A stretch of DNA of 58,764 bases from contig NZ_JAMXAY010000033.1 of the NCBI RefSeq assembly GCF_025460835.1, forward strand, positions 1 through 58,764, read 5' to 3'. The position numbers and the translations under genes are program-made. Shown in pieces: positions 1-58,764 of this stretch. A model generated the notes under the pieces. The model was not told the DNA's origin. It was given only the letters and a program-made list of their open reading frames with translations, and made no database searches. Source of the DNA: Parapedobacter soli. GTDB lineage: Bacteria; Bacteroidota; Bacteroidia; Sphingobacteriales; Sphingobacteriaceae. Positions within the stretch are counted from its first letter, which is position 1. The number at the start of each line of letters is the position of its first letter.

Positions 1-23
1 CCATCCCTGCAACCGCAACCCAT
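1..23 (-). CDS. possible start of a gene leaving the window on the left
   Basis: An ATG on the minus strand at 23 opens a frame (MGCGCRDG) that runs off the left edge. A TAnnTTTG box (TACCTTTG, 97-104, minus) lies 73 nt upstream, which is the only other support. A cysteine/glycine-rich start resembles the N-terminus of PSP1/RicT proteins of Bacteroidetes, but seven residues are too few to name it. Apart from this box I see nothing convincing in 1-209; the plus-strand frame that covers 45-311 runs antisense into the neighbouring gene and looks like a shadow. Confidence 0.2.
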
Positions 24-209
24 ACCCCGCAACCGGGGAAAGGAATGATGAAAATGAAAGCCCTCAATGAACAAACGCCCCCTCAGAAGCGGGTTGCAAA
101 GGTACTAACCTTTTCTATTAATACAAATAAAATGAAAAAAATGAAACCTGCCGTCAAAAGAACCTCACTGGCAGAGACAAAACGCCCCATATTATACCTT
201 TCAGCCCTT

Positions 210-1199
210 TCAGCCGTTAGGCAAGCCGATTTCCTCGGCACTGTTAAGCTTGCCGTTACTGTCGAAAAGGAAAGACATCGGATTTTCAGGGTCCTTGATG
301 ATTTCAAATAATGTGAACCCCCAGGGTTTCCAGAAGTTCTCAAGGACCTGTCCATACGTTTTCACCTGCCAATGATCGAAGACAGGCCTCATACTCATGT
401 CTGCCAACGGCATCGGCTCGATATAAACCCGATCTTCCGTGCACAAAACGGTATAGGTAGGCAGCCGGTTGAATAAATAAGCCGAATAAAAAAAACGGGC
501 GCATAACTCTTCAAACTGAATCGGGTGGAGCCGCTGCCCCGCTACGGTCGATACAAACGTCTCATGATAAATCTTGTTTGCCCCATTGTCTTGCAAACAC
601 ACAATCAGGCCAAAATCATTCATCCTGAGTGAGTACACCAACGTATTGATCTCGTCACGGTAATTAAAGGTATCTGTAGGGTTGTCTACACGGGTAATAA
701 CAATCGAGAATGGCATTCCTCCATCGAATTCGGTTGGAATAATCAATGATTGCAGCATGAGATGAAGGTTTTTGAACTTATGCACGAGCACTTGGGAGAA
801 ATTCATTGCCTCACCACTGAGCTCCTGCTGGCGTACCCCCGCCTGAATCTCATTGAATACGATGCCGTATACCATACGTGCTACCCATTGGAACAATGTA
901 ACCTGATCCAAGCCTATCACCGCTTCATACCCCACTTCGAATGCTTTTTCAATACGGGCGTCCAACACCGAGATACACTCGGCCACAGCTGATGAACAGG
1001 GGAGGCGTAGCTGCTTGTACGTACGGAAGCTCTCGTCGAGCAGTTTAAACGGTTTATCTTCGATGCCAAACTTACGCATTAGCCAATCGGGAAAAACCTG
1101 TATCTGTTCTCCGGCCGACTGCAATGGCTGTCCGCTTAAGAAACAGGTTGTGTTGTCGAAACGGAAGTCCTCGAAAGGGTCGTACGTGGCAATATGCAT
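210..1199 (-). CDS. conserved hypothetical protein, HNH-like pattern without its cysteines
   Basis: A 329-residue soluble protein without signal peptide or membrane segment. I do not recognise its function. Its first 110 residues run in the order seen in HNH-type nuclease folds: a Cys near residue 19 followed by a Gly (CFLSG), then VFPDWL near residue 36, then LPC near residue 67, and an amphipathic helix. In active HNH domains these positions hold CxxC, EHxxPxW and CxxCN, so here most metal ligands are absent. This reading is an inference. The C-terminal 150 residues are beta-rich and have no motif I know. It lies 53 bp downstream of the dGTPase gene on the same strand and is probably cotranscribed with it. 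Confidence 0.75.
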   Translation of the reverse strand: MHIATYDPFEDFRFDNTTCFLSGQPLQSAGEQIQVFPDWLMRKFGIEDKPFKLLDESFRTYKQLRLPCSSAVAECISVLDARIEKAFEVGYEAVIGLDQVTLFQWVARMVYGIVFNEIQAGVRQQELSGEAMNFSQVLVHKFKNLHLMLQSLIIPTEFDGGMPFSIVITRVDNPTDTFNYRDEINTLVYSLRMNDFGLIVCLQDNGANKIYHETFVSTVAGQRLHPIQFEELCARFFYSAYLFNRLPTYTVLCTEDRVYIEPMPLADMSMRPVFDHWQVKTYGQVLENFWKPWGFTLFEIIKDPENPMSFLFDSNGKLNSAEEIGLPNG

Positions 1200-1252
1200 G
1201 TGTATTTATATAATAGTAACGTTATGTTGTTTTTTTCCTAAATAACACCTGT

Positions 1253-2608
1253 TCAGTCCAGTGAAGGGAACGAAATACCCTTAATTTTCCTATAAAGCTC
1301 CACAGCATACAGGTCGGTCATTCCCGAAACGAAGTCCAGTACTGAACGTATCTTCGCGTAAGCGGTCTCTTGCTGAGCATGGAACTGTTTAGGCATCAAC
1401 GCCAAGAGCTTGCCGTGGTATTTCGTCTTTTTTTCACTCAAGTAAGCAGGGATAAATTCTTCCAAAAGACCGTTCATCACCTTATAACCGGCCACTTCAA
1501 TTTGTACAACAGACTGCGCGTTATAGATTTTTTCAACAGAAACTCGTTCTATTGCGTGCATCATATCTACTAAACCGGCGGGCAAAGCGTCCATCAACGA
1601 CTTTTCGAACTGCCCATTCAGTATGGTTTCCTGGTGCTGTAGAAACACCTCGGCGCAGGCTATGATCAATGTATTTATCGCTTTAGCCCGAAGTAAGCTT
1701 ATCCGGCTGTCTGCGTCGTCAAGTTTTGCCAGGCGGGGTTCCAACTGGCTGTCTCCACAAATAGGTATTAGTAGGCGTGCAACTTGGTCGTACGTCAATA
1801 TGCCAAGCCGGTGGGCATCTTCAAGGTCAATGATGTTATAGCAGATATCATCCGCGGCTTCTACGAGATATACTAGGGGGTGCCGTTTGAACCCCCGTTG
1901 CTGCATGTTATCTTCAAGTAGCCCCAGTTCTTCCGCGATCCGTTCAAAAGCAGGTTGCTCCGATTGGAAAAAACCATATTTCTTCCGGTGGTGAACCTGC
2001 TTATCATGGCCATCGATAGCTGCACAGGGGTACTTTACAATAGCGCCAAGCGTACTGTATGTCAGTGCAAACCCATGCTCGTCTTTGCCTGCAAACGCGT
2101 GGGTCAGTATACGCAGGGCGTTTGCATTGCCCTCGAAATGGGCCAGGTCTGCCCACTCGGCTTCAGAAACGCGGCCCTCGAAATTGCGGCCGTCGCCATC
2201 GGTAAAATAACTGGAGATAGCGGACTCGCCCGAATGCCCAAACGCCGGGTTCCCTAAGTCGTGCGACAGGCAGGCGGCCGAAACAATGTTGCCCACCTCT
2301 TGTAAATAAGGAGCCTCGGCGTCGATTGCAGGGAAAGACTTCCGCATCTCGTTGTAGAAAATGCGGCCTAACGACCGGCCCACACTTGCCACTTCGAGGC
2401 TATGCGTAAGCCTGTTGTGCACAAAGACACTGCCTGGCAATGGAAATACCTGTGTTTTGTTTTGCAGACGGCGGAAAGGTGAGGAAAAAATCAGCCTGTC
2501 GTAGTCGCGTTGAAATTCCGAACGGGCGTCATGCGGGTCTCCGATGTGCCGTGACTCGTAACCCCATCGTTTCGCCGAGAGCAATCGTTGCCAATTCATT
2601 GCGTCCAT
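1253..2608 (-). CDS. dgt: deoxyguanosinetriphosphate triphosphohydrolase (dGTPase)
   Basis: HD-superfamily enzyme that splits dGTP (or other dNTPs) into deoxynucleoside and triphosphate in the cytoplasm. The family signature is plain: FRRLQNKTQVF followed by HNRLTHSLEVA near residues 64-72, then the metal-binding SHDLGNPAFGHSGE near residue 115. At about 450 residues it fits the long bacterial class. The open frame extends to 2653, but a TAnnTTTG box (2615-2622) ends 6 nt before the ATG at 2608, so that start, or MNWQ at 2599 as in many family members, is preferred. It follows the porin gene by 62 bp on the same strand and precedes the hypothetical gene. Some dGTPases of this family act in phage defence, but nothing in this neighbourhood suggests it. 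Confidence 0.93.
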   Translation of the reverse strand: MDAMNWQRLLSAKRWGYESRHIGDPHDARSEFQRDYDRLIFSSPFRRLQNKTQVFPLPGSVFVHNRLTHSLEVASVGRSLGRIFYNEMRKSFPAIDAEAPYLQEVGNIVSAACLSHDLGNPAFGHSGESAISSYFTDGDGRNFEGRVSEAEWADLAHFEGNANALRILTHAFAGKDEHGFALTYSTLGAIVKYPCAAIDGHDKQVHHRKKYGFFQSEQPAFERIAEELGLLEDNMQQRGFKRHPLVYLVEAADDICYNIIDLEDAHRLGILTYDQVARLLIPICGDSQLEPRLAKLDDADSRISLLRAKAINTLIIACAEVFLQHQETILNGQFEKSLMDALPAGLVDMMHAIERVSVEKIYNAQSVVQIEVAGYKVMNGLLEEFIPAYLSEKKTKYHGKLLALMPKQFHAQQETAYAKIRSVLDFVSGMTDLYAVELYRKIKGISFPSLD

Positions 2609-2614
2609 GACGGG

Positions 2615-2622
2615 CAAAGGTA
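2615..2622 (-). promoter_or_regulatory. -7 box (TACCTTTG) of dgt
   Basis: Exact match to the Bacteroidetes TAnnTTTG element, ending 6 nt before the ATG at 2608. Transcription would start at or within a few bases of the start codon. Confidence 0.6.
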
Positions 2623-2670
2623 ATACAAAATAACGTAAGAAAAGGAGAGCCACTCGGTAGTAGCATACGC

Positions 2671-4662
2671 CTAGTCATAGAACTTCCAAGCAATGCCTAC
2701 ACGCAGGTTCGCATTATTCATCGGATACCGCCGCACGGTGTAATAGCCCGATGGCCACACAAGCTGATTCGCGAAATTGTAGCTAAAGAATAAATTAGCC
2801 CGCTTGAGTGTAGCTGTGGCCCATAGATCTACGATAGGATACGTCGAAAACTCGATACCTACGTTATCATTATAAAACTGCCCTATGTTGATGGCATAGG
2901 ATGGCGTCCGGAATGGCGTATTGAAACGAACGTCAAAACCCAGGTTAAAGTCAACAATTTTATAAAGCAGGCCGTTGTAATAGAAGCTGTGCCATGTATA
3001 TAGCTCAGGTATTGCCAGTACTTCGTTGTAATCTGATTTTTGGTACACCGCAAAATTATCCAGATGGAACCTACCCAATTTGAAGTTCTGCCCTACAGAT
3101 ACCTTTAAGACGTTGATGCTGTTGCCCAACTGTGCCGGCTCAACGCTACGGAGCATTCTGGGGTTATTGGTAGGGTTATCAACTTCCTTATAATATAGGT
3201 GGTTTGAAATCAAGAAATATTCAGCCTTACCAGAAAAACCAAGTCGGTTGTTTTCATAGGCAAAAGAAAAGTTGGTCGTTTTGGTTTTTTCAAACTCATG
3301 GTCCCACTGGTGGTAAGTATAATTGACCCGCTGGAATAGCTGTTCCGGCGACTTATTCTGTGTATAAGCGCCAAGTACCACCCGCCCCACGGCGTTACCC
3401 AATAGGATATCCGCCTTCGCGTCATAAAGGTAATCCCCGAAGTTGGCGCCTTGCACAATCTGGTTCAGGTCGCCCGTTATCGCAACCCGGTCGCTAAATC
3501 GGTAGCCAACACCTGCCTTGAGGATACTGTTTTGCAGAAATGTACTCATTCCGCGGTCGCTATACCAGTGCATATCGTGTTGGTACCCCAGGTCGAGCTT
3601 TACTTCGTTTTTGATGAAGGCCAATGATTTACCCCGCAGGTAAAAGCTGTAGCCGAAGTCGTTTGTAATGGTCGTAAGCTGGGTCGTGTCCGCCGAGAGG
3701 ATGCTTTCTCCAAAGGGGAAGGCGCCATTGACGTCATCTTCGTTTTTGTAGAACTGGAAGTTCCGTACACGGAACTGGGCACTATGCGATATCCGGTTGG
3801 TCGGAAGGATTTGCTGCTCTGGCAGATTGGCATTGATGGTATCCAGCCGCCCTATGAATAAGCTCTGTCTAAGGAAAGCACTGTTGTCGCGCCAAGTGTG
3901 CCGCGGCCGATTGTCGCGGGTGCCGCGCAGGCGTGTCGATTCCGCATCGCTTGGCCCGCGGTCGGGGTCGCGGAACAGCGTGTCGTTAAGGATCGACCCG
4001 TTTTCGGTCGATGTCAGCTTGTTGAACACCGCATTGCCAAGTAAGTTATAACGGTGGTTTCCCGATTCATACCAGGCAAACACCGCCGACTTCAAATCGT
4101 TGTACCGTTGGTTGATGTAGTAGCCATCTGACCGCGCTGCATGGAATTCTCCCCCGATGTTTAGCCGCGGATTAATGTTTTGCGTCACCTTGGCACGGAT
4201 GATTTGATCGTCAAAGAAAAAGCCTACATTGTATAGCTCCGAAAACGGTGCACGCGCCCGGTAATACTTGATCGAATCGGGTTGGTAGAGATAGCGCTCC
4301 AAGCTATGAAAGCCAGTCTGGAACCCGATAGTCTTGTTCGGTTCGAAGAGCATTTCACGCGTCGCCAACCCATAACTTCCCAAATGAATTGTCGGGCTTT
4401 TTGGTTGGTTTTGCGGGCTATAGTATTGGAAGTTCTTATGAAGGGTATCAATCTGGTAGGTAAATGTCCCCTGTTTCATCATGGCTAGCGTGGTATAACG
4501 AACGTATCTTGCCGTATAAATTACCGTATCTTCTTTGTTGTCTTCGGCTGCTCTCGCAGAATCCAGCGCGCTGCTGAATTCGTCCTCCACTTGGGCGTGC
4601 AGTCCCGGCAGGAACGAAAAGCAACATAGTGAAATCAGCAAGACGTGTAGCCGGATATTCAT
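2671..4662 (-). CDS. putative outer-membrane porin, Bacteroidetes type
   Basis: A 663-residue protein with a signal peptide (MNIRLHVLLISL... cleaved after LHA near residue 23), then a long run of alternating polar and aromatic/hydrophobic stretches typical of a beta-barrel, ending in an aromatic strand (VGIAWKFYD). Length and the ending fit the 'putative porin' family (Porin_10) widespread in Bacteroidetes; transport substrate is unknown. The mature N-terminus (VEDEFSSALDSARAAEDN) is acidic and may be a periplasmic plug or linker. It sits between rsgA and dgt on the same strand and has its own -7 box 5 nt ahead of the ATG. Identification rests on architecture, so the exact family is moderately certain. 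Confidence 0.82.
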   Translation of the reverse strand: MNIRLHVLLISLCCFSFLPGLHAQVEDEFSSALDSARAAEDNKEDTVIYTARYVRYTTLAMMKQGTFTYQIDTLHKNFQYYSPQNQPKSPTIHLGSYGLATREMLFEPNKTIGFQTGFHSLERYLYQPDSIKYYRARAPFSELYNVGFFFDDQIIRAKVTQNINPRLNIGGEFHAARSDGYYINQRYNDLKSAVFAWYESGNHRYNLLGNAVFNKLTSTENGSILNDTLFRDPDRGPSDAESTRLRGTRDNRPRHTWRDNSAFLRQSLFIGRLDTINANLPEQQILPTNRISHSAQFRVRNFQFYKNEDDVNGAFPFGESILSADTTQLTTITNDFGYSFYLRGKSLAFIKNEVKLDLGYQHDMHWYSDRGMSTFLQNSILKAGVGYRFSDRVAITGDLNQIVQGANFGDYLYDAKADILLGNAVGRVVLGAYTQNKSPEQLFQRVNYTYHQWDHEFEKTKTTNFSFAYENNRLGFSGKAEYFLISNHLYYKEVDNPTNNPRMLRSVEPAQLGNSINVLKVSVGQNFKLGRFHLDNFAVYQKSDYNEVLAIPELYTWHSFYYNGLLYKIVDFNLGFDVRFNTPFRTPSYAINIGQFYNDNVGIEFSTYPIVDLWATATLKRANLFFSYNFANQLVWPSGYYTVRRYPMNNANLRVGIAWKFYD

Positions 4663-4667
4663 CTTTG

Positions 4668-4675
4668 CAAAGCTA
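4668..4675 (-). promoter_or_regulatory. -7 box (TAGCTTTG) of the porin gene
   Basis: TAnnTTTG match whose final G is 5 nt from the ATG at 4662, predicting a leaderless or nearly leaderless transcript. Confidence 0.6.
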
Positions 4676-4788
4676 CCAATTCTTTCAATATTAATGTCAC
4701 TTTTGGTTTGGCAGCAGTGATTGTTCCCGCTGCACTAACCGAAAGCCGCCCAATATAGCGGTGCATGCCTGGCACGTGCCTCACCCCG

Positions 4789-5715
4789 CTACGCACGTGT
4801 GTCGTTACCATGGTATATACTCAGATAGCTGTCGTATCGGTCGGGTGCAATTTCCCCGCGCTCAAGGGCTGCAAGTACGGCACAGCCGGGTTCATTGATG
4901 TGCCGGCAATCATTGAACCGGCAATCATTCATCCGCTCCCGCATCTCCGGAAAAAAATGCCCCAGCTCCTCCGGCTCGATATCGATAATACCCAACTCTC
5001 GTATTCCCGGCGTATCGATTAGCCGCCCACCATCTGGCAGCAGGATCATCTCAGCAAAGGTAGTCGTATGCCGCCCCTTATCAGACCAGTCGGATATTGC
5101 GGCTGTTCGCATTTCGGCAGCGGGGTATATCGCGTTGATCAGCGTAGACTTGCCCACACCAGAGTGGCCCATCAGCAGCGTGGTCCGTCCCCGAAGTAGT
5201 TCACGGATGACCTCAACATTCGTACCCTGCAACGCAGATACCTCATAGCATGGGTAACCCAGCACCGAGTAAATCGCTGTGTACTCTTCCAGCACTTCCA
5301 ACCCAGCGTCAGAAAACAAGTCTAATTTATTGAAGACCAATACGGCTGGTATATCATAGGCCTCAGCAGTAACCAGGAACCTGTCGATAAACCCCAGCGA
5401 AGTGAACGGCGAGGCAAGGGTTACGACGAGGAAAGCCTGGTCCAGATTAGCCGCAATGATCTGCGCCTGCTTCGATAGGTTTATCGACTTGCGGATAATG
5501 TAGTTTCGCCGTTCGTGCAATCGGACGATGACAGCACTGTGTGACGCCGTGTCCAATTCCACTTCGATATCTACCCAATCGCCAACCGCGATGGGATTCG
5601 TGGTTTTAATGTCTTTCGTCCGAAATTTACCCTTGATACGGCAGCTGTATACCCTGCCGTCATCCGTAAGCACCTCATACCAGCTGCCGGTCGACTTGGT
5701 TACAAGGGCCTTCAT
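4789..5715 (-). CDS. rsgA: ribosome small-subunit-dependent GTPase A
   Basis: Circularly permuted GTPase that checks late 30S subunit maturation. The G-motifs occur in the permuted order expected for the family: NKLD at 129-132 (G4), GHSGVGKST at 183-191 (G1) and DTPG at 244-247 (G3). An OB-fold precedes them (residues 1-70) and a C-terminal zinc-binding set follows, with Cys275, Cys280, His282 and Cys288. Length (308) is normal. The gene is divergent from polA and heads the minus-strand cluster rsgA-porin-dgt. The 126-bp gap to the porin gene contains that gene's own promoter. Confidence 0.97.
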   Translation of the reverse strand: MKALVTKSTGSWYEVLTDDGRVYSCRIKGKFRTKDIKTTNPIAVGDWVDIEVELDTASHSAVIVRLHERRNYIIRKSINLSKQAQIIAANLDQAFLVVTLASPFTSLGFIDRFLVTAEAYDIPAVLVFNKLDLFSDAGLEVLEEYTAIYSVLGYPCYEVSALQGTNVEVIRELLRGRTTLLMGHSGVGKSTLINAIYPAAEMRTAAISDWSDKGRHTTTFAEMILLPDGGRLIDTPGIRELGIIDIEPEELGHFFPEMRERMNDCRFNDCRHINEPGCAVLAALERGEIAPDRYDSYLSIYHGNDTRA

Positions 5716-5789
5716 CCAAATATCCTATTGTTAGTAGAAGTGCTTATTGCCATATTGGCAAAAGTCGGAAAAAAACGGCACAATATCCC

Positions 5790-5797
5790 TATATTTG
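5790..5797 (+). promoter_or_regulatory. -7 box (TATATTTG) of polA
   Basis: TAnnTTTG match 24 nt upstream of the GTG start of polA in the 106-bp divergent gap with rsgA. Confidence 0.5.
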
Positions 5798-5821
5798 TAG
5801 CCACACCAATATGCTCGCTGC

Positions 5822-8626
5822 GTGAAGAAACTATTTCTTTTAGACGGTATGGCCTTGATTTACAGGGCTTATTTTGCACTAAGCAAGAATCCGCGAATTA
5901 CATCCACCGGTTTCAACACTTCTGCAATATTCGGGTTTGCCAATACCTTGCTGGAGTTATTGCGCACACAGCAGCCCACGCATATTGCCGTTGTATTTGA
6001 TACGATGGCGCCCACTAACCGCCATATCGAATTCGAATCATACAAAGCCAATCGGCAAGCTATTCCCGAAGACCTCGCGGCAGCGATCCCATATGTCTAC
6101 AAATTGATAGAAGGATTCAACATCCCGCTCATTACCCTGGATGGTTATGAGGCGGATGACATTATCGGTACGCTAGCCAAGCAGGCAGCGGCAAAGGGAT
6201 ATACGGTCTATTGCATGACGCCCGATAAGGACTTCGGCCAATTGGTGTCAGAAAATATCCTTATTTATAAGCCTGCCCGGCTGGGTAATGGGGCCGAGGT
6301 GCTCGGCGTCAAGGAAATCTTGGAAAAATGGGAAGTTTCCGATGTAAAACAAGTCATCGATATCCTGGGCCTTTGGGGCGATTCAGTCGATAATATTCCC
6401 GGTATTCCCGGCATTGGCGAGAAAACCGCAAAGAGCCTAATCAAACAGTTCGGTTCTATGGAGAACATACTGGCCAATACAGACCAGCTCAAGGGAAAGC
6501 AGCGGGAAAACTTGGAGACATTCGCGGAGCAGGGCCTCATTTCAAAGAAATTGGCTACCATTCAACTCGATGTTCCCATCGAACTGGATGAAGAGCGGCT
6601 TGTACTCGGCCAGCCCAACAAAGACGTACTGGAACCATTGTTTGCCGAACTGGAGTTCCGGACGTTAGGTAAGCGCGTTTTCGGAGAGGAATTCAGTGTG
6701 CTGGCTGCCCAGCCAGCATCCGGCACGCAAATGGATTTGTTTGGCAGCGCGGCTGCCTCAAATACGGCCGGTGGTGCGGGAACAGGCAGCGAATATCAGG
6801 CGCCTACCGCCGGAAAAGACATACACAATACCCCTCACTCCTATATATTAGCCGATACCCCCGAGTCGCAGCAAGAGCTTACCTCGTTATTGGCTAGGCA
6901 ACGTAGTTTCTGTTTCGATACAGAAGCCACCGGTACGGATGCAAACACCGCCGATCTGGTAGGGCTCTCTTTTGCAATTGAGCCCGGAAAGGCTTGGTAC
7001 GTTCCGGCACCGCCCGATCGCCAAGGCGCCAAGGAGGTACTGGACCGTTTTAAAGCCGTTTTCGAAAACGCATCGATTGAAAAAGTAGGGCAGAATATCA
7101 AATATGATATCCTACTGCTGGCCCGCTATGGGGTGGCGGTAAACGGACCCCTGTTTGATACCATGCTGGCCCACTACCTGATCGACGCCGACAGCCGCCA
7201 CGGCATGGACATGCTGGCCGAAAACTACCTCGGCTATACCCCCATCCCCATCAGTGACCTGATTGGCCCGAAAGGAAAAAAACAGGGCAATATGCAAGAC
7301 GTGGACGTTGCTGTTATTACAGAATATGCAGCAGAAGATGCCGATATCACCCTCCAGCTGAAAACGGTCTTGGAACCACTTCTGGAACAGGCCGAGGCAG
7401 CCAAGCTGGCAGAAGAGGTCGAATTCCCGTTGATTCAAGTATTGGCAGAAATGGAGCGCACTGGTGTAAAGGTCGATGTGCCCGTACTCAAACAACTGTC
7501 TGAATCATTGACCACCGATGCGGCGGTACTTGAAAAAACCATCTACGAAAAGGCAGGCGTGCGGTTCAATATTGCCTCACCGAAACAATTGGGCGAAGTG
7601 CTTTTCGAGAAGCTCCAGCTCGATCCCAAAGCCAAGAAAACAAAAACCGGGCAGTATAAAACGGGCGAGGATGTCTTGCTGGCACTAGCATCAAAGAGTG
7701 ATATCGTTAAAGACATATTGGAGTTCCGCCAACTGCAGAAGCTCAAGTCTACATACGTGGATGCCCTACCCGCTATGATTAACCCATTGACGGGCCGCGT
7801 GCACACCTCATACAACCAAGCGGTGGCAGCCACCGGGCGACTAAGCTCTACCAACCCCAATTTGCAGAATATCCCCATACGCACAGCACGTGGGCGCGAA
7901 GTACGCAAAGCATTCATCCCGACGGATGATAGCCATGTGATCCTATCGGCCGATTACTCACAGATTGAGTTACGGCTGGTTGCGCACATGAGCGGCGACA
8001 AGGGCATGTTGGAAGCATTTGAAAAAGGCTTGGATATCCATCGGGCCACCGCCGCGCGGGTGTACGGTGTCTCGCTGGACGAGGTGACCCCCGACCAGCG
8101 GAGAAATGCCAAGGCGGTGAACTTCGGCATTATCTATGGGCAGTCTGCTTTCGGCCTATCGCAAAACCTTGGCATCACCCGTACCGAAGCCGCACAGATC
8201 ATTGAGCAGTATTTTGCCCAATATCCCGGCATCAAGCGGTACATGAATGATGTCATCAATTTTGCGAAAGAACACGGCTATGTGGAAACGCTATTGAAGC
8301 GCCGCAGGTATCTGAGAGATATCAACTCGGCCAACCAAACGGTGCGCGGCTTTGCAGAGCGAAATGCAATCAACGCACCAATCCAGGGCTCTGCAGCCGA
8401 TATGATTAAGGTGGCGATGATTTCTATCCACGAGGCGATAAAAAAAGCCGGCCTACGTGGCAAGATGACCATGCAGGTGCATGACGAGTTGGTGTTTGAC
8501 ATACCGAAAGACGAGGTAACTATTTTCAGAGAGCTTGCTGAAAAACACATGAAAAATGCCCTCGATATGTCCGTACCCATCGTCGTGGAACTTGGCGAAG
8601 GAAAGAATTGGCTCGAAGCACATTGA
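5822..8626 (+). CDS. polA: DNA polymerase I
   Basis: A 934-residue polymerase for Okazaki-fragment processing and repair. Three domains are visible: 5'-3' exonuclease (about 1-290, with DGMALIYRAYFA, GYEADDIIGTLA and the helix-hairpin-helix GIPGIGEKTA), 3'-5' exonuclease (about 340-530) and polymerase (about 560-934, with ADYSQIELR, RNAKAVNFGIIYG and QVHDELVFD). The proofreading domain keeps its acidic residues (FDTEATG, NIKYD, YAAEDAD), so it is probably active, unlike in several other bacterial PolI proteins. Start is GTG at 5822: the only nearby ATG (5811) is in frame with a TGA after four codons. A MORN-type gene begins 8 bp after its stop. Confidence 0.97.
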   Translation: MKKLFLLDGMALIYRAYFALSKNPRITSTGFNTSAIFGFANTLLELLRTQQPTHIAVVFDTMAPTNRHIEFESYKANRQAIPEDLAAAIPYVYKLIEGFNIPLITLDGYEADDIIGTLAKQAAAKGYTVYCMTPDKDFGQLVSENILIYKPARLGNGAEVLGVKEILEKWEVSDVKQVIDILGLWGDSVDNIPGIPGIGEKTAKSLIKQFGSMENILANTDQLKGKQRENLETFAEQGLISKKLATIQLDVPIELDEERLVLGQPNKDVLEPLFAELEFRTLGKRVFGEEFSVLAAQPASGTQMDLFGSAAASNTAGGAGTGSEYQAPTAGKDIHNTPHSYILADTPESQQELTSLLARQRSFCFDTEATGTDANTADLVGLSFAIEPGKAWYVPAPPDRQGAKEVLDRFKAVFENASIEKVGQNIKYDILLLARYGVAVNGPLFDTMLAHYLIDADSRHGMDMLAENYLGYTPIPISDLIGPKGKKQGNMQDVDVAVITEYAAEDADITLQLKTVLEPLLEQAEAAKLAEEVEFPLIQVLAEMERTGVKVDVPVLKQLSESLTTDAAVLEKTIYEKAGVRFNIASPKQLGEVLFEKLQLDPKAKKTKTGQYKTGEDVLLALASKSDIVKDILEFRQLQKLKSTYVDALPAMINPLTGRVHTSYNQAVAATGRLSSTNPNLQNIPIRTARGREVRKAFIPTDDSHVILSADYSQIELRLVAHMSGDKGMLEAFEKGLDIHRATAARVYGVSLDEVTPDQRRNAKAVNFGIIYGQSAFGLSQNLGITRTEAAQIIEQYFAQYPGIKRYMNDVINFAKEHGYVETLLKRRRYLRDINSANQTVRGFAERNAINAPIQGSAADMIKVAMISIHEAIKKAGLRGKMTMQVHDELVFDIPKDEVTIFRELAEKHMKNALDMSVPIVVELGEGKNWLEAH

Positions 8627-8634
8627 TTAAAGGC

Positions 8635-9771
8635 ATGATCAAGGCACGTTGGTCGGTTTTATGGCTTGCGGTGATGTCGTCGTCGATAGCACTTTGCAGT
8701 AATATCGATACCATCGACACACACCCCGTATTTTATGAACGCGGGACTGATGGTACCGTTCGCTTTTTTTACGACGACCACTACTATTTGGTTGATAAGC
8801 ATTGTGAGTTCAAGGCCATAGAGCGCGTAAGCAGCTATGATTTCCAGCAGCAGATGTTCGTCGGTGGCTTTACTGATTTCGATAGCCAAGGCAAGGTCAT
8901 TTTGGAGGGGTATTACGAAAACGGCAGAAAACAAGGCGATTTTAGAGCATACCATCCGAACGGACAGCTAAAATGGCAGGTCTCTTACTCCAATGGTGTG
9001 GCCCAAGGTATCCTTAGTTTCTTCTACCCAGACGGGAAACCACTGCTTCAAGTATCGCATACCGGTGGAGGAGCACGTATCCTCAATTTTTGGGACCGGC
9101 AGGGGCGGCAGCGCGTTACCGACGGAGAAGGGCGTTACGAGTTTTCCGTTTTGGCAGACGGCTACAACGAGTTTGGTTATATCAGGTATAACCGCAAAGG
9201 GAAGGTGGTAGATGGATACCCCCATGGCAACTGGTCCATAGAATATATATTTGACGACGGCAAAAAAAGAAATGCCGGCTACGAGTTGTATCATAAAGGG
9301 CGATTTATACAGGGCTATGAAGCATACACCGATGAGCCCTTTTCCGATACATCAAGATACGGTATATTACCGATCGACTTTTCCAATGGCGCTGAAGCAA
9401 TGATTGCCAAAGGCTGTACCATAGATGAGTATACCGGGTTTACCGAATTTCTTGCAGTCCACCTATCAGAATGGTTCAGCCCCGATCAATTGTCAGAAGA
9501 AGCAGCCGGGCCGTTTCCAATCGAATTTTTGATTCAGGTGAGGCGTAATGGCGAGCCCAGAAACATAGATATAAAAGCAACGTTCGACAATAAACAATAT
9601 GCGGATTTGTTGTACGAAGCATTGCGCGGCATAACCTATTGGATTCCTTCATACGCAGCCGGCGAATACATTGATGACACATTTTCCGTGACCATGGAGG
9701 CATTTCTGGATCTCCGGTATCGCAAGATGCAGTTTTATAACATCGCTATTCGGCGAGCGGGCGGGATATGA
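8635..9771 (+). CDS. secreted MORN-repeat protein with a TonB-like C-terminal domain
   Basis: About 378 residues with an N-terminal hydrophobic signal (LWLAVMSSSIALCS). The central part carries MORN-type repeats (GYYENGRKQGDFRAYHPNG, then SNGVAQGILSFFYPDGKP), as in the family often labelled 'YwqK-type antitoxin repeat', although no toxin partner is present. Residues of about 285-370 (FPIEFLIQVRRNGEPRNIDI ... YWIPSYAAGEYIDDTFSVTMEAFL) resemble the TonB C-terminal fold used by many Bacteroidetes envelope proteins; this is inference from pattern. The frame can be extended to a TTG at 8608 inside polA, but the ATG at 8635 gives a proper signal peptide. Probably envelope located; role unknown. Confidence 0.8.
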   Translation: MIKARWSVLWLAVMSSSIALCSNIDTIDTHPVFYERGTDGTVRFFYDDHYYLVDKHCEFKAIERVSSYDFQQQMFVGGFTDFDSQGKVILEGYYENGRKQGDFRAYHPNGQLKWQVSYSNGVAQGILSFFYPDGKPLLQVSHTGGGARILNFWDRQGRQRVTDGEGRYEFSVLADGYNEFGYIRYNRKGKVVDGYPHGNWSIEYIFDDGKKRNAGYELYHKGRFIQGYEAYTDEPFSDTSRYGILPIDFSNGAEAMIAKGCTIDEYTGFTEFLAVHLSEWFSPDQLSEEAAGPFPIEFLIQVRRNGEPRNIDIKATFDNKQYADLLYEALRGITYWIPSYAAGEYIDDTFSVTMEAFLDLRYRKMQFYNIAIRRAGGI

Positions 9772-9782
9772 TGGATTTTGTG

Positions 9783-9790
9783 TAAGTTTG
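9783..9790 (+). promoter_or_regulatory. -7 box (TAAGTTTG) of psd
   Basis: TAnnTTTG match 24 nt upstream of the psd ATG in the 43-bp gap. Confidence 0.5.
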
Positions 9791-9814
9791 TCCGTTAATT
9801 TCTAAAAAAGAAAG

Positions 9815-10474
9815 ATGACTATCCATAAAGAAGGATATACGAGCATAGCTATTGTCGCATTGGTGGTTTTCCTAGCCAATGCCGCGGTCCATTACTGGTT
9901 GTCACACAACACATTCGTGGTGTGGACAACATACGTTCTCTCATTTCTGCTAGTTGTTGCTGTTTTGCAGTTTTTCCGGAACCCCCGACGACACATTACG
10001 GCAGACGGGAATGCCATTCTTTGCCCGGCAGATGGTAGAGTGGTGGTCATAGAAGAAACGGAAGAAAGCGAATATTTCCGCGATAGGCGGGTGCAGGTAT
10101 CTATCTTCATGTCACCGGTCAATGTGCACGTCAACCGTAACCCGGTGAGCGGAAAAGTCAGCTTTTTCCGTTACCATCCGGGCAAATACCTGGTGGCCTG
10201 GCATCCCAAGTCCTCCACGCTCAACGAGCGGACGAGTATCGCCGTAAAAACTATAACCGGCGAAGAAGTCCTCTTCCGCCAAATAGCGGGAGCCATGGCC
10301 CGGCGCATAGTCTGGTACGTGGAAGAGGGAACCGAAGTAACGCAGGGTGAAGAGTTCGGGTTTATCAAATTCGGCTCCCGCGTGGACGTTTTCCTTCCGA
10401 TAGGTACAAAGATAGACGTAAATATCGGTGATAAGGTTTCCGGTGGTTTAACCGTCCTTGGCCGCTTCCGATGA
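9815..10474 (+). CDS. psd: phosphatidylserine decarboxylase, short type
   Basis: Makes phosphatidylethanolamine from phosphatidylserine at the inner membrane. Two hydrophobic segments open the protein (about 9-28 and 33-53). The self-cleavage site is FGS with Gly187-Ser188; Ser188 would become the pyruvoyl cofactor, leaving an alpha chain of about 32 residues. Length (219) fits the PSD-A class that lacks the long N-terminal extension. Other family hallmarks are DGRVV near 73 and FMSPVNVHVNRNP near 98. The histidine kinase gene starts 12 bp later, so the two are probably cotranscribed. Confidence 0.95.
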   Translation: MTIHKEGYTSIAIVALVVFLANAAVHYWLSHNTFVVWTTYVLSFLLVVAVLQFFRNPRRHITADGNAILCPADGRVVVIEETEESEYFRDRRVQVSIFMSPVNVHVNRNPVSGKVSFFRYHPGKYLVAWHPKSSTLNERTSIAVKTITGEEVLFRQIAGAMARRIVWYVEEGTEVTQGEEFGFIKFGSRVDVFLPIGTKIDVNIGDKVSGGLTVLGRFR

Positions 10475-10486
10475 TTTGTTAATGCC

Positions 10487-11524
10487 ATGAGGTTTATTCT
10501 GCTTGTTTTCATCAACGCCTGTGCTGTAGGACTGTCTATCGCCTGTGTTAATTTTTATTTCCAGCATAGTTGGCAGCATTTCCTCATTACGTTTGCCATC
10601 TCGTTTGTCATAAGCTTTCTCACGTTTTACTACCTATTCCAACGTTATATTTATGGTAAGATAAAGCTTATTTATAAGCTTGTCCATAACCTCAAACTGG
10701 GCAAAGACCTGAAAGATGCGCTGGGCGAGAAGATGAGCGATGACCCGATCAACGATGTCGAACAACAAGTGCGGGACTGGGCAAAAGAGAAGAAAAAGGA
10801 AATAGACCGACTGAAAGAGCAGGAACGGTTCCGGCGTGAATTCCTTTCCAATGTGGCCCATGAGTTTAAAACCCCACTGTTTGCGCTGCAGGGTTATGTC
10901 GATGCGCTGCAAGACGGCTTGATGCAAGACGATATCGAGATGGCAGACCAGTTTTTGAAGAAAGCATCGTCAAACCTCGACCGGCTTTCGTTTCTGGTGA
11001 AAGACTTGGATGAAATATCAAAATTGGAAAGTGGGCAGATACCAATCAACTACCAGAAGTTCGACCTGGTCATTCTGGTTAAGGAAATAATGGAGTTGAT
11101 GGAAGATAAAGCATCTGCCCATCACATCAGGTTGGTGTTTAAAGAAAAATACCATTATCCCATGATGGTAAGGGCAGACCGTGAGAAAATCCGGCAGGTA
11201 TTCGTCAACCTCGTCAGCAACGCAGTAAAATACGGGAAAAAAGGCGGACAAACCGATATAAGGATCTACGAACTTTTTGAAACGGTGTTGGTGGAGGTAA
11301 CCGATGACGGTATCGGCATCGACGAGAAAAGCCTGCCGCGGATTTTTGAACGATTCTACCGGACGGATAGAAGCCGGTCACGCAAGGTCGGCGGCTCCGG
11401 CCTAGGCCTGTCCATCGTAAAGCATATCATTGAAGCCCACCAGCAAACAATCAACGTGCGAAGCACGGAAGGAGTGGGCACCACATTCGCTTTCACATTG
11501 GAAAAAGTGAAGCCTTCCATGTAA
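10487..11524 (+). CDS. sensor histidine kinase, PhoR-like, with minimal sensor
   Basis: A 345-residue membrane kinase. Two membrane helices lie at about 3-23 and 32-52 with only a few residues between them, so there is hardly any periplasmic sensor. A coiled region (about 90-115) leads to the H-box VAHEFKTPL with His125, followed by N-box (NLVSNAVKYG), G1 (DDGIGID), F-box (FERFYR) and G2 (GGSGLGLSIV). No response regulator is adjacent; the partner must be elsewhere. Co-location with psd upstream and the phosphate uptake pair downstream, plus similarity to PhoR-type kinases, suggests a link to phosphate or envelope sensing, which is inference. Confidence 0.9.
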   Translation: MRFILLVFINACAVGLSIACVNFYFQHSWQHFLITFAISFVISFLTFYYLFQRYIYGKIKLIYKLVHNLKLGKDLKDALGEKMSDDPINDVEQQVRDWAKEKKKEIDRLKEQERFRREFLSNVAHEFKTPLFALQGYVDALQDGLMQDDIEMADQFLKKASSNLDRLSFLVKDLDEISKLESGQIPINYQKFDLVILVKEIMELMEDKASAHHIRLVFKEKYHYPMMVRADREKIRQVFVNLVSNAVKYGKKGGQTDIRIYELFETVLVEVTDDGIGIDEKSLPRIFERFYRTDRSRSRKVGGSGLGLSIVKHIIEAHQQTINVRSTEGVGTTFAFTLEKVKPSM

Positions 11525-11585
11525 CGCACCCGATGACAGGCTTAATAATGACCTGAAAGCAATAAATTCGAAAAAGAGCTGTTAA

Positions 11586-11619
11586 TTAACATTAAGTTAA
11601 CATTGGCGTTATATTTTTG
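11586..11619 (+). promoter_or_regulatory. PHO-box-like tandem repeat and -7 box of the phosphate uptake operon
   Basis: TTAACATT occurs twice in direct orientation (11586-11593 and 11597-11604), an 11-bp period, i.e. TTAACA-N5-TTAACA. A TATTTTTG -7 box (11612-11619) begins 9 nt after the second TTAACA. Both the unit and the period match PHO boxes known from PhoB/PhoP-regulated genes, and the position replaces the -33 element as in class II activation. The first ATG is 17 nt after the box. Confidence 0.6.
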
Positions 11620-11636
11620 TGCAAATATTATTGCTT

Positions 11637-12284
11637 ATGTCGCTCAATAGCATATTCCAATATTTTGTCCCGAAAGACAAAAAGTTTTTTCCCTTATTTG
11701 AACAAGCCAGCAGTAACCTTATCGAAATGGCAAAGCTATTGAAGGAGTTGGTAAACCTCACAGATTCACAAAAAAGAAAGGAAATATGCAGGAGGATTGA
11801 GGACCTGGAACACAAGGGTGACGATATCTCCCATCAAATCCACTTGGAGCTGGGGAAGAATTTCATCACACCATTTGATCGTGAGGATATCCATACGCTG
11901 ACAAGCTCCCTGGACGATGTTGCCGACTTTATACACGGGGCGTCAAACCGCATCGACCTGTATAAGGTGGAGCGGATAACGGAACCCATCATCGAAATGG
12001 CCGATTTGATTCTGGAAGCAACCGAAGATGTGGCCAAGGCAGTTCACGAACTCCGAAACCTGAAAAATATCCGGAACATCACAGATTCTTGCGTGCGCAT
12101 CAATAGTATCGAGAACAAAGCAGACTATATTTTTGACAAAGCGGTGGGTGAACTGTTCGAGTTCGAAAAAGACGCGATCGTGTTAATTAAGTACAAAGAG
12201 GTTCTATCTGCTATGGAGACCGCTACCGACAAATGTGAGGATGTGGCCAACGTATTGGAGAGTATTTTAGTGAAAAACGCCTAA
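11637..12284 (+). CDS. DUF47 / PhoU-like protein, PiT accessory
   Basis: A 215-residue all-helical cytosolic protein of the DUF47 family, which is related to PhoU and is usually encoded next to PiT phosphate permeases to modulate them. Metal-binding acidic/His motifs typical for the PhoU fold are visible (EDLEHKGDDISHQIH near 55, DREDIHTLTSSLDDVADFIHGA near 85, SIENKADYIFDKA near 150). The frame extends upstream to a GTG at 11619, but that lies inside the -7 box; the ATG at 11637 (MSLNSIFQYF) is preferred. The PiT gene follows after 20 bp, so the two form an operon under the PHO-box-like promoter. Confidence 0.92.
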   Translation: MSLNSIFQYFVPKDKKFFPLFEQASSNLIEMAKLLKELVNLTDSQKRKEICRRIEDLEHKGDDISHQIHLELGKNFITPFDREDIHTLTSSLDDVADFIHGASNRIDLYKVERITEPIIEMADLILEATEDVAKAVHELRNLKNIRNITDSCVRINSIENKADYIFDKAVGELFEFEKDAIVLIKYKEVLSAMETATDKCEDVANVLESILVKNA

Positions 12285-12304
12285 GCCATAATCCGTCAGA
12301 TTAT

Positions 12305-13315
12305 ATGATCACTACATTACTGGTCGTTGTTATTATCCTAGCTATCGCATTTGATTATATCAATGGCTTTCACGATGCGGCAAACTCTATTGCAACCATC
12401 GTGTCTACCAAGGTCCTCTCGCCATTCCAAGCCGTACTGTGGGCGGCGACCTTCAATTTTGCCGCATATTTTTATTTCACCGATCACAAGGTGGCCAATA
12501 CCATCGCCAAAACGGTCCTTGAAGAATACATCAACCTGGAAGTGATACTTGCTGGTCTGGCAGCAGCAATCGGATGGAACCTGTTCACTTGGTATTATGG
12601 AGTGCCGTCCAGCTCGTCACACACGTTGATAGGGGGCTTCGCAGGTGCGGGCATGACCCACGCATTTATTTTGGGCGATAGTGTAATCGGGGCAATCAAT
12701 TTGAATGCAACCTTAAAAATCATTTCGTTTATTGTATTGGCCCCGGCCATCGGAATGATTATCGCCATCATCATCACGCTCATCATTATTAATATATCCA
12801 AGCGGGCCAAGCCCTCCGTGGCCGAGTGGTGGTTCCGGAAGCTGCAATTGGTCTCGTCGGCAGCCCTGAGTTTCGCACACGGCGGCAACGATGCACAAAA
12901 AGTAATGGGTATTATTTTCGTGGCTATGGTTGCCGGCGGATACCTGCAGTCGGGCGACAGCATGCCCGAGTGGATACCATTGACCTGTTATTCGGCGATA
13001 GCATTGGGTACCATGAGCGGCGGATGGAAAATCGTAAAAACGATGGGCACCAAGATAACGAAAGTGAATGCGCTGGAAGGCGTAGGGGCCGAAACTGCCG
13101 GAGCAATCACATTGGGTATAACGGAACACTTCGGTATCCCCGTATCCACCACCCATACCATTACCGGTTCTATCATAGGCGTGGGCGTGGTGAAACGTGT
13201 TTCAGCAGTACGCTGGGGCGTTACCATCAGCCTGCTTTGGGCTTGGGTACTCACCATCCCAGTATCCGCGGTATTGGCTGGCATCACCTATACAATTATC
13301 CATTATCTTTTTTAA
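12305..13315 (+). CDS. pit: inorganic phosphate transporter, PiT family
   Basis: A 336-residue polytopic membrane protein of the PiT family, a cation-coupled low-affinity phosphate (or metal-phosphate) importer. Both copies of the family signature are present: GFHDAANSIATIVSTK near residue 20 and FAHGGNDAQKVMGI near residue 190, together with STTHTITGSIIGVG near 280. About ten hydrophobic helices can be counted. It is the second gene of the DUF47-PiT operon. The name 'pit' describes the family; the ion dependence cannot be read from the sequence. Confidence 0.95.
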   Translation: MITTLLVVVIILAIAFDYINGFHDAANSIATIVSTKVLSPFQAVLWAATFNFAAYFYFTDHKVANTIAKTVLEEYINLEVILAGLAAAIGWNLFTWYYGVPSSSSHTLIGGFAGAGMTHAFILGDSVIGAINLNATLKIISFIVLAPAIGMIIAIIITLIIINISKRAKPSVAEWWFRKLQLVSSAALSFAHGGNDAQKVMGIIFVAMVAGGYLQSGDSMPEWIPLTCYSAIALGTMSGGWKIVKTMGTKITKVNALEGVGAETAGAITLGITEHFGIPVSTTHTITGSIIGVGVVKRVSAVRWGVTISLLWAWVLTIPVSAVLAGITYTIIHYLF

Positions 13316-13738
13316 TTGGCACACCGGGCCACACGCCGGGGTGAAACATTAAATCTTCTTTTCCTTAGGAATGGAAGGAATTAATCTGTAGATTTACAGT
13401 CTTTTGCCAGACTGACTATAAAAATAGACATCAGGTGCTGGTGGACAAGAAAGAAATAGTTGCGCCGTTTTGTAGTCCGTGAGCCGATAAATGCGACACG
13501 TCTGCCGAAAATGGAAGTTTAGTGAAGCAACGTGATTTTTTTACAAATGGCTGATTGTTAGCGGAGTATTAGACGGCTGGCAGAAGCAGTAGGCTCTTTT
13601 TGAGTGTTTTTTTTTAGAAAATCCAAAAAAGATAAAAAACTGGAATAGTATTTGCAAATATTGCGTGAATCAAACTATTGGTTATTTTTGCGAGAAATTA
13701 GACAATTAAAAATTTTTAACCTTAAAAAAAACAAGAGT
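13316..13738 (+). other. 423-bp intergenic region upstream of ompA
   Basis: I see no gene in this stretch. It begins with a weak GC-rich inverted repeat (13321-13342) that could end the pit transcript but lacks a T-run. The middle part (13360-13620) has no motif I recognise. The last 80 bases hold the ompA promoter and an AT-rich leader (AAATTTTTAACCTT then A-rich) of about 40 nt without a Shine-Dalgarno sequence, as usual for highly expressed Bacteroidetes genes. Confidence 0.6.
13661..13690 (+). promoter_or_regulatory. ompA promoter (TTG-N19-TATTTTTG)
   Basis: A TTG at 13661-13663 and a TATTTTTG at 13683-13690 with 19 nt between them, the canonical Bacteroidetes -33/-7 arrangement. The start codon is 48 nt after the box. 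Confidence 0.65.
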
Positions 13739-15133
13739 ATGAATTATTCTACAATCAAAACGGCAGTTGCTTGCTCGCTTGTAGCGGCCTTCGGGCTCAC
13801 AGATACAGTGCAGGCACAAGAGCCGACTGTATTTGGAGGAAGATCCCAATACAGGACATGGTCTATCGGTGTGAATGGTGGTTTTACTACGCCTTCAGTA
13901 ATCATCGGTGGATCCAATGCGTTCAACCAAAAAGTAGGTTTTGGCGAGTACAAATTGCGCGAATACTACGGCATCACTGTTCGCAAGCAACTATCAAGCT
14001 GGTTTGGCTTGGAGGCTGCTGGTAACCGTGGTCGTATTTTTACCTACAACAACAACGGCGCAGCTAACACGTATTTGTATAATGCAGCTAACGGTGCTGC
14101 TGGTGCTGCAGGTTATCAGTCAGCAGAAACTTCTGTACAGTACGCTGCTAGCTTGAATGGCGTGTTCCAATTGGCCACCATCGACTTCCTGCGTCGTGAA
14201 AACGCTGTAAACTTCTACGCAAGCGTAGGTTATGGTGTAATCGCTTTCAACCCGATCGGTTATACCGATGCTGACGGTTCTTCCGGTGCTTGGGATAACA
14301 AAGGTGCTTGGGGTGAAGAATTCCCAGGTGAGCGTACTCCCGATAACTCGCGCGACTTCAAACGCGAAACTTACATTCCTGTAGGTGTTGGCGTGAAGTT
14401 CAAATTGTCTGACCGCGTTGCCCTCAACTTGGGTTATACCATGAACTTTGTTGATGACAAAGCATTATTCGGCCCAGTTGTTGACCGCGCGGCTAACGAC
14501 AAATTCTCTTACACCTATGCTGGTTTAGAATTCTCTTTGGGTTCTTCTTCAAAACCAGATTTGACCTGGCACAACCCTGTGTCTACCTTGTATGACGAGT
14601 TGAAAGATCCTTCACTGCGCAACGAGCTTGAAGCATTGAAACAACGCGTATCTACTTTGGAAGGCATTGTTGATGAGTTGAACAATGACGAAGACGGTGA
14701 CGGTGTTTCTGATCGCTTCGACAAATGCCCAGGTACGCCTGCTGGTACTCAGGTTGACGGTGCTGGTTGCCCCATCAAATTCCCTGAAGCTCAAACTAAG
14801 GCTGTTGCCGGTACTTATCCGAACATCCAGTTCGAGTTTGATAGCTCTGTGTTGAAAACCGAATCATATTCAATCCTTGATCGGTTGTCTTCTGAATTGC
14901 GCGAAAGCGGTGCAACCGTTACCTTAGACGGCCACGCTTCTGCTGAAGGTTCTGAGGCTTACAACTTGACCCTGTCAAGAGACCGTGCTAACTCAGTAAA
15001 ACAATACTTGGTTAACTCTGGCGTAGACGCAGCTAAAATCAACGTTCAGGCTTTCGGTGAATCTGCTCCGATCGCTTCTAACGCTACTGAAGAAGGCCGC
15101 GTACTTAACCGTCGTGTAGAAATCAAAAACTAA
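13739..15133 (+). CDS. OmpA-family outer-membrane protein
   Basis: A 464-residue major envelope protein. It has a signal peptide (cleaved after VQA near residue 26), an N-terminal beta-barrel (about 30-285), a short coiled linker (ELEALKQRVSTLEGIVDEL), a thrombospondin-type-3 calcium loop (DEDGDGVSDRFDKCPGTPAG) and a C-terminal peptidoglycan-binding OmpA domain (DGHASAEGSEAYNLTLSRDRA ... FGESAP ... NRRVEI). The start at 13739 is chosen because the upstream extension to 13652 crosses the promoter. Its codons are markedly biased to a few (GGT, GCT, AAC, CGT), unlike neighbours, which fits very high expression. Two strong hairpins follow it. Confidence 0.95.
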   Translation: MNYSTIKTAVACSLVAAFGLTDTVQAQEPTVFGGRSQYRTWSIGVNGGFTTPSVIIGGSNAFNQKVGFGEYKLREYYGITVRKQLSSWFGLEAAGNRGRIFTYNNNGAANTYLYNAANGAAGAAGYQSAETSVQYAASLNGVFQLATIDFLRRENAVNFYASVGYGVIAFNPIGYTDADGSSGAWDNKGAWGEEFPGERTPDNSRDFKRETYIPVGVGVKFKLSDRVALNLGYTMNFVDDKALFGPVVDRAANDKFSYTYAGLEFSLGSSSKPDLTWHNPVSTLYDELKDPSLRNELEALKQRVSTLEGIVDELNNDEDGDGVSDRFDKCPGTPAGTQVDGAGCPIKFPEAQTKAVAGTYPNIQFEFDSSVLKTESYSILDRLSSELRESGATVTLDGHASAEGSEAYNLTLSRDRANSVKQYLVNSGVDAAKINVQAFGESAPIASNATEEGRVLNRRVEIKN

Positions 15134-15158
15134 GTTTAGTTTCTAAGAAACTACCGAT

Positions 15159-15193
15159 AAAAAACGGCCAATCCATACGGATTGGCCGTTTTT
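15159..15193 (+). terminator. intrinsic terminator of ompA
   Basis: A perfect 11-bp stem (ACGGCCAATCC, 15164-15174, with its complement at 15179-15189) and a 4-nt loop, flanked by A-tract and T-tract, 30 nt after the ompA stop. The flanking A/T tracts make it work on both strands. Confidence 0.9.
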
Positions 15194-15216
15194 CTTAGTT
15201 GAAGTAAAATTTAAGT

Positions 15217-15254
15217 AAAGCGTTATGGTTACAGCAGCCCATAACGCTTTTTCT
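15217..15254 (+). terminator. second strong hairpin before surE
   Basis: A perfect 12-bp stem (AAAGCGTTATGG at 15217-15228, complement at 15239-15250) followed by TTCTTTTT, ending only 16 nt before the surE ATG. It may be a backup terminator for ompA. A near-match to a -7 box (TAACTTAG) follows at about 15258, so surE could be transcribed from just beyond it. Confidence 0.65.
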
Positions 15255-15269
15255 TTTTAACTTAGCACC

Positions 15270-16046
15270 ATGGTAAATAAAAAGCCTTCTATACTCGTGG
15301 TGAACGATGATGGCATCACGGCCCCCGGCATCAAAGTACTGATCGAAGAGATGCAGCAAATCGGTGATGTCACCGTAGTGGCACCCGAAGGGCCGCAGTC
15401 GGGCACCGGACACGCAATAACCATCGGCAAACCCCTGCGCATAGATCCCATCTACATTTACCCCGGAGTCGAAATGTATAAATGCTCGGGGACTCCCGTA
15501 GATTGTGTCAAATTAGCCGTAAATAAAGTCTTTAAAGGCAGAAAACCCGATATCTGTGTTTCCGGTATCAACCACGGCCTTAACAATTCAATCAACGTGC
15601 TCTATTCGGGTACCATGTCGGCCGCTGTGGAAGGTGCAATTGAGGATATCCCCTCAATCGGGTTCTCCTATGACGACCTGAACTACGACGCCGATTTCAC
15701 TGCCTGCCGGCCATACGTCCGGAGCATCACTAAACAGGTCCTCACCAATGGGTTGGCAAAAGGAACCCTGTTGAACGTGAATTTCCCCAAGGCCGATCGC
15801 ATAAAAGGAATAAAAATTTGTAGACAGGCCGACGCAAAATGGGCCGAGGAGTTTGACGAACGCACAGACCCAAGCAACCGCAGCTACTACTGGCTCACCG
15901 GCATATTCGAGCTGCGCGACCGTGGGGAAGATACCGATGTGTGGGCATTGCAAAATGGATACGCTTCCATCGTGCCGGTCCAGTTTGACATGACCGCCCA
16001 CCACGCTATACCCGAACTCAATTCGTGGAGCTTTGACAATAAGTAA
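15270..16046 (+). CDS. surE: 5'/3'-nucleotidase SurE
   Basis: A 258-residue metal-dependent phosphatase acting on nucleoside monophosphates, linked to stationary-phase survival. The N-terminal VVNDDGI (Asp13, Asp14), the SGTGHAITI loop, and SGINHGLN with the following YSGTMSAAVEGA are the SurE signature and provide metal and phosphate ligands. Length is normal. The next gene starts at the base after the stop codon, and mqnD follows, so surE heads a three-gene operon. Confidence 0.96.
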   Translation: MVNKKPSILVVNDDGITAPGIKVLIEEMQQIGDVTVVAPEGPQSGTGHAITIGKPLRIDPIYIYPGVEMYKCSGTPVDCVKLAVNKVFKGRKPDICVSGINHGLNNSINVLYSGTMSAAVEGAIEDIPSIGFSYDDLNYDADFTACRPYVRSITKQVLTNGLAKGTLLNVNFPKADRIKGIKICRQADAKWAEEFDERTDPSNRSYYWLTGIFELRDRGEDTDVWALQNGYASIVPVQFDMTAHHAIPELNSWSFDNK

Positions 16047-16304
16047 GTGCAGCAAAATTCATTTTTCTGGGGCGGTGTTCTGGGTGCCATCACCCCCACG
16101 GTAGCATGCCTGCTCAAAGTGTTCTCACCATTGGGCGCTACCATGCATCCGCTAAGCTTATATGTTATCGCAGCCGTCGTCAATCTGTTGCTCATCCGCT
16201 TTTTCTATCGGCGGGAGCTCGACCGGACGGCACGCGGCCTACTGTTGGTTACGTTTGTAGCCCTGTTATTTCTGATTATTCTTGATAAACCGTTGTTAGC
16301 ATGA
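16047..16304 (+). CDS. small membrane protein
   Basis: An 85-residue protein with a GTG start directly after the surE stop and a 4-bp overlap (ATGA) with mqnD. Three hydrophobic stretches (about 7-27, 34-51 and 63-82) and one basic loop (RFFYRRELDRTARG) suggest a three-helix inner-membrane protein. I do not recognise a family. Tight coupling to both neighbours argues that it is real and translated. Confidence 0.75.
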   Translation: MQQNSFFWGGVLGAITPTVACLLKVFSPLGATMHPLSLYVIAAVVNLLLIRFFYRRELDRTARGLLLVTFVALLFLIILDKPLLA

Positions 16305-17170
16305 AACTCTCGCTCGGGTTTTCCCCCTGTCCCAATGATACGTTTATTTTTGATGCGCTCATCCATCACAAAGTTGATACCGAAGGTCTCACTTTTGATG
16401 TGTACTATGAAGATGTGGAAACGCTTAACCATAAAGCGTTCAATACCGAGTTGGATATCACCAAGCTAAGCTACCACGCCTATGCCTACGCCGCAAACGA
16501 TTATGTGCTGCTCGATGCGGGCAGTGCACTAGGGTTTGGCGTTGGACCACTGCTGATCAGCAAAGACCCCGCACTTGCCAGCCAGGTGCAAGCACAAGGC
16601 AAAGGGGTATACACCGGTAAGCCGCTCACCGTGGGTATTCCGGGCCAATACACTACAGCAAACTTCCTGCTAGGGCTGGCTTTTCCGGGATTAGCCAGTA
16701 AGCAGGAGATGGTATTCTCAACAATTGAGCAGGCATTGGTCGATGGCCATATCGACCTCGGCCTCATCATCCACGAAAACCGCTTTACTTATCAGGCCAA
16801 AGGGCTGCATAAGGTCATGGACCTCGGCGATTATTGGGAGCAGACAACAGGGGCACCCATTCCCCTGGGGGGCATCGTGGCACGGCGCAAACTGCCCGAT
16901 AACATCAAGCGTAAGGTTAACCGGGTGCTACGCAAGAGCGTAGCGTTTGCCCTGGCCAATCCGCAATCCGGTATCGAGTTCATCCGTTCGCATGCGCAGG
17001 AAATGAGCGACGAGGTAATGTATAAACACATCGATTTGTATGTCAACCGGTTTTCAGTCGAACTCGGCGAAGAAGGACGCGCAGCTATATACACCCTCTT
17101 TAACAAGGCATGGGAGTTGAAGCTGGTGCCCCAGACTTCCAAAAGCTTGTTCCTAGAATCTACAATCTAA
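16301..17170 (+). CDS. mqnD: 1,4-dihydroxy-6-naphthoate synthase (futalosine menaquinone pathway)
   Basis: A 289-residue protein of the MqnA/MqnD family (periplasmic-binding-protein fold, cytosolic). The opening SPCPNDTFIFDALIH and the later GSALGFGVGPLL and DLGLIIHENRFTY are characteristic of MqnD, which converts cyclic dehypoxanthinyl-futalosine to dihydroxynaphthoate. Its presence indicates menaquinone made by the futalosine route. Starts with an ATGA overlap with the small membrane gene. The last codons (ESTI) lie in a run of degenerate 7-bp repeats that continues into the intergenic region. Confidence 0.92.
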   Translation: MKLSLGFSPCPNDTFIFDALIHHKVDTEGLTFDVYYEDVETLNHKAFNTELDITKLSYHAYAYAANDYVLLDAGSALGFGVGPLLISKDPALASQVQAQGKGVYTGKPLTVGIPGQYTTANFLLGLAFPGLASKQEMVFSTIEQALVDGHIDLGLIIHENRFTYQAKGLHKVMDLGDYWEQTTGAPIPLGGIVARRKLPDNIKRKVNRVLRKSVAFALANPQSGIEFIRSHAQEMSDEVMYKHIDLYVNRFSVELGEEGRAAIYTLFNKAWELKLVPQTSKSLFLESTI

Positions 17171-17189
17171 CCCCTGCAATCTAAAATGT
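17155..17189 (+). repeat. degenerate 7-bp repeats at the mqnD 3' end
   Basis: Successive heptamers AGAATCT, ACAATCT, AACCCCT, GCAATCT, AAAATGT share the pattern nnAATCT in three of five units. The first two encode the end of mqnD. Confidence 0.45.
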
Positions 17190-17195
17190 AATGAC

Positions 17196-17203
17196 TAACT
17201 TTG
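17196..17203 (+). promoter_or_regulatory. -7 box (TAACTTTG) of secA
   Basis: TAnnTTTG match 79 nt upstream of the secA ATG. The predicted leader contains a short inverted repeat (GTCATT at 17240-17245, AATGAC at 17252-17257) near the start codon. Confidence 0.5.
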
Positions 17204-17282
17204 CCCAGTATGCCATATTGGCGGAGATGGGTTTTTGGTGTCATTATTGACAATGACGTGTGTCAGAAATAAACAATAGCAG

Positions 17283-20200
17283 ATGTTAACATTTTTAAGT
17301 AAAATATTCGGCAGCAAATCAGAGCGGGATATCAAACATATTCAACCCCTGGTAAATAAAATCAAGGAAGAATATCCGAAATTAGAATCCCTTACGAATG
17401 ATGAGCTGCGCGCTAAAACAATTGATTTCAAGCAGCGCATTACTGATTTCCTTGCTGACATCGACAAGGAAATTGCTGATTTAAAAGCGGAGGCTGAACG
17501 CGAGGGCATTGAGATGAGCGAAAAAACAGCCATCTATGACAAGGTGGATAAGCTGAGCAAAGACCGCGACCGCAAGCTGGAAGAGGTGTTGCTGCAGCTG
17601 CTTCCAGAAGCATTTGCAGTGGTCAAAGAAACTGCCCGGCGTTTTACTGAAAACAGCGAGCTAATCGTTACAGCAACTGATTTCGACCGGGAGCTTGCCG
17701 CTTCAAAACCACATATAAAGATCGAGGGTGACAAAGCGGTGTGGCAACACACCTGGACAGCCGCAGGCACAGAGGTAACGTGGAAGATGGTCCATTACGA
17801 TGTCCAGCTGATCGGTGGTATCGTGCTCCATGAAGGCAAGATTGCCGAGATGGCCACCGGTGAAGGTAAAACCCTGGTAGGTACATTGCCTGCCTATCTG
17901 AATGCATTATCCGGCCAGGGCGTCCATATCGTAACGGTGAACGACTACCTCGCACGGCGTGACTCCGAGTGGAACGGGCCGTTATTTGAGTTCCACGGCC
18001 TGCGCGTGGATTGCATAGATAAACACCAGCCCAATTCGCCCGCCAGACGCAATGCTTATTTAGCAGACATCGTGTTTGGAACAAACAACGAGTTCGGGTT
18101 CGATTACCTGCGCGACAACATGGCACAGTCGCCAGATGCCTTGGTTCAGCGGAAGTTGCATTTCGCCATGGTCGATGAGGTAGACTCCGTGCTGATTGAC
18201 GACGCCCGTACACCGTTGATTATCTCCGGCCCGATACCGCGCGGCGACCAGCACGAGTTTTATGAGCTCAAACCCCGTATCGAGCGATTGGTCAATACAC
18301 AGAAAGCCTACATCAACGGCGTGCTCAATGAAGCAAAGAAAGCCATCGCCGCAGGCGATACAGAAGTCGAAAGCGGCGGACTAGCCCTGCTACGTGCCCA
18401 TCGCGGATTGCCGAAAAATAAAGCACTCATTAAGTTCCTGAGCGAAGGAAGCAACCGGCAGGTACTTCAAAAGACGGAAAATTATTACCTGCAAGAGCAA
18501 AGCAAAAACATGCCCAAAGTAGATGCTGAACTCTACTTTGTCATCGACGAAAAAAACAACCAGGTAGAGCTCACCGAAAAGGGAATCGAGCTCATTACCG
18601 CGTCGGGCGAAGACCCCAACTTCTTCATCATGCCCGATGTGGGCAGCGACGTCGCGGAGATTGAGAAATCAAACGCAAGCCCGGAAGAGAAGTTGGCCAA
18701 GAAAGAGGAGCTGATGCGCGACTTTTCGGTCAAATCAGAGCGGATACACTCGGTAAACCAGCTTCTTAAAGCGTACACACTGTTTGAGCGTGATGACGAG
18801 TACATCATCGACGAGGGTAAGGTAAAAATCGTAGACGAACAGACCGGGCGTATTATGGAAGGCCGCCGTTATTCGGATGGGCTGCACCAAGCCATCGAGG
18901 CCAAGGAAAACGTAAAGGTCGAAGATGCCACGCAAACCTACGCCACGATTACCCTGCAGAATTATTTCCGCATGTACCACAAGCTTGCCGGTATGACGGG
19001 TACGGCCGTTACCGAAGCGGGCGAGCTATGGCAGATTTATAAGCTGGACGTAGTCGAAATACCAACCAACGTACCCATCCAGCGCGATGACCGGCATGAT
19101 CTGATTTACCGGACCGCCCGTGAGAAATACAACGCCGTGGCAGAAGAAATCCATCAGCTTACCCAGCAGGGGCGCCCGGTGTTGGTAGGTACCACCTCGG
19201 TAGAAATATCCGAGCTGCTCAGCCGTATGCTCAAGTTGCGCGGCGTTAAACACAATGTGCTGAATGCCAAGTTGCACCAGCGTGAAGCTGATATCGTTGC
19301 CGAAGCCGGCCAGCCGGGTATGGTAACGATTGCTACCAATATGGCAGGCCGTGGTACAGACATCAAACTCGGGCCCGGCGTGAAAGATGCCGGCGGATTG
19401 GCAATTATCGGCACCGAACGCCACGAATCGCGGCGGGTAGACCGCCAGCTGCGCGGCCGTGCAGGCCGCCAGGGAGACCCCGGGTCGTCCCAGTTCTTCG
19501 TATCGCTCGAAGACCCTTTGATGCGGCTGTTTGCTTCCGAGCGGATTTCCAACATCATGGTACGTATGGGCGTGCAAGAGGGCGAGGTTATGCAGCACAG
19601 CATGCTTACCAAGTCTATCGAGCGTGCACAGAAGAAAGTGGAAGAAAACAACTTCGGCATACGTAAGCGCCTCCTCGAATATGACGACGTGATGAACTCC
19701 CAGCGGAGCGTTATCTATGCCAAGCGTAAGAACGCTTTGTTTGGCGAACGTCTCGATGTCGACCTGAACAACACAATCGTTGATGTGGCGGAAGATATCG
19801 TGGCAACATACAAAGAAGCGGGCACCTACGACGACTTCCAGCTGGAGGTAATCCGGGTGTTCTCGTTGGATCCCGGCATCGATGCGGCCGAGTTTACCGA
19901 TAGTGGCATCGCGTCGCTCAGCGAGCGGTTGTCAGAGCGCGTCATCGCGTTTTACCACGAAAAGGCAGACAGGATCGCCAAGCAAACGCTACCGGTGCTC
20001 ACCGACGTATTTGCCACCCGTGGCAACCAGATAGAAAACATCGTTGTGCCATTTTCTGATGGCGTCAGGGGAATTCAGGTGGCCACCAACCTCAAAAAGG
20101 CAGTCGAGTCCGGAGGTAAGGAAGTGTTCAAGTCGTTCGAAAAAGGGGTGGTCCTCGCGCTGATTGATGAGGCCTGGAAAGAACACCTGCGCGATATGGA

Positions 20201-20576
20201 CGAATTGAAACAATCGGTGCAAAATGCGGTCTACGAGCAGAAAGACCCCATTATCATTTATAAGATGGAGGCCTTCAATCTGTTCCGCGAGATGCTGATC
20301 GAGATGAATAAGGACGTGGTCGGTTTTCTGTTCAAGGGTGAGATACCCCAGCAGCAGCCGCAGGATGTGCGCGAGGCCCGGCCGGCGCCCAGGCAAGAGG
20401 CGCGTATAAAGACGTCGAAGCCCGAGCTCGTAGGGGCGGGCGGGGGCGCTCCTCCCGTAGAAGATACACGCGAGGTACAACGCACCCAGCCCATCCGGAA
20501 TGAACAGAAAGTAGGCCGAAACGACCCCTGCCCCTGCGGCAGCGGCAAAAAATACAAAAACTGCCACGGCGCGTAA
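17283..20576 (+). CDS. secA: protein translocase ATPase SecA
   Basis: A 1097-residue motor that drives preproteins through SecYEG. It has the DEAD-type motor ([17 protein letters not shown], Walker [22 protein letters not shown]), the preprotein-binding domain, the second motor half ([33 protein letters not shown]), the scaffold/wing domains and a C-terminal zinc finger ([16 protein letters not shown]) used for SecB or lipid binding. It is longer than the E. coli protein, mainly from Bacteroidetes-type insertions (for example about 335-440). A proline/basic linker (about 1010-1070) precedes the zinc finger. Confidence 0.98.
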
Positions 20577-20589
20577 ATCGGATATCGTC

Positions 20590-21036
20590 ATGGAAAAAAG
20601 AGGTTTTGCAATGTTCATTATCCTGTTCCTGGGGTTCTCCTGTATGGACGGGTTTGGCCAGCAACGCGGTACCGTAGAGGTAGTGGTAGACCCACTGATC
20701 AGCTTGATGCAGCGGAGCCGCAAAGGCACCAACATTACGGCCACCTCTACCAGCCCGCCCCCGGTTGATAAGGAAAACGCAACCCGTACCACCACCATGG
20801 GGTTCCGTGTACAGATTTATTCCGGCTCAGACCGCACCGAGGCATACGCCGAACAAGCCCGATTCAAACGGCTGTATAAAGATATCGATACTTACCTGAG
20901 CTATGAGGAACCCAACTATCGGGTAAAGGTCGGCGACTTCAGGAACAGAAGTGAAGCCCAAGACCTCATGCAAGGCCTTCGGAAGCAATTCAATAATGTG
21001 TTTGTTTTTACCGAAGAAATATATGTATATCATTAA
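20590..21036 (+). CDS. secreted SPOR-domain protein
   Basis: A 148-residue protein with a signal peptide (hydrophobic FIILFLGF; cleavage near GFG-Q) and a C-terminal SPOR domain (about 70-145: [18 protein letters not shown], then [17 protein letters not shown] and VFVFTEEI). SPOR domains bind denuded peptidoglycan glycan strands, so a periplasmic cell-wall role is likely. Starts 13 bp after secA and ends 11 bp before the amidohydrolase gene; all three may be cotranscribed. Confidence 0.88.
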
Positions 21037-21047
21037 GGGAAGCCGTC

Positions 21048-22232
21048 ATGAAAGATAAAGTCCATGCCCTTGCTGCCCAAATCCATGAGGCAGCCGTGGG
21101 GTGGAGGCGGCACCTGCACCAACACCCCGAACTTTCTTTCCAGGAGCACGAAACCTCAGCCTTTGTAAAAGACCAGCTAAGCCAAATGGGAATCGCCTAT
21201 GTACCTATGGCCGACACCGGCGTGGTTGCCCATATCCATGGCGAGCAGCCCTCCGACAAGGTGGTAGCCCTACGGGCAGACATGGACGCCCTCCCCATCA
21301 CGGAAGTAGCCGGTCGCGAATACGGGTCGAAACGTACGGGCGTGATGCACGCCTGCGGGCACGACGCACACACCGCCTCGCTCTTGGGCACCGCACGTAT
21401 CCTCCAATCGTTGAAAGCCGATTTCGGGGGAACAGTCAAACTCATTTTCCAACCCGGCGAAGAACGGTTGCCCGGCGGTGCCAGCCTGATGATCCAAGCC
21501 GGTGCATTGCAGGACCCCGTTCCGCAGGCAGTAATCGGGCAGCACGTCATGCCGCTGATACCGGCCGGAAAAGTCGGGTTCCGCGAAGGCAAGTACATGG
21601 CATCAACCGACGAATTATATGTAACCGTCAAGGGCCGCGGCGGCCACGGCGCCCAGCCCCAGGAAAATATCGATCCGGTCGTCATCACCGCGCACATCAT
21701 CACCGCATTGCAACAGGTGGTGAGCCGTATTGCCGACCCCAAAATGCCAAGCGTACTGTCTTTCGGCAAAGTCATTGCCAACGGAGCTACCAACGTCATC
21801 CCCGATGCCGTATATCTCGAAGGGACATTCCGCACATTCGATGAGACATGGCGTAAGGAAGCGCATAAACGGATGGTAAAAATGGCCACAGGTATTGCCG
21901 AAAGCATGGGCGGCTCGTGTGATTTCGAAGTACGAAACGGATACCCATTCCTGGTAAACGACGAAAAGCTCACGGCTGAAATCCGCGGATATGCCGAAGA
22001 GTTCCTCGGCAAGGAGAATGTGGTCGACCTCGACCTCTGGCTTGCCGCCGAAGACTTCGCCTATTATTCGCAGGTAGCCGATGCCTGTTTTTACCGGTTA
22101 GGCACCCGAAACGAGGCCAAAGGCATAACCTCGGCCGTACATACCCCCACATTCGATATCGATGAAAGCGCATTGGCCCTCAGTACCGGCCTGATGGCTT
22201 ATGTTACCCTGCGCCGGCTCGGCTACGCATGA
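21048..22232 (+). CDS. M20-family amidohydrolase (N-acyl amino acid hydrolase type)
   Basis: A 394-residue zinc peptidase-like enzyme of the M20D/AmhX/hippurate-hydrolase group. Metal-binding residues are visible: HACGHDAHT (His101, Cys103, His105), FQPGEE near 140, GQHVMPL near 165 and AAEDFAYY near 342; a dimerisation lid domain lies at about 180-295. These enzymes remove acyl groups from N-acyl amino acids; the true substrate is not evident. No signal peptide, so cytosolic. The GNAT gene starts 10 bp after. Confidence 0.93.
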
Positions 22233-22242
22233 TTTTACACCC

Positions 22243-22779
22243 ATGACCTCCGAAGATGTGACGTTGAAAGCCGCCACCGCAGCAGATGCACCAGCTATTC
22301 GGCAGCTGGCACATGACAGCTGGTGGACTACCTACGGGGGGTACCTCGACCGCGGCCAAATCAGCCTCATGCTGGAGCTGATCTATTCAGAAGCATCGCT
22401 GCTGGCCCAATTCGAAACGGGGCAATCCTTTACACTAGCCATGCGGGGCCATACCCCGGTAGGGTTTACCGGGTTCCAGCCTAAACCGGCTGAACCACAC
22501 ACCATGCGTATCGAAAAACTCTACATTCTGCCCTCAGAGCAGGGAAGGGGAACAGGAAAGTTGCTGATCAACCATGTTGCCCAGGCGGCGCTCGCCGGCG
22601 GCCGACCGCAGCTGGAGCTAAATGTAAACCGGAACAACCCCGCTGTGACGTTTTACCAACGGCTGGGGTTCACCGTGGTCGATACGGTGGATACCCCCTA
22701 TCATGGCTACGTATTGAATGACTATGTGATGCAGAAGGATTTAAGGAGCCCAAATGCGGCTCCCTTATATGGCATATAG
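22243..22779 (+). CDS. GNAT-family N-acetyltransferase
   Basis: A 178-residue acetyltransferase. Acetyl-CoA-binding motif A is clear (IEKLYILPSEQGRGTGKLLINH, with the Q/RxxGxG/A core QGRGTG), followed by NRNNPAVTFYQRLGF (motif B). The N-terminal part (RQLAHDSWWTTYGGYLD) is typical of the group acting on small molecules or N-termini; the substrate is unknown. ATG at 22243 is chosen over an upstream in-frame ATG inside the amidohydrolase gene. Confidence 0.88.
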   Translation: MTSEDVTLKAATAADAPAIRQLAHDSWWTTYGGYLDRGQISLMLELIYSEASLLAQFETGQSFTLAMRGHTPVGFTGFQPKPAEPHTMRIEKLYILPSEQGRGTGKLLINHVAQAALAGGRPQLELNVNRNNPAVTFYQRLGFTVVDTVDTPYHGYVLNDYVMQKDLRSPNAAPLYGI

Positions 22780-22791
22780 CAGAAATTTACC

Positions 22792-22799
22792 TAAGTTTG
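22792..22799 (+). promoter_or_regulatory. -7 box (TAAGTTTG) of the GH15 gene
   Basis: TAnnTTTG match 53 nt before the ATG. The leader contains a 9-bp hairpin (GCGTTTCGG with CCGAAATGC, one G-U pair) between box and start. Confidence 0.5.
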
Positions 22800-22852
22800 G
22801 AAATCATCGCATTTGCGTTTCGGTACACCGAAATGCAAATAACTAAAAACAT

Positions 22853-24640
22853 ATGGGAAATCGGCATATATACCACAGCGGGATTATTGGAAACTGCAGC
22901 TACTTAGCCCACATCCACAAAGACACCAACGTATCTTGGCTTTGCTGGCCTTCTTTTGATAGCTCATTCGTATTCGGCGGATTGCTGGACAGCAAGAAAG
23001 GAGGCCGGTTTTCTATCCAGCCGGTGGGCGAGTTCACAAGTAAACAGTATTACGTGGAGAACACAAACGTACTCCGCACAGAGATAACAACCAGCGACGG
23101 CACTTACCGAATCACCGATTTCGCCCCCCGCTTCAGGCAGTATGAACGGTATTTCAAGCCATTGATGCTGATGCGGAAGGTCGAGCCGCTATCGGGCCGG
23201 CCACGCATCCGTATCGTATGCGAGCCGGTAAGCGGCTATGGCGGACAAACGTTCAACAAATTCCGGGGGAGCAACCACGTGGAGTTCAGCAACGGAATCG
23301 AGCAGATGCGGTTGACCACCGATGTCCCGGTGAGCCACTTTTTCGGCGAAGAAGCATTTGTATTGGGCGGAACGAAATACCTGGCCCTCACCTATGGCCA
23401 ACCCCTTGAGGCCCCGCTGGAACGCACGGCAGAACATTTCCTCAGGGAAACCATCAACTATTGGCGTAAATGGATTAAGCATGCCACCATATCCACCTTT
23501 TACCAAGAGGCCGTTATACGGTCGGCGCTGGCCCTGAAGATCCACCAGTATGAAGATACAGGCGCCATTATCGCCGCAGGCACCACCAGCCTGCCGGAGT
23601 ATCCCGGGAGCGGCCGCAATTGGGATTACCGCTATTGCTGGCTGCGGGATAGCTATTACGTCATCACGGCACTCAACCATATCGGCCAGTTTGAGGAGAT
23701 GGAGCTGTATGCCAATTACATCACAAACATCACCCATGCCGATACAGGACGCCTCCAGCCACTGTACGGAATAAACGGGCAGACCAAACTTACCGAGCAG
23801 ATCCTCGATGAGCTGGAAGGCTACCAAGGCAATAAACCGGTCCGCATAGGAAACCAGGCCTACGAGCATATCCAGAACGATGTGTACGGACAGGCGATGA
23901 TTGCACTGCTGCCATTATATACCGACTACCGTTTCGTTTTCAACGAGCGCTCCGATGCAGGGCGCTGGGTCAACTACATACTCGATAAAATCGAAAAGAC
24001 CATCGACGAAAAGGACGCCGGCATTTGGGAGTTCCGCAGTTTTGCCAACCACCATTGTTATACCAACCTCTTTCAGTGGGCCGGGAGCGCGGCCGCACAG
24101 AAAATAGGGAAACTCACGGGCGACAAGCAGATGATTAGCCGCGCAGAGGCATTGATGAAGCGCGCAGCGCATTATATAGAGTCGTGCTATGACCCCGGGC
24201 GGCAGGTGTATGTCAACGCGGTGGGGAGCCCCCACCTGGATGCCAGCACGCTGCAGCTCATTATGATGCACTACCTCGACCCCGCATCCGACCGCGCACG
24301 CAACCACCTTAAGGCCCTCGAACGGGAGCTCAAAACCCCACAGGGGCTCTTCTACCGCTACCTGCACTCAGACGATTTCGGCAAACCCAAGTCAACGTTT
24401 CTTATCTGCGCATTCTGGCACGTGGAAGCACTGGCCTGCGTAGGCCGTGTAGACGAAGCGATCGCAACGTTTGAAAAGCTGCTCACCTACGGCAACCACT
24501 TGATGTTGTTCAGTGAAGATGTGGACGAATCCGATGGGAGCCAGTGGGGCAATTTCCCGCAGGCGTATAGCCATGTGGGCCTGATGAATGCGGCATACCG
24601 TATCTCGATGAAGCTCGACCGCCCGATATTTATAGCGTAG
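22853..24640 (+). CDS. glycoside hydrolase family 15 (glucoamylase/trehalase type)
   Basis: A 595-residue cytosolic enzyme with a GH15 architecture: N-terminal beta-sandwich (about 1-230), then an (alpha/alpha)6 barrel. Signatures are YPGSGRNWDYRYCWLRDSYY near 250, GYQGNKPVRIGNQAYEHIQNDVYGQ near 325-345 and the catalytic region DAGIWEFR near 390. No signal peptide. GH15 members hydrolyse alpha-glucosides; some bacterial ones are trehalases. Converging on a trehalose synthesis gene supports a trehalase or storage-glucan role, but substrate specificity is inference. Its stop codon lies inside the 3' end of otsAB (11-bp overlap). Confidence 0.93.
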   Translation: MGNRHIYHSGIIGNCSYLAHIHKDTNVSWLCWPSFDSSFVFGGLLDSKKGGRFSIQPVGEFTSKQYYVENTNVLRTEITTSDGTYRITDFAPRFRQYERYFKPLMLMRKVEPLSGRPRIRIVCEPVSGYGGQTFNKFRGSNHVEFSNGIEQMRLTTDVPVSHFFGEEAFVLGGTKYLALTYGQPLEAPLERTAEHFLRETINYWRKWIKHATISTFYQEAVIRSALALKIHQYEDTGAIIAAGTTSLPEYPGSGRNWDYRYCWLRDSYYVITALNHIGQFEEMELYANYITNITHADTGRLQPLYGINGQTKLTEQILDELEGYQGNKPVRIGNQAYEHIQNDVYGQAMIALLPLYTDYRFVFNERSDAGRWVNYILDKIEKTIDEKDAGIWEFRSFANHHCYTNLFQWAGSAAAQKIGKLTGDKQMISRAEALMKRAAHYIESCYDPGRQVYVNAVGSPHLDASTLQLIMMHYLDPASDRARNHLKALERELKTPQGLFYRYLHSDDFGKPKSTFLICAFWHVEALACVGRVDEAIATFEKLLTYGNHLMLFSEDVDESDGSQWGNFPQAYSHVGLMNAAYRISMKLDRPIFIA

Positions 24641-26828
24641 CCGCTGCAGCGGTTGCGTCAGCGAGCTTCCGGAGCAGTGCCCGTACATCCCGGAGGTGCT
24701 TCACGTAAAACCTAGCGGCTGATACTTCCGTGCCCACTTTAATGGTAAACGCCTCTTTAGGTAGCGCATTGAACGTATCTTCGTCGGTGCGGTCATCGCC
24801 TATCGAGAGGATGAAATCATAGTGGTTTTCATGGAGGATATCCAAGGTGGCCCGGCCCTTATTCACTTCGGCACTCCGTATTTCCACCACCTTGTCGCCA
24901 TCCAGCAGCTGCAGCCCGTAAGATGCAGAATAGTTTTGCAACGCCGCAATCAGCTCGTGTGCCCGCAGCGTACCCAAGTCGCGCTGCACCTTGCGGTAAT
25001 GCCAAGCGAGTGAAAAGCTCTTTTCTTCCACAAATGCACCCGGCGTCCGGTCTGCATAAGACTCCATCAGTGTGCCCACTTCAGCCTTCCACGCGTTGGA
25101 TAGGCCGCTTTTCAGGTGCCATTCCGAATCCGGCTCTTTCGTCCACACACCGTGCTCCGCAATGAGGCTATACGGCTTGTTTTGGAACCATTTCTCCAGC
25201 GTACTGTGCTTACGCCCACTGATAATGGCCAAGTGGTTATTGATGTCGGCCTCAAGGATATCGAGTAGCCGGTAGAGCTCTTCGTCGGGCGATGCCTTGT
25301 CTATATCGCCCTGGAAGCCCACCAACGTGCCGTCGTAGTCGAGCAGCAAAAGCCTGCTGTCTGCCGCTTTGTAGTGGCTGATGATCTGGTTCTCGATGGC
25401 CGGTCCCACCAACCTTGCCCTGGTGTTGCTTTGGATTGTTTTCGCTTCTTTAAGTCTATTCATAAATAACGTTGCCCAGTGTTGCACGGTAAATTTAAAT
25501 ACAATTTGGCGCATGGCTTTCATCCGCTTGTTTACCTCGGCCAGGGGCATATTCAGAGCATGCAGCAGCGCATCCCGGATTTCGTGCACATTGTTTGGAT
25601 TCACAATCAGCGCATCGATAAGCTCGTTGGCCGCCCCGGCCATTTCACTCAGTATAAGCACGCCCGTGTCGTCGTTTCGGCTGGCTACGTATTCTTTGCT
25701 TACCAGGTTCATCCCATCGCGCATAGGGGTCACCAGGCAAACATCGGCTACATTATACAATGCCGATATCTCCTCCATCGGATAGCTGTGGTAGAAATAC
25801 GCCACCGGGTACCAGTCGTACGAGCCGAATTGCGCGTTGATATACCCCACCAATCGGTCGATCTGGTCCTTCAGTTCGCGGTATTGGGGCACCGTATCGC
25901 GCGAAGGCACCACCACCATGTACAACGTTACGCACTTGTGGAAAGCCGGGTTTTCCTTCAGGAACAATTCAAATGCCTCCAACCGTTGTATGATCCCTTT
26001 GCTGTAATCCAAGCGGTCTATAGACAAGACAATCTTTTGGTCCCTGAAGTTGGCCTTCAGCTCATCCACCCGCTTCAGCACGTTCCCGTCTGACGATAGC
26101 TCGGAAAACCGATGGCTGTCTATCCCCATCGGGAAAGGCTCCACAACGATGGTACGCCCATCTTCCTCTAGCTTGTTTGAATTGTTGTTTGTTTCGGTAA
26201 GCCTGGTGGCCGAGCTTATGAAGTGGCGCACATCGTCAAACGTGTGGAAACCAAGCAAATCAGCCCCAAGCATCCCTCCCAGCAACTGGCGCCGCCACGG
26301 GATGAGGCGGAAGAGCTCTTGCGAAGGGAAAGGAATATGCTGGAAAAAGCCGATGGAAGCATCGGGCAACGCCTTCCTCAACAAACCCGGAAGCAATAGC
26401 AGCTGGTAGTCATGAACCCAGATGGTGTCGTCCGGTGCTGCGGCCTCAAGCACCCGCTCGCAGAACTTTTCGTTCACCCGCACGTACGTTTGCCAGTTTT
26501 CCAGTTCGTAAAGGGCATAATTGGGCATATAATGGAAAATCGGCCATAACACTTCATTCGAGAAACCCTCATAAAACCCCTTTATCTCGTCCTCGTCCAA
26601 GAAAATAGGCACAAGCCGCCGATCGTTCAACAGCGTTGTGAAATAAGACCGTTGTTCGGGGTCGGTTAACATCACGCCGGGCCAGCCGATCCATATATTC
26701 TCACCCTCTGCATGGATAGAAGCCAAGCCGGTTGCCAAACCGCCCTCACTCGGCTGCAGCGCATATCCGTCTCCATCCTCCGCAATTTTTATCGGTAGCC
26801 GGTTGGATACAATAATAGTTTTACTCAC
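24630..26828 (-). CDS. otsAB: bifunctional trehalose-6-phosphate synthase/phosphatase
   Basis: A 732-residue fusion making trehalose from UDP-glucose and glucose-6-phosphate. The GT20 synthase part (about 1-465) has GGLATGL, WIGWPG, WVHDYQLLLLP, FFQHIPFPSQELFR, LSIDRLDYSKGI and RDGMNLVSKEYVA. The HAD-type phosphatase (about 490-725) has LLLDYDGTL, IISGR and SIGDDRTDEDTF with the catalytic aspartates. Fusions of this order are known from Bacteroidetes and eukaryotes. Start is GTG (MSKTIIVSNRLP), 89 bp downstream of the M28 peptidase gene on the same strand. Its last codons overlap the GH15 gene end to end. Confidence 0.96.
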   Translation of the reverse strand: MSKTIIVSNRLPIKIAEDGDGYALQPSEGGLATGLASIHAEGENIWIGWPGVMLTDPEQRSYFTTLLNDRRLVPIFLDEDEIKGFYEGFSNEVLWPIFHYMPNYALYELENWQTYVRVNEKFCERVLEAAAPDDTIWVHDYQLLLLPGLLRKALPDASIGFFQHIPFPSQELFRLIPWRRQLLGGMLGADLLGFHTFDDVRHFISSATRLTETNNNSNKLEEDGRTIVVEPFPMGIDSHRFSELSSDGNVLKRVDELKANFRDQKIVLSIDRLDYSKGIIQRLEAFELFLKENPAFHKCVTLYMVVVPSRDTVPQYRELKDQIDRLVGYINAQFGSYDWYPVAYFYHSYPMEEISALYNVADVCLVTPMRDGMNLVSKEYVASRNDDTGVLILSEMAGAANELIDALIVNPNNVHEIRDALLHALNMPLAEVNKRMKAMRQIVFKFTVQHWATLFMNRLKEAKTIQSNTRARLVGPAIENQIISHYKAADSRLLLLDYDGTLVGFQGDIDKASPDEELYRLLDILEADINNHLAIISGRKHSTLEKWFQNKPYSLIAEHGVWTKEPDSEWHLKSGLSNAWKAEVGTLMESYADRTPGAFVEEKSFSLAWHYRKVQRDLGTLRAHELIAALQNYSASYGLQLLDGDKVVEIRSAEVNKGRATLDILHENHYDFILSIGDDRTDEDTFNALPKEAFTIKVGTEVSAARFYVKHLRDVRALLRKLADATAAAATL

Positions 26829-26917
26829 GGTATCTGATCTTACATGCGGGCACCTTAGTTTAGTTTTACGGCCCGCCTTTATAATGATAACGCAAATTCA
26901 GGCTAAAAGTTTGCCGT

Positions 26918-28225
26918 TTACTGTCCCAGCTTGGGAATCCGCGAGGGCGTGTCGTCACCCGATACGATACTTCCGGCCCCCATAGCGATGGCATGGATAG
27001 ACGAAACAATGTTTTCGATTGCCAGGGTCTCCACTTCGTCTGCCACCGTGTGGTAGTACTTGTCGCGGTCTATCTGCACCGTTGCAAACGTATGGGCAGG
27101 AACGCCCATGGCAGCCAACGAGGCATTATCACTTCGGTAAAACAGGTTTTGGGTGGGGTAGGGGTCGGGATGGAACGTGAAGCCCGTGTTCTCCACATTC
27201 CGCTGCATGATTTCCGCCAGGTCGCTTTGGCTGTAGCCCGTTACGTATAGCGAGTTGGGCCCGAACCGGGCATCCTTACCAATCATCTCGATGTTAATCA
27301 TCGCCACCACCTCGTCGGCATCGATGGTTGTCGAAAAATATTTCGACCCTACGAGGCCGATCTCCTCTGCCGTAAATGCAGCGAAGATTAGGGTACGCGC
27401 ATTGTCATTTAGCTTTTTGTAATAATTAGCCAAGCTTATTACTGCCGATACGCCGGAAGCGTCGTCGTCAGCGCCATTCGCAACGGAGTCCTGGCCCACA
27501 GGGTCGATGATACCGATATGGTCATAGTGGGCCGAGAAAATGACGTATTCATTCGGCCGCGATTTGCCAGGCAGTACGGCCAACACATTAAAAAGCGGCT
27601 GCTTTTCGATGACGTTGGTAAACGCCACGCGGAATGATGTGGGCACGCTGCCGGCTAACACATACACCACCGAGGGCGTGGGGGCGCCGCTGTGTTCCGG
27701 GTTGACCCGCTCGCGCATCAAGAAGCTGCGGTACCGGCCGAACAGGTTGGCGAAACTCGTGTCGACCACCACCACGGCATCGCCGCCGCTGGTAGCCACC
27801 TCCCTGAAACGCTGCGCAAAGTCATCGCCAGCCTTTATTTGGATCAACGCGACATCCGGATCGGTATTCCAATTTACACCCGGCCTGTTACTCGATACAA
27901 TAATACGGTCTTCGGGTATCTCCTCCCCGTCAAATGTTACCTCCCACGTGGCCGGGCGGATCTGTACAACCTCCCATGTCTGCCTGAAACCAGGCTCGCC
28001 GGCATAAGGCTCCAGCCCGATTTTGGTAAACTCCGAAGCAATGAAATCAGCAGCACGTTCCACACCCGGCGTAAACACTGCCCGGCCCTGCATGTCATCG
28101 GCCGCAAGGGTATGCAGTACCCGCCGCACTTCATCAGCGTCGACCAGCCGCTGCGGCGACTGCCGCGAGGCGCACCCCATCAGTAAACAAAGCGCCAAAA
28201 CACCGGAACCTAACCACCTGAACAT
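26918..28225 (-). CDS. M28-family metallopeptidase, lipoprotein
   Basis: A 435-residue lipoprotein with a lipobox (LLMGC, Cys18) and a zinc aminopeptidase domain of family M28. A protease-associated insert occupies about 90-190. The two-zinc site is complete: SAHYDHIG near 236, NGADDDASG near 250 and AFTAEEIGLVGS near 283, with a later Asp/His pair (DNAS; HTFATVQID). Members act as aminopeptidases in the periplasm or on the surface. It lies upstream of otsAB on the same strand; the functional relation is unclear. Confidence 0.93.
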   Translation of the reverse strand: MFRWLGSGVLALCLLMGCASRQSPQRLVDADEVRRVLHTLAADDMQGRAVFTPGVERAADFIASEFTKIGLEPYAGEPGFRQTWEVVQIRPATWEVTFDGEEIPEDRIIVSSNRPGVNWNTDPDVALIQIKAGDDFAQRFREVATSGGDAVVVVDTSFANLFGRYRSFLMRERVNPEHSGAPTPSVVYVLAGSVPTSFRVAFTNVIEKQPLFNVLAVLPGKSRPNEYVIFSAHYDHIGIIDPVGQDSVANGADDDASGVSAVISLANYYKKLNDNARTLIFAAFTAEEIGLVGSKYFSTTIDADEVVAMINIEMIGKDARFGPNSLYVTGYSQSDLAEIMQRNVENTGFTFHPDPYPTQNLFYRSDNASLAAMGVPAHTFATVQIDRDKYYHTVADEVETLAIENIVSSIHAIAMGAGSIVSGDDTPSRIPKLGQ

Positions 28226-28246
28226 CGCTTAACCGTTTTGATTACC

Positions 28247-28254
28247 CAAACTTA
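28247..28254 (-). promoter_or_regulatory. -7 box (TAAGTTTG) of the M28 peptidase gene
   Basis: TAnnTTTG match 21 nt upstream of the ATG at 28225. Confidence 0.5.
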
Positions 28255-28336
28255 GATAAAGTTAGTTTGATATGCAAAACTACCATCGCCTAAATAAAAA
28301 GCAGTATTATCTTGCGCCGGTTTGGCAGATAACCGC

Positions 28337-28344
28337 TATCTTTG
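28337..28344 (+). promoter_or_regulatory. -7 box (TATCTTTG) of the rhodanese gene
   Basis: TAnnTTTG match 70 nt upstream of the preferred ATG, with a TTG at 28312-28314 (22 nt spacing, slightly long). Confidence 0.45.
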
Positions 28345-28414
28345 AGTACAAAAAAGGAATAAGGCAACCAGTCCCGGCGGGCAGGTGCCGATAACACTAA
28401 ATGAAAATAAGCAG

Positions 28415-28729
28415 ATGAAAGAGATTACCGTCGAAGAGCTCAAATCGAAAATTGACAACAACGAAGACTTCCAGTTGATTGACGTACGCGAAGAGTTTGA
28501 ATACGAAACGTCTAACATCAACGGCACACACATCCCTTTGGCTGATGTCGTTCTCGAAAAAGATAAAATATCCCGCGATAAACCCGTGATTATCCACTGC
28601 CGCAGCGGCAAGCGGAGTGCCCAGGCCATCATGCTGCTTGAACGGGAAGGTTTTGACAACCTGTACAACCTACAGGGAGGGATCCTGGAATGGCGCGACA
28701 CATTCGATCCGGATATGGAAGTATACTAG
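28415..28729 (+). CDS. single-domain rhodanese-like protein
   Basis: A 104-residue cytosolic sulfurtransferase of GlpE size. The substrate-entry LIDVREEFEYE and the active-site loop HCRSGKRSA with Cys62 are present, so it should be catalytically competent (thiosulfate or polysulfide sulfur transfer). The ATG at 28415 is preferred over the GTG at 28385, which adds an unlikely extension. A small membrane-protein gene follows 24 bp downstream. Confidence 0.92.
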   Translation: MKEITVEELKSKIDNNEDFQLIDVREEFEYETSNINGTHIPLADVVLEKDKISRDKPVIIHCRSGKRSAQAIMLLEREGFDNLYNLQGGILEWRDTFDPDMEVY

Positions 28730-28753
28730 CACATTCCGCTTCATGAGTCGCCG

Positions 28754-28942
28754 ATGAAAAAATACTTCCTGTATAACGTTATGCTGAATATCGGGCTGAT
28801 CCTGATGGGTCTGGCGGTTTGGGCAGCTTACCGTTTAGCTGATTACACCATATTGGCCATCACGGTAGCCATATTTATCGTATTGGTATGGTTGAAAATC
28901 CGGCTGCTCAAGCAGGTCCGGCAGTTTACAAAAGACAGCTGA
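28754..28942 (+). CDS. small two-helix membrane protein
   Basis: A 62-residue protein with two hydrophobic helices (about 8-26 and 31-49) and a basic cytoplasmic tail (KIRLLKQVRQFTK). It resembles small proteins annotated DUF6358 in Pedobacter-like genomes, from memory and unverified. Probably cotranscribed with the rhodanese; it converges on comB with a 2-bp gap. Confidence 0.7.
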   Translation: MKKYFLYNVMLNIGLILMGLAVWAAYRLADYTILAITVAIFIVLVWLKIRLLKQVRQFTKDS

Positions 28943-28944
28943 CG

Positions 28945-29679
28945 CTACTGTGCCGCCGGCACGTATTCCGGCAGGCCAACCAGCTCCCCGTTTTTCATAA
29001 CAGGGATGGCCGTCACCAGGTCTTCCTGTAAGCAGAACGCGATATCGCGTTCGATTTTCAGGTGCCGCATCCGCCTGCCGTGGGAGGCTTTCGTAAGGAA
29101 TGCCGCCAAGTCGCTCTCGGCGTTGACGTAAAGGCTCTGTGCGGTATAAGCCGCGTCGTCTAAGGTCACCCCGGCCGCTTCGAGCCGGTTTACCACCGCC
29201 CCGGCAAACACCGAGTCTTCCAGGCTCACGTGGTTCTTCCACCCCGCACACACCAGCAGCACATTACCGTGCTGTTTTTTCAACCAATCGGTCAGTGCAC
29301 TGATATTGAGGAACGAACCCATGACAATTGTCTGCGCACCTTTGCACTGCTGGATGGCCCGCGTACCGTTCGTGGTTGTCAGTACAACGGTCTTCCCGGC
29401 CACTTTTTCGGGCGTATAAGAAAACGGAGAGTTGCCGAAGTCGAACCCATCCACCACTTCACCGTCGCGCTCGGCAGCCAGCAGGTAGCCCTTGCCCCGG
29501 TATGCTAAGCATTCATCGATTTCAGCCACGGGTATAATGGCACGCGCACCGTTGGCTATCCCATAGCACATGGAAGATGATGCCCTGAAGATATCGATCA
29601 CAACCGCGGTCGTGTCATCCAAGTCGTAATAAGGTAATAACGCGGGGCTTAGGCATACGTTTACGCTTCTGAGAGTCAT
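28945..29679 (-). CDS. comB: 2-phosphosulfolactate phosphatase family protein
   Basis: A 244-residue enzyme of the ComB family, which dephosphorylates (R)-2-phospho-3-sulfolactate to sulfolactate in coenzyme M or sulfonate biosynthesis. The family marks VIDIFRASSSMCYGIANGA near 28, AAERDGEVVDGFDFGNSP near 68 and LTTTNGTRAI near 99 are intact. Bacteria of this group do not make coenzyme M, so the product may feed sulfolactate or sulfonolipid metabolism; that is speculation. It starts 9 bp after gcvT on the same strand. Confidence 0.92.
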   Translation of the reverse strand: MTLRSVNVCLSPALLPYYDLDDTTAVVIDIFRASSSMCYGIANGARAIIPVAEIDECLAYRGKGYLLAAERDGEVVDGFDFGNSPFSYTPEKVAGKTVVLTTTNGTRAIQQCKGAQTIVMGSFLNISALTDWLKKQHGNVLLVCAGWKNHVSLEDSVFAGAVVNRLEAAGVTLDDAAYTAQSLYVNAESDLAAFLTKASHGRRMRHLKIERDIAFCLQEDLVTAIPVMKNGELVGLPEYVPAAQ

Positions 29680-29688
29680 CCGGTACTG

Positions 29689-30771
29689 TTACTTTACAAA
29701 TGGGGGTTTTACTACCACGGCCTTCACCGGGTTGTTGCGTATGGCGATGTACAATTCGGTTCCTTCCTTGGCATGGGCCAGGGCGACGTATCCCATCCCG
29801 ATCGACTTTTTGAGTGTGGGCGACTGGGTGCCGGAGGTAACCCGGCCGATCACATTGCCGTTTCCATCCTGTATCGCGTATCCCTGCCGGGGTATTCCGC
29901 GCTCCACCATTTCAAAACCAACAAGCTTGTTTTCCAACCCGGCTTCTTTCTGTTTTTTCAGTCCCTCCGCGTTGACGAAGTCCTTGGTAAATTTGGTCAC
30001 CCACCCTAAGCCAGCTTCCAATGGCGAGGTCGTATCGTCGATATCGTTGCCATAGAGACAGAAGCCCATCTCCAAGCGTAGCGTATCGCGCGCACCGAGC
30101 CCGATGGGCTTAATACCGTGTGGTGCCCCCGCTTCGAAGATCGCGTCCCAAACTTTCCGGGCATCCTTGTTTGCCACATAAACTTCAAATCCACCCGCCC
30201 CGGTATAGCCGGTAGCCGAAACCAGCACGTTGTCTACCCCGGCAAAAGAACCTTTGGCAAATGAATAATAGCTCATGGTGGCCAGATCCATGTCGGTGAG
30301 GCTGTCCAGCACATCGGCCGACTTCGGCCCCTGTACCGCGAACAGCGAGGTCTCGTCCGAGATGTTCTTCATGGTCACACCGTTGGTGTTGTACTTGGAA
30401 ATCCAGTCCCAGTCTTTCTCAATGTTTGACGCATTGACCACGAGGAAGTAGGTTTCTTCATCGATACGGTAAATAAGCAGGTCATCTACCACGCCCCCGG
30501 CTTCATTCGGCAAATAAGCATATTGAACCTTGCCATCCGTGAGCCGGGATGCGTCATTGGAGCTGACCCGCTGTATAAGGTCGAGCGCACCGCTTCCTTT
30601 GAGGATAAACTCGCCCATGTGGCTTACATCGAATACCCCGACCGCCTTGCGGACGGTCTCATGTTCGTCGTTGATGCCCGAATACTGTACGGGCATGTTA
30701 AATCCCGCAAAAGGAACCATTTTGGCACCCAAAGCGATGTGCAGATCGGTAAGTGCGGTGTTTTTTATCAT
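29689..30771 (-). CDS. gcvT: glycine cleavage system T protein (aminomethyltransferase)
   Basis: A 360-residue folate-dependent enzyme that releases ammonia from the aminomethyl-lipoyl H protein and forms methylenetetrahydrofolate. Signatures: [28 protein letters not shown] near 27, [10 protein letters not shown] near 145, [12 protein letters not shown] near 187 (tetrahydrofolate region) and [20 protein letters not shown] near 225. The in-frame GTG at 30780 is less likely than the ATG at 30771. Followed closely by comB. gcvH and gcvP are not in the window. Confidence 0.96.
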
Positions 30772-30797
30772 AAAATACACACAATTAATTGCTGCCG

Positions 30798-30805
30798 CAA
30801 AGCTA
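30798..30805 (-). promoter_or_regulatory. -7 box (TAGCTTTG) of gcvT
   Basis: TAnnTTTG match 26 nt upstream of the gcvT ATG. Confidence 0.5.
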
Positions 30806-30831
30806 AGGAAAAAAGCCTAAAAGCAGCCTAT

Positions 30832-31173
30832 TTATTCTGGGCTGCGGTTGAGCTGCAGCACCTCCTTCACGTTTACCTCCGTAACATAGCGGGTTATACC
30901 GTCTTTATCAACATATTGGCGGTTTACCAATTTCCCCTCAACGGCAATCTCCGAGCCTTTGGTCAGCGACTTTTCCGCAAAAGCCGCCTGCCGCCCCCAA
31001 AACACAAGGTGATGCCACTGCGTGTTGGTAGCCCACTCGCCCTGCTCGTTGCGGTACCGCTCGTTGGTGGCTAATGATACACGGGCCAGATTCTTGTTCT
31101 CGCCGAAGGTTTTCAGTTCGGGGGCCCTGCCCACAAATCCGGTCAGCCGGACACTGTTCTTTAATGAAGCCAT
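30832..31173 (-). CDS. ssb: single-stranded DNA-binding protein, tail-less paralogue
   Basis: A 113-residue OB-fold protein: VRLTGFVGRAPELKTFGENKNLARVSLAT, then WHHLVFWGRQAAFAEKSLTKGSEIAVEGKL and QYVDKDGITRYVTEV, as in bacterial SSB. It stops right after the OB-fold (LQLNRSPE) and lacks both the Gly/Pro linker and the acidic tip (usual form DDDIPF) that recruits repair and replication proteins. It is therefore likely a secondary SSB, not the main replicative one. It lies between trpC and gcvT on the same strand. Confidence 0.92.
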   Translation of the reverse strand: MASLKNSVRLTGFVGRAPELKTFGENKNLARVSLATNERYRNEQGEWATNTQWHHLVFWGRQAAFAEKSLTKGSEIAVEGKLVNRQYVDKDGITRYVTEVNVKEVLQLNRSPE

Positions 31174-31268
31174 GATGCTTAAAAATTAATGAGTGAAACA
31201 TTCAATTAACGACCGATGGCATTACTGACCGCCATCGACATCACAAAGATGGGGGCTTCAAAAGGGAT

Positions 31269-31316
31269 TATCCGTATAATAAACGGATATATCCGGTTAT
31301 ATCCGTTTATAATCGG
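31269..31316. repeat. TATCCG/CGGATA palindrome cluster between trpC and ssb
   Basis: ATAAACGGATAT (31279-31290) and its exact complement ATATCCGTTTAT (31299-31310) form a 12-bp inverted repeat with an 8-nt loop. TATCCG occurs at 31269, 31290 and 31300 and CGGATA at 31284. There is no T-run on either side. A second inverted repeat (CGATGGC at 31214, GCCATCG at 31231) lies closer to ssb. Could be an operator or a processing structure. Confidence 0.6.
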
Positions 31317-31330
31317 CTCTGGTGGGGTTT

Positions 31331-32113
31331 TTAGATGTTGCTCACAAATTCGTTCACCGCTTTCACCGGATCGGCGGTCTTCATAAAGTTCTCGCCGATC
31401 AGAAACCCGTCGAAACCGGCACCGCGCAACTGGCGGATCGTGTCGGGATTGCTGATGCCGCTTTCAGAAACCTTTACAAACTTATCGGGAATCAGCTCCA
31501 CCAATTCCAGCGAGTGGTCGAGCGATACCGTGAAGTCTTTCAGGTTACGGTTGTTCACGCCGATCGCATCTATGCTATCCATCACACTGCGGTCCAGCTC
31601 CTCGCGGTTGTGTACTTCCAGCAGCACATTCAGCCCAAGGGACTTAGCCGATTCAGACAGTGCTTTTACCTGGCCCGCATCCAGTGCCGCCGCAATCAAT
31701 AGGATGATGTCGGCCCCGTAGGCCTTGGCCTCTATAATCTGGTACTCGTCTATGATAAACTCCTTGCGCAGCAGCGGCACCCGCAATACCGCCCGTGCGG
31801 CAGCCAGATCATCGAGGCTGCCTTTAAAGAAAGGGCCGTCGGTAAGTACGGATACCGCCGAAACACCCGCTTCCTGGTACCCTTGCACCACGGTTTCCAC
31901 CGTCGCGCGGTCATTGATCATCCCTTTTGACGGCGACGCGCGCTTGTACTCTGCAATGATACCGTTCTTCCCACGGTCATTTATAGCATCGTGTAGCGGG
32001 AGGCAAGTGCGTGCAAAAAGGGGCTTCTGCTCCAGGTCGGCATGCCGCGTGGCAGCCTTCGCCTGTTCAACTTCAACAAATTTGCTGGCAATTATTTTAT
32101 CTAAGATAGTCAT
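31331..32113 (-). CDS. trpC: indole-3-glycerol-phosphate synthase
   Basis: A 260-residue TIM barrel that closes the indole ring from CdRP. It starts MTILDKIIASKFVEVE and has IAEYKRASPSKG near 60, LLRKEFIIDEYQI near 118, VLLEVHNREELD near 166 and SESGISNPDTIRQLRGAGFDGFLIGENFM near 220, all typical. The ATG at 32113 overlaps the trpG stop by 4 bp (ATGA), indicating translational coupling. Monofunctional: no TrpF domain. trpD is not between trpG and trpC as in many operons. Confidence 0.97.
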   Translation of the reverse strand: MTILDKIIASKFVEVEQAKAATRHADLEQKPLFARTCLPLHDAINDRGKNGIIAEYKRASPSKGMINDRATVETVVQGYQEAGVSAVSVLTDGPFFKGSLDDLAAARAVLRVPLLRKEFIIDEYQIIEAKAYGADIILLIAAALDAGQVKALSESAKSLGLNVLLEVHNREELDRSVMDSIDAIGVNNRNLKDFTVSLDHSLELVELIPDKFVKVSESGISNPDTIRQLRGAGFDGFLIGENFMKTADPVKAVNEFVSNI

Positions 32114-32751
32114 TGTTCTGCGGTTTGTGAGGTGTGTCCAATAGCCGGCGACGGTTCCTGTGCCGGGGCCAACCAATTAGCGATCATGGCTTTGCCATGC
32201 TGTGTGAGCACCGATTCGGGGTGAAACTGCAATCCTTTTACGTCGAGTGCCGTATGCGAGAGGGCCATGATCACGCCCTGCTCATCTTCAGCGGTGATGC
32301 GCAGCACATCCGGGAACCCTTCGCGTGCCACGGCCCACGAGTGGTAGCGCCCTACGGGGAATGACTGCGGCAGCCCACCGAAAATCGGCTCATCGGTTAC
32401 CTTGATGATCAGCGGCGTCGCCGTGCCGTGCACCGGTTTACTCAAATTGTACAGGGTGCCGCCATATACCTCGGCTATGGCCTGCATGCCCAGGCAGATG
32501 CCGAGGATGCTCTTTGTTGCACCGTATTGGCGTATCACGTCCAGTAGCAGGCCCGCCTCTTTGGGTATGCCCGGCCCTGGCGAAAGCAGGATCTTGTCAA
32601 AAGCAGCAACCTCTTCCAGCTCGAATTTATCATTGCGCCATACGGTGGCATCGTGCCCGCACTCATGTAAGAGGTGTACCAGATTAAATGTGAATGAATC
32701 ATAATTGTCGATCACCAGTATCCGGGGTGATTGATTTTGTGCGCTGTCCAT
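32110..32751 (-). CDS. trpG: anthranilate synthase glutamine amidotransferase subunit
   Basis: A 213-residue class I glutamine amidotransferase. DNYDSFTFNLVHLL opens the domain; the catalytic Cys is in LGICLGMQAI near 80 and the His/Glu pair in LQFHPESVLT near 173. It feeds ammonia to TrpE. A TTG at 32766 is possible but the ATG at 32751 (MDSAQNQSPRILVI) is preferred, 11 bp after trpE. It may also serve para-aminobenzoate synthesis. Confidence 0.96.
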   Translation of the reverse strand: MDSAQNQSPRILVIDNYDSFTFNLVHLLHECGHDATVWRNDKFELEEVAAFDKILLSPGPGIPKEAGLLLDVIRQYGATKSILGICLGMQAIAEVYGGTLYNLSKPVHGTATPLIIKVTDEPIFGGLPQSFPVGRYHSWAVAREGFPDVLRITAEDEQGVIMALSHTALDVKGLQFHPESVLTQHGKAMIANWLAPAQEPSPAIGHTSQTAEQ

Positions 32752-32762
32752 TTTTCCTAATA

Positions 32763-34172
32763 TCAAATTTCCTGTGCCAGCTCCAATGCTTTACGCAGTG
32801 CGGCAATCTTGTTGTTTACTTCCTGTAGTTCTTTCTCCGGGTCAGAATCGGCCACAATGCCCGCCCCTGCCTGGTAATGTAATGTATTGTTCCGGCTCAA
32901 GAAGGAGCGGATCATGATGGCGTGGTTGAAATCGTCGTTGAAGCCCATGTAGCCAATGGCGCCGCTGTAGAAACTCCGCTGGAAGTTTTCATAGCGGTCG
33001 ATGAGCTGCATGGCCATGTGCTTGGGTGCACCGCTGAGTGTACCCGCCGGGAACGTGTCGCCGACCACATCGAACGAGTTCACCCCCTCGCGCAGCGTAC
33101 CGCACACCTTAGATACCAAGTGGATGATGTGCGAATAATACTGCGCTTCTTTGTAAGTCTTCACGTGCACATCCTCACAATGCCGGCTCAGGTCATTGCG
33201 GGCCAGGTCCACGAGCATCACATGCTCCGCGCTTTCCTTCGGGTCTTCCTTCAATGCCTCCGCAATTTTTTCGTCCTGCGTCTGGTTGCCGCTTCGTTTG
33301 AATGTACCCGCAATGGGGTAAATGGTAGCTTCCCGGTTGCGGATGGTCAGCTGCGCTTCGGGCGATGAGCCGAAAAGCTTAAAGTCGCCATAGTCAAAGT
33401 AAAAGAGGTATGGCGAGGGGTTGATGGAGCGCAGCGTACGGTATACGTTGAACTCATCGCCCAGAAACGGGCGTGAAAATGCCCGTGATGGGACAATCTG
33501 GAATACGTCCCCCCGGAAAATATGCGTTTTCATCTTAGCTACAAGCGCCTTGAAATCCGCATCGACCATGTTCGACGCTTCGGCCCCATTGAGCGAGAAA
33601 TTATACTCAGGGAAGTTTTTGTTCTGGATGAGGTATTGGATTTTTTCCAACCCCGATGGACTAGTGTCGCCCTCCAGCTGGTGCTCAAAGATATACAGCT
33701 GGTTGCGGAAGTGGTCGATCGCAATCACGTAGCGGTAAACGTGGTATTGCAGATACGGGATATCCCGCTGTGGCTCCGGCGGGGTCTCCAGGCGTATATC
33801 CTCGAAATGGGTAACCGTATCGAACGTGAAGAAACCGAAAAGACCATTGGAGATGAAGTTGAACTCGTCGCTGTTATTGCTCACAAAAGCACTCCTGAAA
33901 GCCGATACCTCCTGGCGGAGGTTAATCGCTGATGCTGCCTTCCGTGTCGCCGGTTGGCCGGGGTATTCAATCTCCAGCGCATCGCGGTCTAGCCTGATGC
34001 CCCCAATCGGTTCGCAGCAGATGTAGCTCATGTTATTTTCGCGGCTATGGTAGTCAGAGCTTTCCAGCAGCAGGCTGTTGGGAAACACATCACGGAGCCG
34101 CAGGTATGTACTTACCGGCGTAGTCGTATCTGCCAGCAATTGTTTGTAAACGGTTTTAAATCGGTATGCCAT
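32763..34172 (-). CDS. trpE: anthranilate synthase component I
   Basis: A 469-residue chorismate-using enzyme forming anthranilate. The N-terminal LLESSDYHS near 34 is the tryptophan feedback-binding element, so the enzyme should be allosterically inhibited. Catalytic-domain marks are FQIVPSRAFSRPF near 228, SPEAQLTIRNREATIYPIAGTFKR near 272, DLARNDLSRHCE near 325 and AGAGIVADSDPEKELQE near 440. The ATG at 34172 is chosen over the GTG at 34178. An attenuator and leader peptide precede it. Confidence 0.97.
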   Translation of the reverse strand: MAYRFKTVYKQLLADTTTPVSTYLRLRDVFPNSLLLESSDYHSRENNMSYICCEPIGGIRLDRDALEIEYPGQPATRKAASAINLRQEVSAFRSAFVSNNSDEFNFISNGLFGFFTFDTVTHFEDIRLETPPEPQRDIPYLQYHVYRYVIAIDHFRNQLYIFEHQLEGDTSPSGLEKIQYLIQNKNFPEYNFSLNGAEASNMVDADFKALVAKMKTHIFRGDVFQIVPSRAFSRPFLGDEFNVYRTLRSINPSPYLFYFDYGDFKLFGSSPEAQLTIRNREATIYPIAGTFKRSGNQTQDEKIAEALKEDPKESAEHVMLVDLARNDLSRHCEDVHVKTYKEAQYYSHIIHLVSKVCGTLREGVNSFDVVGDTFPAGTLSGAPKHMAMQLIDRYENFQRSFYSGAIGYMGFNDDFNHAIMIRSFLSRNNTLHYQAGAGIVADSDPEKELQEVNNKIAALRKALELAQEI

Positions 34173-34196
34173 ATTCACTTGTTAACTAAATCACAT

Positions 34197-34230
34197 AAAA
34201 AAACCCGACGGATTCTCAGAACGTCGGGCT
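34197..34230 (-). terminator. trp attenuator (terminator 3:4 hairpin)
   Basis: On the minus strand, CCCGACG (34228-34222) and CGTCGGG (34210-34204) form a perfect 7-bp stem with an 11-nt loop, directly followed by seven T (34203-34197). It lies 25 bp before trpE. An upstream CGTCGGGCT (34288-34280), inside the leader peptide gene, is perfectly complementary to the 5' arm with its two preceding bases (34230-34222), giving a competing antiterminator. Confidence 0.9.
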
Positions 34231-34254
34231 AAATATTCCAAAGCCTTTGGTTGA

Positions 34255-34341
34255 TTAGGAATGTATCACAGTTCCCTCAAGCCCGACGCTATCGCTATCG
34301 AGCCACCACCATAATCCGATGAGGAACCTATCCGTAATCAT
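34255..34341 (-). CDS. trpL: trp operon leader peptide
   Basis: A 28-codon frame ending TAA, with three consecutive Trp codons at positions 11-13 (34311-34303), located between the trpE promoter and the attenuator. It begins MITDRFLIGL and ends GTVIHS. The arrangement is the classical one for tryptophan attenuation: a protector hairpin (GCTCGAT at 34303-34297 with GTCGGGC at 34287-34281, two G-U pairs) starts at the last Trp codon, its second arm also forms the antiterminator, and the terminator follows. The -7 box ends 6 nt before the ATG, so the leader mRNA would be leaderless. The peptide itself is not expected to have another function. Confidence 0.9.
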   Translation of the reverse strand: MITDRFLIGLWWWLDSDSVGLEGTVIHS

Positions 34342-34347
34342 ACAGAG

Positions 34348-34377
34348 CAAAAATAGGAAAAAAATTAACGAAACAAA
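34348..34377 (-). promoter_or_regulatory. trp operon promoter (TTTG-N18-TATTTTTG)
   Basis: On the minus strand TTTG (34377-34374) and TATTTTTG (34355-34348) with 18 nt between them. The box ends 6 nt before the trpL ATG. It lies 28 bp past the trmD stop codon, so trp transcription is separable from trmD. Confidence 0.75.
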
Positions 34378-34405
34378 TTTTATTTTCTTGCTATTTGCCG
34401 CTTGC

Positions 34406-35083
34406 TCAGTCGTCCAGCAAGTCGGGCCGCCGGGCTTCGGTACGGGCAAGCGCCTGTTCGTCGCGCCACCGGTTTATCGCGGCCTCATTGCCGCTGAGTA
34501 GCACATCGGGCACCTTGTGCCCCCGCCAGTCGGCCGGCCGGGTATAAATCGGTGCGTCCAGCAGCCCCCCTTGGAACGAATCGGAGAGTGCCGATGTCTC
34601 ATCCGATAGCACCCCCGGCAGCAGTCGCGCCACCGCATCCACCAGTACCGCCGCCGGCAGCTCCCCGCCCGAAAGCACATAGTCGCCGATGGAAAGCTCC
34701 CGGGTCACGAAAACATCGCGGATGCGTTGGTCAATGCCCTTGTAATGCCCGCAGAGGATGATGAGGTTGCCTTTGGTCGAGAGGTTGTTGGCGATCGACT
34801 GGTTGAGGGTTTCCCCATCCGGCGTCATGAAAATCACTTCGTCGTATTCCCGCTCGGCCTGCAACTTTTCAATGCATGCCGCAAAGGGAGCTATCTGCAT
34901 CACCATACCACTGCCGCCTCCATAAGGGTAGTCGTCCACGCTTCTATGCTTATTATCAGCATAGTCGCGCAGGTTATGCACCACAATCTCGCAAAGCCCC
35001 TTTTTCTGGGCGCGTTGCAGTATCGAGTGCATAAAAGGGCTTTCGAGCAAGCCCGGCAGTACCGTGATGATGTCAAACCGCAT
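34406..35083 (-). CDS. trmD: tRNA (guanine37-N1)-methyltransferase
   Basis: A 225-residue SPOUT-class enzyme that methylates G37 next to the anticodon. The trefoil-knot motifs are [15 protein letters not shown] near 53, [12 protein letters not shown] near 112 and [20 protein letters not shown] near 130; the catalytic Asp follows in the C-terminal part. No rpsP, rimM or rplS is adjacent, unlike in Proteobacteria. The promoter box ends 4 nt before the ATG. Confidence 0.97.
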
Positions 35084-35087
35084 GGCA

Positions 35088-35095
35088 CAAAGATA
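35088..35095 (-). promoter_or_regulatory. -7 box (TATCTTTG) of trmD
   Basis: TAnnTTTG match ending 4 nt before the ATG at 35083; a leaderless transcript is predicted. Confidence 0.65.
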
Positions 35096-35168
35096 GCGTT
35101 TTGCCGGTAATCGGGGTGCCGGGCCACTCCCTTCAATGTGCAGGTTTTATTCTAAGCAGATAAATCAT

Positions 35169-35176
35169 TAACTTTG
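35169..35176 (+). promoter_or_regulatory. -7 box (TAACTTTG) of toxin-antitoxin module 1
   Basis: TAnnTTTG match 27 nt upstream of the antitoxin ATG at 35204. Confidence 0.5.
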
Positions 35177-35203
35177 CGTGAGTCAAAACAAAACGTAGTG
35201 GAT

Positions 35204-35404
35204 ATGGAAACGTTTATTGTACACACAGAAAATAAAACGCAAGCGAACGCCATAAAGGCGGTGCTTAAGGCTTTGAATGTTACATTTGAACGGACGACTG
35301 AAAGGCCATACAACTCGGAATTTGTTAAAAAAATTGAGAGAAGTGACCAAGAGTATAAAGAAGGTCGGTTCAAAACCGTAAAGACCGAAGACTTATGGAA
35401 GTAG
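35204..35404 (+). CDS. antitoxin, DUF2683-type (module 1)
   Basis: A 66-residue protein: METFIVHTENKTQANAIKAVLKALNVTFE, then a Lys/Glu-rich tail ending TEDLWK. This form (short beta start, helix, charged tail) is the DUF2683 family commonly placed before Txe/YoeB-type toxins in Bacteroidetes. Its stop overlaps the next start by 10 bp, as normal for such pairs. A further upstream start at 35174 lies inside the -7 box and is rejected. Its cognate toxin is truncated, so it may be an orphan. Confidence 0.75.
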   Translation: METFIVHTENKTQANAIKAVLKALNVTFERTTERPYNSEFVKKIERSDQEYKEGRFKTVKTEDLWK

Positions 35405-35573
35405 ATTATTCCGAACAAGCATTGGAAGACATTGCTTTTTGGAAGAAATCGGGTAACCTTTCCGTTCAGAAGAAGATCAGCCGACTAATCCAGTCAATTC
35501 AAGAAACACCTTTTCGGTGGAACACTGCTTACCAAAGAAGATGTGGTATTTGGCATCGCATGCTTGGGAATAA

Positions 35574-35605
35574 TTTGCTATTTCAGCGATTTAGCTTTAA
35601 ATTTG
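35574..35605 (+). promoter_or_regulatory. promoter of module 2 (TTTG-N20-TAAATTTG)
   Basis: TTTG (35574-35577) and TAAATTTG (35598-35605) with 20 nt spacing, lying inside the fused open frame and ending 8 nt before the antitoxin ATG at 35614. Confidence 0.65.
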
Positions 35606-35613
35606 CTGTTAGC

Positions 35614-35850
35614 ATGGGTACACTCGAATTAAAAGATATACTGATTAGCCGCATTGCAGAGATTGATGATATTCAGTTTCTCAAAGCGATTAAGACGATT
35701 TTGGATACCAAGACCGAAGCCCAGACCTTGGAATTATCTCCTGCCCAAGTTCAAGAGATAGCAGCCTCGCGCGAGGAAATTGCGGCCGGCCGCTTTATTG
35801 AACAGGCTGATTTGGACACCGAGATTAATGCATGGTTAAAGGGAAGATAA
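35614..35850 (+). CDS. antitoxin of module 2
   Basis: A 78-residue helical, acidic protein (MGTLELKDILISRIAEIDDIQFLKA ... SREEIAAGRFIEQADLDTEINAWLKGR). The order (helical N-terminus, ILDTKTE, SREEI, then a helix ending W-L) is that of the small antitoxins placed before RelE/ParE toxins in Bacteroidetes. A good promoter lies immediately upstream. Its end overlaps the toxin start by 19 bp. It is also the C-terminal part of the longer fused frame starting at 35395. Confidence 0.75.
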   Translation: MGTLELKDILISRIAEIDDIQFLKAIKTILDTKTEAQTLELSPAQVQEIAASREEIAAGRFIEQADLDTEINAWLKGR

Positions 35851-36131
35851 TATGGTCTCATAAAGCGCGAACTAAGCTTTACGAGATTATGGAGTTTTAT
35901 GCTGAGCGTAATGGAAATGCAGTCTACTCTACCAAATTATATAGACTTTTTACCAAGAATACCAAGTTACTTCTTAAGCATCCGGAGCTTGGTGTCAAAA
36001 CTACTGTTGAAGGAGTTCGGGGATTAATCGTCAAAGATTATATCGTCTTTTACGAATTTATCAACGAAGACTTAGTCATCCATACATTATGGCCTTGTAA
36101 GCAGAATCCGGACGAATTGGTTATCAAGTAA
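35832..36131 (+). CDS. RelE/ParE-superfamily toxin (module 2)
   Basis: A 99-residue basic protein: IIWSHKARTKLYEIMEFYAERNGNAVYSTKLYRLF, then LLLKHPELGVKT, VRGLIVKDYIVFYEF and HTLWPCKQNPDEL. Helix-hairpin plus four-strand order is the RelE/ParE fold; the conserved Arg (VRGLIVKDYIVFYE) and the final W-x(3)-Q-x-P motif fit the class. It would inhibit growth by cutting mRNA or poisoning gyrase; the subtype cannot be set from sequence. Complete and in frame, so module 2 appears functional. Confidence 0.85.
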   Translation: MVKGKIIWSHKARTKLYEIMEFYAERNGNAVYSTKLYRLFTKNTKLLLKHPELGVKTTVEGVRGLIVKDYIVFYEFINEDLVIHTLWPCKQNPDELVIK

Positions 36132-36259
36132 ACTCCTGGCACGCCGCTTCGTGGTAATGTAAGTTCTCTGATATCCCCGGTGGCATCTACTCCTGGAGAA
36201 TACTATAATCATAACCGTGCCAATTATTCCGTCTCAATATCGTCTTTTTTTCCACAAGA

Positions 36260-36290
36260 AAGCCCCGCTGCCTGGCTGGCAACGGGGCTT
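36260..36290 (-). terminator. terminator of metE
   Basis: On the minus strand AAGCCCCG (36290-36283) pairs with CGGGGCTT (36267-36260), with an inner TGCC/GGCA extension, followed by TCTTG. It lies 23 nt after the metE stop codon. Confidence 0.75.
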
Positions 36291-36312
36291 GATAATATAT
36301 CAGTGCAGCTGG

Positions 36313-38634
36313 CTACACGGCCTCCGCTACGCCGCGCAGCGTCTTCGCCGCATCAACCATCGCTTCCAGCGCGGCCTTCGTTTCGGGCCAAGCGCGGGTC
36401 TTCAGGCCGCAGTCGGGGTTTACCCAAAGCTGCGCCGCCGGGATCACCGCTTTCGCCTTTTCAAGCAGCTTCACCATCTCCTCCTTGCTCGGCACGCGCG
36501 GCGAGTGGATATCGTAAACACCCGGGCCGATATCGTTCGGGTAGTTGAAGTCGGCAAATGCGTCCAGCAGCTCCATCTGCGAGCGCGACGTCTCGATTGT
36601 GATCACGTCGGCATCCATGGCCGCAATGTGCTCGATGATGTCGTTAAACTCTGAGTAGCACATGTGGGTGTGTATCTGTGTGTCGTCTTCTACGTTTGAT
36701 GAAGATACGCGGAAAGCACGCACAGCCCAGTCCAGGTAAGCTTTATGGTCTGCCTTGCGCAGCGGCAGGCCTTCGCGGATCGCCGGCTCGTCTATCTGGA
36801 TGATTTTGATACCGGCTTTTTCCAGCGCCTGCACCTCATCCAAAATCGCCAATGCAATCTGGTAGGTGGTTTCAGACCGCGGCTGGTCATTGCGCACGAA
36901 CGACCACTGCAAGATGGTTACCGGCCCGGTAAGCATGCCCTTCACCGGCCGGTCGGTCAGCGTTTGCGCATAAGCCGACCAACGCACGGTCATGTCGCTC
37001 GGGCGCGATACATCGCCATAGATAATGGGCGGCTTCACACAGCGCGAGCCGTACGATTGTACCCAGCCGTTTTTCGTAAAGGCGTAGCCCGAGAGCTGCT
37101 CGCCGAAGTATTCCACCATGTCGTTGCGCTCAAACTCGCCATGTACCAGCACGTCGATGTCCAGGTCCTCCTGCAGGCGTATCGCCCGCTCCGTCTCCTC
37201 GGCAATGAGCTTATCATACTCTTCCTGCGTAATAGCACCCTTCTTCAGGTCAGCGCGCCACTTGCGCACATCCCTGGTCTGCGGGAATGAGCCAATCGTC
37301 GTGGTAGCAAAAGCAGGCAGGTTAAATTTGGCTTGTTGTTTCGCCTTGCGGTCGGCAAACGTACTGGTACGCTTGGCGTCGTCGTCCGTAATGTTCTTCA
37401 CCCGTGTTTTCACTGCTTCGCGGTGGATGAGCGCCGACGTGCGGCGGCTTTCCTGTGCCGCTTTATTCGCCTCAAAGCGGGCCGTTACGGCGCTGTCCGC
37501 GTCGCCCGTCGCCAGTGCAGCCAGGTCGGTTACTTCCGTAAGCTTCTGCTTGGCAAAAGCCAGCCAGTTTTTCACTTCCGCGGGGAGCGACTCTTCGTTG
37601 TCTTCCAGGTCCAGGTCGAACGGCACATGCAGCAGCGAGCTGGATGGCGCCACCCATACCCGGTCGGCACCCAGTGCGTCAACCGCCTGTTTGATTTTAG
37701 CAAGCGAAGCTTCGTAGTCGTTTTTCCAGATGTTGCGGCCGTCTACCACCCCGAGGGATAGCGTCAGCCCGGCCGGCACACTGCCCAGCAGCTCATCGAG
37801 CTGGTTTTCGCCACGCACCAGGTCGATGTGCAATGCCTGCACCGGCAGCCCAAGGGCGGTCTGTGCATTCTCGCGCAGCGCCTCGAAGTAAGTGGCCACA
37901 AGCACCTTGGTGCCTTTTGCGGCAGCCGCCAAGCGGTTGTACACCGTTTGGTAAAGGGCGCGGGTCCGGTCGTCTATATCCAAGGCGAGGAACGGCTCGT
38001 CGAGTTGCACCCATTCCGCACCGGCTGCGGCCAGCTTACCCAATAATTCTTCATAAACCGGCAGCAGGCGCTCTATCAGGTCCAGCCGGTCAAACCCAGC
38101 CTCTTTCTCCTTGCCCAGCAGCAGGTAGGTAATGGGCCCCAGCAGCACCGGCTTGGTCGCAATGCCCAGCTCCTTGGCTTCGTTAAATTCGTTGATCACC
38201 TTCTCCGAGGTGAGGCGGAACTGCTGGTCTTTTACAAATTCCGGAACGATATAGTGGTAGTTCGTATCAAACCATTTGGTCATTTCCATGGCCGTCACGT
38301 CCAGCCCATCTTGCTGGAAACCGCGCGCCATCGCAAAGTACAGGTCGAGGTTGTAAGAAGATTTGCCTTCCAGGGCAAAGCCCTCATACCGGGCCGGTAC
38401 CGCACCCACGGTAAGCGTCAGGTCGAGCACTTGGTCGTAAAACGAAAAATCGTTGGATGGGATGAGTGCGATGCCTGCCTCCTTTTGGGTTTTCCAATTC
38501 CCCTCGCGGATGGTGCGCCCTGCTTCCAGCAGCTCCTGTTGGCTGATCTTTTTTGCCCAATAGGCCTCGTTAGCTTTTTTCAGCTCCCGAAGGGCTCCGA
38601 TACGCGGGTAACCCAAATTGTTGGTTTTTAACAT
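36313..38634 (-). CDS. metE: cobalamin-independent methionine synthase
   Basis: A 773-residue zinc enzyme that methylates homocysteine with methyltetrahydropteroyl-triglutamate. Both barrel halves are present. C-terminal zinc ligands are visible in HTHMCYSEF (His, Cys) near 655, in IETSRS and in NPDCGLKTR (Cys) near 742; ATTTIGSFPQTRDVRK near 437 opens the second half. The N-terminal NLGYPRIGALRELKKA is the classic start. A SAM-I riboswitch in the 5' leader and a terminator after the gene make it a single-gene unit that is probably switched off when S-adenosylmethionine is abundant. Confidence 0.98.
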   Translation of the reverse strand: MLKTNNLGYPRIGALRELKKANEAYWAKKISQQELLEAGRTIREGNWKTQKEAGIALIPSNDFSFYDQVLDLTLTVGAVPARYEGFALEGKSSYNLDLYFAMARGFQQDGLDVTAMEMTKWFDTNYHYIVPEFVKDQQFRLTSEKVINEFNEAKELGIATKPVLLGPITYLLLGKEKEAGFDRLDLIERLLPVYEELLGKLAAAGAEWVQLDEPFLALDIDDRTRALYQTVYNRLAAAAKGTKVLVATYFEALRENAQTALGLPVQALHIDLVRGENQLDELLGSVPAGLTLSLGVVDGRNIWKNDYEASLAKIKQAVDALGADRVWVAPSSSLLHVPFDLDLEDNEESLPAEVKNWLAFAKQKLTEVTDLAALATGDADSAVTARFEANKAAQESRRTSALIHREAVKTRVKNITDDDAKRTSTFADRKAKQQAKFNLPAFATTTIGSFPQTRDVRKWRADLKKGAITQEEYDKLIAEETERAIRLQEDLDIDVLVHGEFERNDMVEYFGEQLSGYAFTKNGWVQSYGSRCVKPPIIYGDVSRPSDMTVRWSAYAQTLTDRPVKGMLTGPVTILQWSFVRNDQPRSETTYQIALAILDEVQALEKAGIKIIQIDEPAIREGLPLRKADHKAYLDWAVRAFRVSSSNVEDDTQIHTHMCYSEFNDIIEHIAAMDADVITIETSRSQMELLDAFADFNYPNDIGPGVYDIHSPRVPSKEEMVKLLEKAKAVIPAAQLWVNPDCGLKTRAWPETKAALEAMVDAAKTLRGVAEAV

Positions 38635-38745
38635 GATATTTTATGAATAAATTAATGTACAACTCATCAAAGCCCCTGCCATGCAGGCAACGGGAATCTT
38701 TTTCTGGATGCTTCGGGGAGAGGGCACAAGGGTAAGTTGTGTCGG

Positions 38746-38858
38746 CTTATTTTTCTCCTGCCGCGCGGGCGGGAGTAGAATTTAGCACCTTGTTTGCCAG
38801 CGGGCAGACAGGTTGCTAAGGCTTCACAGGGTCCATTCCCTCTGCCTTTCTCCATAAG
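38746..38858 (-). ncRNA. SAM-I (S-box) riboswitch upstream of metE
   Basis: The minus strand shows the SAM-I core in order: P1 5' arm CTTAT (38858-38854), GGAGAAAGGC, the P2 loop region GAGGGAATGGACCC, then GAAGCCTTAGCAACC, a P3 hairpin (GTCTGCCCGCTGGCAAAC), AAGGTGCTAAATTC, a P4 hairpin, and the P1 3' arm ATAAG (38750-38746). The kink-turn and SAM-contact segments are well conserved. The expression platform is less clear: a CCTGC/GCAGG hairpin lies 35-50 nt before the metE ATG, without a strong T-run, so control could be translational. Confidence 0.92.
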
Positions 38859-38892
38859 CGGCCGCTAAGGTCGGGATTTAGACTGGAAAATC

Positions 38893-38900
38893 CAAAATTA
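38893..38900 (-). promoter_or_regulatory. -7 box (TAATTTTG) of the metE riboswitch transcript
   Basis: TAnnTTTG match 34 nt upstream of the riboswitch P1 and just after the response-regulator stop codon. Confidence 0.55.
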
Positions 38901-38901
38901 A

Positions 38902-39591
38902 TTAACTCACCAGCAGTTTATACCCTTTGCCATGCACGTTCACAATTTCCACGCTGGGGTCATCGCGTAGGTATTTGCGCAGCTTGCTCAGGAAAACGTC
39001 CATGCTGCGGCCATTGAAGTAGTTGTCGTCGTGCCATATTTTCAGCAGGGCCTCCTCGCGTGTCAGCACATCGTTTTTCTTGATGCAGAGCAGTCGTAGC
39101 AGTTCAGCCTCCTTGGTCGATAGCTTTTGCTGGTGCCCGTCGTAGCTGATCAGCTGCGACACATAGTCGAAGTGGTATTTCCCGATGTCAAACTCATCGG
39201 CATACACCTCCTCCTGCTTATCGCGTGAGGCGCGTTTCAGCAGGGCATTGATGCGCAACAGCAGCTCTTCCACGCGGAAAGGCTTGGTGATGTAGTCGTC
39301 GCCACCCAGGCCGAAAGCCTCGGTCTTGTCCTCCATCATCCCCTTGGCCGTAGCAAAGATGATGGGGATATTCGCATTTATTTTGCGTATTTCCTTACCC
39401 AGCGTAAAGCCATCCTTGCGGGGCATCATCACGTCGAGGATACAGAGGTCGAACGGCTCCTTGTTGAATTGCCGCAGCGCCTCCTCGCCATCCTTGCACA
39501 GCGCCACCTCAAATTTGCCCTTCAGCTCCAGGTAGTCTTTCAGGATATCGCCCAGGTTCGGGTCGTCTTCTGCTAATAAAATCTTCTGCAT
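38902..39591 (-). CDS. OmpR-family response regulator
   Basis: A 229-residue two-component regulator. The receiver domain has the acidic pair in LLAEDD, phospho-acceptor Asp53 in LDVMMPRKDG, the conserved Thr in FATAKG and Lys in ITKPF. The C-terminal winged helix (about 130-229) reads LSTKEAELLRLLCIKKNDVLTREEALLKIW and SMDVFLSKLRKYLRDD. It resembles RprY of Bacteroides. The frame extends to 39654, but the ATG at 39591, 10 bp after the kinase stop, is the proper start. Confidence 0.95.
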   Translation of the reverse strand: MQKILLAEDDPNLGDILKDYLELKGKFEVALCKDGEEALRQFNKEPFDLCILDVMMPRKDGFTLGKEIRKINANIPIIFATAKGMMEDKTEAFGLGGDDYITKPFRVEELLLRINALLKRASRDKQEEVYADEFDIGKYHFDYVSQLISYDGHQQKLSTKEAELLRLLCIKKNDVLTREEALLKIWHDDNYFNGRSMDVFLSKLRKYLRDDPSVEIVNVHGKGYKLLVS

Positions 39592-39601
39592 AATGGTCTC
39601 T

Positions 39602-41419
39602 CTATCGTTCGAGTGGTAGCGCGATGTCGAATGCTGTCCCCCTGTCTTTTTCACTCTTCACATGTACTTTCCCCCCCAGCCGCTTCACAATGTCGTTTAC
39701 GTAGCTCAGCCCCAAGCCGAAACCCTTCACGTCGTGCAGGTTGCCCGTGGGCACACGGTAAAACTGGTCGAAAATTTTCGACAGCTGGTCGCGGTTCATC
39801 CCGATACCTTTATCGGCCACCGTAAGGTGCACCTGCTTCCCGTCGCTCTTCGTTTTGATGGTGATGTCGGGCGCTTCCTCACTATACTTTATCGCGTTGT
39901 CCAATAGGTTAAACAATACATTAGACAGGTGCAGCTCATCGCCCGATACCACGGCCTCCGTAGCATCCAGCTGCATGTTTACCTTAGCCCCGCGTTTGAG
40001 CAGCTGCAGCTCCATGCTGTCAACCACCGCCTGTGCCAGGTCGTTCATATCTACCGGGCGGCGCTCCAGCTTCAGGTTGTCTTTCTCCAGGCGGGCTATG
40101 TTGAGCACCCGCTCGATGTGGTTGCCCAAGCGCACGTTCTCATCGTAGATGATGTTTGCCAGCCGCGCGGCCCGGGCCGAGTCGGCCGCTATCTCCGCAT
40201 CCTTGAGCGATTCGCTGGCAATCATGATGGTGGCCACCGGCGTTTTAAACTCGTGGGTCATGTTGTTGATGAAGTCGGTCTTCATCTCCGATATTTTCTT
40301 CTGCCGCAGCATCGTAAAGATGGTGTACGTAAAAGACCCGATCAGTACCAGTACCAGGGCTACCGACGAGAACAGCATCACCGTCATGTTGCCCATCAGC
40401 AGATCGTCTTTATTGGGGAAATAAACCGATAGGCGGCCGGTTGAGCTCCTGTTGTCTGCCCGGAACAGCTCCGTGGTGTAGAGGCTCTCCGCGTCGGGCT
40501 CTTCCGTATCCGAAAAGTTGGCAAACGAGGCATACAGCGTAGTGTTCCGGTCTTTGATCATGAGGTCAAAGGGCGATTTGATGTCCCTGGCCTGCAGCTC
40601 CTTCTCCATCTCTGTACGTATATAGCCTACATTGATGCGCTCGCTCAGGGGGCGTTTATACAGCTCCATCTCCGCCTCAAAGCCCTGCACCATCAAGGGG
40701 TTCTTGCCGCTGATGATGGCTATGGTGTCCATCAAGGTGTTGGCCTGCAGCAACTGCAGCTCCCGTTCCTTGCGGGCAATTTCGCGGTTCACCTTGAGGT
40801 CCTGCCGGGGGCCGAACGCCTTGATCGCATATTTCAACCGCGTCGTGTTGAAGGCATCGGGGCCCATCGGGATGAAGTAGCGCACGCTATCGTCCTTCGC
40901 CCCCACCATCGGAACCCTGCGGATCGCCGAGAGCCCTATCGAGTTGTCATTGCGCTGGAATCCATTATCGATAACCACGTTCGATTGGTAGCTGATGGAA
41001 ACCAGGTCCCGGTGCAGCGGGTTGTTGATATACGTCTCGTAAAAGTCGTTTTCAATGGGAATAACAATGGGGAACTGTTTGTTGAGTTCCTCTTCCTGGT
41101 GCAGGAAAGCCAGGTGCAGGTCGGCCTGTTTTTCGCGCAGGTGCTCGATTTCCGTTTTCAGCCGGAGCTGCTCCTCCAGCTTGCGCTGCTCGCGTTCCAG
41201 CTTTTCCTTGTTCTTGCGCTGTGCGAGGGCCAGCTCCATCACCTCCCGTTTCTCCGCCTTGGCGGCCACCGCATTGAGCGCGGCTTTCACAGACTCATCA
41301 AAGAGCTGGGCTTTCAGCACATAAGACTGGCGGATGAAAAAGTACTGCATGGCCACCACCCCCAAAAGGGCCAGCGTCATCAGGCCGATGATCAAACCAA
41401 TACTTTTTTTGTGCTTCAT
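39602..41419 (-). CDS. sensor histidine kinase, RprX-like
   Basis: A 605-residue kinase cotranscribed with the regulator. One membrane helix lies near 7-29, a long charged coiled coil at about 50-115 and a periplasmic sensor up to about 350, then a second helix (VMLFSSVALVLVLIGSFTYTIF). The H-box is NNMTHEFKTPVATI with His near 389, followed by FNLLDNAIKYS, ADKGIGM, FDQFYR and GFGLGLSYV. The coiled coil (KNKEKLEREQRKLEEQLRLK) in the periplasm is notable. The signal is unknown. A -7 box ends 6 nt before the ATG. Confidence 0.95.
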   Translation of the reverse strand: MKHKKSIGLIIGLMTLALLGVVAMQYFFIRQSYVLKAQLFDESVKAALNAVAAKAEKREVMELALAQRKNKEKLEREQRKLEEQLRLKTEIEHLREKQADLHLAFLHQEEELNKQFPIVIPIENDFYETYINNPLHRDLVSISYQSNVVIDNGFQRNDNSIGLSAIRRVPMVGAKDDSVRYFIPMGPDAFNTTRLKYAIKAFGPRQDLKVNREIARKERELQLLQANTLMDTIAIISGKNPLMVQGFEAEMELYKRPLSERINVGYIRTEMEKELQARDIKSPFDLMIKDRNTTLYASFANFSDTEEPDAESLYTTELFRADNRSSTGRLSVYFPNKDDLLMGNMTVMLFSSVALVLVLIGSFTYTIFTMLRQKKISEMKTDFINNMTHEFKTPVATIMIASESLKDAEIAADSARAARLANIIYDENVRLGNHIERVLNIARLEKDNLKLERRPVDMNDLAQAVVDSMELQLLKRGAKVNMQLDATEAVVSGDELHLSNVLFNLLDNAIKYSEEAPDITIKTKSDGKQVHLTVADKGIGMNRDQLSKIFDQFYRVPTGNLHDVKGFGLGLSYVNDIVKRLGGKVHVKSEKDRGTAFDIALPLER

Positions 41420-41425
41420 TCCTTA

Positions 41426-41433
41426 CAAAAATA
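41426..41433 (-). promoter_or_regulatory. -7 box (TATTTTTG) of the kinase-regulator operon
   Basis: TAnnTTTG match ending 6 nt before the kinase ATG at 41419. Confidence 0.65.
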
Positions 41434-41506
41434 CATAAGCTACGAAGCAAACGCCAGCTTTTAACAAATTTTAACAACAGGGCGGCGCCCCGCGTCTAGT
41501 CATTTG

Positions 41507-42937
41507 CTATTCCATTTCCGTCACCTTGATCGTGTTGGTCTTCCCTTTTTTATGCAGCGGGGTAGAAGCCGTGTTGATAACGATCTGTCCGGGCTGCACC
41601 AGTTTTTTAGATTTCAGCAGCGTGTTCACATCGTGGATGCTGCCGTCTGTGCTTTCAAACTTGTCGTAGTAGAAGGTCTTCACGCCCCATAGCAGGGTCA
41701 GCGTATTGAGCAGCGTCCGGTTGCCTGTAAAGATGTAGATGTCTGCATCGGGCCGGTGGCTCGATATTTCAAACGCCGTATAGCCCGAGTAGGTCATGGC
41801 CACAATGGCCGAGGCGCTGGTTTTTTCGGCCAGGTACACCGACGAGCTGCAGATGGCATCGGGTATAACCGAGTCTTCGGCCAGCTCCGCCTTCTTGGCG
41901 CTGTAGTAGGGGTAGGAAGTCCGCTCCACATGTACGATGATCTTGCTCATCGTCTCGATCACGATTTCCGGAAACTCACCTACCGATGTTTCGCCGCTCA
42001 GCATCACCGCATCGGCACCATCCAGTACCGAGTTGGCCACGTCGTTCACCTCGGCCCGTGTGGGGCGCGGGGTGGTAATCATGCTCTCCAGCATCTGGGT
42101 GGCTATGATCACCGGCTTGGAAGCGTTGCGGCACTTATTTACAATCATTTTCTGCAGCACCGGCACATCCTCCATCGGCACCTCCACACCCAGGTCGCCA
42201 CGCGCCACCATAATGCCGTCGGTAACCTCAATGATGGCGTCGATGTTTTCAATGGCCTCCGGTTTTTCAATCTTGGCAATCACGCGCGATGATTTCCCCG
42301 CCTCGCGGATCACGTCCTTCAGCCGGATGATATCTTCCGCGTGGCGCACAAAAGACATCCCTATCCATTCCACGTCATACTGCAGCACAAAACGGAGGTT
42401 GTCCAGGTCCTCATCGGTGAGGCTCGGTATAGATACCTTGGTATTCGGCAGGTTTACCCCCTTGCGCGATGTGAGCACGCCGCCGTGCACCACCTCGCAG
42501 GCTACGGTGTCTTTCCGGTTGGTTTGCAGCACGCGCAGCTGTATCTTCCCGTCGTCCAGCAAGATGATTTCGCCCTCGTTCACATCCTTCGGGAAGTCGG
42601 TATACGTAATATAAATCCGTTGCTCGTCGCCCACCAGCTCCTGGGTGGTGATCTCCACCTGTGCCCCGTTCAGCAGCACGGCACCGCCCTCTTTCATCTT
42701 GCCTATCCGTATTTTCGGGCCCTGCAGGTCAGCCAGGATGCCAACATTCATGTTGTATTCGCGGTTTATTTCGCGGATGGTATTGATTACCTCCAGGTGG
42801 TCTTCCTGGCTGCCGTGCGAGAAATTCAGCCGGCATACATCCACGCCCTTAGCGATCAAGCTCGTGAGTATTTCTTTCTTCGCAGATGCGGGCCCCAGTG
42901 TGGCCACGATTTTAGTTCGTTTTTGAACCTTTTCCAT
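41507..42937 (-). CDS. pyk: pyruvate kinase
   Basis: A 476-residue glycolytic enzyme converting phosphoenolpyruvate to pyruvate with ATP formation. Motifs: TKIVATLGPAS near 8, CRLNFSHGSQEDH near 35, the active-site IAKIEKPEAIENIDAI near 215 with the catalytic Lys, MVARGDLGVEVPMEDV near 239 and TQMLESMITTPRPTRAEVNDVAN near 277. C-terminal regulatory domain is present. A long leader (about 100 nt) carries a tandem 10-bp repeat. Confidence 0.97.
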   Translation of the reverse strand: MEKVQKRTKIVATLGPASAKKEILTSLIAKGVDVCRLNFSHGSQEDHLEVINTIREINREYNMNVGILADLQGPKIRIGKMKEGGAVLLNGAQVEITTQELVGDEQRIYITYTDFPKDVNEGEIILLDDGKIQLRVLQTNRKDTVACEVVHGGVLTSRKGVNLPNTKVSIPSLTDEDLDNLRFVLQYDVEWIGMSFVRHAEDIIRLKDVIREAGKSSRVIAKIEKPEAIENIDAIIEVTDGIMVARGDLGVEVPMEDVPVLQKMIVNKCRNASKPVIIATQMLESMITTPRPTRAEVNDVANSVLDGADAVMLSGETSVGEFPEIVIETMSKIIVHVERTSYPYYSAKKAELAEDSVIPDAICSSSVYLAEKTSASAIVAMTYSGYTAFEISSHRPDADIYIFTGNRTLLNTLTLLWGVKTFYYDKFESTDGSIHDVNTLLKSKKLVQPGQIVINTASTPLHKKGKTNTIKVTEME

Positions 42938-43014
42938 TGATTACTGTTTGTTATTATGTTTCTATGGCGTACCCCTCAGGAGCGCCCTGTTTGTTTCCTA
43001 GTCTTATGGTGTGA

Positions 43015-43034
43015 TTGATACACTTTGATACACT
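43015..43034 (-). repeat. tandem 10-bp direct repeat in the pyk leader
   Basis: TTGATACACT occurs twice back to back (43015-43024 and 43025-43034, plus-strand reading), beginning 5 nt downstream of the predicted pyk -7 box. It may be an operator. Confidence 0.5.
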
Positions 43035-43038
43035 CCGG

Positions 43039-43046
43039 CAAACTTA
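43039..43046 (-). promoter_or_regulatory. -7 box (TAAGTTTG) of pyk
   Basis: TAnnTTTG match about 100 nt upstream of the pyk ATG; the next feature downstream is the tandem decamer. Confidence 0.5.
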
Positions 43047-43117
43047 GATAAATTCTTTTACATGCCATGTACCCGAATTGCAGATAATAAGAAGCCACCC
43101 TTTACGTAAATATAGCA

Positions 43118-43537
43118 CTAAAATATTAGATTTTCTTTGGATTTCAATTTTTCCGGTGAGATTTCGCTGGCCGCAACCACCTCATTGATGGCCACAATGT
43201 GCTCCAATAGCATCTCCAGGTCCTCGTCGTCGATAAAATTTTTGATGATCATGAAATAGTCCGAGTGCCGCATTTCCGGTACCAATACACCGCTTTCTAC
43301 CCCCCGGTTTGCCAGCAGGTAGTACTCCGTTTCAGCAGCTTCGTCAAAATCGGCGTACCGGCTGAAAGATACCAGCCCCAGCGGCGGCATACCGATCTCA
43401 TGGTCGGCTACCTTATGCAGGTTCAACCCCGTGGCCTTATTGATAAAGTAGCACAACCGGTAGTCGCGGAGCGGCGAGGTAATCGCTATCAGCACAAAAT
43501 CCAGGTCTAATTCATATTTTAATACAAGTTTATTCAA
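43118..43537 (-). CDS. IPExxxVDY-family protein
   Basis: A 139-residue protein of the Bacteroidetes IPExxxVDY family, recognised by VPEMRHSDYFMIIKNF near 85 and the N-terminal YELDLDFVLIAI. Function unknown; the family is often near acpP or pyk. The only reasonable start is TTG at 43537, since the next ATG is far inside the domain. A -7 box lies 21 nt upstream of it. Confidence 0.8.
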   Translation of the reverse strand: MNKLVLKYELDLDFVLIAITSPLRDYRLCYFINKATGLNLHKVADHEIGMPPLGLVSFSRYADFDEAAETEYYLLANRGVESGVLVPEMRHSDYFMIIKNFIDDEDLEMLLEHIVAINEVVAASEISPEKLKSKENLIF

Positions 43538-43558
43538 AGTATTTTTCTATATTCAGCG

Positions 43559-43566
43559 CAAACTTA
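43559..43566 (-). promoter_or_regulatory. -7 box (TAAGTTTG) of the IPExxxVDY gene
   Basis: TAnnTTTG match 21 nt upstream of the TTG start. The remaining divergent gap to acpP (43567-43781) is AT-rich; a near-match TTTCTTTG at 43741-43748 may be the acpP -7 box, with a 33-nt leader. Confidence 0.45.
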
Positions 43567-43781
43567 GGTAAATTTGCTGTATTGCACATAAAACACAGCA
43601 GCTATACCGGTTTCGCCGCTGCCCGGTTATAGGAAAAACAGGCAGGGAAAATATGTCAAAGGTAATGCATTGATAGCGACGTAAAAACCTGAATAATGCG
43701 CTAAAAATCAAATATGTTTTACTATTTGCCGAAATTTATTTTTCTTTGCACAGATTTATTAAACAATTAAACTATAGAATC

Positions 43782-44018
43782 ATGTCTGATATCGCATCAA
43801 GAGTTAAAGCAATCATCGTTGAAAAGCTAGGTGTAGATGAAAATGAAGTAACCCCTGAGGCTTCATTCACAAACGATTTGGGCGCCGACTCACTCGACAC
43901 CGTGGAGTTGATTATGGAATTCGAGAAGGAATTCAACGTCGCCATCCCCGATGACCAAGCTGAAACCATCAGCACGGTAGGACAAGCAGTCGCTTACTTA
44001 GAAAAAAACGTTAACTAA
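43782..44018 (+). CDS. acpP: acyl carrier protein
   Basis: A 78-residue acidic four-helix protein that carries fatty acyl chains on phosphopantetheine. The attachment site is the Ser in [16 protein letters not shown], near residue 38. Length and sequence ([13 protein letters not shown] ... AYLEKNVN) are typical. The start MSDIASRV is chosen; an upstream extension is not supported. fabF follows after 23 bp. Confidence 0.98.
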
Positions 44019-44041
44019 ATTCATTAGGCCAATCATTATAA

Positions 44042-45295
44042 ATGGAGCTTAAAAGAGTAGTAGTAACAGGGTTAGGCGCGCTTACTCCTATCGGGAATAC
44101 TGTCCCTCAGTTTTGGGACAGCCTCGTTAAAGGGGTAAGCGGCGCTGCTCCAATTACTAGGTTTGACGCGTCGAAATTCAAGACGCGTTTTGCTTGTGAA
44201 GTGAAGGGGTTCAACGCCGAAGACTTCATGGAGCGCAAAGAAGCCCGCAAAGTAGATCCATTTGTACACTACGCATTGGCCGCAACAGACGAAGCGGTTG
44301 CAGACGCATCGCTCGTATTCGATGAATTAGATACCAACCGTATCGGTGTGATATGGGGCTCCGGTATCGGTGGCCTAAAGACATTCCTGGATGAAGTGAC
44401 CAACTTCGCCGCGGGCGACGGAACTCCCCGTTTCAACCCGTTTTTCATCCCGAAAATGATTTTAGACATCGCCCCCGGCCATATCTCCATGCGCTACGGG
44501 CTGCATGGCCCCAACTTTTCAACCGTGTCGGCCTGCGCGTCGTCCACACATGCATTGATAGACGGACTAAACTACATCCGCACCGGGCACGCCGATATCA
44601 TCATCAGCGGGGGCTCCGAGGCCATCATCAATGAAGCCGGCATCGGCGGGTTCAATGCCATGCATGCACTGTCTACGCGCAACGACGACCCCCAGACCGC
44701 ATCGCGCCCGTTCGATAAAGACCGCGACGGGTTCGTGGCAGGTGAGGGCGCAGGCGCCATCGTGCTTGAAAGTCTGGAACACGCCCTGGCACGGGGAGCA
44801 AAAATCTATGCCGAACTCGCCGGAGCGGGCATGAGCGCCGACGCATACCACATCACAGCGTCGCACCCCGACGGACTGGGTGCACGCCTGGCCATGGGCA
44901 ATGCCATAGCAGATGCCCGCCTCACCAGCGATGCCATTGACTACATCAACGTGCACGGCACCTCCACACCCGTGGGCGACCCCAGTGAAATCAAGGCCAT
45001 CCTGGAGCTGTTCGGACAACACGCTTACGAGCTGAATATCAGCTCCACCAAATCAATGACCGGCCACCTGCTGGGTGCTGCCGGAGCCGTGGAATCCATC
45101 GCGTCTATCCTTGCCGTAAAAAACGACACGGTGCCGCCAACAATCAATCATTTCACGGACGACCCGAATCTTGATCCGAAATTAAACTTCACATTCAATA
45201 AAGCACAGCAGCGAACCATAAATGCGGCCATGAGCAATACCTTCGGGTTTGGCGGCCACAACGCTACGGTAGTTTTCAAGAAATTCGAAGGATAG
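44042..45295 (+). CDS. fabF: 3-oxoacyl-[acyl-carrier-protein] synthase II
   Basis: A 417-residue condensing enzyme for chain elongation. The catalytic Cys is in STVSACASSTHALIDG near 166, the two His in NVHGTSTPVGD near 305 and KSMTGHLLGAAGAVE near 342, with GFGGHNATV near 402. Placed between acpP and rnc, a conserved order (acpP-fabF-rnc) in Bacteroidetes and other phyla. Confidence 0.98.
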   Translation: MELKRVVVTGLGALTPIGNTVPQFWDSLVKGVSGAAPITRFDASKFKTRFACEVKGFNAEDFMERKEARKVDPFVHYALAATDEAVADASLVFDELDTNRIGVIWGSGIGGLKTFLDEVTNFAAGDGTPRFNPFFIPKMILDIAPGHISMRYGLHGPNFSTVSACASSTHALIDGLNYIRTGHADIIISGGSEAIINEAGIGGFNAMHALSTRNDDPQTASRPFDKDRDGFVAGEGAGAIVLESLEHALARGAKIYAELAGAGMSADAYHITASHPDGLGARLAMGNAIADARLTSDAIDYINVHGTSTPVGDPSEIKAILELFGQHAYELNISSTKSMTGHLLGAAGAVESIASILAVKNDTVPPTINHFTDDPNLDPKLNFTFNKAQQRTINAAMSNTFGFGGHNATVVFKKFEG

Positions 45296-45361
45296 TTTAA
45301 GAAAAGGCATTCCATACCACAGGAGAAAATCCCCTTGGCGTGGTTATCAGTTAGTAGTCAG

Positions 45362-46093
45362 ATGCCTATTTTGAAGATTTACAAACTGTATTTTTCACCC
45401 CACCGGCGTTATGTGAGGGCGCTCAAGAACATGCTCGGCTTCGTTCCGGGCAATCTGCACCTCTATCAGCTGGCATTCCGCCATAAGTCGGTGGCCGTAC
45501 CCGTCAAAGACGGCACCAAAAACAGCAACGAGCGGCTGGAATTCCTGGGCGATGCCGTATTGGGCTCGGTAGTGGCCGAGCTGCTCTTCAAGAAGTACCC
45601 CTACAAAGGGGAAGGGTTCCTCACCGAAATGCGATCCAAAATCGTAAGCCGCGCACACCTCAACCAGCTGTCGCGCAAGCTGGGCCTCAATGAGCTTATC
45701 CAGTACGACTCACGCATGGTGCACTACCCCAATAAGCAGGGATCCCTCCTGGGCGATGCCTTCGAAGCGCTGATCGGGGCCGTCTACCTCGACAAAGGCT
45801 ACGCATTCGTGAAAAACTTCCTCATCAACCGCATCATCAAGCCCCATGTCGATATCCAGCTGCTGGAGCAAACCGAAACCAACTTCAAGAGCCGCCTCAT
45901 CGAGTGGTGCCAGCAGGCCGGCAAAGAAGTGAGCTTCATCCAAGCCGAAAATGCCGCCGGCGACAGCGTCAAGATATTTACCATCGATGCCGTGGTGGAT
46001 GGCGAAGTGTGCGGCACCGGCCGCGACTACAACAAGAAAAGCGCCGAGAAAATCGCCGCCGAAAAGGCCTGCGAAGCACTCAGTGTGCTTTGA
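45362..46093 (+). CDS. rnc: ribonuclease III
   Basis: A 243-residue double-strand-specific RNase for rRNA and mRNA processing. The catalytic signature ERLEFLGDAVLGSVVAE lies near 55, with the second acidic cluster GDAFEALIGAVYLDKGY near 125 and a double-stranded RNA-binding domain at about 170-240 (NFKSRLIEWCQQAGKEVSF ... KKSAEKIAAEKACEAL). Start chosen at MPILKIYKLYF; the upstream part of the frame is intergenic. Third gene of acpP-fabF-rnc. Confidence 0.97.
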   Translation: MPILKIYKLYFSPHRRYVRALKNMLGFVPGNLHLYQLAFRHKSVAVPVKDGTKNSNERLEFLGDAVLGSVVAELLFKKYPYKGEGFLTEMRSKIVSRAHLNQLSRKLGLNELIQYDSRMVHYPNKQGSLLGDAFEALIGAVYLDKGYAFVKNFLINRIIKPHVDIQLLEQTETNFKSRLIEWCQQAGKEVSFIQAENAAGDSVKIFTIDAVVDGEVCGTGRDYNKKSAEKIAAEKACEALSVL

Positions 46094-46103
46094 GTTGTTC
46101 GGT

Positions 46104-46222
46104 ATCCCACATCTCACATCTCATATCTCACGTCTCATGTCTCGTGTCTCACATCTCACGTCTCACGTCTCACGTCTCATATCTCATATCTCGTGTCTCA
46201 CATCTCACATCTCATATCTGCC
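46104..46222 (+). repeat. tandem 7-bp repeat (RTCTCRY) upstream of hisS
   Basis: Fifteen consecutive heptamers of form (A/G)TCTC(A/G)(C/T) run in perfect register from 46111 to 46215, flanked by one degenerate unit on each side (ATCCCAC, ATCTGCC). All differences between units are transitions, at positions 1, 6 and 7 of the unit. The array ends directly at the -33 element of hisS. Confidence 0.9.
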
Positions 46223-46253
46223 TTGCCTATACACGCAAATATAGCTAAGTTTG
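46223..46253 (+). promoter_or_regulatory. hisS promoter (TTG-N20-TAAGTTTG)
   Basis: TTG (46223-46225) immediately after the repeat array and TAAGTTTG (46246-46253), 20 nt apart; the box ends 4 nt before the hisS ATG. Confidence 0.7.
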
Positions 46254-46257
46254 CCCC

Positions 46258-47640
46258 ATGGCAGTAATCAAACCTTCGTTGGCCAAGGGCACCCGCGATT
46301 TTTCGCCCGCGGAAATGGAAAAACGCAACCACATCTTCAATACCGTTAAATCGGTGTTCGTCAAATACGGGTACCGCGAAATCCAGACCCCCTCTTTTGA
46401 AAACCTCCAAACCCTTACCGGCAAGTACGGCGATGAGGGCGATAAGCTGATTTTCAAGATACTCAACTCGGGCGACTACCTGGCCAAGGCCCCTGCTGAG
46501 CTGCTCGAAGCGCGAGCCTCGGGCCCACTCATCCCCTATATCACCGAGCGGGCGCTGCGCTACGACCTTACCGTCCCGTTCGCCCGCTATGTGGTGATGC
46601 ACCAGCATGAGCTCACCCTGCCCTTCAAGCGGTTCCAGATACAGCCCGTATGGCGGGCCGACCGGCCGCAGCGGGGGCGCTACCGCGAGTTCTACCAGTG
46701 CGATGTGGATGTGGTGGGGTCGGATAGCCTGCTCAACGAAGCCGAGTTCGTGCTCATCTACCACGAAGCCCTCACCAAACTGGGGCTGCGCGACTTCTCC
46801 ATCAAGCTCAACAACCGCAAGCTGCTGGCCGGCATTGCCGAAATACTGGGCAAGCCCGAGCTCATCGTGGATATGACCGTAGCCATCGATAAGCTCGATA
46901 AAATCGGCCTCGAAGGCGTAAACAATGAGCTGCTCGCCCGCGGCTTTACCACCCAAGATCTGCAGCAGCTGGCGCCCATCATCAAGCTGGAAGGGCCCAA
47001 CGCTGCCAAAATCGAGCAGCTGAAGCAGGTCCTGCAGCCCTCAGCCATCGGCCTCGCCGGCATCGGCGAGCTGGAGACCGTGCTGGGGTACGTCGAGAAG
47101 CTCTCGGCCGGTACCGACCTGCTCAACCGGTTCGTGGAAGTGGATATCACCCTCGCCCGCGGCCTCAACTACTACACGGGCTGCATCTTTGAAGTCAAAA
47201 CAAACGAGGTGGCCATGGGCAGTATCGGCGGCGGCGGCCGCTATGACGACCTCACCGGCATGTTCGGCCTTAAAGGCATCACCGGCGTGGGCATCTCTTT
47301 CGGTGCCGACCGTATCTATGACGTACTCGAAGAGCTGGGCCTTTTCCCGCAGTCCACCGCGCAGTCCACCCAAGTGCTGATCACCAACTTCGATAAGCTC
47401 GCCGAGCTGTATGCCCTACCGCTGCTCCAGAAACTACGTGCCGCCGGCGTGGCCACCGAGCTCTACCCCGCTGCCGCCAAGCTGAAAAAGCAGCTGGCTT
47501 ACGCCGACAACAAAAGCATCCCCTACGTGGTGCTCGTCGGCGAGGAAGAAATCGCAGCCAGCCAGTTTTCGTTGAAAGACATGCGCACCGGCGAGCAATG
47601 GAAGCTCAACGAAGCCGAGCTATGCGCCAGGCTTAGTTAA
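46258..47640 (+). CDS. hisS: histidyl-tRNA synthetase
   Basis: A 460-residue class II synthetase. Motif 2 is QPVWRADRPQRGRYREFYQCDVDVVG near 124, the histidine-specific loops are ARGLNYYTGCIFEV near 300 and GGGGRYDDL near 322, and motif 3 is GVGISFGADRIYD near 340. The C-terminal anticodon-binding domain follows (about 370-460). Its stop overlaps the convergent toxin gene by 4 bp. Confidence 0.97.
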   Translation: MAVIKPSLAKGTRDFSPAEMEKRNHIFNTVKSVFVKYGYREIQTPSFENLQTLTGKYGDEGDKLIFKILNSGDYLAKAPAELLEARASGPLIPYITERALRYDLTVPFARYVVMHQHELTLPFKRFQIQPVWRADRPQRGRYREFYQCDVDVVGSDSLLNEAEFVLIYHEALTKLGLRDFSIKLNNRKLLAGIAEILGKPELIVDMTVAIDKLDKIGLEGVNNELLARGFTTQDLQQLAPIIKLEGPNAAKIEQLKQVLQPSAIGLAGIGELETVLGYVEKLSAGTDLLNRFVEVDITLARGLNYYTGCIFEVKTNEVAMGSIGGGGRYDDLTGMFGLKGITGVGISFGADRIYDVLEELGLFPQSTAQSTQVLITNFDKLAELYALPLLQKLRAAGVATELYPAAAKLKKQLAYADNKSIPYVVLVGEEEIAASQFSLKDMRTGEQWKLNEAELCARLS

Positions 47641-47942
47641 AGCCGAGTTTCCCAAACCTTCGGGTCTCTTGACGCGCTTAGGATAGCAATTATTACCACC
47701 GACGTTCGAGCTTCATCAATATAGTAGTGGATAAGGTAAGGAAAGACGGTTAACTGAGCCATTCTGGTTTGGCTGTACCGAACGGCATAATGATGCGGGT
47801 ATCGAGCAACTCGCTTAACCAAAGCACGTACCGCTTTTGTAAAGCGTGCGCCCAAACCGGGCTGTTGTTCATTATACCAATTTTTTGCCTCTCGGATGTC
47901 GTCTAGGGCGGCAGGTAGGATGACTGTACTATAGCGCTTCAT
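47637..47942 (-). CDS. ParE-type toxin (module 3)
   Basis: A 101-residue RelE/ParE-superfamily toxin: VILPAALDDIREAKNWYNEQQPGLGARFTKAV, then YPHHYAVRY, QLTVFPYLIHYYID and ILSASRDPKVW. The fold and the terminal SxRDP-x(2)-W are typical for ParE-like proteins. The upstream antitoxin overlaps by 4 bp. It converges on hisS with a 4-bp overlap of coding ends. Confidence 0.9.
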   Translation of the reverse strand: MKRYSTVILPAALDDIREAKNWYNEQQPGLGARFTKAVRALVKRVARYPHHYAVRYSQTRMAQLTVFPYLIHYYIDEARTSVVIIAILSASRDPKVWETRL

Positions 47943-48166
47943 TCGTTCTCTAAAGCTGTCAACGCTTCTTCAAAAGGGACAGCAGTATGAGGATTTGCTT
48001 TATATTCAGTAAGACGCTCTCGCACTACGCCCTTATGCCACCCCGGCATTGCTTCCGTCGCTTCTTCAAGGCCCTCATATTTTTCCTTGAGCTTTTCCCA
48101 TTCCTTAACAGGTATAAAGACTCCGGTCGTTTTTCCCTTACTATCAGAAACGTATTGAATTGACAT
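47939..48166 (-). CDS. antitoxin of module 3
   Basis: A 75-residue protein opening MSIQYVSDSKGKTTGVFIPVKEWEKLKEKY, a short beta-hairpin and helix like Phd/YefM-related DNA-binding antitoxins, then a charged tail for toxin binding (ALTALENE). Overlaps the toxin start by 4 bp. The 138-bp divergent gap to the peptidase gene would hold its promoter; a TATCTTTA near-match lies on the minus strand. Confidence 0.8.
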   Translation of the reverse strand: MSIQYVSDSKGKTTGVFIPVKEWEKLKEKYEGLEEATEAMPGWHKGVVRERLTEYKANPHTAVPFEEALTALENE

Positions 48167-48267
48167 ATCTTAATTCCTTTGAACGGTAAAGATACTGAAA
48201 CACTGAGGCGAAACCAAATCCGAGTTAGGGTCTGTGATACCCGCTTTCCCAATACCCAACAATTCCT

Positions 48268-48275
48268 TATCTTTG
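48268..48275 (+). promoter_or_regulatory. -7 box (TATCTTTG) of the M3 peptidase gene
   Basis: TAnnTTTG match 29 nt upstream of the ATG at 48305. Confidence 0.5.
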
Positions 48276-48304
48276 CCCCCTTGCACCAATCCATCAAGGA
48301 CAAC

Positions 48305-50416
48305 ATGAATAATAAGCGAATTTTACCCCTACTGATGATCTCAACCGCATTCATCGTGTCGTGCGACGACACCAAGCAAATAACGGACAACCCGTTTCTG
48401 ACCGCCTACGACACACCGTTCGGCGTACCCCCCTTTGATAAAATCAAAGACGAGCACTTCAAACCGGCCTATGAAGAGGCCCTCCGGCAGCACAGCGCCG
48501 AGGTCGACTCAATTGCCAACATCACCGAAGCTCCCACGTTCGAAAACACCATCCTGGCACTCGAACACGCCGGCGGGCTGCTTACACGCGTATCATACGT
48601 GTTTTCCAACCTCAGTTCATCCACCACCAACGATGTGCTCAAAGCGCTCGATACCGAGCTGGCGCCGAAGCTGGCGGCCCACCGCGACGACATCACGCTC
48701 AACGATAAGCTGTTCGGCCGCGTCAAGGCCGTGTGGGACCAGCGCGATAGCCTCGGCCTGGACAGCGAGCAGCTGATGCTGCTCGAACGCAGCTACAAGA
48801 ACTTCGTGCGCAACGGCGCAAACCTCAACGATGCCGATAAAGCCACCCTGCGGGACGTCAACGCCCAACTGGCGGAACTCACCACCCAGTTCGGCCAGCA
48901 CGTGCTCGCCGAAACCAACGCATTTGAGCTCGTGGTGGATAGCGAAGAGGCCCTCGGCGGCCTGTCGGACGGCCTGAAGGCCGCCGCTGCCAACACCGCC
49001 AGCGCCAAAGGGCACGACGGCAAGTGGGTGTTCACCCTGTCAAACTCCAGCGTCATGCCGTTCCTCCAGTATGCCGATAACCGCGAGCTGCGCCGCCAGC
49101 TCTGGGAAGGCTACAAAAACCGCGGCGCCAACGGCAACGAAAACGACAACAGCGATATCCTGGTAGAAATAGCCAACCTGCGCCTGCAGAAGGCCAACCT
49201 GCTCGGCTACCCCACCCACGCCCACTACGTGCTGGAAGAGGCCATGGCCGAAAACCCCGACAACGTAAGGAAACTGCTGGGCGACCTCTGGAAGCCCGCC
49301 ATCGCCAAAGCCAAGGCAGAGGCCTATGATATCCAAAAAGAAATCGAAGCCAGCGGCCAGGATTTCCAGGCCGCCCCGTACGACTGGCGCTACTACTCGG
49401 AGAAAATCCGCCAGCAGCGCTTCTCGCTGAGCGAAGAAGAGCTGAAACCCTATTTCAGCCTCGCCAGCGTGCGCCAGGGCGCCTTCGATGTGGCCAATAA
49501 GCTCTACGGGCTCCAGTTCAAGCAGCTGGAAGGCATGCCCATCTACCACCCCGAAGTGGAGGTGTATGAAGTGTCGGAAGCCGACGGCACGCTGGTGGGC
49601 ATCTTCTACGTAGACTACTTCCCCCGCGAGTCAAAGCGCCCCGGCGCATGGATGAGCTCCTTCCGCCGCCAGTATACCGAAAACGGCGAGCGTATGGCCC
49701 CCGTCATCGTCAATGTGTGCAACTTCACGGCGCCCGTGGGCGACCAGCCCGCACTCCTCACCTTCGATGAGGCCAACACGCTGTTCCACGAGTTCGGCCA
49801 CGCACTCCACGGCCTGCTGTCTAATGTCACCTACCAAAGCCTGTCGGGCACGTCCGTATCGCGCGACTTCGTGGAGCTCCCCTCGCAGGTGATGGAAAAC
49901 TGGGCCGAAGACCCCACCGTGTTGAAGTCGTACGCCAAGCACCACGAAACCGGCGAAGCCATCCCCGATGCGCTCATCGCCAAGCTCGAAAGTGCCGGCA
50001 CGTTCGGCCAGGGGTTTGCCACCGTAGAGTACCTCGCGTCGGCCATCCTCGATTTCGACTACCACACCATCACCAGCCCAATCACCGTGAGCGCAGCCGA
50101 GTTTGAAAAGGCCTCGATGGACAAAGCCGGGCTGATCGACGAGATCATCCCCCGCCACCGCAGCACCTACTTCAACCACATCTTCTCCGGCGGCTATTCC
50201 GCAGGGTACTACAGCTACATCTGGGCAGAAGTGCTGGATGCCGATGCGTTCGCAGCCTTCAAGGAAACCAGCTTGTATGACAAGGCCACGGCCGATGCAT
50301 TCCGCCACAACATCCTCGAAAAAGGAGGAACGGAAAAACCTGCCGAGCTGTATCGGAAATTCCGCGGTGCAGACCCGGATCCGGTGCACCTCATGCGGAA
50401 ACGTGGATTGGATTAA
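48305..50416 (+). CDS. dcp: M3-family metallopeptidase (dipeptidyl carboxypeptidase), lipoprotein
   Basis: A 703-residue zinc peptidase with a lipoprotein signal (STAFIVSC, Cys near 19). The catalytic HEFGHALH lies near 491, with the downstream Glu ligand in the ELPSQVMENW helix near 517. Size and motifs fit peptidyl-dipeptidase Dcp, which removes C-terminal dipeptides. The frame extends to 48179, but the ATG at 48305 gives the lipoprotein signal and lies after the promoter. Confidence 0.95.
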   Translation: MNNKRILPLLMISTAFIVSCDDTKQITDNPFLTAYDTPFGVPPFDKIKDEHFKPAYEEALRQHSAEVDSIANITEAPTFENTILALEHAGGLLTRVSYVFSNLSSSTTNDVLKALDTELAPKLAAHRDDITLNDKLFGRVKAVWDQRDSLGLDSEQLMLLERSYKNFVRNGANLNDADKATLRDVNAQLAELTTQFGQHVLAETNAFELVVDSEEALGGLSDGLKAAAANTASAKGHDGKWVFTLSNSSVMPFLQYADNRELRRQLWEGYKNRGANGNENDNSDILVEIANLRLQKANLLGYPTHAHYVLEEAMAENPDNVRKLLGDLWKPAIAKAKAEAYDIQKEIEASGQDFQAAPYDWRYYSEKIRQQRFSLSEEELKPYFSLASVRQGAFDVANKLYGLQFKQLEGMPIYHPEVEVYEVSEADGTLVGIFYVDYFPRESKRPGAWMSSFRRQYTENGERMAPVIVNVCNFTAPVGDQPALLTFDEANTLFHEFGHALHGLLSNVTYQSLSGTSVSRDFVELPSQVMENWAEDPTVLKSYAKHHETGEAIPDALIAKLESAGTFGQGFATVEYLASAILDFDYHTITSPITVSAAEFEKASMDKAGLIDEIIPRHRSTYFNHIFSGGYSAGYYSYIWAEVLDADAFAAFKETSLYDKATADAFRHNILEKGGTEKPAELYRKFRGADPDPVHLMRKRGLD

Positions 50417-50450
50417 TCGCGTTGACCGCAGGCGGTCGCTGCGGCAAGCG

Positions 50451-52214
50451 TCATATCCCTGCCGAGTGGAACTGCAGGTCGTACAGCCGCTTGTAGTAGC
50501 CGTCTAGGCGCAGCAGCTCCTGGTGCGTGCCCATTTCTTTCATTTCGCCCTTATCCAGCACGATGATACGGTCGGCCTTCTGGATGGTAGAGAGGCGGTG
50601 GGCAATCACGATGCAGGTACGGCCCGCCATCAGCCTGTCGATGGCCTGCTGGATGAGCTCTTCCGACTCGGTATCTACCGATGAGGTGGCCTCGTCCAGC
50701 ACCAATATCTTCGGGTCGTGCACCAGCGCGCGGATAAACGAGATCAGCTGCGCCTGCCCCGATGAGAGGGTGGCCCCCCGCTCCTGCACCTTATAGTCAT
50801 AGCCCCCCGGCAGCCGCATGATGAACTCGTGGGCCCCCACCTGCTTGGCGGCCTCCACCATCTGCTCGCGGCTGATGGCCGGATCGTTGAGGCTGATGTT
50901 GCTCGCCACCGAGTCTGAAAACAGAAACACGTCCTGCAACACCGTGGCTATGGTGCGGCGCAGGTAGTTCAGCTCATACTCCCTGATGTCTACCCCATCC
51001 AGCCGGATGGAACCCCTGTTCACCTCATAAAAGCGGCTCAGTATGTTTACGGTCGACGACTTCCCCGCCCCGGTGGCCCCCACCAGCGCCAGGGTCTCGC
51101 CCGGCTTCACGGCAAAGTTGATGTCTTTCAGCACCCACTGCTCATCGTTGTAGGCAAACCATACACCGTCAAAGACAATCTCGCCGCGGATGTGCTCCGG
51201 CTGGTGCACGCCCGTGTTGGGGGTCCGCTCGTCGGTATCCAGCACCGCAAAAATCCGCTCGGCGCTCACCATCCCCATCTGCAGCGTGTTGAACTTATCC
51301 ACCAGCTCTCGGATGGGCCGGAAGATCATGTTGATGTACATGATGAAGGCCACAATCACCCCCGGCGAGAGCGTATCGGCCAGCACCTGCTTGGAGCCGT
51401 ACCACACCAGCAGCCCCAGCGATACGGCCATGATGATTTCCAGCACCGGGAAGAAGATGGAGAAATACCAGTTGGCCCGGATGTGGGCATTCCGGTGCTC
51501 CGCATTGGCCGCCTTAAACTTGCGCATCTCCTGCGCCTCGCGCGCAAAATACTGGATGATGCTCACCCCGGAGATGTGCTCCTGCAGGAACGTGTTGAGG
51601 TTAGCGACCCACTTGCGCACATCCTGGAAGGCCGACTTCATCGCCTCCTTGAAAACGTAGGTAGCCCCTATCATCACCGGCATGGGTATCAGCACGATGA
51701 GCGTGAGCTTCCAGTCGGTATAAAACATCACGCCCAGTATCACCACCAGCTGCAGGATGTCGCCGATGATCTGGATGAGCCCCTCCGAAAAGATATTGGC
51801 GATGGTTTCAAGGTCGGAGATGGTGCGGGTAATGATGCGGCCGATGGGCGTATGGTCGAAATACTTGAGGCGTAGGCCCGTAATGTGGTTAAACACGTTG
51901 ATGCGGAGGTCGCGGATCACCGATTGCCCCAGCGTGTTGGTCATCAGCGTATGGAAATAGCGCACCACAGTTTGCAGCACCAGCAGGCCCAGCATGGAGA
52001 GCAGCATCAGCTGCAGGCCGCCGATGTCGTTGCTGAGGATAAACCGGTCGAGCGTATACTCCACCAGCATGGGCAGCGCCGGGGCCACCACGGCCATCAG
52101 GATGGTGAGCACCACCGACAGGGCAAAAATACCCCTGTAGGGCCTTACATAGCGCAGCATTCTGCGTAGCAGCTGCGCATCATACGTCTTTCCGGTTACC
52201 TTCGGCTCGCTCAT
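50451..52214 (-). CDS. ABC transporter, fused permease and ATPase (MsbA-like)
   Basis: A 587-residue half-transporter with six membrane helices (about 30-310) and a nucleotide-binding domain. Walker A is GATGAGKSS, the signature is LSSGQAQLISFIRAL (glutamine-alanine in place of the more usual QR), Walker B ILVLDEATSSVD and the H-loop IVIAHRLST. It probably works as a homodimeric exporter of a lipid or drug. Start MSEPKVTGK at 52214; the open frame to 52226 would need a TTG within the -7 box. Confidence 0.95.
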   Translation of the reverse strand: MSEPKVTGKTYDAQLLRRMLRYVRPYRGIFALSVVLTILMAVVAPALPMLVEYTLDRFILSNDIGGLQLMLLSMLGLLVLQTVVRYFHTLMTNTLGQSVIRDLRINVFNHITGLRLKYFDHTPIGRIITRTISDLETIANIFSEGLIQIIGDILQLVVILGVMFYTDWKLTLIVLIPMPVMIGATYVFKEAMKSAFQDVRKWVANLNTFLQEHISGVSIIQYFAREAQEMRKFKAANAEHRNAHIRANWYFSIFFPVLEIIMAVSLGLLVWYGSKQVLADTLSPGVIVAFIMYINMIFRPIRELVDKFNTLQMGMVSAERIFAVLDTDERTPNTGVHQPEHIRGEIVFDGVWFAYNDEQWVLKDINFAVKPGETLALVGATGAGKSSTVNILSRFYEVNRGSIRLDGVDIREYELNYLRRTIATVLQDVFLFSDSVASNISLNDPAISREQMVEAAKQVGAHEFIMRLPGGYDYKVQERGATLSSGQAQLISFIRALVHDPKILVLDEATSSVDTESEELIQQAIDRLMAGRTCIVIAHRLSTIQKADRIIVLDKGEMKEMGTHQELLRLDGYYKRLYDLQFHSAGI

Positions 52215-52223
52215 GGGCAGCTG

Positions 52224-52231
52224 CAAAAGTA
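52224..52231 (-). promoter_or_regulatory. -7 box (TACTTTTG) of the ABC transporter gene
   Basis: TAnnTTTG match ending 9 nt before the ATG at 52214, only 18 bp after the truA stop codon. Confidence 0.6.
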
Positions 52232-52248
52232 CAATTTTACGGCCACAT

Positions 52249-53022
52249 CTATACGGTTATGTCGATAAAGGGATAGGCCACCGCGGAGAGGTAGAGGCCG
52301 CATGCCGGTACGGAAGCGCCGGCCACCGAGCGGTCTTTGCTTTGGATTACGGTATGCATGTGCCGGGGAGGCTGCTCGCCACGGCCGATTTCCATCAGCG
52401 TACCCACGATGGCCCGCACCATATTGCGCAGAAAGCGGTTGGCCGAGATGTGGAATACCAGCCGGTCGGTTCCCACCCACCGCCATTCGGCGTGCGTGAT
52501 GCGGCAGATGTTGGTATGCACTTGGGTGTTTGACTTGCTGAAGCACGAGAAATCTTCATACCCATACAGCAGCTTGGCGGCTTCATTCATGGCCTGCACA
52601 TCCGGCACATCGCGCAGCAGCCACGATCGGCCATGCAGGAAGGGATCTTTGCGCAGGTGCGCGTGGTATTCGTACGCCCGGCTTACCGCATCGAAGCGGG
52701 CGTGGGCGTCCGGCGCCACGGCAATGAGCCGCTTGGCGGCGATGTCGTGCGGCAGCAGCGCATTCAGGCGGTGTATGAAGCTGCGCCCGTCCATCGGCAA
52801 GGCAGTGCCCACCCAGTCGAAATGCGCAAACAGCTGGCGGGCATGCACGCCCGTATCCGTGCGGCCGCACCCCACCGTGGCGGTAGGCTGGCGCAGCAGC
52901 GTGGTCAGCGCCCTGTCGAGCACCTCCTGCACGGTCAGCGCATTGGCCTGCACCTGCCAGCCGTGGTAGGCGCCGCCATCGAAAGCGATTTCCAAAAAAT
53001 ACCGGTTGCGTGAAGTTTCCAC
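52249..53022 (-). CDS. truA: tRNA pseudouridine(38-40) synthase
   Basis: A 257-residue enzyme that isomerises U38-U40 in the anticodon arm. The catalytic Asp56 lies in GCGRTDTGVHA, with YHGWQVQ near 19 and FHISANRFLRNMVRAIVGTL near 195. The start codon is GTG at 53022, 4 nt downstream of a -7 box. Divergent from queD with a 38-bp gap. Confidence 0.96.
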   Translation of the reverse strand: METSRNRYFLEIAFDGGAYHGWQVQANALTVQEVLDRALTTLLRQPTATVGCGRTDTGVHARQLFAHFDWVGTALPMDGRSFIHRLNALLPHDIAAKRLIAVAPDAHARFDAVSRAYEYHAHLRKDPFLHGRSWLLRDVPDVQAMNEAAKLLYGYEDFSCFSKSNTQVHTNICRITHAEWRWVGTDRLVFHISANRFLRNMVRAIVGTLMEIGRGEQPPRHMHTVIQSKDRSVAGASVPACGLYLSAVAYPFIDITV

Positions 53023-53026
53023 CGCG

Positions 53027-53034
53027 CAAAAGTA
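53027..53034 (-). promoter_or_regulatory. -7 box (TACTTTTG) of truA
   Basis: TAnnTTTG match on the minus strand ending 4 nt before the truA GTG; 12 bp from the opposing queD box. Confidence 0.6.
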
Positions 53035-53046
53035 CAGATTATAACG

Positions 53047-53054
53047 TATCTTTG
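53047..53054 (+). promoter_or_regulatory. -7 box (TATCTTTG) of queD
   Basis: TAnnTTTG match ending 6 nt before the queD ATG; back to back with the truA box. Confidence 0.65.
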
Positions 53055-53060
53055 CGCGCT

Positions 53061-53477
53061 ATGATATACCTTACACGGCGCGAACGATTTAACGCGGCAC
53101 ATAAATTATACCGCAAGGAGTGGAGCCAGGAGCAGAATGAGGCCGTCTTCGGCAAGTGCTCCAACCCCAATTGGCATGGCCATAACTACGAGCTATTCGT
53201 TACGGTAAAGGGCGAGGTAGACCCGCAAACGGGCTTCGTGATTGATCTGAAAGAACTCAAAAGCATCATCGAAACCCACGTGATCGAAAAGCTGGACCAC
53301 CGCAACGTGAACCTCGATGTAGACTTCATGCAGGGCAAGATGGCCTCCACCGAAGTGCTGGCCATCGAGATTTTCAATCAGCTGAAACCCCATGTTGAAG
53401 CACACGGGGCCCTGCTGCATGCCGTCAAACTAGTTGAAACTGAAAATAATTCCGTGGAATATTTTGGCGATGAGTAG
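53061..53477 (+). CDS. queD: 6-carboxy-tetrahydropterin synthase / 6-pyruvoyl-tetrahydropterin synthase family
   Basis: A 138-residue enzyme that acts on 7,8-dihydroneopterin triphosphate, the FolE product, on the way to queuosine. Zinc ligands are His14 (RFNAAHKLY) and the two His of NWHGHNYEL near 37-39; the catalytic Cys lies in KCSNPN near 31. Start at [10 protein letters not shown], right after the -7 box; the upstream extension to 53010 crosses the truA start. Followed by folE after 23 bp. Confidence 0.93.
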
Positions 53478-53500
53478 TGCCAAAAGCTAAAAATACGACT

Positions 53501-54133
53501 ATGGACAATAATTTCCCACTCAACGAGGAAGAGATTGACGGCTATGTGAAAATAGACCGCTACAACCCCGAGAAGGTGGCCCGCATCGCGTCGCATTACA
53601 GCGAGATCCTGGCCCTGCTGGGCGAAGACCCCACGCGCCAGGGGCTGCTCAAAACCCCCGAACGGGTGGCCAAGGCCCTGCAGTACCTCACCCACGGCTA
53701 CGACCTCGACCCGGCGTCCATCCTGCGGGGTGCCATGTTTGAAGAAGAGTACAGCCAGATGGTGGTGGTAAAAGACATCGAGGTGTACTCCATGTGCGAG
53801 CACCACATGCTGCCTTTCTTCGGCAAGGCACATGTAGCCTATATCCCCAACGGCCATATCGTGGGCCTCAGCAAAATCCCGCGGGTGGTCGATATCTACG
53901 CCCGCCGGCTGCAGGTGCAGGAGCGGCTCACCAACGAAATCCGCGACTGCATCCAGGAAACGCTTACCCCTGCGGGGGTGGCCGTGGTCATCGAGTGCAA
54001 ACACCTCTGCATGTGCATGCGCGGCGTACAGAAGCAGAATTCGGTAACCACCACCTCGGCATTTACCGGCGAGTTTGCCAAAGAACGCACACGCAACGAG
54101 TTCCTGCGGCTCATCACCGCTTCGCTGGGTTAA
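53501..54133 (+). CDS. folE: GTP cyclohydrolase I
   Basis: A 210-residue enzyme forming 7,8-dihydroneopterin triphosphate from GTP for folate and queuosine. Zinc ligands are in [20 protein letters not shown] and the Cys of [35 protein letters not shown] near 125 and TSAFTGEF near 185 complete the signature. An in-frame GTG at 53477 overlaps the queD stop (TAGTG) and is a possible alternative start. Genes for consecutive steps lie next to each other. Confidence 0.96.
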
Positions 54134-54194
54134 CGCCGGTTAAAAAAATTGGCCTGGTTTTCGCTGTAAACGCGGTAAAATAGCGGCAAAAATG

Positions 54195-54202
54195 TACCTT
54201 TG
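54195..54202 (+). promoter_or_regulatory. -7 box (TACCTTTG) of the polysaccharide export operon
   Basis: TAnnTTTG match 43 nt upstream of the ATG at 54246. Confidence 0.5.
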
Positions 54203-54245
54203 CCCCATTCAAACGTTGCATAACATATTAATAGCGAACAAATCG

Positions 54246-56702
54246 ATGAAGCGATACCTCATATTGCTGGTAGGATTTTTCTGGTTGGCCACCACCGAAG
54301 CCCAAATCCAAGACGTTTCCAAAGTCCGTGTAGAGCAGCTTACCGACGAGCAGGTGTTGCGGATGATCACCGAAGCCGAGAAGCGGGGGGTAAGCGACGA
54401 CCAGCTCCTCCAGGAACTCGGCCAGCGTGGCATGGCCGCCGGCGAGCAGCAGAAGCTGCGCAACCGCATCACCACGGTACGGCAGCAGAAGCTTGGCGGC
54501 GCGCGGGCGAACGACATCGCCACCCGCCCCGAGGATACGGGCCGGACCGTCACCGGCGGGGTAGACCTCTTGGATGGTGTCGAACAGCCGCAACCCCAAC
54601 CGGTTGATACCGGCCTGGTGGTGTTCGGCTCCAGCCTCTTCCGCAACAATAACATCACGTTTACACCCAACCTCAATATCCCCACCCCGAAGAACTACGT
54701 CATCGGCACGGGCGACGAGCTGCTGCTGGACCTCACCGGCGACAACGAAGTGAGCTACCGCCTTACAGTATCGGCCGAGGGCACCATTAATGTGGATTAC
54801 GTGGGCATCATCCCCGTAGCCGGCCTCACGATAGAAGATGCTGCCAGTAAGCTAAAAAACCAGATGGGCGGTACCTACCCGCAGCTACGTTCGGGCGGCA
54901 CCCGGCTGTCGCTCACGTTGGGCAACATCCGCAGCATCCAGGTTACGCTCACCGGCTTCGTCACCAAGCCCGGCACCTACACACTGCCCTCGCTGGCCAA
55001 CGTATTCAACGCGCTGTATGCCGCCGGCGGTCCATCGGCCAAAGGTACCTACCGGAATATCCAGCTCATCCGCAATAACCAGGTAATCGAAACCATCGAT
55101 ACGTACGACTTCCTCACCAAGGGCCTGCAGCCCGGCAATGTGCGGTTGGAAGAGGGCGATGTGATCCACGTGCCCGTGTTCAACCGACACGTTTCCGTGG
55201 AAGGGTTGGTAAACAATCCCGCTATATTTGAGCCGTTGCCCAGCGAGTCGCTCGCCGACGTACTGCGTTTTGCCGGCGAATTCACGCCGGAGGCCTATAC
55301 CGCCAAGGTAAAAGTATTGCAGATCACCGACCGGGAGCGCAGCGTAGCCGATGTCTATGCCGACGATTACGCCAGCTACACCCCGCAGAACGGCGACCAG
55401 TATATTGTGGAAGAGGTATTAGACCGGTATGCCAACCGGGTGGAGATTGAAGGTGCCGTATTCCGGCCCGGTAAGTACGCCCTTAGCGAGGGCCTTACGT
55501 TGCGCCAGCTCATCCAGCAGGCCGAGGGCCTGAAGGAAGACGCCTTCATGGCCCGGGCTTACATCAACCGGTTGAAGCCAAACAATACCCAAGAGCTGAT
55601 AACGGTAAACCTCAACGACCTGATGGCCGGCAATGAGCAGGCCAACCACGTGTTGCAGCGGGAGGATCGGGTGATTATCTCGTCTATTTTCGACCTCCGC
55701 GAGGAGTACACGGTATCAATCAGCGGGCAGGTACGGCGGCCGGGACAGTTCCCGTATGTTGAAGATATGACTTTGGGAAGCCTCATCCAGATGAGTGGCG
55801 GCCTGGCCGAGGCGGCCAACATTGAGCAGGTGGATATTGCCCGGCGTATCCGGCGTAACACCAACGTACAAGATTCAGTGGTTTCGGAGCTTGTTCGGGT
55901 GAATTTCGATAGTCGTGAGGAAGCGTTGGAATCGGGCTTCGTGCTGCAACCGTTTGACATCGTGAGCGTGCACACCAGCACGGGCTACCAAGTGCAGCGC
56001 ATGGTGCGCATTGAGGGTGAGGTGATGTATCCCGGTGAATACGCCATCCTTAAAAAAGACGAGACCATTTCGGACCTTATCCGCCGTGCCGGTGGTGTTA
56101 CGGAGTTTGCTTACCTACCCGGGGCATCGCTGCAGCGCAAGGCATCGGATGCCATGGTGGCCCAAGGTCATACGGCCTTATCGGGACAGTCGAAGCGCGA
56201 ACTGGCCGAGCTGGAAGAGGAGCAGGCCGACGTTCGAGAGGCCGTTTTAGCCAATACAACAGAGGAAGGAACGAGTACTAGTCTCTTTTTTAGTGACTAT
56301 GTAGGCATCAAGTTGGATAAGATACTCGACGGTAATCAAAAATACGATATTCCATTGGAAGACGAAGACGTGATTATCGTACCGCGGCAGTTGCGTACGG
56401 TAATGGTACGGGGGCAGGTGCTTAACCCGAACCGGGTGGTATATCAACCGGGGAAATCATTGAAGTACTACATCAACCAAGCCGGCGGCTTTACGGCCAA
56501 TGCGCATAAGAAGAAAACGTTTGTCCAACACGCCAATGGGGCGGTAGAAGGCAGCGGTTGGGGATACCCAGGTGTGCAGCCGGGCAGCGAGATTATTGTC
56601 CCGGCGAAGCCCGAGCGCGAGCCATTGAGTGTACAAGCGTGGCTTAGTATGGCGAGTGTGGCGACGTCGTTGGCAGCGGTGGTAGTAAGCTTATTAAGGT
56701 AA
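54246..56702 (+). CDS. polysaccharide export protein with SLBB domains (Wza-like)
   Basis: An 818-residue envelope protein with a signal peptide (cleaved after TEA near 18), a helical, Gln/Arg-rich segment (about 30-80), a polysaccharide-export domain (NYVIGTGDELLLDLTG near 155-230) and several SLBB repeats (for example VTLTGFVTKPGTYTLPSLANV, VEIEGAVFRPGKYAL, VSISGQVRRPGQFPY, VRIEGEVMYPGEYAI, VMVRGQVLNPNRVVY). A C-terminal hydrophobic helix (SMASVATSLAAVVVSLL) may span the outer membrane, as in Wza. It opens the exopolysaccharide locus and is followed 6 bp later by the Wzz-type gene. Confidence 0.94.
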   Translation: MKRYLILLVGFFWLATTEAQIQDVSKVRVEQLTDEQVLRMITEAEKRGVSDDQLLQELGQRGMAAGEQQKLRNRITTVRQQKLGGARANDIATRPEDTGRTVTGGVDLLDGVEQPQPQPVDTGLVVFGSSLFRNNNITFTPNLNIPTPKNYVIGTGDELLLDLTGDNEVSYRLTVSAEGTINVDYVGIIPVAGLTIEDAASKLKNQMGGTYPQLRSGGTRLSLTLGNIRSIQVTLTGFVTKPGTYTLPSLANVFNALYAAGGPSAKGTYRNIQLIRNNQVIETIDTYDFLTKGLQPGNVRLEEGDVIHVPVFNRHVSVEGLVNNPAIFEPLPSESLADVLRFAGEFTPEAYTAKVKVLQITDRERSVADVYADDYASYTPQNGDQYIVEEVLDRYANRVEIEGAVFRPGKYALSEGLTLRQLIQQAEGLKEDAFMARAYINRLKPNNTQELITVNLNDLMAGNEQANHVLQREDRVIISSIFDLREEYTVSISGQVRRPGQFPYVEDMTLGSLIQMSGGLAEAANIEQVDIARRIRRNTNVQDSVVSELVRVNFDSREEALESGFVLQPFDIVSVHTSTGYQVQRMVRIEGEVMYPGEYAILKKDETISDLIRRAGGVTEFAYLPGASLQRKASDAMVAQGHTALSGQSKRELAELEEEQADVREAVLANTTEEGTSTSLFFSDYVGIKLDKILDGNQKYDIPLEDEDVIIVPRQLRTVMVRGQVLNPNRVVYQPGKSLKYYINQAGGFTANAHKKKTFVQHANGAVEGSGWGYPGVQPGSEIIVPAKPEREPLSVQAWLSMASVATSLAAVVVSLLR

Positions 56703-56708
56703 GAAAAG

Positions 56709-57821
56709 ATGGCAACTGAACCGACTCCCCATATCGAAGACGACGAATTATCAGTCAAGGAATTGATTTTGAATATCCAAGAGTGGATACGCTATTTGTG
56801 GTCAAAATGGAAAATCTTGCTTATTGCCGGTATCGTTGGCAGCATTGCGGGTCTGGGTTATTCGCTATGGAAAAAGCCATTATACACGGCTACGACCACG
56901 TTTGTGTTAGAAGGCGGGGATAGTAAGAGTGGCCTTTCACAATATGCCGGCATGGCCGCCATGGTAGGCATCAGTCTTGGTGGTGGTGGTGGGCTTTTTC
57001 AGGGCGATAACATCTTGGAACTCTACAAATCCCGCAGCATGCTGGAGCAAACGTTATTGTCTAAAACAGCGCCCCATGCCGATGAGCTGTTGATTGAGCG
57101 CTACATTGCTTATAATGGATTAGACGAGGCTTGGGCAGGTGACCCCGTATTGGCGACTTTGGATTTCCGAAAGGATCCTTCGGAATTGAGTCCCAAAAAT
57201 TTGCGGACTCGTGACAGCATCATTACTAGATTCGTAACGTCCATCAATAATAACCTGCTGAACGTAAGTAAGCCCGATAAGAACTTGTCGATTATCCAAG
57301 TGGAGGTGACTTCGCCGGATGAAACATTTTCGAAGGCACTCAATGAAAACTTGGTGCGGCGGGTGAATGATTTTTATATTCGGACGAAAACGAAGAAGTC
57401 TACAGATAATATTGCCATTTTGGAAGCCAAAGTCGACTCGGTACGAACCGTGATGACCGGGGCTATTTACTCGGCGGCCCGGGTTTCGGACGCCACCCCA
57501 AACCTGAACCCGACACGGCAGAGTCAACGTGTTGTGCCAGCTCAAGAGGCTCAGTTTACTGCGGAGGCGAACCAAGCCATGCTCTCCCAGCTGGTACAGA
57601 ACCTCGAGATGGCCCGAATGGCACAAATGCAAGAGCAGCCGTTGATTCAGCTAGTAGACCGACCGGTGTACCCATTGCCGGTAGAGCGTTTGGGTAAAGC
57701 CAAAGGTATCGTCATCGGAGGGTTTCTTTTTGGTTTCCTCACACTCTTGACTCTTGTCGGGATTAAGTGGTATCGGGATGTCATGGCCGAAGACGAAAAG
57801 GCGCCTATAGCGGCAGCTTAA
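56709..57821 (+). CDS. Wzz-type chain-length determinant / polysaccharide co-polymerase
   Basis: A 370-residue inner-membrane protein. Membrane helix 1 lies near 37-55 (ILLIAGIVGSIAGLGYSLW), a large periplasmic part follows, and helix 2 is near 335-355 (GIVIGGFLFGFLTLLTLVGI), preceded by the proline-rich PVYPLPVERLGK typical of Wzz proteins. It lacks a tyrosine-kinase domain. Acts with the export protein to set polysaccharide length. Confidence 0.93.
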   Translation: MATEPTPHIEDDELSVKELILNIQEWIRYLWSKWKILLIAGIVGSIAGLGYSLWKKPLYTATTTFVLEGGDSKSGLSQYAGMAAMVGISLGGGGGLFQGDNILELYKSRSMLEQTLLSKTAPHADELLIERYIAYNGLDEAWAGDPVLATLDFRKDPSELSPKNLRTRDSIITRFVTSINNNLLNVSKPDKNLSIIQVEVTSPDETFSKALNENLVRRVNDFYIRTKTKKSTDNIAILEAKVDSVRTVMTGAIYSAARVSDATPNLNPTRQSQRVVPAQEAQFTAEANQAMLSQLVQNLEMARMAQMQEQPLIQLVDRPVYPLPVERLGKAKGIVIGGFLFGFLTLLTLVGIKWYRDVMAEDEKAPIAAA

Positions 57822-57844
57822 TAAGTTCGCTATTTGACAAACAA

Positions 57845-57875
57845 TTTGCAGAAACGCAAAAAATGAGTACTTTTG
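57845..57875 (+). promoter_or_regulatory. promoter of the regulator gene (TTTG-N19-TACTTTTG)
   Basis: TTTG (57845-57848) and TACTTTTG (57868-57875) with 19 nt spacing, inside the upstream extension of the open frame, so translation should start at the ATG at 57899. Confidence 0.65.
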
Positions 57876-57898
57876 TTGCTCAATTTAGGTTGCTTTTT

Positions 57899-58417
57899 AT
57901 GCTAGACTCTATCATCACGTCAAAAACCCGGCTTCGCCTATTGGTGAAATTCTTCGTCAATACCGCCAACCGCGGACACATGCGCGGGCTGGCCGAAGAA
58001 TTCAACGAGTCGACCAATGCCATCCGTAAGGAGCTGAACAACCTCTCTGAAGCGGGGTATTTGGAAAAAAAAGCCGAGCGCAACCGAGTCTCCTACCGCG
58101 CCAACGTTAAACACCCCTTATTCGGTAACCTTCAGGATATCGTCCATAAATACCTGGGCTTGGATACCATTGTTACCAAGGTGCTCGACCGCATGGGCGA
58201 CGTGCGTCAAGTGATATTGACCGGTGATTACGCAGAGGGGCGCGACAGCGGCATTATAAATATTACCATTGTGGGCCCCGAGCTGAACACAGCATACCTG
58301 TCCCAGCTAGCCCCCAAGGTAGAAGAACTTGTCAAGCGTGAAGTCAGGTTTACCCTGAGCGACCGCAAGACCGACGCAGGATTGGTATTATATGAAAAGG
58401 AGGAAGGTATTGGGTAG
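57899..58417 (+). CDS. winged-helix regulator with a nucleotidyltransferase-like C-terminal domain
   Basis: A 172-residue protein. The N-terminal winged helix (LDSIITSKTRLRLLVKFF ... GHMRGLAEEFNESTNAIRKELNNLSEAGYLEKKAERNR) resembles ArsR-like regulators. The C-terminal half (VRQVILTGDYAEGRDSGIINITIVG) resembles nucleotidyltransferase-like (MNT) folds without a clear GSxxxG-D-D set, so it is probably not catalytic. Regulators of this type are common in exopolysaccharide loci of Sphingobacteria. The frame runs upstream to 57767, overlapping the Wzz gene, but a good promoter lies inside that part. Confidence 0.8.
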   Translation: MLDSIITSKTRLRLLVKFFVNTANRGHMRGLAEEFNESTNAIRKELNNLSEAGYLEKKAERNRVSYRANVKHPLFGNLQDIVHKYLGLDTIVTKVLDRMGDVRQVILTGDYAEGRDSGIINITIVGPELNTAYLSQLAPKVEELVKREVRFTLSDRKTDAGLVLYEKEEGIG

Positions 58418-58719
58418 CCGGTGAGGCGTCGAATCAACAGACGGAGCACTGCAACGCCCCGATGAGCGTAGCAATATCGGGATCAACAAATCTACGAATC
58501 ATGAAATCCACGAATCCACAATAAAACAACAAAATATGAGTCCAACACACATATCATCCACCATTCCCAATGCCCGTATTGCCGTTATTGGTTTTGGCTG
58601 CATGGGTTTGTCTTCGGTGGTGGGATTGAACTCGATTGGAGTACTTTTTGATGCCGAGGCCTGTTTAAGTAGGGATTTTGGTGGAAGGGAGATTATAAAG
58701 TAAAGATTCGTTTATCCAA
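58418..58719 (+). other. 302-bp gap before the sugar-dehydrogenase gene
   Basis: Contains an inverted repeat (CCCGAT at 58458, ATCGGG at 58476) without a T-run, four tandem 8-bp repeats of form AATCnnnn (58489-58520: AATCTACG, AATCATGA, AATCCACG, AATCCACA), and a 55-codon frame at 58536-58703 listed separately. No clear -7 box precedes ugd. Confidence 0.5.
58536..58703 (+). pseudogene. possible remnant of a nucleotide-sugar dehydrogenase
   Basis: A 55-codon frame whose residues 13-30 (ARIAVIGFGCMGLSSVVG) resemble the GxGxxG Rossmann start of UDP-N-acetyl-mannosaminuronate dehydrogenases (usual form IAVIGLGYVGLPLA). The rest does not match and ends at TAA after 55 codons. It lies directly before the intact dehydrogenase start, so a decayed copy or a rearrangement scar is plausible, though a chance frame cannot be excluded. 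Confidence 0.4.
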
Positions 58720-58764
58720 ATGAAGATAAAAAATATATGCTGTATCGGTGCCGGCTACGTTGGC
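58720..58764 (+). CDS. ugd: UDP-glucose 6-dehydrogenase, N-terminal 15 codons only
   Basis: Fifteen codons (MKIKNICCIGAGYVG) reach the window edge. The GAGYVG dinucleotide-binding start is typical of UDP-glucose 6-dehydrogenase in Bacteroidetes polysaccharide loci, which supplies UDP-glucuronate. Truncated by the end of the window, not by mutation. Confidence 0.75.
   Translation, partial: MKIKNICCIGAGYVG

Follow-up and report, generated by a model that had tools for sequence, protein, structure and literature searches.

The trpE gene of Parapedobacter soli is preceded by a short reading frame with three consecutive Trp codons; at issue is whether this region is a tryptophan attenuator and how ribosomes would read a leader whose start codon is predicted to lie almost at the 5′ end of its mRNA. 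We analyzed the question in a contig of 58,764 nt (NZ_JAMXAY010000033.1, hereafter the window), in which trmD lies upstream of the trp leader and trpG-like and trpC-like genes lie downstream of trpE. The ATG at 34172 was taken as the start of trpE, where the list of open reading frames has a GTG at 34178; if this ATG is the start, the T run of the leader lies 24 nt from trpE. On a TrpE tree, the protein of the window adjoins that of Parapedobacter pyrenivorans (branch 99/95; 90% identity).

Read along the minus strand from 34377 to 34197, the region consists, in order, of TTTG, 18 nt, TATTTTTG, 6 nt, ATG, a 28-codon reading frame (trpL), four arms and seven T (Table 1). The trpL ATG occupies 34341-34339 and its TAA stop codon 34257-34255. 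In the protector helix, GCTCGAT (34303-34297) pairs with GTCGGGC (34287-34281) through seven pairs, two of them G-U; in the antiterminator, CGTCGGGCT (34288-34280) pairs with AGCCCGACG (34230-34222) through nine perfect pairs, or 11 with one G-U in the helix search; and in the terminator stem CCCGACG (34228-34222) pairs with CGTCGGG (34210-34204). The four arms form 1:2, 2:3 or 3:4, which are mutually exclusive, and the core of segment 2, GCGTCGGG, begins 13 nt after the last Trp codon. Re-reading of the window sequence recovered each element reported in a preliminary description of this DNA, all in the same places. The attenuator logic is the classical one of Yanofsky, and the locus has in common with the E. 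coli trp attenuator the Trp codons in a leader ORF, the sharing of arms among 1:2, 2:3 and 3:4, and the position before trpE. It differs from E. coli in that the start codon is at or near the predicted 5′ end, leaving no room for a Shine-Dalgarno sequence, in that the position of the stop codon is free relative to arm 2, and in that the window has no match to Rfam Trp_leader. A simple consensus scan of 33900-34700 gave no sigma-70 promoter, and a terminator scan of the same interval gave no match to the narrow terminator type that it recognizes. The single-sequence fold of the leader is only mildly unusual (z of -1.86; 9 of 200 shuffles equally stable), and the case against chance is comparative, as it comes from the Trp run, the promoter spacing, the arm spacing and the covarying arms.

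Table 1. Elements of the trp leader and adjoining genes, in window coordinates.
Feature	Position	Strand	Basis or remark
-33 element TTTG, Bacteroidota-type promoter	34374..34377	-	18 nt upstream of -7 box
-7 box TATTTTTG	34348..34355	-	ends 6 nt before trpL ATG
Predicted 5′ leader of about 2 nt, start at about 34343	34342..34343	-	inferred from -7 box position in F. psychrophilum
trpL leader peptide ORF, MITDRFLIGLWWWLDSDSVGLEGTVIHS, 28 sense codons	34255..34341	-	window sequence
Trp sensor, three consecutive TGG codons (WWW, codons 11-13)	34303..34311	-	window sequence
Segment 1, protector arm	34297..34304	-	helix search and alignment
Segment 2, AGCGTCGGGCT, partner of segment 1 or segment 3	34280..34290	-	helix search and alignment
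TCAACCAAAGGCTTTGG in antiterminator loop, contains conserved CAACC	34238..34254	-	CAACC in 54/81 loci
Segment 3, AGCCCGACGTT, antiterminator 3′ arm and terminator 5′ arm	34220..34230	-	helix search and alignment
Segment 4, CGTCGGG, terminator 3′ arm	34204..34210	-	terminator search and alignment
U tract of terminator, seven T	34197..34203	-	window sequence
trpE, anthranilate synthase component I, regulated gene (predicted)	32763..34172	-	Pfam PF00425 and PF04715
trpG-like glutamine amidotransferase, next downstream of trpE	32110..32766	-	PF00117
trpC-like indole-3-glycerol phosphate synthase	31331..32176	-	PF00218

For comparison, the TrpE protein was used to find related loci, and the best 80 of 583 confirmed trpE candidates, nearly all Sphingobacteriaceae by name, were combined with the window into a set of 81 loci. 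In each of these 81, a leader ORF with two or more Trp codons in a row starts about 150-330 nt upstream of trpE (in one locus, L077, the ORF start was set by hand), and each has a terminator hairpin with a T run between the leader ORF and trpE. Between arm 2 and the terminator there is also a AATCAACCAAAACC-like stretch, with CAACC in 54 of these 81 loci; it is located 17-29 nt before arm 3, independent of the position of the stop codon. In a wider sample, trpE was matched in 211 of 247 genomes. Among the 55 trpE loci of the same class (own locus excluded; six from the same family), 54 have a Trp leader before trpE, 52 with a WW-containing ORF and two with Trp-Leu-Trp, and L127 is the only one of the 55 without a Trp leader; an intrinsic terminator is present in 51 of the 52 loci with a WW ORF. 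The two Trp-Leu-Trp loci (L085 and L086, from G138 and G080 of one same-family genus), read by eye, have WLW in place of the Trp run and keep a -7-like box and a terminator-like hairpin. Of 25 phylum-level loci selected among the matches listed, 16 have a plausible Trp leader and in nine it is absent or dubious. Arms in the same-class and phylum-level loci were searched coarsely, and what we conclude about the antiterminator applies outside the Flavobacterium-like loci. The terminator of the family f4 loci among L087-L126 differs from that of the others and is strongly conserved, with GGCTTGTC...GACAAGCC or a close variant as its typical form, and their trpE leaders encode peptides such as MKTILNNTWWWNNLRQSS; the coarse arm search resolved no antiterminator partner in them.

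The three helices were assessed in an alignment of the window with 50 distinct leaders, all with exactly the 13-nt spacing between the last Trp codon and arm 2; the remainder of the 81 are 27 loci with other spacing and three duplicates. Standard pairs fill 88.2% (1:2), 90.7% (2:3) and 98.9% (3:4) of the cells in these 51 leaders. This level was reached by 1, 0 and 0 of 500 shuffles, respectively, and pairing dropped to 26-62%, 26-40% and 28-51% when the helices were slid. Similarly, 7, 0 and 0 of 500 shuffles attained the covariation score, a comparison in which relatedness alone can lift sequences above shuffles even if they share no structure. The number of pairs with changes on both sides did not exceed the shuffles (164, 451 and 56 of 500), nor did the appearance of further pair types (161, 499 and 303 of 500). 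The covariation of the three hairpins that the preliminary description had proposed as a check is thus borne out as pairing beyond both the shuffle and the slide controls, but not as changes on both sides, because the arms vary little, probably as a consequence of each base of CCCGACG being tied to several other arms at once. When arms were permuted among the 51 distinct triples, 48 (2:3) and 42 (3:4) of 5000 permutations scored equally high, a support that is modest because the arms hardly vary. At one position, arms 2, 3 and 4 switch together from G-C to A-U in 15 loci, and eight other loci have an A in arm 2 opposite a C in arm 3 there. On the TrpE tree these 15 loci belong either to the S. 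multivorum-S. faecium group or to the S. litopenaei group, and both supported branches and G-C loci stand between the two. A count on that tree, with G-C loci left out, gave three changes, two of them forced; the A-U state may be one gain with later losses.

Locus by locus, the arm 2 and arm 3 duplex reached a p of at most 0.05 against 200 shuffles in 44 of 81 loci, and L077 is among those that failed. Mismatches between these arms are frequent in Pedobacter-, Daejeonella- and Olivibacter-type loci, several mismatched loci gain an inner stem (for example TATTTGT with ACAAATA), and a helix search that admits no mismatches understates the antiterminator of the Pedobacter-type loci, in which mismatched or extended forms are present. 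The predicted fold of the stretch from arm 2 to arm 3 has at least four pairs between the arms in 80 of 81 loci, L077 being the exception, a result that does not count as independent evidence, complementarity having been the criterion for arm 2. In the predicted fold of the free leader, with the Trp run unmasked, the terminator wins in 76 of 81 loci; when the leader is masked through 11 nt after the Trp run and segment 4 is absent, the antiterminator is predicted in 77 of 81. The mutually exclusive 1:2, 2:3 and 3:4 pairings are kept across the relatives, in a form that appears weaker in the Pedobacter-Daejeonella-Olivibacter loci. The reading of this region as a complete Trp attenuator with mutually exclusive arms is therefore supported both by the window sequence and by conservation in relatives.

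The Trp attenuator is real and conserved, with a near-leaderless start that is predicted, and the region is very probably a ribosome-mediated transcription attenuator of the trpE-trpG-trpC genes with a near-leaderless trpL. From the arms, their spacing and their conservation we infer the following course. Transcription would start about 2 nt before the trpL ATG, and ribosomes would load on the near-leaderless start codon. When charged tRNA-Trp is scarce, a ribosome would stall at the three Trp codons and cover segment 1; segment 2, from 13 nt onward and just past the leading edge of the stalled ribosome, would pair with segment 3 to form the antiterminator, and RNA polymerase would continue into trpE. 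When Trp is plentiful, the ribosome would cross segment 2 or leave, so that 2:3 is lost or 1:2 reforms, and 3:4 and the U tract would form and stop transcription.

How the terminating state is reached bears on the position of the stop codon. In E. coli the stop codon is a fixed element, and a ribosome at the leader stop covers arm 2. This arrangement is not found in the window, where the stop codon ends 25 nt past the antiterminator arm and 27 nt past the 8-nt arm 2 core; we treat stop-codon masking as an E. coli trait and not as one that defines leader-peptide attenuators generally. Across the 81 loci, the distance from the end of the arm 2 core to the end of the stop codon ranges from -8 to +34 nt: in 27 loci the stop codon ends ahead of arm 2 or no more than 7 nt beyond it, and in 54, the window included, it ends 9-34 nt beyond it. 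The late stop codon remarked on in the preliminary description is real in the window but not conserved in relatives. The spacing between the last Trp codon and the start of arm 2, by comparison, is 13 nt in 54 of the 81 loci (the best 80 of 583 and the window) and 11-16 nt in 79. Part of this constancy could be made by the method, which located arm 2 as the best complement of arm 3 within a 20-nt range and favours pairing and GGG; a strong peak at one value is not easily produced in this way. Given the size of the ribosome footprint, the leading edge of a ribosome stalled at the Trp codons would lie just short of arm 2. A conserved distance from sensor to arm 2 beside a variable stop position fits such a stalled ribosome and argues that the stop codon is not a fixed element as in E. 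coli.

Codon choice within arm 2 points the same way as the pairing. Among the 54 loci with 13-nt spacing, two have no Gly in arm 2, and in the other 52 the Gly codon is GGG in 48, compared with 10.8% in trpE of the same loci; in the same group Val is GTC in 30 of 30 (19.3% in trpE) and Ile is ATC in 17 of 17 (41.5%). As read from these sequences, codon choice in arm 2 follows the RNA and not the peptide; the counts are not independent draws, because the loci are related and were picked by complementarity.

The preliminary description had proposed that, in a leaderless attenuator, termination depends on release of the ribosome and reforming of 1:2 and not on a ribosome covering segment 2. The 54 loci with a stop codon well past arm 2, the window among them, agree with this proposal. 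However, by footprint size a ribosome at a stop codon no more than 7 nt past arm 2 should cover that arm, as could happen in the other 27 loci, a ribosome still crossing arm 2 would act likewise, and of the three helices 1:2 is the one with the smallest share of paired cells. We regard dependence of termination on release as rather unlikely, if well short of negligible.

We then consider the start of the mRNA. In Flavobacterium psychrophilum the -7 box has been mapped at -12 to -5 (PMC9723704), so a gap of g nt between box and start codon implies a leader of about g-4 nt. A strict TAnnTTTG is present upstream of the Trp run in 75 of the 81 loci (the best 80 of 583 and the window), and in 74 of these 75 the first in-frame start codon follows the box by 3-10 nt; the gap is 7 nt in 38 loci and 6 nt in 17, and TTG occurs at about the -33 spacing in 64 of the 75. 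In 48 of the 75 this first start is the only ATG, GTG or TTG between the box and the Trp run. The exception is L077, which has no start codon after its strict box, and L011, L013, L015, L061, L069 and L074, which have no strict box, carry TTTG shortly before the ATG. By the same rule the mRNA would start about 0-6 nt before the trpL start codon in these loci, and in L050, with a gap of 3 nt, just inside the first codon. For the window, the earlier suggestion that the mRNA begins at or next to the ATG stands insofar as the start codon would lie almost at the 5′ end, but the predicted leader is about 2 nt (start at about 34343) and not exactly none.

Alternatively, the same Trp attenuator could have a leader, with transcripts that begin further upstream (readthrough from trmD being one possibility) and an ATG used like other Bacteroidota starts. 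The trpL frame is indeed open upstream to a TTG at 34449. Furthermore, among the 52 same-class loci with a WW ORF, scored with the box TAnn(n)TTTG, the gap is at most 10 nt in 21, 16-21 nt in another 21 (14 of them from one genus, g9 of family f4), 32 and 40 nt in two, and eight have no box. Leaderless spacing of trpL is thus frequent but not universal in the same-class sample, and the 16-21-nt gaps indicate that such a switch can be built without a leaderless start. Evidence against a longer leader in the close relatives comes from the tightly placed strict box in 74 of 75 loci and the accompanying TTG in 64 of 75, as well as the spacing in leaders for other amino acids. As a control, 15 hisG and 15 pheA loci were collected by family searches in the own genome and relatives, 21 genomes in all. 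His-rich and Phe-rich leader ORFs lie upstream of most of these hisG (L161-L175) and pheA (L176-L190) loci, own genome included (L166 and L186); they are likely further attenuators. The gap from box to ATG is 12-38 nt in 12 His leaders and 15-27 nt in 9 Phe leaders, and the same-class His leader L163, with a GTG 4 nt after its box, would be leaderless. No box was reported for two His and three Phe loci and no ORF for three Phe loci; L177, L178 and L183 count as lacking a box because another ORF was picked, though the usual Phe leader peptide is present. A first scan of the his and phe loci and of all 20 ilvD-family loci for a box 3-13 nt before a start returned only L162 (12 nt) and L163 (4 nt), both His, and nothing convincing was seen as an Ile/Leu/Val leader at 18 of 20 ilvD-family loci inspected. 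Tight spacing is therefore mostly, not strictly, specific to trpL, since all but one of the 13 His and 9 Phe leaders lie at 12-38 nt. Taken together, these observations make a leadered start of trpL improbable, and we retain the near-leaderless one.

A leader that senses a protein or tRNA (T-box or TRAP-like), or some other structured regulator in which the ORF is incidental, might account for the conserved, unexplained CAACC in the antiterminator loop; however, consecutive Trp codons in 81 of 81 loci and the lack of any Rfam family (Trp_leader, T-box or others) at gathering score in the window, apart from a SAM riboswitch, leave this reading very little probability. A chance ORF beside a chance terminator is refuted by comparison and has practically none, as the same anatomy stands in the same place in the 80 related loci (the best of 583), even though the TTTG-ATG-TrpTrpTrp pattern matches once elsewhere in the genome and a backward control pattern twice. 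That second TTTG-ATG-WWW site of the own genome (G000:C145) was rejected, being antisense to a 467-aa ORF that we take to be pntB-like.

Leaderless trpL as such is not new; there are earlier examples from two other phyla. In Sinorhizobium meliloti, rnTrpL begins at the ATG of trpL and may function as a leaderless mRNA; trpLE(G) shares with the present locus a transcript 5′ end at the trpL ATG and ribosome-dependent attenuation before trpE(G), and differs in phylum, in its 14-aa peptide and in that its 5′ end is reported, while that of Parapedobacter is predicted (PMC7298713). The trpL1 of Streptomyces lividans likewise has a WWW peptide (18 aa), a leaderless start, and hairpins with a U-rich stretch before trpE, in another phylum and with a monocistronic trpE (PMC8079986). 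For Bacteroidota we found general remarks. Strong clues for leader-peptide attenuation before amino-acid operons are noted in F. psychrophilum, which shares its phylum with Parapedobacter; in the main text of that paper no word starts with trp or tryptophan, and the single use of leaderless refers to mRNAs in general (PMC9723704). In B. thetaiotaomicron, sORFs reminiscent of leader peptides occur in long 5′ UTRs (PMC7366714). In its accessible text, a 2010 survey gives leader peptides as known from Proteobacteria and Actinobacteria only, adds Firmicutes and includes no Bacteroidota (PMC2965389), and a paper on leader genes and reinitiation, likewise in its accessible text, names Bacteroidetes only for a distance peak (PMC4833913). 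Leaderless mRNAs are a minority in Bacteroidota: they make up 5.5% in F. psychrophilum (PMC9723704), leaders under 10 nt about 3.7% in B. thetaiotaomicron (PMC7366714), and 87% of F. johnsoniae leaders exceed 10 nt (PMC6847099). Among the top-ranked titles and abstracts of the searchable papers, none concerned a Bacteroidota trp leader peptide, leaderless or not. The earlier remark that no description of such a leader was known for this group accordingly survives for Bacteroidota, where a trp attenuator with a near-leaderless start is apparently undescribed in the searchable literature, but not for leaderless trpL, known from S. meliloti and S. lividans.

The comparison indicates that ribosome-mediated Trp attenuation is widespread in Bacteroidota, and it is probably old for that reason. 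We further speculate, tentatively and with less than even confidence, that these Trp attenuators are phylum-wide and largely undescribed, that trpL of the Sphingobacteriaceae has come under selection for a near-leaderless start, in contrast to most of the leaders for His and Phe in relatives, and that the switch reads only the position of the ribosome relative to arm 2, with the stop codon free; initiation at a bare AUG could then be a point of control in this phylum, where Shine-Dalgarno sequences are not used. The locus would offer a natural near-leaderless start, whose use could be read as transcription readthrough, in bacteria whose mRNAs are without Shine-Dalgarno sequences.

Two further observations concern the neighbourhood of the trp leader. 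The SAM riboswitch (RF00162, 67.8 bits) at 38744-38860 precedes a metE-like gene of the same strand (36313-38634). Between 35174 and 36131, a gene for a DUF2683 protein is followed by an ORF whose partial YoeB-like match falls below the Pfam cut-off and by a gene for a ParE-like toxin; these are perhaps toxin-antitoxin pairs, the first of them broken.
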